From a virus, in IMG/VR virus record IMGVR_UViG_3300044682_000024, positions 1-35,873 of that record: DNA of 35,873 nucleotides, one strand, 5' to 3'. The translations under genes and the position numbers were made by a program. Shown here one piece after another: positions 1 through 35,873 of this stretch. How positions within the stretch are numbered: the first letter of the stretch is position 1; each line of letters starts with the position of its first letter. The notes beneath the pieces were generated by a model. The model searched no databases. It saw only the letters and a program-made list of their open reading frames with translations, and was not told the origin of the DNA.

Positions 1-11
1 CAGAGCAGAGA

Positions 12-242
12 GTGAAGCAGATCCTTGGCGATAGTGCCGTCAATCGCGTGATTCGCCCGGCAGAGGAGAACGAGGTAATCGAGCTTCCTCCGATCACCGG
101 ACCCAAGAAGCCGCGGCATGTATCCGTTGCAATCAACCACCTGCTGGCCCAGCGCACCAAGGCCATCAAGGTTCGGGACAAGGCCGCTGAAGAGGTTGAG
201 AGCCTCGATGCTGCATTGCTGGCTCTTGGGTGGGGTGAATAG
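12..242 (+). CDS. Hypothetical small protein (GTG start)
   Basis: A 76-aa protein that I do not recognise. It starts at GTG, preceded by a purine-rich stretch (agagcagagag) that can serve as a ribosome-binding site. The C-terminal half is highly charged and helical (KAIKVRDKAAEEVESLDAAL), suggesting a short coiled coil. The stop lies 3 bases before the next gene, so it belongs to the same plus-strand operon. It lies at the window edge, so its upstream context is unknown. Confidence 0.6.
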   Translation: MKQILGDSAVNRVIRPAEENEVIELPPITGPKKPRHVSVAINHLLAQRTKAIKVRDKAAEEVESLDAALLALGWGE

Positions 243-245
243 TCG

Positions 246-650
246 ATGCCCCGCCCACAAACACAGGAAGAGCTATTAGCGGCTGGCTATGTGTTCCTGC
301 ACGGTTGCAAGTGCCCGGATTGCGGGGAGATTGTGGAGCACTACCGGACGCCTGATGGACGTATGATCAGAATGCAGCCGATGGGACTTCTGACCTCCAA
401 GCCAGAGCTGCATAAGTGCTCGCCTCCACCGAAGACCTACGGCACTGACAAGATTCCTCAAGCCAAACCGCTCAGCGTAGAGGAAGCGCAATCGCTCGCC
501 TTTACGCCGGGTGCATGGAAGCATGTAGCCACGCCGGTCGATATGCCTCCGAAAGAGGCTATCTGGAACCTTCAGCACCGTTGGTGGAAATGGCTGGATC
601 AGAGCGAACCACTGAGCAAGGTTGCTTCGCTGCAGGAGGCGATACCGTGA
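246..650 (+). CDS. Small zinc-binding phage protein
   Basis: 134 aa. Residues about 20-60 hold a CxCxxC cluster (CKCPDCGEIVEHYRTPDGR) followed by a distal LHKC, which together resemble the phage zinc-ribbon type C-x2-C...TPxG...H-x2-C. The C-terminal half is Pro/Trp-rich (IWNLQHRWWKWLDQ). GGGGTGA lies 8 bases before the ATG. Its TGA overlaps the next ATG by one base (TGATG), indicating translational coupling. Metal binding is inferred from the Cys/His pattern; the biological role is unknown. Confidence 0.7.
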   Translation: MPRPQTQEELLAAGYVFLHGCKCPDCGEIVEHYRTPDGRMIRMQPMGLLTSKPELHKCSPPPKTYGTDKIPQAKPLSVEEAQSLAFTPGAWKHVATPVDMPPKEAIWNLQHRWWKWLDQSEPLSKVASLQEAIP

Positions 651-1054
651 TGGGCAATGGTGGCAGGACATACAGCGGCTGGCGGGGTTTGACGGACCCC
701 AGCTACTCGCTCTTGGCGGCAAGCTATGAGCCGGTGCAAGGGCATCTGGCGATCAGGTTCAAGTCTGGGATTTACGTATTCGAGGGAGTTCCGGAGCACA
801 AATACACATGTCTCATTCGAAGCATCTACGCGGGCGCATACTTTCGGACTCAGATCAAGGACAAGTACCCCTGCATCGATCCGCTGGGGCACCTGATACC
901 CGCCAAACTGGACGACACGCCGGTGAAGCGCAAGCAGGCCAAGCAGGCCAAGGCGAGGCTGGAGAGTGTTCCGTCTATGACTTTGGACTTATTCGGCAAT
1001 CCCGAACCTGGGAATCCACAGAAGCAGGAAAAGCGGCATTCGAATGGTGGCTAG
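650..1054 (+). CDS. KTSC domain-containing protein
   Basis: 134 aa. Residues about 25-70 match the KTSC fold pattern: a short strand pair with FKSGIYVFEGVPEHKY, then a helix, then an AGAYFRTQIKDKYP ending similar to the family's SxGxYFNxxIK. KTSC domains are small and often found alone in phages or fused to replication enzymes such as Lys-tRNA synthetases; their function is not established. The tail from about residue 90 is basic and low complexity. The start at 650 is chosen because it overlaps the previous stop; an in-frame upstream start at 515 would overlap the preceding gene by 136 bases. Confidence 0.75.
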   Translation: MGNGGRTYSGWRGLTDPSYSLLAASYEPVQGHLAIRFKSGIYVFEGVPEHKYTCLIRSIYAGAYFRTQIKDKYPCIDPLGHLIPAKLDDTPVKRKQAKQAKARLESVPSMTLDLFGNPEPGNPQKQEKRHSNGG

Positions 1055-1071
1055 AGTTTTAGGGATAAGTT

Positions 1072-1092
1072 TGTCCTAGACTGTCTTGGACA
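1072..1092. promoter_or_regulatory. 21-bp imperfect palindrome upstream of the replication-type gene
   Basis: The arms are TGTCC (1072-1076) and GGACA (1088-1092), with inner arms AGAC (1078-1081) and GTCT (1083-1086) around a central T; only the two T positions at 1077 and 1087 fail to pair. It lies 14-34 bases before the TTG start of the next gene in a short AT-rich intergenic gap. A related site with the same CTGTCTTGGACA half occurs inside that gene at 1516-1535. This looks like an operator or initiator-binding dyad; the bound protein is unknown. Confidence 0.5.
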
Positions 1093-1105
1093 TAGGGAGT
1101 ATGAT

Positions 1106-1651
1106 TTGAATGTGTTCGCTAAAATCTTTTCTCAAATCTTTGACTCTAGCATATCTGCGGACTATGTGGTTCGGCATGTCTTTATGGACCTGCTTGTGCT
1201 CGCAGATCGAGATGGCGTAGTCGATATGACACTTGACGCCATTGCCAGAAGGACCAATGTTCCAGAAACTATTGTAGCCAACGCCATTGCCCATCTTATG
1301 TGCGCAGACCGCGCTAGCCGCTCTCCAGAAGAAGACGGAAGGCGTTTAGTTAAGCTGGACTCTCGCCGTGATTGGGGATGGCAGATAGTCAACTACGACC
1401 ATTACCGGAATATCAGAGATGAAGAATCAAGACGCGCTTACTTCCGTGACAGGAAGCGGCAACAGCGCCTGCAAGCGGCAGAGAAAACCAAGAAGCCCGG
1501 GAAGAAGAAAATAGGTGTCCAATCTGTCTTGGACAGTCCAACGGATTCCACCAAGGCATATGCCTCTTCCTCTTCCTCTTGCGAGGACTCAGAATCGGCA
1601 AGAACTTTTCCTACTAAGGTAAAAATTCCTAAGTGGAAGGATATTGGTTGA
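1106..1651 (+). CDS. Replication-initiation-type winged-helix protein
   Basis: 181 aa, TTG start with AGGGAG about 8 bases upstream. Residues 1-95 have the look of the N-terminal winged-helix domain of phage replication proteins (MNVFAKIFSQIFDSSI, then a helix with LLVLADRDGVVDMTLDAIAR, then an HTH RRTNVPETIVANAIAHL, and a wing ending WQIVNYDHYRNI). The linker RRAYFRDRKRQQRL is typical of this family. The C-terminal 70 residues are Lys/Ser-rich and probably disordered, so no helicase-loader or primase module is visible. Context (nucleases downstream, palindromes upstream and inside the gene) fits a role at an origin. Family membership is inferred from pattern only. Confidence 0.65.
   Translation: MNVFAKIFSQIFDSSISADYVVRHVFMDLLVLADRDGVVDMTLDAIARRTNVPETIVANAIAHLMCADRASRSPEEDGRRLVKLDSRRDWGWQIVNYDHYRNIRDEESRRAYFRDRKRQQRLQAAEKTKKPGKKKIGVQSVLDSPTDSTKAYASSSSSCEDSESARTFPTKVKIPKWKDIG
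1516..1541. promoter_or_regulatory. Internal dyad cluster (TGTCCAA / TTGGACA / GTCCAA)
   Basis: Inside the replication-type gene, TGTCCAA (1516-1522) and TTGGACA (1529-1535) form 7-bp inverted arms, and TTGGAC (1529-1534) also pairs with GTCCAA (1536-1541) across one base. Three alternating half-sites therefore sit in 26 bp. The right arm repeats the 12-base string CTGTCTTGGACA of the 1072-1092 palindrome. Lambda-type initiator genes carry their origin inside the coding sequence; that parallel is an inference. Confidence 0.45.
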
Positions 1652-1971
1652 TGCCTAACCGCGATGATCTAGACCCGCAGGAACGCCGCAAGCGCACGAT
1701 GCGCCCCGCAATGCTCAGAGAGCAGGTCCAGGCGATCGAGGTCGGCAAGCTGGCTGCCGCGATGCGATATGGGGAGAAGGACTTCGAGCAAGACTGGGAG
1801 ACAGCCCAGGCGATAGCCCTGCTGATGGCCGTGAGCGGCAGGGATGATCTGGCGGGGCTTCTAGAGGCAACGATGAACCGAATCATCGCTTTCGAGCAGG
1901 CGCATTCAATGAAGGTGTGGGCAATCATGAGCGGTCGAGTTGATCTAGAGATGATGGAGGAATGGGCATGA
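1651..1971 (+). CDS. Hypothetical protein
   Basis: 106 aa, not recognised. It is mostly helical and acidic, with the segment FEQDWETAQAIALLMAVSGRDDLAGLLEATMNRIIAFEQ in the middle resembling a two-helix bundle. The ATG at 1651 overlaps the TGA of the replication-type gene (TGATG) and has GGAAGG 10 bases upstream; a GTG at 1633 in the same frame is less likely because it would bury the start in the previous gene. Its stop overlaps the next start. Confidence 0.6.
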   Translation: MPNRDDLDPQERRKRTMRPAMLREQVQAIEVGKLAAAMRYGEKDFEQDWETAQAIALLMAVSGRDDLAGLLEATMNRIIAFEQAHSMKVWAIMSGRVDLEMMEEWA

Positions 1972-2216
1972 CAGATTACACTTTCGTAGCAAAGAACGTA
2001 GTCACTCGAAAGCACCATCGCTGCAATCTCTGCTACAGCCCCATACCGATCGGAGAACGATGCGCCTATTGGGCAGGTGTATTCGATGGCCAAGCAGCAA
2101 GTATATGGGCACACGCGGAATGCGAATCTTCTCGGGATAGCGAGGAATATTGCCCAGGAGACTTTCCCACTCCACAGCGCATTCTCGATCTCTACAATCG
2201 AAAGGAATCGGCATGA
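1968..2216 (+). CDS. Small zinc-finger-like phage protein
   Basis: 82 aa. Residues about 15-50 carry HHRCNLCYSPIPIGERC, then an aromatic strand (AYWAGVFDGQ) and WAHAEC. The C-x2-C...C...H-x3-C arrangement resembles a small treble-clef/PARP-like zinc finger common in phage early regions. The C-terminus (TPQRILDLYNRKE) is a short helix. The ATG at 1968 is chosen over 1962 because it forms the ATGA overlap with the upstream stop. The function is unknown. Confidence 0.65.
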   Translation: MTDYTFVAKNVVTRKHHRCNLCYSPIPIGERCAYWAGVFDGQAASIWAHAECESSRDSEEYCPGDFPTPQRILDLYNRKESA

Positions 2217-2257
2217 TGGACGCCACAGATGCCACTTTGGAGGAGTTGAAGCCATGA
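2213..2257 (+). CDS. Possible 14-aa coupling peptide
   Basis: Reads MMDATDATLEELKP. Its ATG overlaps the preceding TGA and its TGA overlaps the following ATG, so it would keep ribosomes moving across an otherwise 37-base gap. The GGAGGAG serving the next gene lies inside it. It may be no more than a chance leader; there is no family evidence. Confidence 0.25.
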   Translation: MMDATDATLEELKP

Positions 2258-2676
2258 GCTACGACGTTATAAACATAGGAACTTTGTCGCGCGCGGAGTA
2301 CGATCAGCGTTGCGCTTTCCTGAAGTCAGAGAACCGCAAATGGGGTTTGGCAATGGAGCCTCTTTCGGAGATATATTGGCCACCAGCCAAAACGAGAACT
2401 ATCGCCGTATTTAGGAGTTGTTCGTTCTTGGCTCAGGTTTACGCTCCGGTCAACGGTGGGCAGCGGATCAGTGTATGCCGCACGCAAATCAATCGCGATG
2501 GTAACTGGAAAGCTGACATAAGTTGGGAGGAGTTGATGGCCGTCAAGAGCGAGTGCGGGTTTAGTGCTTGCTGGGCGGTGGAGATTTTCCCACCTAATTC
2601 GGAAGTGGTTAATGTTTACAATTTGCGTCATTTGTGGGTCACAGATGCCCCTCCGTTCGCATGGAGGAATGCATGA
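2254..2676 (+). CDS. DUF7694-like phage protein
   Basis: 140 aa. The central strands (LAQVYAPVNGGQRISVCRTQ), the phrase NWKADISWEELMAVKSECGF and the ending VVNVYNLRHLWV-x-PPFAWRNA match the conserved layout I associate with the DUF7694 family of phage/prophage early-region proteins. No enzymatic motif is visible and function is unknown. GGAGGAG at 2239-2245 is a strong ribosome-binding site about 8 bases before the ATG at 2254; upstream in-frame starts (from 2077) overlap the zinc-finger gene and are rejected. The TGA overlaps the next ATG. Confidence 0.65.
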   Translation: MSYDVINIGTLSRAEYDQRCAFLKSENRKWGLAMEPLSEIYWPPAKTRTIAVFRSCSFLAQVYAPVNGGQRISVCRTQINRDGNWKADISWEELMAVKSECGFSACWAVEIFPPNSEVVNVYNLRHLWVTDAPPFAWRNA

Positions 2677-2918
2677 CGCCAGTGTGTACGCGCACCTTGG
2701 ACACCACAGACGCCACCATAGAGGCCGTTCTTGCGGAGAGGGAAGGGTACACCAAGCCGCTCCCGAGGCGCGGAGGAAGGCCCCGCAATGTCGCCGTCGC
2801 CCGTCTATCCACAGGCTTTGGTGTGAGCGCGAGAACAGTTCGCAAATCCAATCCTCATCAGCTCATGCAGTGCAAGGATGACGCATCCATCCGGTTGCTT
2901 CTGGGGATTAGCCGATGA
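2673..2918 (+). CDS. HTH-containing small protein
   Basis: 81 aa. The middle has GRPRNVAVARLSTGFGVSAR followed by TVRKSNP, a helix-turn-helix-like pattern (VARLSTGFGVSARTVRKS) behind a basic GRP hook. The N-terminal TDATIEAVLAERE is helical. It could be a transcriptional or origin-binding factor, but the HTH is short and only inferred. The start at 2673 forms ATGA with the preceding stop; an upstream in-frame ATG at 2634 is less likely. It couples to the HNH gene by another ATGA. Confidence 0.55.
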   Translation: MTPVCTRTLDTTDATIEAVLAEREGYTKPLPRRGGRPRNVAVARLSTGFGVSARTVRKSNPHQLMQCKDDASIRLLLGISR

Positions 2919-3187
2919 CCATCCGAAGCGGCATTGTTGGCAAGACGGGGCGTGTGCGGCTCAAGGGTAAGGCTATGGATGCCCTTCGCTGGCGAGTCTT
3001 TCATCGGGACAACTGGCAGTGCCAGGAATGCGGACGGGAGTGCTCATGGGAAGCTGGCCACCTTGCGCACATCAAGAGCCGTGGCGCCGGCGGTTCGGAT
3101 ACGGAAGAAAATACGCGGCTGCTTTGTATGGCATGCCACCAAGCGGAGCACCACCCAAAGGCAGTCCCGAGGAAGCCATATGCGTAG
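2915..3187 (+). CDS. HNH endonuclease
   Basis: 90 aa. A complete HNH/treble-clef nuclease: CQECGREC (first zinc knuckle), then GHLAHIKSRGAGGSD with the first catalytic His, then EENTRLLCMACHQAEHH giving the Asn, the second CxxC knuckle and the final His. The N-terminal part (LRWRVFHRDNWQ) is the usual lead-in helix. Small HNH enzymes assist terminases in many phages, but this one sits in the early region next to a second nuclease, so a recombination, replication or defence role is equally possible. ATG overlaps the previous stop by 4 bases. Confidence 0.85.
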   Translation: MTIRSGIVGKTGRVRLKGKAMDALRWRVFHRDNWQCQECGRECSWEAGHLAHIKSRGAGGSDTEENTRLLCMACHQAEHHPKAVPRKPYA

Positions 3188-3584
3188 GGAATCTAAGGCA
3201 CAACGCGCCGCCTGGACTTCCCACTTCGAGGGAGCGGCGCCGAAGGTCAAGCGCCCCCGGGTATCCCTGCCCAAGGTGCCCAGCAAGGGCGAGCAGGCCT
3301 TTGCGCTGCACTGCCAAGTCAAGCTGCACCCCTGCAATCAGCCAGTCAGGGAGCATGTCTTTCACCCCACACGCAAGTGGAGGATAGACTTTTCGTGGCC
3401 GCATCTGAAGCTCGCTGTCGAGATCGAATCCAGCGTGCACCGCATCAAGAGCAGGTTCGCCTCAGACATCCCCAAATACAACGAACTCCAGAAGCAGGGA
3501 TGGACACTTTTGCGCTACACGCGGCAGATGGTGGAGGCGGGAACGGCTATCAATGACGTGATTGAGGTAATGGGCATCTTATAG
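3180..3584 (+). CDS. Vsr/DUF559-like PD-(D/E)XK endonuclease
   Basis: 134 aa. The core reads KWRIDFSWPHLKLAVEIES: an Asp in RIDF, and about 10 residues later a strand ending E-I-E, the D...ExE form of the PD-(D/E)XK active site. FASDIPKYNELQKQGW and TLLRYTRQMV follow, as in very-short-patch-repair and DUF559 nucleases, where a helix with DxxKYN precedes a W-x-LLRYT strand. The N-terminus is basic. It overlaps the HNH gene by 8 bases. Likely a structure- or mismatch-directed nuclease in phage recombination; the substrate is unknown. Confidence 0.75.
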   Translation: MRRESKAQRAAWTSHFEGAAPKVKRPRVSLPKVPSKGEQAFALHCQVKLHPCNQPVREHVFHPTRKWRIDFSWPHLKLAVEIESSVHRIKSRFASDIPKYNELQKQGWTLLRYTRQMVEAGTAINDVIEVMGIL

Positions 3585-3599
3585 CGATGAGGTACCAAA

Positions 3600-3755
3600 A
3601 TGCTCGGCACAATCCTGCTCGTGTTTTCTTTCGTTCTGCTCGCACTTGCCGCTTTCAACGTTCCTTGCCCACCGCGTTTTAACCTGGGATGGGCTGGAAT
3701 GGCTTGCTACGTACTTTCCTTGCTGGTGGGATCGTTTCACGTGGGGATGCGCTAG
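3600..3755 (+). CDS. Small two-helix membrane protein
   Basis: 51 aa, below common size cut-offs but convincing. It starts MLGTILLVFSFVLLALAAF (first membrane helix), has a short polar turn (NVPCPPRFN), then a second helix LGWAGMACYVLSLLVGSF. GAGGT lies about 8 bases before the ATG. It is the last gene of the plus-strand operon and its TAG is shared with the stop of the opposing operon in one CTAG. Size and topology would fit a holin-like or superinfection-type protein, but no such function can be assigned. Confidence 0.7.
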   Translation: MLGTILLVFSFVLLALAAFNVPCPPRFNLGWAGMACYVLSLLVGSFHVGMR

Positions 3756-3955
3756 AACCTGCTCGCTATCTGAGCGGCATCCTCGCTAGTGCAATGGCCG
3801 GTGTAAAGCAGGATAGCCGTCTCCGGGTCCACAAAGGGCGGCCAGGGCTCGCCGTGCTCCAGGATCAGGTTCACCCGCCGCTGGAAGCTGTAGAAGACAC
3901 GGTATGCTGTCAATTGCAGGGTTCCTGCGGTGATCTCGATGCGCTTGTCTGTCAC
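3752..3955 (-). CDS. Hypothetical small protein (last of the minus-strand cluster)
   Basis: 67 aa from GTG, not recognised. It reads TDKRIEITAGTLQLTAYRVF and later PETAILLYTGHCTSEDAAQI, with a mixed alpha/beta look. Two starts compete: ATG at 3961 has AGAGG only one base away, while the GTG at 3955 has the same AGAGGA at proper spacing and forms a GTGA overlap with the upstream stop, so GTG is preferred. The stop TAG overlaps the stop of the converging plus-strand gene. Confidence 0.6.
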   Translation of the reverse strand: MTDKRIEITAGTLQLTAYRVFYSFQRRVNLILEHGEPWPPFVDPETAILLYTGHCTSEDAAQIASRF

Positions 3956-4191
3956 TGGCATTCCTCTTTCATCGATCGTATGAGGTTTTTCCACTGGCAT
4001 GCATAGCAGAAGGAATGAGCATTGAGCCCCTTGACCTTCTGGCAGCGCTTGCACTTGCGGTGGGTCATTCCATAGGCCAGCACGTAAGAGAAGCGTCTGA
4101 CCCCCTTCCATGCTCCGCGGCGAGCCAATGTGGCAATCATCTTGAGGGAGCGGCGGATATCCTTGAGAACGCGCTTAGGGGAATCGGTCAT
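3952..4191 (-). CDS. Hypothetical protein with C-terminal zinc-binding motif
   Basis: 79 aa. Basic N-terminus (MTDSPKRVLKDIRRSLK) followed by a putative zinc knuckle: HRKCKRCQKVKG and SFCYACQW give two CxxC pairs. An excellent AAGGAG precedes the ATG at 4191; the upstream in-frame start at 4218 is rejected. The first 19 codons are almost identical to those of the 29-codon reading frame at 4738-4827, part of a 60-bp duplication. Role unknown. Confidence 0.65.
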   Translation of the reverse strand: MTDSPKRVLKDIRRSLKMIATLARRGAWKGVRRFSYVLAYGMTHRKCKRCQKVKGLNAHSFCYACQWKNLIRSMKEECQ

Positions 4192-4192
4192 T
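4133..4192. repeat. 60-bp direct repeat, copy 1
   Basis: Positions 4133-4192 match 4769-4828 at 59 of 60 bases (T at 4140, C at 4776). The repeat covers the start codon and the first 19 codons of the 79-aa gene. It indicates a recent duplication of a gene's 5' module within the cluster. Confidence 0.9.
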
Positions 4193-4210
4193 TTTCTCCT
4201 TTGCTGCCCA

Positions 4211-4408
4211 TCAAGCACGTCCTGTAATGGAATTCAACTTCAATGCGTAAGCTCCAGTCACCAGTTCTGCGCCGGGGTAGGAAGCGCTTATCTTCAGAAC
4301 CGTGAAGCCTTTCTGCTCACGATCAAGAACAACCCAGTATCGATCGCTGGTGCCATCTCGCCGCGCGTTCTCGCGAAGTTCTTTGGTGAAGCGGGGTTTA
4401 TTGGTCAT
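4211..4408 (-). CDS. Hypothetical small protein
   Basis: 65 aa, not recognised: MTNKPRFTKELRENARR at the start, then SDRYWVVLDREQKGFTVLKI, giving a likely helix followed by beta strands. AGAGAGG sits 6 bases before the ATG inside the tail of the upstream gene, and start and stop overlap as TAATG. That junction (4403-4429) is repeated exactly at 4822-4848 in front of another gene. Confidence 0.6.
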   Translation of the reverse strand: MTNKPRFTKELRENARRDGTSDRYWVVLDREQKGFTVLKISASYPGAELVTGAYALKLNSITGRA

Positions 4409-4429
4409 TATGGCCTCTCTGGAGCCGTT
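4403..4429. repeat. 27-bp gene-junction repeat, copy 1
   Basis: Identical to 4822-4848. On the minus strand it encodes the C-terminal TAPERP-stop of one gene, the ribosome-binding site AGAGAGG and the ATGACC start of the next gene. It is a portable end/start cassette. Confidence 0.9.
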
Positions 4430-4737
4430 TCGTCTACGTCTTGCTTAGCCTCTTCCTCGGTCAATTCAACGTCTGGATATGGAGGCGGATCGTCGGCTGG
4501 CGCGTGGGCCAACTTGCTCCACTCTACCTGCTCCCGTTCCATCATCAGAGCCATACGCCTAGCCTCAGTGATCTGATGGTCTTCGCGGTTATTCTTGCCG
4601 GTAATGATGCGAGCCTCGATCCATGCCCTGATTACCATCGGAGCACAAACATCGCGTCCCAATAAAACGAAGGTTGGTTCGTCTGGGAAAGCCTTGGACA
4701 TGCATCCGGCTTTGAGTTCGATGAATTTACGGGCCAT
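4408..4737 (-). CDS. Hypothetical phage protein
   Basis: 109 aa. The N-terminal half reads MARKFIELKAGCMSKAFPDE then PTFVLLGRDVCAPMVIRAWI and EARIITGKN..DHQITEARR; the wording FVLLGRD..AP..IRAWI recurs in phage accessory proteins of unknown function. The C-terminus is acidic and Pro-rich (ADDPPPYPDVELTEEE) and probably disordered, ending TAPERP. It begins immediately after the TAA of the tiny frame upstream. I cannot assign a function. Confidence 0.65.
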   Translation of the reverse strand: MARKFIELKAGCMSKAFPDEPTFVLLGRDVCAPMVIRAWIEARIITGKNNREDHQITEARRMALMMEREQVEWSKLAHAPADDPPPYPDVELTEEEAKQDVDETAPERP

Positions 4738-4827
4738 TTACCACCTCACCAGTTCGTAGACAGCTGCCGCAATCACCTTGAGGGAGCGGCGGATATCCTT
4801 GAGAACGCGCTTAGGGGAATCGGTCAT
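4738..4827 (-). CDS. 29-aa peptide, truncated paralogue of the 79-aa protein
   Basis: Starts MTDSPKRVLKDIRRSLKVIA, identical to the 79-aa protein for 17 residues, then continues AAVYELVRW and stops. The last part resembles the membrane-anchor ending VIGAAIWEIVKW of the protein at 5021-5272, so this may be a chimera of two neighbours. It has the full junction ribosome-binding site (AGAGAGG) and TAATG overlap. Either a real micro-protein or a duplication remnant; I cannot decide. Confidence 0.4.
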   Translation of the reverse strand: MTDSPKRVLKDIRRSLKVIAAAVYELVRW

Positions 4828-4828
4828 T
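4769..4828. repeat. 60-bp direct repeat, copy 2
   Basis: Second copy of 4133-4192, offset 636 bases, one mismatch. It overlaps the 27-bp junction repeat at its right edge, so a start-of-gene module and a junction module abut here. Confidence 0.9.
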
Positions 4829-4848
4829 ATGGCCTCTCTGGAGCCGTT
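4822..4848. repeat. 27-bp gene-junction repeat, copy 2
   Basis: Exact copy of 4403-4429. It encodes the TAPERP end of the 66-aa protein and the start of the 29-aa frame on the minus strand. Confidence 0.9.
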
Positions 4849-5027
4849 ACGGTTATGTCGTAATGGTCGATCCCAAAGCCAAGGACAGCGAAGATGGCTG
4901 CCGTGAAGTATGCTGCATCCTGTTCCCATCCAGAACGCTCTTCATCGCGCTTTGTAGCCGCGATCCGCAGGCAGTTTTCTCGGCGCTCTTTAAGCCATTC
5001 GACCAAATCATGCTCGGTGATCACCAT
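4827..5027 (-). CDS. Hypothetical small protein
   Basis: 66 aa: MVITEHDLVEWLKERRENCL then RIAATKRDEERSGWEQDAAY, then a moderately hydrophobic FTAAIFAVLGFGIDHY. Predominantly helical; the last helix could contact the membrane but is short. GGGAGA lies 9 bases before the ATG at 5027, which decides this start over in-frame codons at 5042 and 5069. It overlaps the upstream gene by 7 bases. Not recognised. Confidence 0.6.
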   Translation of the reverse strand: MVITEHDLVEWLKERRENCLRIAATKRDEERSGWEQDAAYFTAAIFAVLGFGIDHYDITVTAPERP

Positions 5028-5272
5028 TTGACTATCTCCCATATAGCGGCGCCTATCACCCCAAGCCAAAGCAAGCGCATCAGGAGCTGGGCTGAGTGCT
5101 TCCAGAAATCCAGGCGCACCTGCAGGGCATCACGCTCGCGGAGTACGTTTTCGAGGCTATACCGAACCTCGGCGTGTTCGCGGCGATCTGCGGGTCCGGT
5201 GCGGCGCTCGGTGATGTATTCGCGGCCATCGACCTCGCGGAAGCGGGGCATTGGAGCTAATAGTTTGTTCAT
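5021..5272 (-). CDS. Small tail-anchored membrane protein
   Basis: 83 aa. Residues 20-60 are a charged, probably coiled-coil region (RREHAEVRYSLENVLRERDA); the C-terminus is a single hydrophobic helix SAQLLMRLLWLGVIGAAIWE ending IVKW. This is a cytoplasmic coiled coil with a C-terminal membrane anchor. ATG overlaps the upstream TGA (ATGA). The coiled-coil/anchor layout resembles some spanins or holin partners, but no lipoprotein partner is visible and no function is claimed. Confidence 0.6.
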   Translation of the reverse strand: MNKLLAPMPRFREVDGREYITERRTGPADRREHAEVRYSLENVLRERDALQVRLDFWKHSAQLLMRLLWLGVIGAAIWEIVKW

Positions 5273-5415
5273 GGCTGCTCCTTTGCGCCTGCGAGGGCTG
5301 CTTTGGCAATGATTGGACAGCTAGGACAGTGAGGGCAAGACACGATCCTCCGGAGTGCAAGCTCTAACGCATAGATCCGAGCACACATTAACCTAAACTG
5401 TTGCGCATCGCTCAC
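5269..5415 (-). CDS. 48-aa Cys-rich small protein
   Basis: Starts at GTG (GTGA overlap with the upstream stop) with GGAGG 7 bases before it: SDAQQFRLMCARIYALELAL, then CPHCPSCPIIAKAALAGAKEQP. The CxxCxxC cluster may bind a metal. Longer in-frame starts run into the 138-aa gene and lack a ribosome-binding site. The end AALAGA is shared at DNA level (5284-5301 and 5433-5450, 17 of 18 bases) with the upstream gene's end. Confidence 0.55.
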   Translation of the reverse strand: MSDAQQFRLMCARIYALELALRRIVSCPHCPSCPIIAKAALAGAKEQP

Positions 5416-5825
5416 TTCGTAGCCTCCTTCTGTGCGCCGGCGAGGGCTGCGTCTACTGTTGCGATTTCGCAGATACAGGCGCCAACCGTAACACTGCCGT
5501 CCTTGTGCCATTTTTCGGTGGGGTTCACCTTAACGCAGTTGTAACTATGAGACATCCTCCCCCTTGCAATCCTGAGCGCCTTCTCTAGCTCCTGCACACG
5601 CCGGGTGAGGCGCTCATGGTTGTTGACCGCTTCGACGATGAACGCGGCATTGGCCTTCGCTACCTCTAAGTCCATACTGCTGCGCGATTCTAGATCGCAA
5701 TCACAGATGGTTTCGTAGTACCCTCGCCCGTAATCAGGCCCATCGATATTCCCGATCACATACCAAGGCTCGTGATCGGGGTGCTTGACTTGCCAAGGCG
5801 TCGGAGTGTGCTTTGTTTCACTCAT
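5412..5825 (-). CDS. Hypothetical phage protein, TPTPW family
   Basis: 137 aa. The opening SETKHTPTPWQVKHPDHEPW and the later ANAAFIVEAVNNHERL are the hallmarks of a widespread family of phage/prophage early proteins (TPTPW..., ANAxFIVxAVN.H). A coiled coil (RRVQELEKALRIARGR) links to a C-terminal part with Cys residues. Function unknown in the family. AAAGGAG is 7 bases before the ATG at 5825 but only 1 base before the ATG at 5831, so 5825 is the likely start. Confidence 0.75.
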   Translation of the reverse strand: MSETKHTPTPWQVKHPDHEPWYVIGNIDGPDYGRGYYETICDCDLESRSSMDLEVAKANAAFIVEAVNNHERLTRRVQELEKALRIARGRMSHSYNCVKVNPTEKWHKDGSVTVGACICEIATVDAALAGAQKEATK

Positions 5826-5843
5826 GGTCATGCTCCTTTCCAG

Positions 5844-5909
5844 TTAACGTGCAGTGTAGAGCGCCGAAGCCACGACAAACAGCAGCAGGTCAATCAGCTT
5901 GGCGGTCAT
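5844..5909 (-). CDS. 21-aa hydrophobic peptide
   Basis: Reads MTAKLIDLLLFVVASALYTAR: a single short membrane helix with basic ends. The ATG overlaps the TGA of the upstream two-helix membrane protein (TGATG), and AGGTGGG lies 4-5 bases upstream. Its location between two well-supported genes with canonical overlap makes it plausible; it is too short for family evidence. Confidence 0.4.
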   Translation of the reverse strand: MTAKLIDLLLFVVASALYTAR

Positions 5910-6211
5910 CAGTCCCACCTTTGCGCGGCGATCTCGGCCAGCTCTTCTTCTGTGCCGGTCCAGCGGTATTTATCAGCTATGGCCCGTTCTACGGCATCTG
6001 AGGCCTCTTGCCGCGCCCGATCCTCGATCCACTGGGCGTTGATCGTACGGGCCATCAGGACAGAGCCTACGATGATCAGGAGCACGATGGTTGCGGTGAT
6101 GAGGTTATCGACATCCCCGGCTTTGGCCTCTACAAACATCCATCCGAGGGTGAGGCCTACGACGACGAGCACGAGGGTGAACCAAGGATTGAAGCGAAGA
6201 TCGAACTTCAT
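5909..6211 (-). CDS. Two-helix membrane protein
   Basis: 100 aa. Two hydrophobic helices: FTLVLVVVGLTLGWMFVEA (about residues 11-29) and ITATIVLLIIVGSVLMARTI (about 38-57), then a charged C-terminal tail (EDRARQEASDAVERAIADKY). GGAGA sits 7 bases before the ATG at 6211, which is preferred over 6241. Topology probably places the tail in the cytoplasm. Not assigned to a family. Confidence 0.65.
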   Translation of the reverse strand: MKFDLRFNPWFTLVLVVVGLTLGWMFVEAKAGDVDNLITATIVLLIIVGSVLMARTINAQWIEDRARQEASDAVERAIADKYRWTGTEEELAEIAAQRWD

Positions 6212-6255
6212 GGCAATTCTCCAGTGTTGCAGGGTTAGCACTGCGTGGGCTCAGG

Positions 6256-6453
6256 TTATACCGGGAAGCCCTGTGGAAGCGGCTCCCCGAAGTGAATAGC
6301 TTTCTCGCGGATGGTGCGCAGGTCGTAGTCGCCGACCAGCTGGTCCTTGAAATTCTTCGATCCGTACTCGTAACGGGCGTTGTTGCAGATGTCGTCGACC
6401 ACATGAGCGATCACCCATCCGAAGAGCATCGTCTTGAGTTTTCCGTAGGTCAT
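6256..6453 (-). CDS. Hypothetical small protein, first of the promoter-driven cluster
   Basis: 65 aa: MTYGKLKTMLFGWVIAHVVD then DICNNARYEYGSKNFKDQLV. The N-terminus is amphipathic; the rest is polar. It has the best expression signals of the cluster: AGGAGG 8 bases before ATG, and a TTGACA-17-TAATCT promoter at 6478-6506, giving an untranslated leader of roughly 20 bases. Function unknown. Confidence 0.65.
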   Translation of the reverse strand: MTYGKLKTMLFGWVIAHVVDDICNNARYEYGSKNFKDQLVGDYDLRTIREKAIHFGEPLPQGFPV

Positions 6454-6477
6454 TGTGTTGCCTCCTGATCTGTACTG

Positions 6478-6506
6478 AGATTACGCGTATGCGAAAAACG
6501 TGTCAA
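6478..6506 (-). promoter_or_regulatory. Sigma70-type promoter of the minus-strand cluster
   Basis: Read on the minus strand: -35 TTGACA (6506-6501), 17-bp spacer, -10 TAATCT (6483-6478). The -35 is consensus and spacing ideal; the -10 matches 3 of 6. It lies in the 56-bp gap between two genes and points at the AGGAGG-equipped gene at 6453. Confidence 0.7.
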
Positions 6507-6509
6507 GCG

Positions 6510-6683
6510 TTATTTCTGCAACTTTCGGGTGATGAACTCTTTTTCTTTACGGGCGGCGCGCCAGTCGCGGATACGTTGCAGCTCACAGATCGAGCAAATA
6601 TTTTGCACTCTGCCAGATGTAGTCATGCGGACCCTGTCCCACTTATGACCCTTGGCGCAAACAGGTGATTTGATGGCTCCCAT
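6510..6683 (-). CDS. Small zinc-ribbon protein
   Basis: 57 aa. CAKGHKW near the N-terminus and ICSICELQR about 20 residues later form a CxxxH...CxxC zinc-ribbon pattern, followed by a basic helix (RDWRAARKEKEFITRKLQK). Such basic mini-zinc proteins are common in phage early regions and may bind nucleic acid. Start uncertain: the ATG at 6683 has GGGGAG very close; a GTG at 6692 is also in frame. Confidence 0.6.
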   Translation of the reverse strand: MGAIKSPVCAKGHKWDRVRMTTSGRVQNICSICELQRIRDWRAARKEKEFITRKLQK

Positions 6684-6690
6684 GCTCCCC

Positions 6691-6720
6691 ACTCTACCCG
6701 ATATGTATTATGCGTGTCAA
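6691..6720 (-). promoter_or_regulatory. Weak promoter candidate
   Basis: Minus strand: TTGACA (6720-6715) followed at 18 bp by TAGAGT (6696-6691). The -35 is consensus and shares TTGACACG with the stronger promoter at 6506-6499, but the -10 is poor. If used, the transcript would begin almost at the start codon of the zinc-ribbon gene. Confidence 0.3.
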
Positions 6721-6722
6721 CA

Positions 6723-6845
6723 TCAGCGTACCTTCTTCGAGCTCCAGATAGCAATCAAGTTCGAGCGCAATCCCTCGGCCACCAAATTTATTTTGGTCTG
6801 CACCATGAGTACTGCCTGCTTCGGCTTGGGCGGCGACTGCTTCAC
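6723..6845 (-). CDS. Possible 40-aa basic peptide
   Basis: GTG start; the peptide is Lys/Pro-rich at first (KQSPPKPKQAVLMVQTK) and then INLVAEGLRSNLIAIWSSKKVR. It fills the gap between two small minus-strand genes without overlap. ACGGGG lies too close to the GTG for a good site. There is no family evidence and the opposite strand also has an open frame, so it is only a candidate. Confidence 0.3.
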   Translation of the reverse strand: MKQSPPKPKQAVLMVQTKINLVAEGLRSNLIAIWSSKKVR

Positions 6846-6865
6846 GCCCCGTTAGATGCGCAAAG

Positions 6866-6997
6866 TCACTTCGGGGGATTCATACGCGCCTGCCGCTGGC
6901 GTTTAAGTCGTTCTATTTCTTCTAGTTTCATTAGCTTATCCAGCTCGCGCCGATCGTAGTCTTCCTTATTCATTGCATAGCCCTGGGGGGTTGTCAT
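6866..6997 (-). CDS. 43-aa charged helical peptide
   Basis: Reads MTTPQGYAMNKEDYDRRELD then KLMKLEEIERLKRQRQARMN, a strongly charged single helix or coiled coil. It is the outermost gene of the minus-strand cluster. TACAAT lies 6 bases before the ATG, so a transcript from it would be leaderless; an internal ATG at 6973 has a moderate AGGG upstream. Unknown function. Confidence 0.5.
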   Translation of the reverse strand: MTTPQGYAMNKEDYDRRELDKLMKLEEIERLKRQRQARMNPPK

Positions 6998-7024
6998 GCG
7001 GTAATTGTAGAGCACAGACACCAA

Positions 7025-7045
7025 AGCCCACCGGAGAGGTGGGCT
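7025..7045. other. Perfect 8-bp stem-loop
   Basis: AGCCCACC (7025-7032), loop of 5, GGTGGGCT (7038-7045). There is no run of T after it on the plus strand and only TTTGG on the minus strand, so it is not a clear intrinsic terminator. It lies upstream of the first minus-strand gene, where it could be a transcript boundary or a 5' leader structure. Confidence 0.6.
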
Positions 7046-7093
7046 GTAGTGCCAAAAGGAGTTCGCTTCTACCGCTGCCAGGCTGCAGATGCA

Positions 7094-7123
7094 TTTACAG
7101 GATAAACAAAACTAGGTTATATT
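7094..7123 (+). promoter_or_regulatory. Rightward promoter candidate for the intergenic RNA / late operon
   Basis: TTTACA (7094-7099), 18-bp spacer, TATATT (7118-7123); each box matches the sigma70 consensus at 5 of 6. Transcription would begin near 7130 and run through about 650 nt without a convincing gene before the 7781 gene. It lies within an AT-rich island in a GC-rich genome. Confidence 0.5.
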
Positions 7124-7149
7124 TGCAATAGCCAGGTTATACATTTGCA
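7114..7149. repeat. Tandem direct repeat AGGTTATA(CA)TTTGCA
   Basis: AGGTTATATTTGCA (7114-7127) and AGGTTATACATTTGCA (7134-7149), starts 20 bases apart, about two helical turns, differing by a CA insertion. The copies contain the -10 elements of the facing promoter candidates, so they may be operator sites on one DNA face. Confidence 0.55.
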
Positions 7150-7163
7150 TAAAACCCCGACAA
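7136..7163 (-). promoter_or_regulatory. Leftward promoter candidate for the minus-strand cluster
   Basis: Minus strand: TTGTCG (7163-7158), 16-bp spacer, TATAAC (7141-7136). The -10 matches 5 of 6 and the -35 4 of 6. It points toward the gene at 6997, crossing the stem-loop at 7025-7045, and its -10 lies in the second direct repeat. Confidence 0.4.
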
Positions 7164-7183
7164 TTCGAATCTTTCCGGGCTCA
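7164..7183 (+). other. tRNA 3'-end-like motif, possible attachment core
   Basis: TTCGAAT (7-base T-loop form), CTTTC (5 bases), CGGGCTC (7 bases) and A reproduce the spacing of a tRNA 3' half from T-loop to discriminator base. The preceding GACAA does not pair with CTTTC, and no matching acceptor 5' strand exists nearby, so this is not a tRNA gene. Temperate phage attP cores often carry such tRNA 3' ends. No integrase is seen in the window. Confidence 0.25.
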
Positions 7184-7736
7184 TGCATTCGTGTGTTTTG
7201 GCGTGTCTACGAAAGTGGGCAGGCGCGGTTGATGGCTTTTGGGCCACGGAGAGCGCCAGCATCACCTCTGACCAATGCCTAAACTCACAGCGCACGACGA
7301 AGCTGTGAGCAGTGGTTTGAGGCGCGGAATGAACCTTATTGGCCCGCTGTATCGCGGGTGGGTATCGAAGGGGAACCATGAGAGTCACAAATCCGCTCAC
7401 GCGGTCGGGGTTCGGCCCTATCTCAACTTACTGGTCACACTCATGCAGGCCAGATAAGCGAGCTAAAGCCGCCAAGATGGAGCCTGTCAGGAGCTCTGAT
7501 GCCCGTACGTCCCCCTCCTTGCTCTGTATCGTTCCGGCTTCTTCTCTCGGGCTCAGACAGATCTCCGTAACCACTGAACGCGGCATGGGCTGGACAATCG
7601 GGGCCAGCGGACAGGTGAGCCAACGGGCGCTCTGGCGACAGAGTGAGCGGCCCTGTCCAGGATCGGTGGCACAATGACCTGATTACAGACACAAAAACTT
7701 GGCGCGTAAGTCCTTTATTTTACGGTTGAAACCACT

Positions 7737-7748
7737 GCTACGCGTAGC
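7737..7748. other. 12-bp perfect palindrome GCTACGCGTAGC
   Basis: A fully symmetric 12-mer located 33 bases before the ATG of the first late gene. It could be a protein-binding site or a leader hairpin; no second copy was noticed. Confidence 0.4.
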
Positions 7749-7780
7749 GGGAAGGCTCCGGGTTTGCCTATGGAGGAGAG

Positions 7781-7999
7781 ATGGAGATTGGAGATAGGGT
7801 AGTGCGCAAATCCAGCGAGAGGAAGGGGTATATTCACGACCTTAAGGATGGGAGAGTTGCGATGGTCAAGGTGAGGTGGCTCGATGACAAGTCAGAGGAC
7901 TGGATGCCGACGGAAGAGTTGAGAGAATGGGACAAGCAGGCGATCCCAATGCAACACAAGAGGGCGAGATGGCCAAGAAGAAGTCGTGGAAAAAGTTGA
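7781..7999 (+). CDS. Hypothetical small beta-barrel-like protein
   Basis: 72 aa. The first 50 residues (EIGDRVVRKSSERKGYIHDL, then VAMVKVRWLDDKSEDWMPTE) have the short-strand layout of SH3/KOW/Tudor-like barrels; the C-terminus is very basic (RARWPRRSRGKS). GGAGGAG precedes the ATG directly. It is the first gene of the rightward structural operon. DNA- or RNA-binding is possible but not shown. Confidence 0.6.
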   Translation: MEIGDRVVRKSSERKGYIHDLKDGRVAMVKVRWLDDKSEDWMPTEELREWDKQAIPMQHKRARWPRRSRGKS

Positions 8000-8193
8000 G
8001 ACCCGATAGCAACCAAGAGCTCGAGGATGATCTCCACGCTGAGCGACGTCTCACGGCTGACTGGTACGACCGCATGACTGGATCAATCAATTGGATGGAA
8101 GGGGAGAAAGAATCCGTGATGATCCAAATGGATGCCATATCGGAACGGATCAATGCGATTATCGCCAACAATCGCCAACTTGATTCAAACTAG
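7969..8193 (+). CDS. Hypothetical coiled-coil protein
   Basis: 74 aa: a basic start (MAKKKSWKKLRPDSNQELED) and a long charged helix (DLHAERRLTADWYDRM... ISERINAIIANNRQL). GAGGG is 5 bases before the ATG at 7969; an in-frame start at 7927 is possible but would enlarge the overlap with the previous gene from 31 to 73 bases. It lies just upstream of the small terminase; role unknown. Confidence 0.55.
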   Translation: MAKKKSWKKLRPDSNQELEDDLHAERRLTADWYDRMTGSINWMEGEKESVMIQMDAISERINAIIANNRQLDSN

Positions 8194-8207
8194 GGTAAAA
8201 TCCCCTC

Positions 8208-8654
8208 ATGCCTACAGGTAGACCTTGTTCATGGACTCAGGAACTCGAAGACGAGATACTCCTGCGTCTGTCTCATGGAGAGCCACTGACCAAGATTTGC
8301 CAGGACCAACATATCCCCGCAGAATCAACGATTTATCGGTGGGAAGATCATGTTGAAGGCTTCTCAGAGAAAGTCACACGCGCGCGGGAACGAAGCGCAG
8401 ACCATTATTCCCATGAAATCATAGAGATAGGTGACGAATTAACGGTGATGGAGGTACCTTCTCCTGACGGTGGAGTGACGCTCCGTGTTGACCCCGGCGC
8501 CGTGCAGCGCAACAAACTGCGCATTGAGACCCGCATCAAGCTCATGCAGATGCTCAAGCGCAAGACTTATGGCGAAAAGGCAGAGGTTGCAGTGACCGGC
8601 AAAGACGGCGGCCCGGTCGAGTTTATTACGAAAAGCATCCTCGATAAGCAGTAG
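8208..8654 (+). CDS. terS: Terminase small subunit
   Basis: 148 aa. The N-terminal domain reads GRPCSWTQELEDEILLRLSH then GEPLTKICQDQHIPAESTIY and RWEDHVEGFSEKVTRARER, the helix-turn-helix DNA-recognition pattern of the phage small-terminase family with Tyr/Trp after the recognition helix. The ADHYSHEIIEIGDE segment and the RIETRIKLMQMLKRKTYGEK helix match the oligomerisation part of the same family. It recognises packaging sites on phage DNA and delivers them to the large subunit encoded 2 kb downstream. Confidence 0.85.
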   Translation: MPTGRPCSWTQELEDEILLRLSHGEPLTKICQDQHIPAESTIYRWEDHVEGFSEKVTRARERSADHYSHEIIEIGDELTVMEVPSPDGGVTLRVDPGAVQRNKLRIETRIKLMQMLKRKTYGEKAEVAVTGKDGGPVEFITKSILDKQ

Positions 8655-8716
8655 ATGGACGCTGAGATGGATCTGATTAGGGCTGAGCAATAAATAATCA
8701 TGCTAATATTTGAGCC

Positions 8717-9064
8717 ATGCCAGCCTTTCTTAGTAATCCCCAGCCGACGCAGCTTATCGCTCTCTACCCAGGCGACTCGATCCCCTTGGTGAACAATGCC
8801 GCAGTCGATAGCGGCATCACCCAGACGCAGCAGGTTGCGATAGGTCCGGTACCTGGGAACTCGGTTGGTAACGTGGTGATCAACAACTCCACCAACCAGA
8901 CGGCTACAGCCCTGCAGTGCTCGACGCCGAACGGGATCTATGAGGCCTTAAGCCAGGGAACAGTGACAGCTGGAGAGTCGCTGCCTTACAACATGAGCGG
9001 CGGATGGCTGTGCTTCAGCTTCGGAACTGCCCCGACCTCCGGCAGTCTGATCGTGACCCGATGA
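8717..9064 (+). CDS. Small beta-rich structural-type protein
   Basis: 115 aa, not recognised. Ser/Thr/Asn/Gly-rich with alternating strands (VVINNSTNQTATALQCSTPN, ESLPYNMSGGWLCFSFGTAP) and two Cys; no signal peptide. The pattern suits a small virion decoration or fibre-associated protein. The ribosome-binding site is weak (TTTGAGCC), while an AT-rich stretch with TAATAT (about 8702-8707) upstream may be a promoter. TGA overlaps the ATG of the SGNH hydrolase gene. Confidence 0.6.
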   Translation: MPAFLSNPQPTQLIALYPGDSIPLVNNAAVDSGITQTQQVAIGPVPGNSVGNVVINNSTNQTATALQCSTPNGIYEALSQGTVTAGESLPYNMSGGWLCFSFGTAPTSGSLIVTR

Positions 9065-10767
9065 AGTGGCTGCTGGCGTTCCTCCTCGCGATCCCCGCGT
9101 TTGCTCAGCCCAGCAATCCTGTTAATGGCGGCGGGAGCTCAGGCGTAGCACCCTATCTTGGCTTGGTGGGCACGCGATCGAATATCGCTACGATAACTAC
9201 CACTTCGACTTGGGCTATGGGCCGAACAGCGAGTATCGCTCGGGTCTCCATTCCGGCAAACGGAGCCAGGCCCGTGTTCGCCAATATGTTCGTGACTACG
9301 ACCGGCGTCGAGCAGAATCCAGGCACCACGACCTACAAGATGTCGATAGAGTATCCATCAGGTGTAATTGCTGGCGTGTGTACCTTTGGCGGTCAGCCTA
9401 CGGTCACTGTAAGCACAATGTCTCTGGTAATCCCTGATGCCAACAGCTGTCCTCATGCTGCGATCCCGGCCGGTTCTATGTATTGGGTGAGGGCTCTGGT
9501 CCAGAACGCTGCCGGTATTCCCTACACTTCCGGCCTGCAGCCCAACTCCTTTTCTTTCACATTTGACGGCCTTATGCTTGGAACGGGAACACCGACAGAC
9601 AACACCACATCGGGAACGGTTGTCTATAGCTCAGGGTCTGTCACGAACGTGCAGCTACCCCCTGTCGCCATCATCGGTATGACTACAAGCCCATCGGTTT
9701 GCATCGTGGGAGACAGCAGGGCTCTAGGGATCAAAGATCAGGTCACCGACATCAATTTGGACATTGGAGAGATTGCGCGGTCGATCGGACCCGTCTTCAA
9801 CTACACCAAGATCGCAACCTCAGGAATCACGGCTTTTGCCACAGCTACCAACTTCACCACACGCGAACTGATTGTTAAATATTGCTCTCACGCGATCGAT
9901 GAGCTTGGCATCAATGATTTTGGCATCCTGGGAAGGAATGCGGCTGAGGTAGTGGCATCGCGGTCCGCTCTGGCCGGCATATTCGGTATTCCCACCTTCG
10001 GAACTACGCTGGTCCCGGAGACGGGCAGCTCGAAGAGTTTTGTAGGCTTCACTACCGCCGAGAGCGGATTTACCATGCTCACGGTCACTAGCGCAGCCAC
10101 GTGCACATCGGCGCTTACACCATGCCCAATTACGCCAGGGGACAGTCTTGGCGGCACTGGCCTCTTTGGATCGATTGAATCTCAGATATCCGGCACAACA
10201 GGTGGCACAGGGACATATAGCTGCACATCGAATACGCCCGTGGTCGCGTCAGGTACCTATGGAGCTGTCGACCATTGGTCGTCTACATATGCGCAGCAAC
10301 CCATAGTCTCTGTGGATCCGTTCAACACCCTCGTCAGGCAAGGGATCGCCGGTGAAATGGGGATGTTCGACATTGATATCGTGGTTGACCCTCTAGACCT
10401 GAACCTGTTTCCCGTGGGAGGCCCTATTGTTGACGCGACAGTGGCTGGAATCGGCGTCACCTTAAGCCTTACCAATGGGAGTACGAGCGCGCAGGTGGTC
10501 GGCCATCCAGAGCAATTGGCGTCAGCGTCGGGAGGTCAATTCATCTCGTGCCCGGCTCAGGGTCTGGCCACTACGGTTTCGGCCATTGAGTCATTTCAAA
10601 CCGGATCCATCATTCTTTCCGCAGCCCCCACGGCAAGCTCGGGCTCAGCTGTCTGCACGATGACCGGATTCAATGAGACCCTTGATGGCGTGCATGAATC
10701 TCCGTATCTGCTTCAAGCTATTGCTCGCTCAGGGATTATCGACACTAGCCGGATTTTCATCAAATAG
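9061..10767 (+). CDS. Secreted SGNH/GDSL-family hydrolase
   Basis: 568 aa. Starts with a Sec signal peptide MKWLLAFLLAIPAFA followed by Q (predicted signal peptidase I cut after residue 15). Residues 30-200 are a Thr/Ser-rich beta domain. The SGNH blocks follow: GDS in CIVGDSRALG (217-219, nucleophile Ser), G-I-N-D at 283-286 (oxyanion Asn), and the terminal D542-G-V-H545 pair for the catalytic Asp and His. Such enzymes de-esterify polysaccharides or lipids, here probably acetylated surface glycans. An insertion with several Cys lies between blocks III and V. The start at 9061 forms ATGA; an upstream start at 9004 would mask the signal peptide. Its place between the two terminase genes is unusual. 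Confidence 0.8.
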   Translation: MKWLLAFLLAIPAFAQPSNPVNGGGSSGVAPYLGLVGTRSNIATITTTSTWAMGRTASIARVSIPANGARPVFANMFVTTTGVEQNPGTTTYKMSIEYPSGVIAGVCTFGGQPTVTVSTMSLVIPDANSCPHAAIPAGSMYWVRALVQNAAGIPYTSGLQPNSFSFTFDGLMLGTGTPTDNTTSGTVVYSSGSVTNVQLPPVAIIGMTTSPSVCIVGDSRALGIKDQVTDINLDIGEIARSIGPVFNYTKIATSGITAFATATNFTTRELIVKYCSHAIDELGINDFGILGRNAAEVVASRSALAGIFGIPTFGTTLVPETGSSKSFVGFTTAESGFTMLTVTSAATCTSALTPCPITPGDSLGGTGLFGSIESQISGTTGGTGTYSCTSNTPVVASGTYGAVDHWSSTYAQQPIVSVDPFNTLVRQGIAGEMGMFDIDIVVDPLDLNLFPVGGPIVDATVAGIGVTLSLTNGSTSAQVVGHPEQLASASGGQFISCPAQGLATTVSAIESFQTGSIILSAAPTASSGSAVCTMTGFNETLDGVHESPYLLQAIARSGIIDTSRIFIK

Positions 10768-12498
10768 ATGGGCAAGCAGGTAATCAGTCTCCTTCAGCCG
10801 AAACAGCTTCTGATCGGCGAATTGATGTACAAGACTGGCAAAGAGGCTGCCACCTGGATTGGTGGTGGCGGGGCCAGAGCTGGTGGCAAGTCTGGTGGTC
10901 TCAGACGCATCATGCTCGACCGGCGCCTGCAACGGCCTGGAACGCCTGGCGTTATCCTTCGGCGGATCTATAAGGACGTAAACGAGAACCACATCCAGAA
11001 ATACTTCGCCGAGTTCCCTGACTTGCTGCCGTACTGGCGTGCGACTGATCAGGAGTTCAGGCTACCTAACAAGTCAAGACTTTGCTTCCGGTATGCCGAG
11101 AACCAGCAGGCGGTCGACCAGTCCTTCTGGGGCCCAGAATGGTACGACATCTTCGTCGATCAGGCCGAGCAGTTCACCGAGCGCGAACTGACGATCATCA
11201 AATCATCGAACCGCTGGCCTGGCGCCCCCATCAACGATTGCAAGACGGCGCTGTTCTTCAATCCTGGCGGGATAGGGACCGAGTACCTTCGCAGGGTATT
11301 CCATCAGAAACGATTCCATGGCAATGAACGGTCTCAGGACTTCGCGTTCGTTCATTTGTTTGGCTGGGATAACTATGTTTGGTTCGAACCTCTTGGGATC
11401 AGCCCTGAGGATTTCTATGCGATGCCTTCGATGTGCGCTCGGACGGAAGGGGATCAGGACGGATCGTGCTGCCGGTTCCATATGTTCATCTACTGCACGG
11501 CCGAGGGTAGAAAGCTCGATACGCTTCCTCCCAGTCTCCGCGCCGGCCACTTAATGGGCAGTTTTGACTCATTTGCCGGTCAATACTTCGCAGGCGTATG
11601 GGATGAGTCCAAGCTGATCCTCACGGCGTCTCAGGAAGTCAATCTCATACAGCCCTGGTGGGCGCGCTGGATGTCCCACGATGACGGATTCGTGCATCAC
11701 GCCTCAATCGGCTGGTTCGTGAGCGGCAAGGTGTCTCCCAAGCAGTTTCTGGAGGTATTTGGCGTCACGATCACTGACGCAGTGACAGTTGTCATCCTCT
11801 ACCGGGAACTTAACCTTGCCGAGACTGAGCCGGGCGACCTGATCCGCATGGCGCGCAAGGAGACGACCCTGGATGAAGCCAAGACCATGAGCCGGTACTT
11901 TCTCAGCCCTGACGCCTGGGAGAAGGACGCGAAGGGACACAGCGTTGCCGAAGAGATCAGCAGGGAGCTTCTGCGGGTCGAGAATGTGCCGGTTAACGGC
12001 AGAACGCTGCAAGTCACGTTTCCCTACCCGGAGCAAGCCGCCAATGCTCGGATCAGCGGCTGGCGGTACATGTACGCATGCATGAAGAAGACCGGCGATG
12101 TGCTGGGCGGCTGCATGAACCCCACTCGGCAGGATGACGACTTCGAGAAAGAGGGCGGGGGTTACTCTCTGAATACTCCGCTGTTTTTCATCTCTGGAAA
12201 CTGTCGGGAATCCATCGAGGCGATTCCGATGGCGATCCGCGACGACAAGCACGCCGGCCGCTCAGAGGATGTTCTCAAGATGCCAACGCTTTCAGACGAC
12301 ATTCTTGACCGCATCCGGTATGGGCTGCTGTCGATGCTGAACCCGAAATCGACTCCGTTTCCTGTGGTTGCAGCGGAAAAGCGCGTGGAAATGGAAAAAT
12401 CAGGCTTATCTCTGACTGAAGTGGCCATAATGATGCGTAAAATGGAAGCTGATAACAAGCGGAAAGCACGCGGGAAGAAGAGTTCATGGGCAAGATAA
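10768..12498 (+). CDS. terL: Terminase large subunit (packaging ATPase/nuclease)
   Basis: 576 aa, usual length. Walker A is GGGARAGGKSGG (residues 33-44, Lys41-Ser42). Walker B is YDIFVDQAEQF with Asp131 and Glu134, the DQAE form seen in several terminase families. The RNase H-like nuclease begins at SHDDGFVHHASIGWF (Asp305/306 in place of the common D-W-G-F) and ends with DDILDRIRYGL (510-520), typical of the third acidic site. It powers DNA translocation through the portal and cuts concatemers. It starts one base after the SGNH gene's TAG. Confidence 0.92.
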   Translation: MGKQVISLLQPKQLLIGELMYKTGKEAATWIGGGGARAGGKSGGLRRIMLDRRLQRPGTPGVILRRIYKDVNENHIQKYFAEFPDLLPYWRATDQEFRLPNKSRLCFRYAENQQAVDQSFWGPEWYDIFVDQAEQFTERELTIIKSSNRWPGAPINDCKTALFFNPGGIGTEYLRRVFHQKRFHGNERSQDFAFVHLFGWDNYVWFEPLGISPEDFYAMPSMCARTEGDQDGSCCRFHMFIYCTAEGRKLDTLPPSLRAGHLMGSFDSFAGQYFAGVWDESKLILTASQEVNLIQPWWARWMSHDDGFVHHASIGWFVSGKVSPKQFLEVFGVTITDAVTVVILYRELNLAETEPGDLIRMARKETTLDEAKTMSRYFLSPDAWEKDAKGHSVAEEISRELLRVENVPVNGRTLQVTFPYPEQAANARISGWRYMYACMKKTGDVLGGCMNPTRQDDDFEKEGGGYSLNTPLFFISGNCRESIEAIPMAIRDDKHAGRSEDVLKMPTLSDDILDRIRYGLLSMLNPKSTPFPVVAAEKRVEMEKSGLSLTEVAIMMRKMEADNKRKARGKKSSWAR

Positions 12499-12740
12499 GA
12501 GAGTGGCTCAGGGAATGGCTTGGCATCGAGGATATCGATAAATCTATAGCGGCTCATGCGGACGCTATCAACCTGCTCGACTACACAATTCACAAGAATT
12601 CCTTGACGCAGCCCCCATCCTCAGCGCACAGTAAAAACAAAGGTCCATTAAGCGGGTCCAGGCTACGTGTGTTGAATGACAGGCTGAACGCGACGGTGCC
12701 TGAGCCTACGCAGCAGGAGAAATTGGAGAATCATGGCTGA
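12486..12740 (+). CDS. Hypothetical small protein
   Basis: 84 aa: an amphipathic N-terminus (MGKIREWLREWLGIEDIDKS) followed by a helix (IAAHADAINLLDYTIHKN) and a polar, probably disordered tail. It overlaps the end of the large terminase by 13 bases and the start of the next gene by 8. Not recognised; a small head-assembly factor is possible from position only. Confidence 0.6.
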   Translation: MGKIREWLREWLGIEDIDKSIAAHADAINLLDYTIHKNSLTQPPSSAHSKNKGPLSGSRLRVLNDRLNATVPEPTQQEKLENHG

Positions 12741-13206
12741 AATGATGCGCGGTATGGGCGGTCTGTCCAAGATGGGCAGCATGACGGAAAAGAAAGCCAA
12801 GCCCGAGAAGGCTCCCGATGAGCGGAAGGGAAAAGATGCTCCCAAGGAAGAAAAGGGCAAGACTGACGGCGAGTCCAACGATTCGACCACGATCAAGCAC
12901 AATGCCGATGGCACGCACGAGATGGACGGCGAGACTCATCCCGATCATCTGCACATGCTGGCTGCTCTGGGCCACAAGGTCACAGGCGGCGACAAGCACC
13001 ACGTTGCGCACCATGACGGAATGAGCACCCGCACACACGGCATTCACGAGAGCGGCGAGCATCAGGAAACGCAGGAGCACGGCTCTGCGGATGAGGCCGG
13101 TGAGGGCTTGAAGCAGTTCATGGGGGACGGCGAGCAGGGCGGCGAGATGAACGGAGCCAACCCTCCCATGCAGCAGGAACCGCCTACGGGCGGCATGATG
13201 GGCTAG
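12733..13206 (+). CDS. His/Met-rich disordered protein
   Basis: 157 aa, low complexity. It opens MAEMMRGMGGLSKMGSM, continues with a Lys/Glu-rich stretch (residues 18-50), then a section with 14 His (for example HPDHLHMLAALGH and DKHHVAHHDG), and ends MQQEPPTGGMMG. There is no globular signature apart from the short segment TTIKHNADGTHEMDGE. The His clusters could bind divalent metal. Its location between terminase and portal suggests a head-assembly or internal protein. Function unknown. Confidence 0.65.
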   Translation: MAEMMRGMGGLSKMGSMTEKKAKPEKAPDERKGKDAPKEEKGKTDGESNDSTTIKHNADGTHEMDGETHPDHLHMLAALGHKVTGGDKHHVAHHDGMSTRTHGIHESGEHQETQEHGSADEAGEGLKQFMGDGEQGGEMNGANPPMQQEPPTGGMMG

Positions 13207-13219
13207 TGCGTGCGCGCAC
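13206..13219. other. Short hairpin in the 53-bp gap
   Basis: GTGCG (13206-13210), loop TGCG, CGCAC (13215-13219), immediately after the stop codon. No T-tract follows, so it is a weak terminator or an RNA-processing/stability hairpin. The rest of the gap carries AAGGAG for the next gene. Confidence 0.4.
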
Positions 13220-13259
13220 TTGAGCGTAAGTCAATCAATCATTGGTAAAGGAGCATCAC

Positions 13260-14153
13260 ATGGCACTCTCTCACTTTGGCGGTATGTACGTCGCAGCCGA
13301 ATTTGCATACGGGGTCAACTCATCGACTCCCGCATTGCAGGTCATTGCGGGTCCGAACACAACGGGCTCTGGAGCACTCACCCTGGCATTCGGTTCTTTC
13401 TGCCTGGCCGACGGCACCAAAGTCAATGCACCGCTCAATACGAATGCGCCTGTCATTGTTGGTGGCAACTCCGCAATTGAGACGGTAACCCCCTCAGCGG
13501 TTAGCAATTCGACTCCGCTGGTTTACGGTTCTTCGACTCTGAGCGCAACGTTTACCAGCCTGCACGGCAATGGCGACTCGATCCGCTCTGGTACGGTCGG
13601 CCTCCAGGAAGCTCTCAACTTTGTTGGCGCCAAGGGCGGCGGCATAGTGGTCGTGGATCAAGGCTGGACCAATCTGGGCGGCACCTCGGCTATGATTTCC
13701 GCCGCTGTTCTGCCGACCAATGTGACCATCCAGGATAACCGGTTTGGCACAAGCACCGGAGCGACATCATCCACGACCACGCTGACCAATGCGCAGATCC
13801 TGGGTATGTTCGCTACTCCAGTTCAGTTGCTTCCCGCACCGGGCGCGAACTCCTTCTATAGCATTACCAAGGCGGTATATATCAATCTTTCCAACGGGAC
13901 CGAATATACCGGCGGCGGAGTTATCGAGGTCGGTTACGGGAATCCTGTTGGTCAGAATGCCCTTTCCGGGACGCTTCCCGCATCGTTCCTTACCGGCGTG
14001 ACTTCGACAACCGCAATCGCTGTTGGAGCGAGTACTGGCGAAATCAATGCCTTCATCAATCTGGGGATCTTCATCGATAACGCTACGGCGGCATTTGCCG
14101 GGGCCGGTGGTCCCCTGCAGGTTACCTTGTTCTATAACCTGATCACCATCTAA
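13260..14153 (+). CDS. Virion structural-type protein
   Basis: 297 aa. Gly/Thr/Ser-rich with a central segment SIRSGTVGLQEALNFVGAKG then GGIVVVDQGWTNLGG and LPTNVTIQDNRFG, resembling the lead-in of parallel beta-helix or capsid-associated fibre proteins. The C-terminal part repeats strand-like GTEYTGGGVIEVGYGNP and ends in a hydrophobic strand. AAGGAG sits 7 bases before the ATG at 13260, which rules against the ATG-like start at 13242. No signal peptide. A head-associated or decoration role is inferred from composition and position. Confidence 0.65.
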   Translation: MALSHFGGMYVAAEFAYGVNSSTPALQVIAGPNTTGSGALTLAFGSFCLADGTKVNAPLNTNAPVIVGGNSAIETVTPSAVSNSTPLVYGSSTLSATFTSLHGNGDSIRSGTVGLQEALNFVGAKGGGIVVVDQGWTNLGGTSAMISAAVLPTNVTIQDNRFGTSTGATSSTTTLTNAQILGMFATPVQLLPAPGANSFYSITKAVYINLSNGTEYTGGGVIEVGYGNPVGQNALSGTLPASFLTGVTSTTAIAVGASTGEINAFINLGIFIDNATAAFAGAGGPLQVTLFYNLITI

Positions 14154-14162
14154 GGAGCAGCA

Positions 14163-14570
14163 ATGATCTTCGACGGATCTGGAGTTGTAACCGGTGCGCT
14201 GAAAGCTGCATTTCCTCAGGGGAAGGTGCTTGCTTATCAGTCGCGCCGGGCTGATGGCACCGCGTTCTATGACGTTCATAGCGGGGTCAATGCGTTCTTT
14301 CCTGTCCCTGAGGGGAAGGCGTTCTTCGCCGGCGAAACCATCGAGACACCCAAGCCAGCTGCTGTGCCTTTGCCAACTCCCGTTGTCAAGGCGGCGGCTG
14401 AAACACTTGATGCGACTCGCCCAGGCCAACCAGCCAAGGCGCTGAAGCCCGAATGGAAGCCTGAAGCGCCTGTTGCTCATCTCAAGGTCGAGCCGGTGAA
14501 CGACGCGGCCAAGAAGAATGAAGCGGCTGCGGCCAAGCCGTGGACACCTGCACCCCCGAAGAAGGCCTGA
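14163..14570 (+). CDS. Hypothetical protein with Ala/Pro/Lys-rich tail
   Basis: 135 aa. The first 60 residues look folded (MIFDGSGVVTGALKAAFPQG, then FYDVHSGVNAFFPVPEGKAF); the rest is Ala/Pro/Lys-rich (PKPAAVPLPTPVVKAAAETL... WTPAPPKKA) and disordered. AAGGAG precedes the ATG. The TGA overlaps the next ATG by one base. Not recognised; possibly head-associated. Confidence 0.6.
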   Translation: MIFDGSGVVTGALKAAFPQGKVLAYQSRRADGTAFYDVHSGVNAFFPVPEGKAFFAGETIETPKPAAVPLPTPVVKAAAETLDATRPGQPAKALKPEWKPEAPVAHLKVEPVNDAAKKNEAAAAKPWTPAPPKKA

Positions 14571-15028
14571 TGGAATTTCATCACCTCGAACACGAAATCC
14601 TGCGGAAGCTCGAACGAATTGAGCGGCTGCTGACAACGCCCACCCTAACCGCAAAGCAACTTGGAGAATTTATGGCAATCGGCAGCATCGCTCCCGGGAC
14701 AACCGGGCAATTCGCAGTCGTTTTTAACTTCCCGGCAGGCACCAGCGCACCGGCAGGCTTCCCCACCAATCTCACCGCCAGCTCGCCTGACCCGCTTATC
14801 ACTTTCGCCCCGGCGACCACCGATGCGAGCGGCGGCACCATTCCGCTGTCGCAGCAGGTTGTATTGTCGGTTCCGACTGGCGACACCAATACCACCGGAC
14901 AGATGGGCTTTACCTGCACCGGCACAGATGGCGTCACAACCCTGACCAGCAATGTGGTTTCGTTCGCGATTCCTCAGCCCGTCACGTCTGCCACGGAGCC
15001 GACTCTCGTGGCTTCACAGCTGGGATAA
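14570..15028 (+). CDS. Small structural-type protein with Ig-like beta domain
   Basis: 152 aa. An N-terminal helix (HHLEHEILRKLERIERLLTT) may form a trimeric coiled coil; from residue 40 the sequence is a beta sandwich in style (IGSIAPGTTGQFAVVFNFPA, later VVLSVPTGDTNTTGQMGFTC). Resembles Ig-like phage decoration or fibre domains by composition only. The start at 14570 (TGATG with the upstream stop) is preferred over 14540. Confidence 0.6.
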   Translation: MEFHHLEHEILRKLERIERLLTTPTLTAKQLGEFMAIGSIAPGTTGQFAVVFNFPAGTSAPAGFPTNLTASSPDPLITFAPATTDASGGTIPLSQQVVLSVPTGDTNTTGQMGFTCTGTDGVTTLTSNVVSFAIPQPVTSATEPTLVASQLG

Positions 15029-15031
15029 GCC

Positions 15032-15232
15032 ATGAAACTGTACTCCGCTGATCGCAAGAAGATGCCGAAGTCCCAATTTGCTGGTCCGGGAAAATCATTC
15101 CCAGTGAATGATGCAAATCATGCCCGTCTGGCGATCAGCGGGGCTACACGTTCTGAGAACGCTGGCAATATCTCCGCGTCTGAAGCCGACAAGATCAAGG
15201 CCAAGGCGCGGGGAAAGCTTTACAAAGGTTGA
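15032..15232 (+). CDS. Small conserved phage protein (FAGP-SFPV type)
   Basis: 66 aa: MKLYSADRKKMPKSQFAGPG then KSFPVNDANHARLAISGATR and a Lys-rich end. This wording (LP-x-FAGP-RSFPI-D-x-HAxxAL) is a recurrent small phage motif, often next to or within head-morphogenesis proteins and annotated as unknown. The pattern match is clear; the function is not known. Confidence 0.65.
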   Translation: MKLYSADRKKMPKSQFAGPGKSFPVNDANHARLAISGATRSENAGNISASEADKIKAKARGKLYKG

Positions 15233-15338
15233 CTCTTGGAAGAACCGCTCTTTGCCGGGGAGCGGCGCAAGCTGGAATTACTGCCAGCCTGAGATGAAGC
15301 CTCTCAGCTTCCTATGATCCTGGCTCAAGGATGTACAG
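15233..15338. other. Intergenic gap with a weak hairpin
   Basis: A 106-bp gap. CCGCTC and GAGCGG (about 15246-15266) can form a 6-bp stem and CTGAG/CTCAG a smaller one; there is no T-tract. AAGGA near the right end serves the next gene. I see no gene here. Confidence 0.4.
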
Positions 15339-15629
15339 ATGGCACAAGAGTCGATACCGGCCGAAATTTCCGATAAGCAGAAAGCGCAGCAGAACCTCGA
15401 GTTCCTGCAAAAGGAATACTGGCGTCTCCGCAACAATACCCAGCGGTATATGCGCTGCCCTTACTGCACCGAAGACCATCGTATGCGCAACTTTCCAGGC
15501 AGTCCGCAATTCTGCTGCAAAATGTTCGCGAAGGCATTCAAGGCGATACTTGACCGTCAAGAAGAGATCGATAAGGCATGGGCCGCTGCTCAGGTTATGA
15601 AGTCAGCAATGAAAGCCACGGTGAACTAA
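15339..15629 (+). CDS. Hypothetical protein with Cys-rich knuckle
   Basis: 96 aa. A coiled-coil N-terminus (DKQKAQQNLEFLQKEYWRLR) leads to RCPYCTEDHRMRNFPGSPQF then CCKMF, a CxxC...CC pattern that could bind zinc, and a C-terminal helix. AAGGA is 8 bases upstream of the ATG. It sits directly before the portal gene, whose translation is probably coupled to its end. Not recognised. Confidence 0.6.
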   Translation: MAQESIPAEISDKQKAQQNLEFLQKEYWRLRNNTQRYMRCPYCTEDHRMRNFPGSPQFCCKMFAKAFKAILDRQEEIDKAWAAAQVMKSAMKATVN

Positions 15630-18137
15630 TTGGCAAGCGCTACTCTGACGCCCGCTGATCCAGAGCTAGAAGACACTGGCGGCGCTCCCGTCACCCAGCA
15701 ACCATCGCCAGCAGAGCCCCCTTCCTTCGGCAAGAACAACCGCGACCTCCCTGACATCCTCAAAGATGTTTTGGCTGATCTGGTCAAGGAACTCCAGTTG
15801 CGCGAGCAGTACGACCGCCGCACGGAAGTCCTTGGAGACCGCAGGCTGCGCTTCTACGACGATGGCATTCAGCACTTCTACCCCAATTACGGAACTGGCG
15901 TATACCAGATCGGTGAGGCCGGTGGATCAGTCAACCTGGGCGACGGCGAGCAGGAGTGCTCTGAGTTTCTTGGGGCTTACAACATCTTCCGCGCCCGGCG
16001 CCGCACCATCGACGCTGTTCTGACGCAGAATCCTCCGGGGATCATCTTCGAGCCTGACAAGCAGGTCAGCGAGGACATGGAAGCTTCCGAGGTTGCTGAA
16101 GGCTACCGGCATCTGTTCGATCAGAAGAATGATGTTGCCGACATGCAGCAGACGGCCACTCGCTACTTCGAGCTTTCAGGGCGAGTGGTTGCATGGACTC
16201 ATACCTCTACCAATCGGCAGAAGTGGGGCTTGAACGATCAGGGCCAACCCCGTCAGATGGAGACAACCGAGATATTCGGCACGCTCGAGTCTCGGGTTCC
16301 TATCATTTGCCGCAATCAGGACGGAGCAGGGTTCTGCTTTCTGTTCAAAGACCCTGACTACCTGATCGCCAGAGAACTGAATCCCTGGCTCAAAGAAGAC
16401 GATGTCTGGAAGTTCGCGGCTGGAGAATCTTCGATTGGCGAGACTGATTGGGACCGCTACGCGCGTTTGGGAGTCAGGCAGGCCAAGAAAGGTAACTACC
16501 AGATCACTGCCACGCTGAATCATGTCGTGACGGAGATGCATTGCTTTCTCAGGCCGGCCAATTTCCAGCACACCAAATGCGATCCCATCTATACCGGCCC
16601 TCAGCCGTCATCCGATGAGAATGCTGAGCCGAGCATGGAAGCGGCGGTCGATGAAGAGGGAAATCCTCTCACCATCGCGGACATGCTGCGCAAGCTGTTC
16701 CCTGAAGGCGTGCATATCGTCTACATCGGCAAAGCTTACTCGGAAGCCACTCCTGAGTCGATGGATGACTGCATTGATATCGTGATGTCGGAGAAGCGCG
16801 ACTCGATGACTGGCGGGGCTCTGATGGAGCCGATGGTTGTCGTTCAGGACGGGTTCAACGACTTCAAGAACGCCGAGCGGGAGAACTACGAAAAGGGTTG
16901 GCCGATGACGCATTTCCGGGGCGACGGAGATGATTACGATGCCATCGTCGACACGAGGTCAGCGCCCGGCCAGCGCGTTCTCATCAAGAATCCAGTCGGC
17001 CCTACCGAAGAGCCTCTATCAAACAACTTCTTCACTGAGCCCGGCTTCGATACGCCTGAATCCTTTGTCAATTGCATGGAGGAATATCGCACAGCGCTCT
17101 CGCAGGACATCACAGGCGCTTCTCCGGCCCTTCAAGGCGTTGCCGGGCCCCACGATCAGACGGCGACAGAGCGGACGCAGGACAAGGCGCAATCGATGGG
17201 CATTCTCGGGCCTACTTGGTCCAGGGTGCAGATCCTGTTCTCTGGGATCTACAAGAAAGCCGCTCTGGCTGCATCGAAGAACCCCGATCATGCCAAGTCA
17301 ATCGTTGTGGCTCTGGGCAACAAGCAGACGACGACGATTCAACTGGAGAAGCTGAAGCGCGGCAACTTCCATTGCAAGCCAGATGAGGATTCGACTTTCC
17401 CTGAATCGACTTCGGCCAAACGTGCCACGCTGGCAACCATGCTTCCGCAGATCGGCGCGTCTCCGGTAGGTGCTGAGTTCTTCAATTCCCCGGACAACTG
17501 GGAAGCTCTGCTCAGGCTGAACGGCTTCCCTCAGCTTGTTTTCACGCCAGCGGAGGCATTCCGAAAGCAGGTTAGAGAGCTTGAAATCCTCACGAGGGAA
17601 TCTCCCGTCCCCAACCCTGCCGTGGCTGTCTATAACCAGCAGCACGCTGCTCTGGCGATACAGGCCATGGCTGAGGGACTGCCTGAGCCGCCTTACCAGC
17701 CACCACCGCCAGAGATCAGCTCGATCCTTCCGAAGAAGCGCGACTATCACAAGTGGGAGCTGGCCAAGTGCCAGGAGTGGCTATCGAGCGAAGACTGCTG
17801 GCGGCTTGAGGTCGAAGGAGATGCCGAGCCGTCGATACCCGGCGCTCCTCCGAAGCCTGTCCAGCCGGGATATAGCCAGAACGATCATGTGCGCAATGTA
17901 GAGCTCCATGCCGATGCCCACGAGGAATTGCTGAATCAGCAGATGGCGGCAGCGGCCGCTCAACAGATGGCGCAGAAGCCTCCAACGGAATCCATCAACT
18001 ACAAAGATGAGTCACCCGCTGGTCAGGCTGCGATGAACAAGCAGGCCGGGCTCGATGCAGGAGCGCCAGCGGTCGGCAACAAACAAGTTCAGGGTAACGC
18101 CCAACCTCCCGGCGCACCCGGAAAACAGACAGTCTAG
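15630..18137 (+). CDS. Portal protein
   Basis: 835 aa, TTG start with GGTGA 6 bases upstream inside the end of the previous gene; no ATG occurs for more than 100 codons. Long size, the N-terminal LREQYDRRTEVLGDRRLRFY, the central wing/stem phrases (SEFLGAYNIFRARRRTIDAV, DVADMQQTATRYFELSGRVV) and QDITGASPALQGVAGPHDQT-ATERTQDKAQ match podovirus/P22-type portals. The C-terminal 100 residues are Gln/Ala/Pro-rich and may form the barrel extension. It forms the dodecameric vertex through which DNA is packaged and ejected and contacts the terminase. Scaffold and capsid follow downstream, as expected. Confidence 0.85.
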   Translation: MASATLTPADPELEDTGGAPVTQQPSPAEPPSFGKNNRDLPDILKDVLADLVKELQLREQYDRRTEVLGDRRLRFYDDGIQHFYPNYGTGVYQIGEAGGSVNLGDGEQECSEFLGAYNIFRARRRTIDAVLTQNPPGIIFEPDKQVSEDMEASEVAEGYRHLFDQKNDVADMQQTATRYFELSGRVVAWTHTSTNRQKWGLNDQGQPRQMETTEIFGTLESRVPIICRNQDGAGFCFLFKDPDYLIARELNPWLKEDDVWKFAAGESSIGETDWDRYARLGVRQAKKGNYQITATLNHVVTEMHCFLRPANFQHTKCDPIYTGPQPSSDENAEPSMEAAVDEEGNPLTIADMLRKLFPEGVHIVYIGKAYSEATPESMDDCIDIVMSEKRDSMTGGALMEPMVVVQDGFNDFKNAERENYEKGWPMTHFRGDGDDYDAIVDTRSAPGQRVLIKNPVGPTEEPLSNNFFTEPGFDTPESFVNCMEEYRTALSQDITGASPALQGVAGPHDQTATERTQDKAQSMGILGPTWSRVQILFSGIYKKAALAASKNPDHAKSIVVALGNKQTTTIQLEKLKRGNFHCKPDEDSTFPESTSAKRATLATMLPQIGASPVGAEFFNSPDNWEALLRLNGFPQLVFTPAEAFRKQVRELEILTRESPVPNPAVAVYNQQHAALAIQAMAEGLPEPPYQPPPPEISSILPKKRDYHKWELAKCQEWLSSEDCWRLEVEGDAEPSIPGAPPKPVQPGYSQNDHVRNVELHADAHEELLNQQMAAAAAQQMAQKPPTESINYKDESPAGQAAMNKQAGLDAGAPAVGNKQVQGNAQPPGAPGKQTV

Positions 18138-18148
18138 GAGAGAAGTAC

Positions 18149-19537
18149 ATGGCAGACGAAGGTTCAGTTGCAACTCTTGAAGCACCCGGCGCAGACGCCA
18201 GCCTTGACACCACTACCTCAACCGATACCGGAATAACTTCAAGCGACACTTCAGGTTCTGGCGATACCGGAACCTCGGACGCCATTGACAATGCCGATTC
18301 CCCAGCCGCTGGCGAAACAGGCCATCTGCGCGGTGCGGAACTGTTCAAGTCGGTCAAGGACAAGCTGCGCAAGGGCGAAGCGCTCTCCCCGCAGGAATAC
18401 CGCTCGATCCGCAATGCCGTTCACATGGCTGACAAGGCCGACCGGCTGACTGGCGGCAACCTTGATGCCCTCGAATCGCAGAACGGGCTAATGGCCAAGC
18501 TCACCGATGACCCAGACGCAGGGCATACGCCTGAGCAGATCATCGAGAACACGCTTGCCGAGCGTACGTTCTGGCGTGGGTTCGATGACAAGTTTCAGAA
18601 GGCCGCAGAATCACCGGCTGATGCTCAAGCGCTGATCCAAGAGATGTTCACTGCGAATCCGATGTCGGCCCAGCAAATGGCCGTCCATGCGATGGATGAG
18701 TTCGCCAAGGTAAACGGCGAAGCCTTCTCTGGCTATGTCGCAAAGAGCACAGTTGGATACTTCAACGGCAAGCAGGTGCCGCTCCAGTTCGCCATTCTGG
18801 AGACGTTCCTCCCGTCGCTCCCAGACTTCCCCGGCAAAGAGCGCGTTGTTGCTGCAATCCAGTCGATTTATGGCGCTTTTGAGGGCCTGAACACGATGGC
18901 GCAGAACCCTGTGACGCCGAAGAAGTTAGAAGGCACGCCAGAGGCCGCCGGGGGCATGAATCAGGGCGAGAATACGACCGAAGCGCTCACGATTCGCGCA
19001 AATCGCGCTGAATGGCAACCGCAAGCCCAGCAAAAGGGCATTGAACTGCGCACCACCGAGATGAATCGCATTGCCGCGGCTCAAAAGGTCACTCTGACCG
19101 CTGAAGATCAGCAAAAGATCCGCGCTGCGGTCAACGAAGAGGTAAACACCCGCCTTTCCGTCGATCAGCGATACATTCAGGCGATGAAGGGCTTCCTGAT
19201 TGCCGGAAATCGCAAAGCCTACATAGAACGCGCTACTTCCGAGCAGCAAAAGATCGTTCCCGGCATCACCAGACGGCACACGCAGGCGCTGATCGAGGAA
19301 AAGAAGGCCACGCCAGCCAAAGCCGCCGTGAATGGCTCTGGAGCGGCCGCCAAGGCCGCACAGGCCGCTCCATCGAAGGATGGAAACGGGAACCTAATCC
19401 AATTCATTGCCGGTTCACCTAAGAGCGTAGGTTTACAGGTTGATCATGGCCGCACGACACACAGCATGCTGATGCGCAACGAGGCGTATATCGTGGGCCA
19501 GAAAGCAATGGTGAGATGGAAGCCAAAAACCGTATAG
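18149..19537 (+). CDS. Scaffolding protein
   Basis: 462 aa. Acidic, Thr/Ser/Asp-rich start (residues 1-60), then helical, charged segments (VKDKLRKGEALSPQEYRSIR, TEMNRIAAAQKVTLTAEDQQ) and an Ala/Lys-rich linker near the end, followed by a short folded tail with DHGRTTHSMLMRNEAYIVG. The position between portal and coat, the acidic helical composition and the basic C-terminus are those of scaffolding proteins, where the C-terminus binds coat. GGAGAG precedes the ATG. Confidence 0.75.
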   Translation: MADEGSVATLEAPGADASLDTTTSTDTGITSSDTSGSGDTGTSDAIDNADSPAAGETGHLRGAELFKSVKDKLRKGEALSPQEYRSIRNAVHMADKADRLTGGNLDALESQNGLMAKLTDDPDAGHTPEQIIENTLAERTFWRGFDDKFQKAAESPADAQALIQEMFTANPMSAQQMAVHAMDEFAKVNGEAFSGYVAKSTVGYFNGKQVPLQFAILETFLPSLPDFPGKERVVAAIQSIYGAFEGLNTMAQNPVTPKKLEGTPEAAGGMNQGENTTEALTIRANRAEWQPQAQQKGIELRTTEMNRIAAAQKVTLTAEDQQKIRAAVNEEVNTRLSVDQRYIQAMKGFLIAGNRKAYIERATSEQQKIVPGITRRHTQALIEEKKATPAKAAVNGSGAAAKAAQAAPSKDGNGNLIQFIAGSPKSVGLQVDHGRTTHSMLMRNEAYIVGQKAMVRWKPKTV

Positions 19538-19571
19538 CATAAAACTGTCACCCTGATAGTGAATCGGTTAT

Positions 19572-19604
19572 TTGACGAAAAGTAGAGATTAGTTTTGATA
19601 TAAT
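19572..19604 (+). promoter_or_regulatory. Extended -10 promoter for the homing-type endonuclease gene
   Basis: TATAAT (19599-19604) is a perfect -10 with the extended TG motif (19596-19597) in front. TTGACG (19572-19577) is a -35-like element but is 21 bp away, too far for normal use. The predicted start near 19611 coincides with the first base of the following hairpin. Confidence 0.6.
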
Positions 19605-19610
19605 TGGGGT

Positions 19611-19633
19611 TGTGGGAGCTTTGGACTCCCACA
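19611..19633 (+). other. 5'-terminal mRNA hairpin
   Basis: TGTGGGAG (19611-19618), loop CTTTGGA, CTCCCACA (19626-19633): a perfect 8-bp stem. If transcription begins at about 19611 the transcript would carry it at its very 5' end, a known means of protecting mRNA from decay. There is no T-tract, so it is not a good terminator for the scaffold transcript. Confidence 0.6.
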
Positions 19634-19658
19634 CATCTCGCGCTTTACAGGAGCGGAA

Positions 19659-20162
19659 ATGCCAACCCCAGAAGACAATTATCGCACCATTACATTAACG
19701 CAGGGCCAAGTTTCGCTCGTTGACGCAGAAGATTACGACGCCCTTTCTAGGCACAAATGGTCCGCCTGTTGGAGCAAGTGCACTCGGACCTTCCGTGCCG
19801 TTAGAGGAACGGCAGTCGGTGGCAAGCAGGACACTATAGCGATGCCTAGGCAGATCATGGGCGTTCCACCCGGAGATAAGCGCAGGGTTGACCACTGGAA
19901 CCATGACACACTTGACAATCGCAAGAAAAATCTTCGAGTATGCGAAACCAGACATAACGCCCGCAACGTTAGAACTCACCGCGACAATAAGTCTGGATTC
20001 AAGGGTGTTTTCCCAATGCAGACTGGTGGATATTGTGCCCAAATCTGCGTGGACGGGAAGAAGATTCACCTTGGCTGCCGACGGACCGCAGAAGAAGCCT
20101 CATTGCTCTACATGGAGGCCGCAAAGAAATACCACGGTGAATATGCTTGCATGGGAACTTAA
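19659..20162 (+). CDS. HNH endonuclease with C-terminal AP2 domain (homing-type)
   Basis: 167 aa. N-terminal strands (ITLTQGQVSLVDAEDYDALS then KWSACWSKCTRTFRAVRG) precede the HNH core VDHWNHDTLDNRKKNLRVCE plus TRHNARN (residues 78-103), and an AP2-type DNA-binding domain follows (SGFKGVFPMQTGGYCAQICV ... RTAEEASLLYMEAAKKYHGE, 112-161). This is the standard architecture of free-standing phage homing endonucleases, which cut intron- or gene-less relatives and spread with their gene. AGGAG is 6 bases before ATG. It interrupts the usual scaffold-capsid adjacency and has its own promoter, consistent with a later insertion. Confidence 0.88.
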   Translation: MPTPEDNYRTITLTQGQVSLVDAEDYDALSRHKWSACWSKCTRTFRAVRGTAVGGKQDTIAMPRQIMGVPPGDKRRVDHWNHDTLDNRKKNLRVCETRHNARNVRTHRDNKSGFKGVFPMQTGGYCAQICVDGKKIHLGCRRTAEEASLLYMEAAKKYHGEYACMGT

Positions 20163-20362
20163 GGTATAATCTGATCAAAATCGGTAACAGCTCAAATTAC
20201 GCGTCCGGTCTGCGAAGTGATCGAAGAAAACTTTTGAGCGGTTACCGTTCATAACGCACTACCCCGCAACGCTCCCGGTGACCCCGGATTCAAAGCGATG
20301 CCCGTGCTTGCCGAAAGGCGAAGGGCTTGAGATAGCGGAACTCTGAAAAGGAGCTATCTCTC
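20163..20362 (+). promoter_or_regulatory. Structured 200-nt leader before the major capsid gene
   Basis: No gene here. CGGTAAC-A-GCTCAAA (20182-20196) pairs with TTTGAGC-G-GTTACCG (20233-20247), a 14-bp helix broken by one A/G mismatch. Further right, GCC-GAAA-GGC forms a GNRA-capped hairpin inside GCCC/GGGC (about 20301-20329). TATAAT at 20165-20170 directly after the endonuclease stop could be a -10, but no -35 or extended motif supports it. AAGGAG (20349-20354) serves the capsid ATG. Expression control or processing of capsid mRNA is a reasonable inference. Confidence 0.5.
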
Positions 20363-21634
20363 ATGGGAATCGCGTCTGTTGATCAGTCCCTCGCCCTCCA
20401 ACACGAGTATGTAAGGCCCGATCTAGAAGATCTTAGCCTCAGCGCGTCTGTATTGTGGCGCAAGTTTAAGTCAACGGCCAACAAATCAGTTTCTAACCGT
20501 CTTGCCCGTATCCCCACGATGCCCACCCGCGGCGGCAAGCCCCGTGTAGGCAATCTGGACGGCGGCGACTTGGGCCTTGGCTCCGGTCCGATCACCATCC
20601 CCGGCCAGATCACCACGACCACCCTGGTTATGGCCTGGTCGTACACCAAGGAAGCCGAGTACGCCACCGATAGCGACGAAAAGGCCATCGAGGATTTTGC
20701 GACCCTTACCCGGTCCATCGCTCCCAAGGCTTTCGCTGATTTCATGGACACGGCTATTCAGGGCAATGGTTCGAACACTCTCGACACCATCGTCTCGACA
20801 GTCGTCTCCGGCTCCAGCATCGTTGGCTTTGTCGTCAACAACGCGAACTTCTTCCTCGATGATCAGGATTTGGACGTCTGGTCAGCTCTGGGCGGAACTC
20901 TGACGGCTTCGGTCACCATCGAATCCTCGGACATCCTCAACAACACAATCTGGCTGGCGAATCCCATCCCTGTAGCTTCGGGCGTGACTGCTGGCTTCCT
21001 GCTGCTGATCTCCGGTTCTCCGGGGCAAGCCAATACCGGCGTGTTCGGCCTCCGCTACTATCAGGTCGGCACCAACACCGGCAACTGGCTGTCGATCCAG
21101 CGCTCTGCCTTCCCCGGCAAGTATCTGGTCCCCACGCTGGCCGTCAACGGCGCCCTGACCCCTCAGGTTGTCCGCGCAATCTTCTCCCTGATCGAGCTTT
21201 CGAAGGGCGTTGATGAGGCGGATGGCGATGGCATGTTCGGCCATTGCAACGTGGACGTTCGTGACGCCTGGGAGCAGAACGCGCTCCTCGTGCAGCGCAT
21301 CGACTACAACGCAACCAAGGGCGATACCTCGGAGGACATGCTCAAGCGCAAGGCGGCGACTACCATCGCTGGCCGTGAAATGCTGGTCAATCCACGCGCG
21401 CTCCCCGGCTTCCTCGATGTGCTGAAAGAGAAGAACCTGTTCCGCGTCGAAACGGTCCCCACGGACTTCTACGATGTGGCCGGGCAGACGCTCTTTCCGC
21501 TCTACGGACAATCAGGTGGTATTGCTGCCTCGCTAGTTTTTTACATGATCTGGCAAGGTAATCTAGCGATCGTTCAGAGCCGCGAGGGAGCTTTCCTGTC
21601 TGGCATCACTATCCCCAATGGATTGTTCGCTTAA
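20363..21634 (+). CDS. Major capsid protein
   Basis: 423 aa, a normal size for an HK97-fold coat. The N-terminal part has SNRLARIPTMPTRGGKPRVG and the A/P-domain type phrases ITTTTLVMAWSYTKEAEYAT and DFATLTRSIAPKAFADFMDT. An inserted beta-rich section runs through residues 150-250. The C-terminus ends with YMIWQGNLAIVQSREGAFLS, similar to coat proteins with a closing beta strand. Codon bias is toward C/G-ending codons and AAGGAG stands before the ATG, as expected for a highly expressed gene. The identity rests on position after scaffold, size and composition. Confidence 0.8.
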   Translation: MGIASVDQSLALQHEYVRPDLEDLSLSASVLWRKFKSTANKSVSNRLARIPTMPTRGGKPRVGNLDGGDLGLGSGPITIPGQITTTTLVMAWSYTKEAEYATDSDEKAIEDFATLTRSIAPKAFADFMDTAIQGNGSNTLDTIVSTVVSGSSIVGFVVNNANFFLDDQDLDVWSALGGTLTASVTIESSDILNNTIWLANPIPVASGVTAGFLLLISGSPGQANTGVFGLRYYQVGTNTGNWLSIQRSAFPGKYLVPTLAVNGALTPQVVRAIFSLIELSKGVDEADGDGMFGHCNVDVRDAWEQNALLVQRIDYNATKGDTSEDMLKRKAATTIAGREMLVNPRALPGFLDVLKEKNLFRVETVPTDFYDVAGQTLFPLYGQSGGIAASLVFYMIWQGNLAIVQSREGAFLSGITIPNGLFA

Positions 21635-21640
21635 GGTGAT

Positions 21641-22336
21641 ATGGAATTAGGTATTTCCAACTCGCTCGACATCCCGAAGCCAAGCGCATGGCCAGTCAGC
21701 ATGAGCCGCTTCGGGGTGGTACCGCTTGGGACATTCAGAGGCGATCCAATCTATCGAGTCGTCTTTGCCCCTACCTGCAAAAAGCTGATCTTCGGCACAG
21801 CTTCCGATGGCACCACAGGCGCGCATGTCCGGGCGAAGCATCCAGCCGCAGGGAAGAAGTGGATTCTCGAAAAGTGGATCAGCGGATGGGAGGCGTGCAA
21901 GATGACGCCGACCGAGTACGAACGTTGGGGTCCGCGTGACCCGCAATCGGGAATGCTTATCGAGGGACCGTATCCATCGAGCGGAATTTATGAGCACTGC
22001 TGGACATTCGATTCTATCGAGGAAATCAGCGGTGTAGACAAGATTATCGGCATGATCAACCACGGCGCCAAGCGTTCTGCAGCGCAGGTCAAGCAGGGAA
22101 ATGCTGAGCTGGATGCCAAGGCAGAGAAAGAGGCGGCGGATAAGCGTTTCCTCCGCTGCCGTGAAACAGAACCGCTCTACGGGATTCGCCCTGCGTCTTT
22201 CGCCGGCAAGCCCAAGACCGTCAACCACAAGTCGCAAAAGACACCGATAGCGGCTAACAATCTTGGCCTTCCGACCCGCAGAGGGTCAGTTGTCGCCATG
22301 AAAGGTCCACAGGTGAACTTCAATGGCAGTATTTGA
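21641..22336 (+). CDS. Hypothetical virion-region protein
   Basis: 231 aa, not recognised. The first 130 residues look folded, with GVVPLGTFRGDPIYRVVFAP and KHPAAGKKWILEKWISGWEA; the rest is a charged helix (AAQVKQGNAELDAKAEKEAA) and a basic tail. AAGGTGA lies before the ATG. It follows the coat gene and overlaps the next gene by 14 bases, so a head-completion role is possible from context only. Confidence 0.6.
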   Translation: MELGISNSLDIPKPSAWPVSMSRFGVVPLGTFRGDPIYRVVFAPTCKKLIFGTASDGTTGAHVRAKHPAAGKKWILEKWISGWEACKMTPTEYERWGPRDPQSGMLIEGPYPSSGIYEHCWTFDSIEEISGVDKIIGMINHGAKRSAAQVKQGNAELDAKAEKEAADKRFLRCRETEPLYGIRPASFAGKPKTVNHKSQKTPIAANNLGLPTRRGSVVAMKGPQVNFNGSI

Positions 22337-23165
22337 CCCGTCAATGACCGCGCAGAAGGTTGCGGATATGCTCCCGCAGGATGCGATGAACGCGTCAGGC
22401 AAGCCCGAAGGCAGTCCCGAATTCATCACCACCAAGGGATACTTCGATGCGACCCGCAAAGGACGCCGGGGCCCCGCGATCCCGCCTGAGCTTGAAATCA
22501 CCAAGCACCTTAAGAAGATTCGCGTCAGGATCTTCAATGCGGGCCCCTGGGCGCATGTCATCCCGCTCGGCTCCATCGGCACTGCCTACATCCCCGGATG
22601 CCCCGAGGATAAGCCCTACGTCGAAATGCTGACGCCTCTGCATGAACTTGAAGAGGAGCTTTATCCCTCGCAGAACAAGAAAGAGTACAAGCGGCTACAG
22701 GAAGAAGGCCGGAAGATGGCCATCGAGATCCTTGGGGAAGGGCGCAATCAGGACCGCAAGCAGTCGAAGCGGCATGCTGGGGTATTCATCGCGGACGGCG
22801 AGATTCCGACCGAGAAGGAAGTTGCCGCAGCAAAGAAAGCGCTGATCGGTCTGTGCAAGCAGATGGTCTCGCAGATGGATAAAGTCTGGGACCGCGACCG
22901 CAAGCTGGCCTATGACATGTTCAATCCCGAGACGTTCGGGAAGGCTGCTCGAGTTCTTGAGCTGACCGGCAAGCAGAAGCCCTGGCTGAATCAGGACACG
23001 CCGATCGATGCATTCAAGTGCCCCGCGTGCCGTGTGCAGTGTGAGGCTGATGCGCCGATCTGCCACAACTGCAAGGGCATCGTCAACGAAGAGGCTTGGA
23101 TGGCTCTGGAAGCCCGTAAGCAGTCGTTGATGGAAACTGCGGCACCGAAGCAAAGAAAGGGCTAA
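22323..23165 (+). CDS. Hypothetical protein with C-terminal zinc ribbon
   Basis: 280 aa. The N-terminal half has a small beta segment (KIRVRIFNAGPWAHVIPLGS, then GTAYIPGCPEDKPYVEMLTP); the middle is a long charged helix region. Residues about 235-252 are a zinc ribbon with CPACRVQC and ICHNCKG. A similar layout with a late zinc ribbon is found in small phage structural or assembly factors of unknown role. Not assigned. Confidence 0.6.
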   Translation: MAVFDPSMTAQKVADMLPQDAMNASGKPEGSPEFITTKGYFDATRKGRRGPAIPPELEITKHLKKIRVRIFNAGPWAHVIPLGSIGTAYIPGCPEDKPYVEMLTPLHELEEELYPSQNKKEYKRLQEEGRKMAIEILGEGRNQDRKQSKRHAGVFIADGEIPTEKEVAAAKKALIGLCKQMVSQMDKVWDRDRKLAYDMFNPETFGKAARVLELTGKQKPWLNQDTPIDAFKCPACRVQCEADAPICHNCKGIVNEEAWMALEARKQSLMETAAPKQRKG

Positions 23166-23167
23166 GC

Positions 23168-23998
23168 ATGTCTCCTATTCCCGCGCCACAGGCCCTTCCT
23201 CCATATTCAAATTTGGAGATAATCCTGTTTCTTGCGCGGACGCGGATGAATGATGCGATAGCGAGCATCAGCGGTGACATTTTAACGGACCAGCAGCCGT
23301 TTTTTGCCACGATGGTTAATGCCGCGTGGCGCAATCTTCAGACCTACCTCACGAACCTGGGGTATTCCCGCTACAAGCGGAAGTTCTTCGGGTTCGCTCT
23401 GCCCGTTACTGCGACACTTGACCCGTCCCAGCCAAACATCTGGACGTGGTCCTCTTTCTTCGACGGCACCAGCTTTTTCACGCCCCCGACCAGCGTCCTG
23501 CCCAACGACATGATTTCACCGCTGTACTTGCGCGAACGCATCACCGGCAGCAATTCTCAGTTTTCGAAGATGCAGTACATGCCGGATGGTCTGATTGAGT
23601 GCCGCAAGCATGGTTTCAATCGACAATGGGAATGGAAGAACGATTCGATCTACATCCCTGGCTCGCTGTTCTCGATGGACTTCGAGGTTGAGTATGCGGC
23701 CTTCGACGCGGATTTCACCGTTACAGATAACGTTCTGGGCAACCCGAATGCAATCCCGCCGCTGACTCCGAGCAATATGCCGGTACCGATCATGCGATGT
23801 GAATCGGCTTTCGCGAACTTCCTTTGCGCCGAGGCTGGGATGGGCCGGGATGACGTGGATGTACCGACATTCATCGCTGCCGCTCAGAACGATGCAAAGC
23901 TCATCATGAACAACGAAGTCAAGCTCAAGCAACGCACGCCGGTCCAGCGCAGAAGCTATTCCCGGGGCGGCAGTAAATTTTACGGAAATCGATACTAA
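23168..23998 (+). CDS. Head-tail adaptor-type protein
   Basis: 276 aa. It starts with helices (NLEIILFLARTRMNDAIASI ... AAWRNLQTYLTNLGYSRYKR) and continues as a beta domain (WEWKNDSIYIPGSLFSMDFE, VEYAAFDADF) with a Lys/Arg-rich end (RRSYSRGGSKFYGNRY). Helix-bundle plus beta organisation and the place after the coat gene resemble podovirus adaptors (T7 gp11-, P22 gp4-type), which seat the tail on the portal. The assignment is by context and general layout. Confidence 0.6.
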   Translation: MSPIPAPQALPPYSNLEIILFLARTRMNDAIASISGDILTDQQPFFATMVNAAWRNLQTYLTNLGYSRYKRKFFGFALPVTATLDPSQPNIWTWSSFFDGTSFFTPPTSVLPNDMISPLYLRERITGSNSQFSKMQYMPDGLIECRKHGFNRQWEWKNDSIYIPGSLFSMDFEVEYAAFDADFTVTDNVLGNPNAIPPLTPSNMPVPIMRCESAFANFLCAEAGMGRDDVDVPTFIAAAQNDAKLIMNNEVKLKQRTPVQRRSYSRGGSKFYGNRY

Positions 23999-24007
23999 GG
24001 AGACTCC

Positions 24008-24388
24008 ATGGCAACCGTAGTCACAGTCGATCCAACCTACGCACGAAACGATACCAGCCAATCGACTCAGATTGTGCGCGGAACCATAACCCTTTCCGGC
24101 AACTACGGAACTTCCACCAGCCACGGCGATACGCTCAGCTTTGCGAATGTGTACGGCATTCAGAGCCGCTCTATCCCCCTGCGCGTTTTCATCTATGAAC
24201 AGCCAGCGGCAGGCGTGGCTCCGACCTTCTTTGAAGCCACCTATCAAGCTGGAACGACGAATGCCAATGGGGCGGTGAATTTCCAGAAGGGCGGAACCGA
24301 GCTGACCGAGGCTGTTGCCTATTCGTCTGCGAATGTCGGCAGTCCTGCCATTTGGAAGTTCGAAGCAATTTTCCCCACATTCGTCTAG
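24008..24388 (+). CDS. Small virion/decoration-type protein
   Basis: 126 aa. The phrases RGTITLSGNYGTSTSHGDTL and WKFEAIFPTFV are those of a recurrent small beta protein in phage head regions (TLALSGNY...GD-x-LxF ... IFPKF), commonly annotated as hypothetical or decoration protein. The ATG has AAGGAGA upstream. Its role is inferred. Confidence 0.65.
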   Translation: MATVVTVDPTYARNDTSQSTQIVRGTITLSGNYGTSTSHGDTLSFANVYGIQSRSIPLRVFIYEQPAAGVAPTFFEATYQAGTTNANGAVNFQKGGTELTEAVAYSSANVGSPAIWKFEAIFPTFV

Positions 24389-24399
24389 ATCGGTGAGCC

Positions 24400-27300
24400 T
24401 TGGCGTTCAACATTTCAGGTGCGGCTCCGGTGCCTCTCAGCGTTTTTGGCAGCTGGGTCACAGAAGTTGCGCCTGAATCTGTCCCTGAGAACATCTCTCC
24501 CGACAATCAGGAAATCGTCTACGCTCCTGGCTCCGTAGGCTCCCGCCCAGCCTTCCAGTCTGTCTCAGGCATCACCTTTCCTGCCGTCGACGGCGTGATC
24601 CCCACGGGCGTGTACGGCAAGTCGTTCGTTACCCCCACGCTCGACATCCACAACCTCTACTTCGATAGCGCCGGCCGCTTATGGGTTGAGGACTTTACCA
24701 ACGATCCAAACGTCATAACACTTTTGTTGCAGTCCACACCAGGCAGCTTCTGCCGGTCGATCACGCTCGACGGGCGCGAATACATCGCCATCTCTGACGG
24801 GCTGCACGGCGCCGATATGCCGCTGCAATACGATGGCATCAATCTTGACCGGGTGACCATGAACGGGCCCGGTCTGCCTCCCACGGTGACAAGCCTTGCG
24901 CTTCCCGCTGTACAGATGATCGGCGCTGGCAATACGCTCACGCGCAGCAACAACACGGTCACGGTGCAGACAGAAACTCCGCACGGCCTGAAGGTTGGTT
25001 ACCAGGCGCAGATTTCCAATGTCCCTGATTCCAACGCGACTACGGTCAATCAGAGCAATGCATCGGGCAATGAAACACCCGAGGCCGGTTTCTGGGCGCT
25101 TAGCGGGAGCCAGTTCCGGTCAGGGTTCTCCAGTTCGACCTCGCCGCTGTCAGCCTTCTTTACGGGCGGCTATGGATTCAACATCCCCGCTGCGGCAACG
25201 ATTCTTGGCGTGATTATCGAGTTCGGTATCAACTCCCAGAGCGCGACCACCGGCACCATTGCACAGGTATCGCTATGGGAGTCAGGTGCGCAGCTCGGCA
25301 CCGCGAAGTCTCCGGGGACAGCGATTACAACCACAATCACCCCGCAATCGTTCGGCAGCTCTGCGGATATGTGGGGCGCCGCTCTGACCCCGGCCATCAT
25401 CAACAACGGGACATTCGGGTTCGCAGTGTCCTGCACGCTCGATACGGTTCGCGTGTTCCTGAACTTCCCCTTTCAGATCACGGTGTTTTACACGCTGTCA
25501 GGCTCTGGGACCGTCGCGGAAGTTACCTCCATAGTCATCAACAACGAGACATTCCCTGGCCTGGCGTTGGTGACCACTTCCGCTCCCAACGGCCTGATTC
25601 CAGGAATCAATGTGTCGATTGTCGGTGTCGAACCAGCGGCGGTTGCCGACGTTAGCGCGGCGACATGGAGCGCGGGAACCACGACCATCACCACTGCGAC
25701 AAATCACAGTCTTACTCCGGGCGCAGTGATTCAAGTGGGGGCTGTCACCACGGCGACAGGTTCGACCACTTTCAGCTTCAACGGGACATTCACTGTCCAG
25801 CAGGTTCCGTCACCGAATCAGCTCATGTATGCTCAGGCGCCGATCACTGCTACCGACCCTGACCTGATCACTGCGACGGTCAACACCGGAAATATCACCG
25901 TCTCGTGGCCGATACCCGATGACACTCCGACTCCGACCTATTTCCAGGTGGACTCTTGCCCGACCCCGACAACTTTCTACATCGAAGTGGATTACGCGGA
26001 TGGAACTTGGTCGAGCGGCACTGTGGGATTCATCTGGGAGGGAACCTTCTACGTTACTGCCGTAGAGTCTCCGACCGAGTTTACCTATTTCCAGCCCGGT
26101 CCCAATGGGGCAACCAGCGCGGTCGGTACCGTCACTCCCTTCGGCCAGGCCGCGCCGGGGTTGCATCTATGTCAGGTTCTGTGGCTGACTCGCCAAGGCG
26201 CTATTCCGGCTCCATCGCCGTTCTTCACGTTCATCGCGAACGGTGGGCAGTATGTGCAGATTACAGGCATCCCCATCGGTCCATCGAACGTCAACGGCCG
26301 CATTCTGGCGTTTACCGGCGCGCAACCTGATGTACCGGGCGAGATTCCGCCGTTCTTCTACATTCCCACAACTCCGCAGCTCGAGGGTCAGATTGTCGGC
26401 ACCGCCACCCAGATTAACGACAACACGACCACCTCGATAACTCTCGACTTTTCAGATAACACGCTCTTTGCGGCGATCGGCATATCGATTCCCGGCAACA
26501 CGCTGGCGAATCAGATCGTGCTCGACGGCGCGCTGGGATTCAGAACTTACCTCAGCCGTCTTGAGACGTTCGGGCAACGCAATGTCATTCAGAATCTGCT
26601 CAATATGGGCTTCGAGGGAGGCTTCACCAATGTCGCCGCATTCCCCGGATTCAATCTCCCTTGTGGATGGGCATCGACCACTGAAGGTGTTGCTACCGGA
26701 ACACTCGTCAACGGGGCACGCTTCCCTTCCGATGTTGTCTGGCAGGTGACTCTTGGGACCACGGCGGTAGAGGCGGGATTCCTCGCGCAATCGGCTTTCG
26801 AGGATTGTTATGGCGATCCGATATTCGTCGGTGATCAAACCTATTCGATTCGCTTCTGGGCTCAAGGTAACGGTGCGCCTCTTGCTTCACCGGCCACAGT
26901 GACTTTTGAGATTACCAGCGCTTCGACAGGTTTTAGTTCAACAGCGGCGGTCGTTCTCAGCACCTCAACGGCGGGGCAATTCTATGAAGCCAACTTCAGC
27001 ACGAGGCTTCCGGTTGCCGTTCCATCAGATCTTGTCTTTCAGTTCTTTGTCGGGGGAACCTCTACTTCCTCAGGTAACCCGTTCATCGTGGATCTGAATG
27101 AGTTGCAGGTGATCTTCGCCGAGACGCCGTTTCTCGACACGGAAAGCTATGCCAGCTACGTCAACAACTTCGAGGGCATTGACGGCACCACCGGCATCTG
27201 GGGTCCAGAGGATACCGCCAAAATCATGGATATGGCGAACATCCGGGGCACGCAGTACATCGTGACCCAGGCGCCCACCGGGAAGCTCCACGAGACAACT

Positions 27301-28287
27301 GGCAGCGCGGTTTCTGAGCCCTCGGGTTGGACCGTCAACCCCGTTGCAGCGGAGTGTGGTCTGCTCTCTGCCTTTGCGCTCACCGTGTCTCAGGCGGATG
27401 ACGCCTCCGAAGCGGCTGGGGGTGATTGGATGGCGTGGGCGTCTGACGTGGGTGCGATGATCTTCGGCGGCGGATTACCTGAGAAGATCTCGCAGGAGAT
27501 TCAACCTAACTGGAATGATCCGGCGATCACCAACAGCGGCGTGCAGATCAACATGGCTGCTGCAACGTCCATATGGGCTCTCAATGACCCTGTGAGCCGC
27601 CTGCTGATGTTCGGTCTACCTATTGGCACCGCGACGGCACCAAGCCAGATTTACCCGCTGAATTATCAGCATCTTGGCACAGCGGAGATGATTGCAGGAT
27701 CGCCGCCGTTCCATCCATCATTCTCGGGCAAGCTCATCGCCACTGACAATTCGCGCAAGTGGACGCACTGGCTCAGGCCGATGAATGGAGCTGCGCGTAT
27801 GTATCGCTCCGCTGGGCAGTTATCGAACGTGTTCTTTGGTGGCAATGGGCAGATGCTGGGTGCCGCATCCGGGTTTGGCCACATCTACACGCTTAATCCG
27901 GCACTCCTGACAGATAGCGATTTCGGGATCATTACTCCGAGCTATACCACCTACGCATTCTTGGATCCTGCTACCGCTCAAGCACTGCAACTGAAGGGAG
28001 GTCGCATCCTCCTTGCCTATTTGATGGCCTACATTCAAGGCACCGGCAACATCACCGCAACATACTTCGCGGATTCATTGGAAAATCAATGGCCACTAAC
28101 CACTACCCGGCAGATGACTCCGATTTTCCGTGACCGCGAGTTTGGGGGCGGAAACATCACAGCGAATCGCATCTTTATAAAGTTCTCCAGCTCGCCTATC
28201 GTCGGCACCGATAACTCTTTCGCTTTGTCGCGCCTGACGGCCTTTTTCAAGGATGCCAAGATGAAGATTTCAGGATCGAACCAATGA
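24400..28287 (+). CDS. Large tail protein, nozzle/stopper candidate
   Basis: 1295 aa, the largest gene in the window, TTG start with GGTGA 3 bases upstream. The N-terminus (VPENISPDNQEIVYAPGSVG then SRPAFQSVSG) recalls podovirus tail-nozzle proteins, which open by listing surfaces that contact the adaptor. The rest is a succession of beta domains rich in Thr/Ser/Gly/Pro, with repeated Ig-like or propeller-like units (for example around residues 380-480, VVINNETFPGLALVTT.. and GAVIQVGAVTTATGSTTFSF) and a C-terminal section with SRLLMFGLPIG and IYPLNYQHLG. It ends ATGA with the next gene. Nozzle assignment is by place and size, not by a matched family. Confidence 0.55.
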   Translation: MAFNISGAAPVPLSVFGSWVTEVAPESVPENISPDNQEIVYAPGSVGSRPAFQSVSGITFPAVDGVIPTGVYGKSFVTPTLDIHNLYFDSAGRLWVEDFTNDPNVITLLLQSTPGSFCRSITLDGREYIAISDGLHGADMPLQYDGINLDRVTMNGPGLPPTVTSLALPAVQMIGAGNTLTRSNNTVTVQTETPHGLKVGYQAQISNVPDSNATTVNQSNASGNETPEAGFWALSGSQFRSGFSSSTSPLSAFFTGGYGFNIPAAATILGVIIEFGINSQSATTGTIAQVSLWESGAQLGTAKSPGTAITTTITPQSFGSSADMWGAALTPAIINNGTFGFAVSCTLDTVRVFLNFPFQITVFYTLSGSGTVAEVTSIVINNETFPGLALVTTSAPNGLIPGINVSIVGVEPAAVADVSAATWSAGTTTITTATNHSLTPGAVIQVGAVTTATGSTTFSFNGTFTVQQVPSPNQLMYAQAPITATDPDLITATVNTGNITVSWPIPDDTPTPTYFQVDSCPTPTTFYIEVDYADGTWSSGTVGFIWEGTFYVTAVESPTEFTYFQPGPNGATSAVGTVTPFGQAAPGLHLCQVLWLTRQGAIPAPSPFFTFIANGGQYVQITGIPIGPSNVNGRILAFTGAQPDVPGEIPPFFYIPTTPQLEGQIVGTATQINDNTTTSITLDFSDNTLFAAIGISIPGNTLANQIVLDGALGFRTYLSRLETFGQRNVIQNLLNMGFEGGFTNVAAFPGFNLPCGWASTTEGVATGTLVNGARFPSDVVWQVTLGTTAVEAGFLAQSAFEDCYGDPIFVGDQTYSIRFWAQGNGAPLASPATVTFEITSASTGFSSTAAVVLSTSTAGQFYEANFSTRLPVAVPSDLVFQFFVGGTSTSSGNPFIVDLNELQVIFAETPFLDTESYASYVNNFEGIDGTTGIWGPEDTAKIMDMANIRGTQYIVTQAPTGKLHETTGSAVSEPSGWTVNPVAAECGLLSAFALTVSQADDASEAAGGDWMAWASDVGAMIFGGGLPEKISQEIQPNWNDPAITNSGVQINMAAATSIWALNDPVSRLLMFGLPIGTATAPSQIYPLNYQHLGTAEMIAGSPPFHPSFSGKLIATDNSRKWTHWLRPMNGAARMYRSAGQLSNVFFGGNGQMLGAASGFGHIYTLNPALLTDSDFGIITPSYTTYAFLDPATAQALQLKGGRILLAYLMAYIQGTGNITATYFADSLENQWPLTTTRQMTPIFRDREFGGGNITANRIFIKFSSSPIVGTDNSFALSRLTAFFKDAKMKISGSNQ

Positions 28288-28823
28288 CGATCAGCCTCAG
28301 GAACCTTGACTATCTCCGCAGCGCAAAGCCGACCGATCCGGGCTACGGAACACGCCTCTACGAAACCATCAGCGATCTGATGAAAGCAACGGGAACAATA
28401 GAGCAGCAGGGTAATTTCGATGCTTCGGGGACACCTGCTCCGCCTCCAAATCCTGACAACCTGTCAGTTGTGCCCCACCCGCAAGGTGTTCAATTCGCCA
28501 TCACGCACAACTCTGACTTTTACCAGGGGATCAATTACGAGATCGACGCGAAGGCCGGGAATGTCACGCACACTTACGATGTGGGCACATCCCGCAATGG
28601 CGTACTACCGGTCGGCACCCTGAAGGCCAGTTATCAGGTCCGCGCGCGGTATCCGAACGGCGCATCGACCAATCCAGTTGTGGCGCTGGGAGAGGTTACA
28701 GGCGGCAGCGGTAAGTCTGACCTATTGCCGTCGCAGGGGGCAGGCACCACAAAAGCGGGACAGCCACCGGGGTTTGGTGGACCTTTCAGAGGCAGTAAAC
28801 CTCCGTCGCGAGGCCCGAAATGA
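28284..28823 (+). CDS. Small protein with FN3-like domain
   Basis: 179 aa. Residues about 45-130 (PDNLSVVPHPQGVQFAITHN ... YEIDAKAGNVTHTYDVGTSR) read as a fibronectin-III/Ig-like sandwich, common in tail accessory proteins. The C-terminus is Gly/Pro/Ser-rich (GQPPGFGGPFRGSKPPSRGP) and disordered. ATGA overlaps at both ends tie it to the nozzle candidate and to the GNAT-like gene. Confidence 0.6.
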   Translation: MTISLRNLDYLRSAKPTDPGYGTRLYETISDLMKATGTIEQQGNFDASGTPAPPPNPDNLSVVPHPQGVQFAITHNSDFYQGINYEIDAKAGNVTHTYDVGTSRNGVLPVGTLKASYQVRARYPNGASTNPVVALGEVTGGSGKSDLLPSQGAGTTKAGQPPGFGGPFRGSKPPSRGPK

Positions 28824-29209
28824 AAGTGCGCCCATTCGAGCCAGATGACGAGCCAATCCTCAGGGAGATCCACGATCGCTCGGGATATGACTTTCCATTT
28901 CCTGAGAATCTGAAGGACTATTTCGTTGTGATTGATGACGCCGGATGCCCGATTATGGCGGCTGGCTCGAAGCTGGTTCCCGAAGTGACATTGCTGTGCG
29001 CTCCAGGCGGTTCGACGCACCCGCTGGTGAAACTCAAAGCAATATCCTTGATTCATGAGAAGCTTAGAGATAGTCTCAAGTCACAAGGTCACACGCAAGC
29101 ATTCTGTTTTGTTCCACCTGAACTGGGGTCGTATCGTCGGCACCTCCAGCGACACTTCAATTGGAAGCCCACTTGGCAGGGATTCGCCATTGGGGACTGG
29201 GGGTCGTAA
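28820..29209 (+). CDS. GNAT-like protein
   Basis: 129 aa. MKVRPFEPDDEPILREIHDR and the strand/turn NLKDYFVVIDDAGCPIMAAG match the first half of the GNAT fold, and LVKLKAISLIHEKLRDSLKS would be the cofactor helix. The usual acetyl-CoA pyrophosphate loop (R/Q-x-x-G-x-G/A) is not visible; THPLVKLKA stands there instead, so activity may be lost or changed. GNAT-like genes are often seen among podovirus tail/ejection genes; their substrate is unknown. Confidence 0.6.
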   Translation: MKVRPFEPDDEPILREIHDRSGYDFPFPENLKDYFVVIDDAGCPIMAAGSKLVPEVTLLCAPGGSTHPLVKLKAISLIHEKLRDSLKSQGHTQAFCFVPPELGSYRRHLQRHFNWKPTWQGFAIGDWGS

Positions 29210-29773
29210 ATGCCGAAAGGCGTTGCAGGGCAGGGATTAGCGAACAGCGGAACGGCGCAGAACCTCAGCAATAACCTGACGGCGAATGCGGCCAACGTGT
29301 ATGGCGGATTGGAGCCCGAGCTCGCCGCACGCGCAGCCACGCCTACCGGGTACACCCCATCCCAGCAAGCCTCCATGAACACCGCGGCCCAGCAGTCCGC
29401 AGGCGGAAGCAACGCAGGAGCGGCAGGGCAGGGCGGATTGTACGCGGCTCGCACCCGCAATGCCGGTGCAGGGCAAGCGGCTATCGGCTCATCGACCAGA
29501 GCGGCCGGCGCGAACCTCTCGAAAGCAGCGGTTGGGACTCAGGTGCAAAGCGCGAACCTCGGCCAGCAGAATCAGCGTGCGGCGCTCAGCGGAATGGAGG
29601 GCCTTAACAGCACCGAGCTGTCGGGCGGCGAGAATGCACTCGGGCTGTCGAATAGCGCTCTTGGAGTGGCGAATCAGGCTGACGCGAACAATCCATATCT
29701 GAAGATCGGCATGGGGATTCTCGGGGCAGGCGGTCAGGCAGCACAAGGCTATCTCGGGAACCCGAGCAATTGA
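29210..29773 (+). CDS. Internal virion (ejection-type) protein, small
   Basis: 187 aa, dominated by Ala, Gly, Asn, Ser and Gln (for example NNLTANAANVYGGLEPELAA, QQSAGGSNAGAAGQGGLYAA). No signal peptide. C-terminal GMGILGAGGQAAQGYLG is a glycine-zipper-like helix. Ala/Gly/Gln-rich small proteins immediately before two longer ones correspond by order to podovirus ejection proteins (P22 gp7-type). The start follows the GNAT stop directly (TAAATG). The identification is by composition and order. Confidence 0.55.
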   Translation: MPKGVAGQGLANSGTAQNLSNNLTANAANVYGGLEPELAARAATPTGYTPSQQASMNTAAQQSAGGSNAGAAGQGGLYAARTRNAGAGQAAIGSSTRAAGANLSKAAVGTQVQSANLGQQNQRAALSGMEGLNSTELSGGENALGLSNSALGVANQADANNPYLKIGMGILGAGGQAAQGYLGNPSN

Positions 29774-29780
29774 GGCACTC

Positions 29781-31310
29781 ATGGGCGCAATGAATCCGAT
29801 TCTCGGCGAATTAAATAACCTGTCTCCGGGCGCTAAGGCTGCGCTCGCTCAGGCGCATGGGGCGGCTACGTCTACGGCTGCTATGGGCTCGCCGGGTCCG
29901 ACTCTTCAATCTCCGAATCCGCTGCTTGCTCAAGCGGTTGCCAAGCCGCAGGTGTCTGCTCCGCCTCCCGATGTGATGCTTCCGCCGTCCGCTCAATCGC
30001 AGGTGCCGTCCATCGGTCAGCCAGCTCCGCATGTACAGGCACCGCTCGGCACGTCCGCCGGAGATCAGGCTAAGCTCACGTCGGATCGGACGCAAGGCGC
30101 TGGAGTCAGCAACATCGCTCACAATATCGAGAACAGCAGCCTCGGGCAAAAGCATCCGTTTCTGGGGAAGGTTCTTGGTTGGGGCGCGCAGGTCCCTGCA
30201 ATGCTGGCCGATACTCTTGCTGAGTCCGCATCGCCGATCGCTCGCATGGCGCTGTCTAATGTGCCCGGCACCTTCGCCAATCATCAACATGTGCTCAATC
30301 AGGACACGAAAGCACTCAACACGGATCAGACTGCCGAGAAGGATGCGGCGCAAACCGCTAACCTGCGCGATATGCCGGAACTGAATCAGGCTAAGGCGGA
30401 TCTGGCGCAGTCGAAGCTCGAGCAGGGCCAGCAGAAGATCGATGAAACCACTCGCCAGCACGACCAGCAACTGCGCGAGCACGGATTCAAGCTCGACGAA
30501 ACCGGGCAGGTAGTCCCGCTGCCGTATGCGGAGATGTCGGGGAGCCAGCAAGCAGTCCAGGATCTGAAGGGAAGCCAAGAGGAGCTTGCCGACGCAACCG
30601 CGGCACTCAAGAAGGTACAAGCCGATCCTGACTCTCCGCAAGCACGCATGGCGCAACAGCGTATCGAAACGGCGCGCAACAACATGATGATCGCATCGAA
30701 GCGGCTCGGATTGTCGGAGGATACATTCGCTGCTCGCTATCACGGGACAGATTCCAGCGGGCAACCCCTTCCCGGTGCGTTGATTACCGATGACGGCCAA
30801 CCCATCGGCAGCAGCTTCAGTTCGAATGTTCGACCGACCACCACGGCTCGTGATGCTGCTGGTCGTGCGCAGATTGGCGAGAATATCCGGCAAAGGATTC
30901 TCACGCAATTACAAGATCCGAAAGTCCGAGAGAAGATCGGCCCGATCCTTGGACGCGCCTCAAACGCTCAGGAAGCTATCGGTAATCTGCCGCCTGAGCT
31001 TTCTGAGTTCAAGAACGATCTGACCAGCTATGCCGCTTTCCAGGCTGGAATGCACCCCGTTCGCGGAATCGGCGCTCTTAACTACTTCGATAAGGTGATG
31101 GGCGGCCTTGGCCAGACACCTGAGCAGATGATGGGCAAGCTTCAGTCCAATCACAACACGGCCCAGGATGTCATCAAGATTGGCCAGCCTAGGACCGTGG
31201 GATCGAATGCGGTGAGTGGTGACCAAGGTGCGCCTAAAGTTGGTGACATCAAAACATTCTCCAACGGCAAAAAGGGCAAGTGGGACGGTACCGGATGGGA
31301 GGCTCAATAA
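29781..31310 (+). CDS. Internal virion (ejection-type) protein, middle
   Basis: 509 aa. Pro/Ala/Gln-rich N-terminus, a moderately hydrophobic stretch (VLGWGAQVPAMLADTLAESA), then a long helical coiled-coil region of about residues 190-310 (ELNQAKADLAQSKLEQGQQK, QDLKGSQEELADATAALKKV), and a C-terminal KVGDIKTFSNGKKGKWDGTG that resembles a small SH3-like end. Long alpha-helical, poorly conserved proteins in this place form the ejectosome that carries DNA through the envelope. TAATG overlap with the next gene. Confidence 0.55.
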   Translation: MGAMNPILGELNNLSPGAKAALAQAHGAATSTAAMGSPGPTLQSPNPLLAQAVAKPQVSAPPPDVMLPPSAQSQVPSIGQPAPHVQAPLGTSAGDQAKLTSDRTQGAGVSNIAHNIENSSLGQKHPFLGKVLGWGAQVPAMLADTLAESASPIARMALSNVPGTFANHQHVLNQDTKALNTDQTAEKDAAQTANLRDMPELNQAKADLAQSKLEQGQQKIDETTRQHDQQLREHGFKLDETGQVVPLPYAEMSGSQQAVQDLKGSQEELADATAALKKVQADPDSPQARMAQQRIETARNNMMIASKRLGLSEDTFAARYHGTDSSGQPLPGALITDDGQPIGSSFSSNVRPTTTARDAAGRAQIGENIRQRILTQLQDPKVREKIGPILGRASNAQEAIGNLPPELSEFKNDLTSYAAFQAGMHPVRGIGALNYFDKVMGGLGQTPEQMMGKLQSNHNTAQDVIKIGQPRTVGSNAVSGDQGAPKVGDIKTFSNGKKGKWDGTGWEAQ

Positions 31311-33013
31311 TGCCTCAATATCTGGACGCTAATGGAAATCCCATTGCCTCTTCCGCCGCCGCGCCTGCTGGCGGGAAAACCTATCTCGACCCGAATACGG
31401 GAGAACCTATCAAGTCTGCAGCCGCGTCCACGCAACCCGCTCCACAGCCGTCCATGCTCCAGACCGCAGGACAGGGGGCTCTCGACTTAGGCAAGGGCAT
31501 CCTCAAGGGCGGAATGAATACGATTCGCGGTATCGGAAACCTTGAGCAGAAAATTCCCGGCGTTAGCTCGCTGATGCCTGCTGATGTCAAGGACTACCTC
31601 GGACCTTCTGGGGATAGAGCGAACGCCACACATGGCATCATGCAGGGACTGGGGAAGGGAGCTGAGCAGGCTGGCGAGTTCCTATTGCCTGGCCGGGCGG
31701 AAGAGGCCGGTGCGTCCAAGCTGGCAGCGATGGCTCCGAGGCTGGGACGAGCAGCAGAACCGCTGGCGAAGGTCGCAACGTCTGCTCTCGGATCCGGAAC
31801 AGTAAATAGCATGCAAGGCGGTTCCTTTGGGGCCGGCGCCGGGGCTGGCGCGGCTGGTGGTGCAATTGGCGCAGGACTCAAGGCTGTAGCTCCCAAGATC
31901 GCAGAAGGGGCTCTTGGAATCACCAAGGCAGATCGCGCATTCGGCAAGACGCCTGGTCAAGCCATCCTCAACGAGACTAGCGGGTTCGGACCTGAAAAGA
32001 TCGCGGCAAGTGCGCAAGAGCGCATGGGGCAGTTGACACCTCAATTGGAGGCGGCGGCGGATCGGGCCAGCGTGCGTCCTCAGCCGGTAAAAGCGCTGCT
32101 TCAGGCACCCGCGCAAGAAATTCCCCTGGCCGCCAATTCGCGCAACCCCAAGATGCACCCCATGGCGTTCGACGCGAAGGTTAATCCAGAGGAGCCGATG
32201 GAACCCCGCTCGGGGAATCATCTTGCGCCAATTTCCGAGTACCCCGGTATCAATCCGCATTATCTGAGCGGATCTGCTCACCCAGAGCTCAGCGGAAGAG
32301 TGCCGACGAACCAAGGCGTGCTGATTCGCCCGCAGGAGATCCCGGCAGGTGCAAAGCCGCTTCCGACCATGGTTCCGAATCCGGTAGCGTCTCTTGGCCC
32401 GGCGCGTAACGTGCTGCGCGGTGCAGCAGACACGGCATCCAATCAAAACGCCGAAGGCCTACACGGACAAATCGGCAACATGCAGGACTTCCTATCAAGG
32501 CGCTTTGGAAGTGGAGAGCAGATTCCCGAGAACGTGACGCCACGGCAATTGCTCGACCTAAAGCGCGGTTTCAACGAGGAACACCTCCGCTGGAATCCTG
32601 AGATCCACGACAAAGCGCTTTCCACTGGCCGGCAGGCTTATGGTGCGCTAGATCAGGAACTAGACCGCACGGTGCCCGAGGCTGCTGGATTGAATCAGCG
32701 GCTGTCTAGCCTCATCCCTGTCGCTCGCCGCGCCGAATCGGTAGGCAGAAACGCCAGCACTGCGCAGCGGGTTATGGGGAGATTTGGAAGGCCCACTGGT
32801 GCATTGCTGGGGGCTAGTGTCGGCGGAGCGGCAGGCGCTAGGGAAGGCGGAACACCGGGGGCTATTGCAGGCGGAATAACTGGCCTCGTTGCACCTGAAT
32901 TGCTGGCGTCTCCCGAAACTCAAATGATCATGGCTAGAGGAATGAACCGGGCAGGAAGCTTGCGACCAATTGTTGGTGGAGCACTTCAAGCAAACAGAAA
33001 GAGCGGACAATGA
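31310..33013 (+). CDS. Internal virion (ejection-type) protein with glycine zippers
   Basis: 567 aa. N-terminus PQYLDANGNPIASSAAAPAG, Pro/Ala-rich. Two glycine-zipper segments stand out: GSFGAGAGAGAAGGAIGAGL (about residues 168-187) and ALLGASVGGAAGAREGGTPG followed by AIAGGITGLVAPELL (about 497-531). Such repeats of small residues pack membrane helices and fit a pore-forming ejection protein. In between lie mixed helical parts. The ATG at 31310 overlaps the preceding TAA; an upstream in-frame start at 31280 is not needed. The function is inferred. Confidence 0.6.
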   Translation: MPQYLDANGNPIASSAAAPAGGKTYLDPNTGEPIKSAAASTQPAPQPSMLQTAGQGALDLGKGILKGGMNTIRGIGNLEQKIPGVSSLMPADVKDYLGPSGDRANATHGIMQGLGKGAEQAGEFLLPGRAEEAGASKLAAMAPRLGRAAEPLAKVATSALGSGTVNSMQGGSFGAGAGAGAAGGAIGAGLKAVAPKIAEGALGITKADRAFGKTPGQAILNETSGFGPEKIAASAQERMGQLTPQLEAAADRASVRPQPVKALLQAPAQEIPLAANSRNPKMHPMAFDAKVNPEEPMEPRSGNHLAPISEYPGINPHYLSGSAHPELSGRVPTNQGVLIRPQEIPAGAKPLPTMVPNPVASLGPARNVLRGAADTASNQNAEGLHGQIGNMQDFLSRRFGSGEQIPENVTPRQLLDLKRGFNEEHLRWNPEIHDKALSTGRQAYGALDQELDRTVPEAAGLNQRLSSLIPVARRAESVGRNASTAQRVMGRFGRPTGALLGASVGGAAGAREGGTPGAIAGGITGLVAPELLASPETQMIMARGMNRAGSLRPIVGGALQANRKSGQ

Positions 33014-33017
33014 CCGA

Positions 33018-33170
33018 TTACATCATCACCCATAGGCACATTGATCCAGCGATTACGCAGCATAAACCCTTGAATGCGGTGTTCGGCCAGCAGCGGTCGC
33101 CTATCGCCTCGCAGACGGGAATTGCAATGCCGATGACGATGCAGACGATGCCAGCGATGATCAGAAACAT
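33018..33170 (-). CDS. Antisense small two-helix membrane protein
   Basis: 50 aa on the opposite strand: MFLIIAGIVCIVIGIAIPVC (helix 1), a polar turn EAIGDRCWPNTAF, then KGLCCVIAGSMCLWVMM (helix 2). AGGA lies 8 bases upstream of the ATG. On the plus strand the same bases would only encode a 49-residue polar extension that hides the signal peptide of the next gene. The sequence looks like a real small membrane protein; holin-like function is possible but unproven. It is the only leftward gene in the late region. Confidence 0.5.
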   Translation of the reverse strand: MFLIIAGIVCIVIGIAIPVCEAIGDRCWPNTAFKGLCCVIAGSMCLWVMM

Positions 33171-34020
33171 ACTCGCGATCCTATTCCTTCTGCTCGGCTG
33201 TGCGCAAGTTACTTTAGGGCAAGCGGCGAGATTCGACCTGCCACTTTTGGTTACCGGGCCTAACACGAGTAGCGGAAATCCTCAGGCGCTTTTCCTTGCC
33301 AACGCAACAGTGCAGGTTTGCACTCACCCCGCAACCGCTAATAGTTGTATCCCCGCAGCTACTTTCACCGATCCCACCGAAGCCACCCAGTGCGCGCCGA
33401 CATTGCCATTGGTTATCTTACCCGGAACAACCTGCACGGCGAACGGAGGCACCGCAGGGCGTGTCGGATTCTGGTACTCGGGGTCTGTCGTGGATTATTT
33501 CGTATCCAATGGCTCTGTAACTCTTGGCCCATTTTCAGCAGCGGCGGGTAGCGCCACTGGCACCAGCGGCTTCCCATTTACGCTCGGATCCACCCCGATC
33601 CCCGCAAATTCGGCAATCACCGCCGTCACGAATCTGGAGGTGAACGGCGTCGAACTAAACAGCGCCGGCTCAACGTCGCTTTTCCTCAATCAGGCTGGGC
33701 AATATGCGAGTCCAACATCGTCCAGCATCGCGGACGTAACCATTTCGGTTCCATCCTTTGCCATCCCCGCGAACACCTGCGATGGGTCTTCGGGGTCGAC
33801 CACTCCCGCCACAGTGACCATGACAGGGCTTACAACGTCGCTCCAGGTCACAGCTGGATTCACAGCCAACCCAGCGGCCTTAGTGGGATGGGGTACGGCG
33901 GGCGGGCTCAATATCGCTGTTTGGCCATCCGCGACGAATACGGCCAGCTACGTCATTTGTAACTCGACGGCTTCATCGATCACAGGATCTGCGATCTCCT
34001 TCGTCCTGGCGGCGAAATGA
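33157..34020 (+). CDS. Exported Cys-motif protein, spike/fibre-type
   Basis: 287 aa from ATG 33157. The signal peptide MIRNILAILFLLLGCAQVTL ends with GQ; LLGC could alternatively act as a lipobox. Then QAARFDLPLLVTGPN and four Cys (VQVC, NSC, TQC, TTC) spaced 8, 14 and 13 residues apart. This section aligns with the gene at 35159, and both have exactly 25 residues from Met to the Arg of QAAR, which decides the start; an in-frame ATG at 33010 would add 49 polar residues. The C-terminal part is a Ser/Thr-rich beta domain. Ribosome-binding site poor; ATG at 33127 has GGGA upstream and is an alternative. Confidence 0.65.
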   Translation: MIRNILAILFLLLGCAQVTLGQAARFDLPLLVTGPNTSSGNPQALFLANATVQVCTHPATANSCIPAATFTDPTEATQCAPTLPLVILPGTTCTANGGTAGRVGFWYSGSVVDYFVSNGSVTLGPFSAAAGSATGTSGFPFTLGSTPIPANSAITAVTNLEVNGVELNSAGSTSLFLNQAGQYASPTSSSIADVTISVPSFAIPANTCDGSSGSTTPATVTMTGLTTSLQVTAGFTANPAALVGWGTAGGLNIAVWPSATNTASYVICNSTASSITGSAISFVLAAK

Positions 34021-35150
34021 AGATGGCTATCCTCATATTCGCGGTGCCTCTGTCGCTGGCCGGGCAGTCGCTGGGGCCGGGTCGCGCAAGCGCCATTGCT
34101 GCGCCTCCTCCCCCCCCATCACAGATAACCTTCTCCCCCTCCGCTGGTACTTTCAGCTCTGCTCAGACAGTGACCGTTAGCACCACTCTGTCTGCCGCAA
34201 CGCTGTTCTGCACCACGGACGGGAGCCAAGCCAGCCCAGCATCATCGCAGGTCGGGGCGACCAACGCGGGAACGGGAACCATTGCCGTGGCTTCCTCTAT
34301 GACGCTCAATTGCGAGGCTGTTCAAGGCGCAATTTCTGAGCAGAACCTGCAAAACTCGCAGTCTGGATGGAAGATCGTAATCTCAAGCTGCGCGGGAACG
34401 AACTGCACACGCGGTACACCCACGGCTGTAGCGGGCGGCGGCGTGACCGGCGTTCCCACTAGTTGGACATATGTCTGGGGAGGTCCACTTACTCAGCGCA
34501 TGACGGGGCCAACATTTACGCAGATCCTGGCCCCGTTCACTACCACCGCAGTCAATGACAATCTGACCGGTTTGGCTCAGCACAAAGTCCTCACAACCAC
34601 TGACAAGACCATCATCCAGAATCAGGAGATGGATTCAGAGTCGGTCGATGCAGTTCATACAATCAGCGGCGTCAGCATCAACCATAATTTCGGCCTCCAG
34701 TGCGAACAGGCTTCGGACACTAGCTGCCCCGGTCACTGGGCTGTAGCTGGCGGCAACCAGAGCGGAGCAGACGGCTGGCATTGCACCACTGTTACTACGA
34801 ACTGTCCGATCCCCACCAGCGGCACAACCGAGGTGTCTACGCAAGGACACTGGGTCGTTGGCGACACGAGTGGTCCTGCTGGGCTTGGATACATGCACTA
34901 TGACTGGCTGGAGGTCAACGGGGTACGGACGCAGCTTGGCGGGGTTGTGCTGTGCTCTAGCTGCGGCTTCCCTGCTGGAGTTTTATCGAACGAACCGTCC
35001 AGCTTTACGAGCTTCTTTGGCTCTCAGGATCAGCTCGACATAGGACCTACTGCGGGGAGCGTCAATCGCACGATCATTGATGCCAATGTAACGCAATTCA
35101 CCTTTAGCGCAACTCCGGTAACTGCTTCGGCTAGTTACGTGATCCAATAG
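34017..35150 (+). CDS. Exported protein with chitobiase-type C-terminal (CHB_HEX_C) repeat
   Basis: 377 aa. Signal peptide MKMAILIFAVPLSLAG then Q. After a Pro tract (APPPPPSQ) comes ITFSPSAGTFSSAQTVTVST then LFCTTDGSQASPAS, the pattern of the CHB_HEX_C / chitobiase C-terminal beta sandwich (sxxxGtyssaqtVtis...yTTDGs). Many Cys pairs follow (SSCAGTNC, LQCEQASDTSC, HCTTVTTNC, LCSSC), suggesting disulphides and thus an oxidising location. The C-terminal domain is unrecognised. The TGA/ATG overlap (ATGA) with the upstream gene couples the two. A carbohydrate-binding spike accessory is a reasonable inference. Confidence 0.65.
   Translation: MKMAILIFAVPLSLAGQSLGPGRASAIAAPPPPPSQITFSPSAGTFSSAQTVTVSTTLSAATLFCTTDGSQASPASSQVGATNAGTGTIAVASSMTLNCEAVQGAISEQNLQNSQSGWKIVISSCAGTNCTRGTPTAVAGGGVTGVPTSWTYVWGGPLTQRMTGPTFTQILAPFTTTAVNDNLTGLAQHKVLTTTDKTIIQNQEMDSESVDAVHTISGVSINHNFGLQCEQASDTSCPGHWAVAGGNQSGADGWHCTTVTTNCPIPTSGTTEVSTQGHWVVGDTSGPAGLGYMHYDWLEVNGVRTQLGGVVLCSSCGFPAGVLSNEPSSFTSFFGSQDQLDIGPTAGSVNRTIIDANVTQFTFSATPVTASASYVIQ
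34110..34117 (+). repeat. C8 homopolymer tract in a coding region
   Basis: Eight C in a row within the codons for the Pro tract of the exported protein, about 32 codons after its start. Tracts of this length can slip during replication, switching the gene off by frameshift. Confidence 0.6.
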
Positions 35151-35158
35151 GGGTAACA

Positions 35159-35873
35159 ATGAAAAAGTTACTAATCCTGGCTTTATATACAATCTCGGCG
35201 TCTTGCTCCTTCGCTCAGACTCAGGCGGCGCGCGTGGACATCCCATTGCAGACTTTCGGGCCAAACGTGCCCCAAAGCGGCGGCCCCCTTCCCCAAGCGT
35301 TGTGGGTTTCCAATGCGACAGTACAGGTCTGTCAGCACCCATCCGCAATTGGGTCTTGTATTCCCATGACGACCTACAACGACGCTAATGAAGATGCTGC
35401 TTGCCCGCCCTCAACTCCTATGGTTCAACTTCCAGGAACGGCTTGCACGGCATCTACTGGAACTGCCTCAAATATTGGTTTTTGGTATGGTGGTGGGATC
35501 GTAGACTATATCGTTTCCGCCAGCTTCGGAACGTTCGGTCCATATACGGTAAATCCTCCCTTCCCGAGCGGATCGGTTGGGTGCTTGGCGACGGGAAATT
35601 CTCTTGCCGTGGGCTGCACCGGCGGCACCTCGCAGTCCTCTGCATTCAACAGCATCGTTGCGCCAGGCGGCACCATGACTGGACCGCTCAGTGGGCCGGT
35701 ACTTAATGGGATATATGGGGCATCTCAGTTCGGCATCAAGTGCGATGGTTCCACGGATGATTCGACCGCGCTTAATTCTATCGGAACATTTGTTGCTGCC
35801 CAACCGGCGGGGTCTACTGTTACCGTATCTTTCCCATCAAATTCTACATGCTTACATGCTTCCACCATAAACA
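35159..35873 (+). CDS. Tailspike with signal peptide and Pectate_lyase_3-type start (partial)
   Basis: At least 238 aa, running off the window end. Signal peptide MKKLLILALYTISASCSFA then Q. Residues 20-120 are homologous to the protein at 33157 (QAARVDIPLQTFGPN; four Cys at identical spacing; GFWYGGGIVDYIVS against GFWYSGSVVDYFVS). GGTMTGPLSGP follows, then FGIKCDGSTDDSTALNS and TVTVSFPSNSTC, the hallmark of the Pectate_lyase_3 start of right-handed beta-helix spikes (DFGAKGDGVTDDTxAL...). It probably binds or degrades surface polysaccharide. AGGGG lies 5 bases before the ATG. Confidence 0.75.
   Translation, partial: MKKLLILALYTISASCSFAQTQAARVDIPLQTFGPNVPQSGGPLPQALWVSNATVQVCQHPSAIGSCIPMTTYNDANEDAACPPSTPMVQLPGTACTASTGTASNIGFWYGGGIVDYIVSASFGTFGPYTVNPPFPSGSVGCLATGNSLAVGCTGGTSQSSAFNSIVAPGGTMTGPLSGPVLNGIYGASQFGIKCDGSTDDSTALNSIGTFVAAQPAGSTVTVSFPSNSTCLHASTIN

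Follow-up and report, generated by a model that had tools for sequence, protein, structure and literature searches.

Large structured RNAs encoded by phages are few, and the nearest known kind to the element described here is represented by ROOL and GOLLD, which are large, ornate RNAs of phages and prophages still without a known function (PMC12286853). Like them, the family of loci reported here appears to encode a large structured RNA that is not bound to one protein gene, but its members are shorter (0.35-0.6 kb), are overlapped by a short ORF and are located beside terminase or early regulatory genes. Leader-peptide attenuators, such as the Thr operon leader (RF00506) and the erm leaders, share with the family a short ORF just after the promoter and RNA stems overlapping it. 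In these loci, however, the body is several times longer, no terminator stem was found, and the downstream gene is unconserved and sometimes convergent. The antitermination RNAs HK022 put and EAR are about 70-120 nt long, untranslated, and occupy a phage or operon leader position. The family element likewise lies directly after a promoter, but its members carry an ORF, and no Rfam sequence match was obtained among the members tested. Finally, the mRNAs of hok-type type I toxins, which are stable, structured, and ~400 nt long with pairing between the 5' and 3' ends, contain a short ORF. This arrangement recalls the short ORF and the 5'-3' pairing of the family, whose peptide is, on the other hand, arginine-rich, has no obvious membrane segment and shows unconserved C-termini.

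The window analyzed here is the whole of a 35.9-kb phage contig, an IMG/VR-type virus record from a phage described as soil-type. Leftward genes extend from position ~3.75 kb to 7025, and rightward genes run from 7781 on into the terminase genes (Table 1). A sequence-only reading had described the interval between them as free of genes and rich in stem-loops, and had proposed a large structured phage RNA in the size class of GOLLD and ROOL. No ORF at ~7025-7780 scored as coding by phage codon usage, in agreement with the first of these statements, but a TTG-initiated ORF (7145-7282) was found to correspond in register to a short ORF present in almost all relatives. A rightward promoter-like site was also found at 7094-7123. 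Neither GOLLD nor ROOL matched region 7050-7800 in searches with the Rfam covariance models at E values up to 10, nor did either match the other family members tested (E up to 1 or 10); hence the element belongs to neither. The sole match to the region at this threshold was to sX9, on the other strand and below the cut-off (E 2.3, 16 bits versus a cut-off of 44). Proximity to tRNA islands, a feature of ROOL and GOLLD, does not apply to the window, in which no tRNA genes were found. The RNA family is undescribed, lying outside Rfam, Pfam, and PHROG, and no prior description of it was found in a non-exhaustive literature search. The ORF that follows the element (7781-7999) gave a weak PWWP-like match, under the cut-off.

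Table 1. Features of the window locus and of the proposed RNA element
Feature	Positions	Strand	Remarks
Sigma-70-like promoter, TTTACA-18-TATATT	7094..7123	+	10/12 consensus; expected transcription start ~7130
Proposed RNA element	7128..~7750	+	~620 nt; both ends inferred, 5' from the promoter and 3' from the long-range arm at 7729-7739
Short ORF	7145..7282	+	TTG start, AGG ~9 nt upstream; (M)HKTPTIRIFPGSCIRVFWRVYESGQARLMAFGPRRAPASPLTNA*
Family 5' motif, AAAACCCCGACAATTCG	7151..7167	+	pattern comparison with relatives
Conserved block, CGAAAG...GGCAGGCG.CGG	7210..7228	+	comparison with relatives
Conserved block, GACCAATGCCTAAA	7270..7283	+	GACCAATCGCCTAAA in L051, L057, L103, L108
Hairpin CTCACAG / CTGTGAG	7284..7309	+	directly after CCTAAA; as good in 1/400 shuffles
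Long-range helix, 5' arm, AGCAGTGGTTT	7308..7318	+	corresponds to GTGGTTAA of B1 relatives
Long-range helix, 3' arm, AAACCACTGCT	7729..7739	+	corresponds to TTAACCAC of B1 relatives
Next rightward ORF	7781..7999	+	72 aa, SD GGAGGAGAG, late operon head
Terminase small subunit	8208..8654	+	phrog_1482, E 8e-33
Terminase large subunit	10768..12498	+	phrog_979, E 7e-13

DNA homologues of the window region were absent from phage and plasmid collections, and in phages with related terminase large subunits the gap showed no similarity (blastn, E 0.01). The first lead was a weak match of 45 nt (E 0.001) in locus L036, located within the gene-free gap of that phage. Scanning of viral contigs for the core of this match (AAACCCCGACAATTCG) retrieved L049 and L051 together with chance matches, and wider patterns then gave further loci; the search patterns were partly derived from the window, and the boundaries of the family are therefore biased towards it. 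Chance matches from the pattern scans were dropped after inspection (e.g., L047, L048, L050, L052-L055, L118, L122, L123, L141-L143, and L145). The 5' half of the window element (7126-7321) had homologues at a minimum of 20 distinct loci, all in uncultivated phages. The loci were assigned to type A (L032, L036, L056, and L031), type B (the window, L035, L051, L057/L061, L103, L108, L119, L120/L127, L124, L125, L129, L131, L132, and L135), and type C (L028, L029, L049, L087, L138, L144, L147, and L151), which have only the promoter-proximal part in common. One phage (IMGVR_UViG_3300014658_000002) carries two copies with different bodies, one of B type (L103) and the other of C type (L151). A pattern scan of genomes gave mostly chance matches and a single real one, the C-type element L087, which is on a 5.3-kb contig binned in an archaeal (Methanoregulaceae) peat MAG and likely represents a misbinned phage contig. 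Model R1 found no match among 396 Acidobacteriota genomes, which is weak evidence.

On the basis of these comparisons, we tentatively favour the view that positions 7128 to ~7750 represent a phage transcription unit from an undescribed family, each unit specifying a structured RNA in which a leader peptide is embedded and probably acting in trans. The sigma-70-like promoter would drive an RNA of ~0.35-0.6 kb, in which a ribosome site and a start codon soon after the transcription start would open a short ORF with conserved first 15-20 codons (TPTIR...SRFPLSCAWA). The RNA body would overlap and follow this ORF with conserved stem-loops, to which the B type would add a helix between the middle and the 3' end, and this body may act as RNA. 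Action in trans, for which host translation, packaging, or gene control would be candidate targets, is suggested by the fact that the unit stands alone and has a converging neighbour in two related phages. As for the leader peptide, it might recruit ribosomes to the RNA, time RNA folding, or couple translation to folding or loading. This proposal is based on what the computations show, namely homology, a conserved promoter, the register of the start codons, and helices conserved in relatives. A broader generalization, which we consider doubtful, is that of a phage-specific class of dual-function RNAs, in which one module of promoter and conserved peptide start would be fused to at least three unrelated structured bodies (A, B, and C) acting in trans during infection. 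The family recurs across unrelated terminase types with a conserved peptide start and interchangeable structured bodies, and its loci provide a concrete set for laboratory tests that could show whether ornate phage RNAs are tied to translation.

Sites resembling TTGACA-16/18-TATAAT were detected at the same place in most members, and the promoter matches summed over the window and its relatives amounted to 191, versus 157 (sd 3.9) in same-position shuffles. Members often adjoin terminase or early regulatory genes, and in most of them a co-directional gene with a Shine-Dalgarno sequence follows within 250-730 nt, often heading a terminase or an antirepressor/HTH/ERF operon. This arrangement favours the main rival explanation, a cis-acting leader in which peptide and structured RNA would control read-through or translation of the following operon, either by attenuation or by processive antitermination like that of HK022 put or EAR; the start codon, conserved N-terminal codons, and overlapping stems also correspond to the anatomy of an attenuator. 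Nevertheless, the downstream genes are unrelated between members, comprising a terminase small subunit (window and L035), an AntA antirepressor (L120), ERF recombinase operons (L119), and others. Moreover, the next downstream gene in L051 and L103 is a long ORF on the opposite strand that converges on the element, and this ORF encodes a terminase large subunit in L051 (phrog_5989, E 1.3e-7; 95% identity with the L103 copy). For the family overall, it is therefore unlikely that the element serves purely as a cis-acting leader. At 350-620 nt the element is also long compared with an attenuator, and window positions 6400-8300 yielded no intrinsic terminator. Altogether, we regard control of the adjacent operon as possible but rather unlikely.

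The element was initially read as a purely noncoding leader, which was revised once the start-codon register appeared. In most members, a shared Ser-Cys codon motif is preceded by a start codon at a distance of 36-54 nt. Across 21 distinct loci, the 105 nt upstream of this motif contain 31 ATGs; 20 of them are in the Ser-Cys frame, which is open from every one of these, and 6 and 5 are in the two other frames. Related loci do not count as independent cases here, and conservation of the N-terminal part is also seen at the nucleotide level. The codons of the 5' motif are ACA ATT CGN, and the frame runs on as TIR(F)(T/S)SRFPLSCAWA in many members. When TIR and SC are mutually out of frame (L056, L119, and L124), it is the SC frame that the ATG keeps. 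Exceptions are L036, with an ATG out of frame, and the window, which starts with TTG instead of ATG. The TTG of the window shares the frame of the Ser-Cys codons, like the start codons of relatives (e.g., MAKTPTIRFFSSRFPLSCAWA... in L051), and opens a peptide beginning (M)HKTPTIRIFPGSC... that ends at the stop at 7282. Taken together, these patterns point to probable translation, under selection, of the first 15-20 codons. In the remainder of the ORF, the B1 and C2 pairs showed no codon-position bias, so RNA-level constraint appears to dominate there, and we conclude that this part is constrained mainly as RNA.

The start-codon register and the conserved TIR..SRFPLSCAWA residues would also be expected of a small-protein gene, with a peptide of 45-75 aa as the conserved product (e.g., a host-takeover factor) and an ordinary, long 3' UTR or intergenic DNA as the remainder, and the L049/L147 pair does show a mild third-position excess (12, 8, 18). 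We consider this improbable given the absence of codon-position bias in the other pairs and a C-terminus that is wholly type-specific in sequence and length, with frame-breaking indels (L119). Furthermore, conservation in B1 is the same past the stop codon as within the ORF, covariation is seen in stems located inside the ORF, and the peptide matched no Pfam or PHROG family. A weak protein match (E 0.3-4) to jumbo phages of Salmonella appeared to be fortuitous.

Evidence on the putative RNA role of the body comes from the comparison of members. Immediately after CCTAAA, each B-type subgroup (the window and four others) has a different but complementary stem at the homologous position. In the four other subgroups, shuffled tails gave an equal hairpin in 87, 3, 17, and 3 of 400 cases. 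Several B-type hairpins are capped by GNRA or UUCG loops, and the loops of the family on this same strand include UUCG, GCGA, GCAA, GGAA, and GAAA. In the C type, the shared part is followed immediately by a two-tier stem that persists through different sequences when its arms are placed by hand. The outer stems are CGCUC/GAGCG, CGCG/CGCG, CACGU/ACGUG, UGUG/CACA, and GCGC/GCGC, and the inner ones UCCGG/CCGGA, UUCCGG/CCGGAA, CUCUG/CGGAG, CCGG/CCGG, CCAG/CUGG, and CCUUG/CAAGG. Within B1, the stem formed by alignment columns 168-171/190-194 has double changes and, in L108, a paired deletion of one base on each side. Covariation terms calculated by RNAalifold on MAFFT alignments were weak, and the case for covariation rests partly on the hand-placed arms. 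We take this comparative support for a putative RNA role as good but not final evidence. In addition, GTGGTTAA in the middle of the B1 elements has its complement in TTAACCAC close to the 3' end, both arms being invariant within B1. The window has at the corresponding positions an 11-bp pair of different sequence, and its flanks correspond to those of B1 (GAGGCG after the first arm and CGGTT before the second). Among the distal perfect inverted repeats in the region, this pair is the longest; one as long occurred anywhere in 38 of 1000 shuffles, and 11 bp between the stretches holding the two arms in none of 5000.

Several comparisons link the window itself to the family. Its promoter is followed, ~30-45 nt after the -10 box, by the 5' motif (R)ACAATTCG that defines the family, and it contains the GGCAGGCG block, the GACCA..CCTAAA block, and the hairpin after CCTAAA that define type B. 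With the window left out of its construction, an HMM of B members matched 7126-7284 with an E value of 1.8e-13, whereas the next-best place in the window had an E value of 0.94 and the reversed window gave nothing below 2.2. When the pattern bases were fixed and the rest was block-shuffled, none of 1000 sequences reached the real score of 44.6 bits (mean 14.0, maximum 32.7). Likewise, a covariance model built without the window matched 7166-7321 from end to end (30.1 bits; E 1.8e-5 for a search space of 456 kb), and the next non-member had an E value of 0.29. HMMs made from just two sequences, L051 and L057, for the part downstream of the motif gave no match in the window, which therefore represents a distant member. 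Beyond 7321, the helix from the middle to the 3' end is the one feature that would tie the window to the B1 subtype, and no relative was detected for the 3' body (~7330-7725). These last observations are what would be expected if the window were not a true member, its promoter-proximal sequence having been shared by recombination and the rest being neutral intergenic DNA. We find this quite improbable, as the leave-window-out HMM, the covariance model, and the fixed-pattern shuffle test all support membership, the blocks are collinear up to 7321, and the longest distal inverted repeat of the region falls on the homologous arms. A DNA element conserved through protein binding, such as a packaging (cos/pac) or replication site, would fit the several members that adjoin terminase genes, themselves unrelated, but is very improbable in view of a promoter and start codon conserved in one orientation, strand-specific GNRA and UUCG loops, and members whose neighbours are antirepressor or ERF genes, in the vicinity of which no terminase was found.

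Most of the helices cited in the sequence-only reading are located in the 3' body. All of them are present, namely GCTGG (7589-7593) with CCAGC (7604-7608), GGACAGG (7609-7615) with CCTGTCC (7652-7658) enclosing a GCGA-capped hairpin, and a composite hairpin at 7277-7323. However, the stacked helices (7589-7660, + strand) belong to the part without detected relatives, and the switch proposed between CTGGAC and GTCCAG found no comparative support. Folding beyond chance was not borne out either, with whole-region z values of -0.69 (+) and 0.11 (-) against dinucleotide shuffles and 120-nt windows that fold ordinarily compared to the rest of the genome. Close members with structural conservation had equally ordinary z values (-0.65 to -0.82). 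Folding energy therefore carries no information in this family and was dropped as evidence, the window and its close relatives both having z near -0.7. A rule by which the absence of a folding advantage refutes the RNA, as had been suggested, would alone have sunk the finding. The idea of a large structured phage RNA is thus supported by homology and covariation, but not by folding or by the helices originally cited. The top local folding signals of the whole window in 120-nt windows were outside the element, at 2521-2640 (+, z -5.9) and 23281-23400 (+, z -4.9).

Some additional features were observed around the element. A GC-rich hairpin (AGCCCACC GGAGA GGTGGGCT) is found 5' of the promoter at window positions 7019-7051, and other family members also have a terminator-like hairpin upstream of the promoter. 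A second shared element just 5' of the promoter, TGCGGGGCTGCTC...CCCCGC(A), is a long hairpin-like repeat found twice in L036 (~5895 and 6697), on the reverse strand of L049 (~230), and in L057 (~685). In L061, the large ORF after the first genes of the element and the next large ORF (2978-5920 and 6384-9284) both seem to be interrupted by intein-like insertions, examples of which are CLEPSTPVLTSD... and YCVPLNSEILTRDGW....
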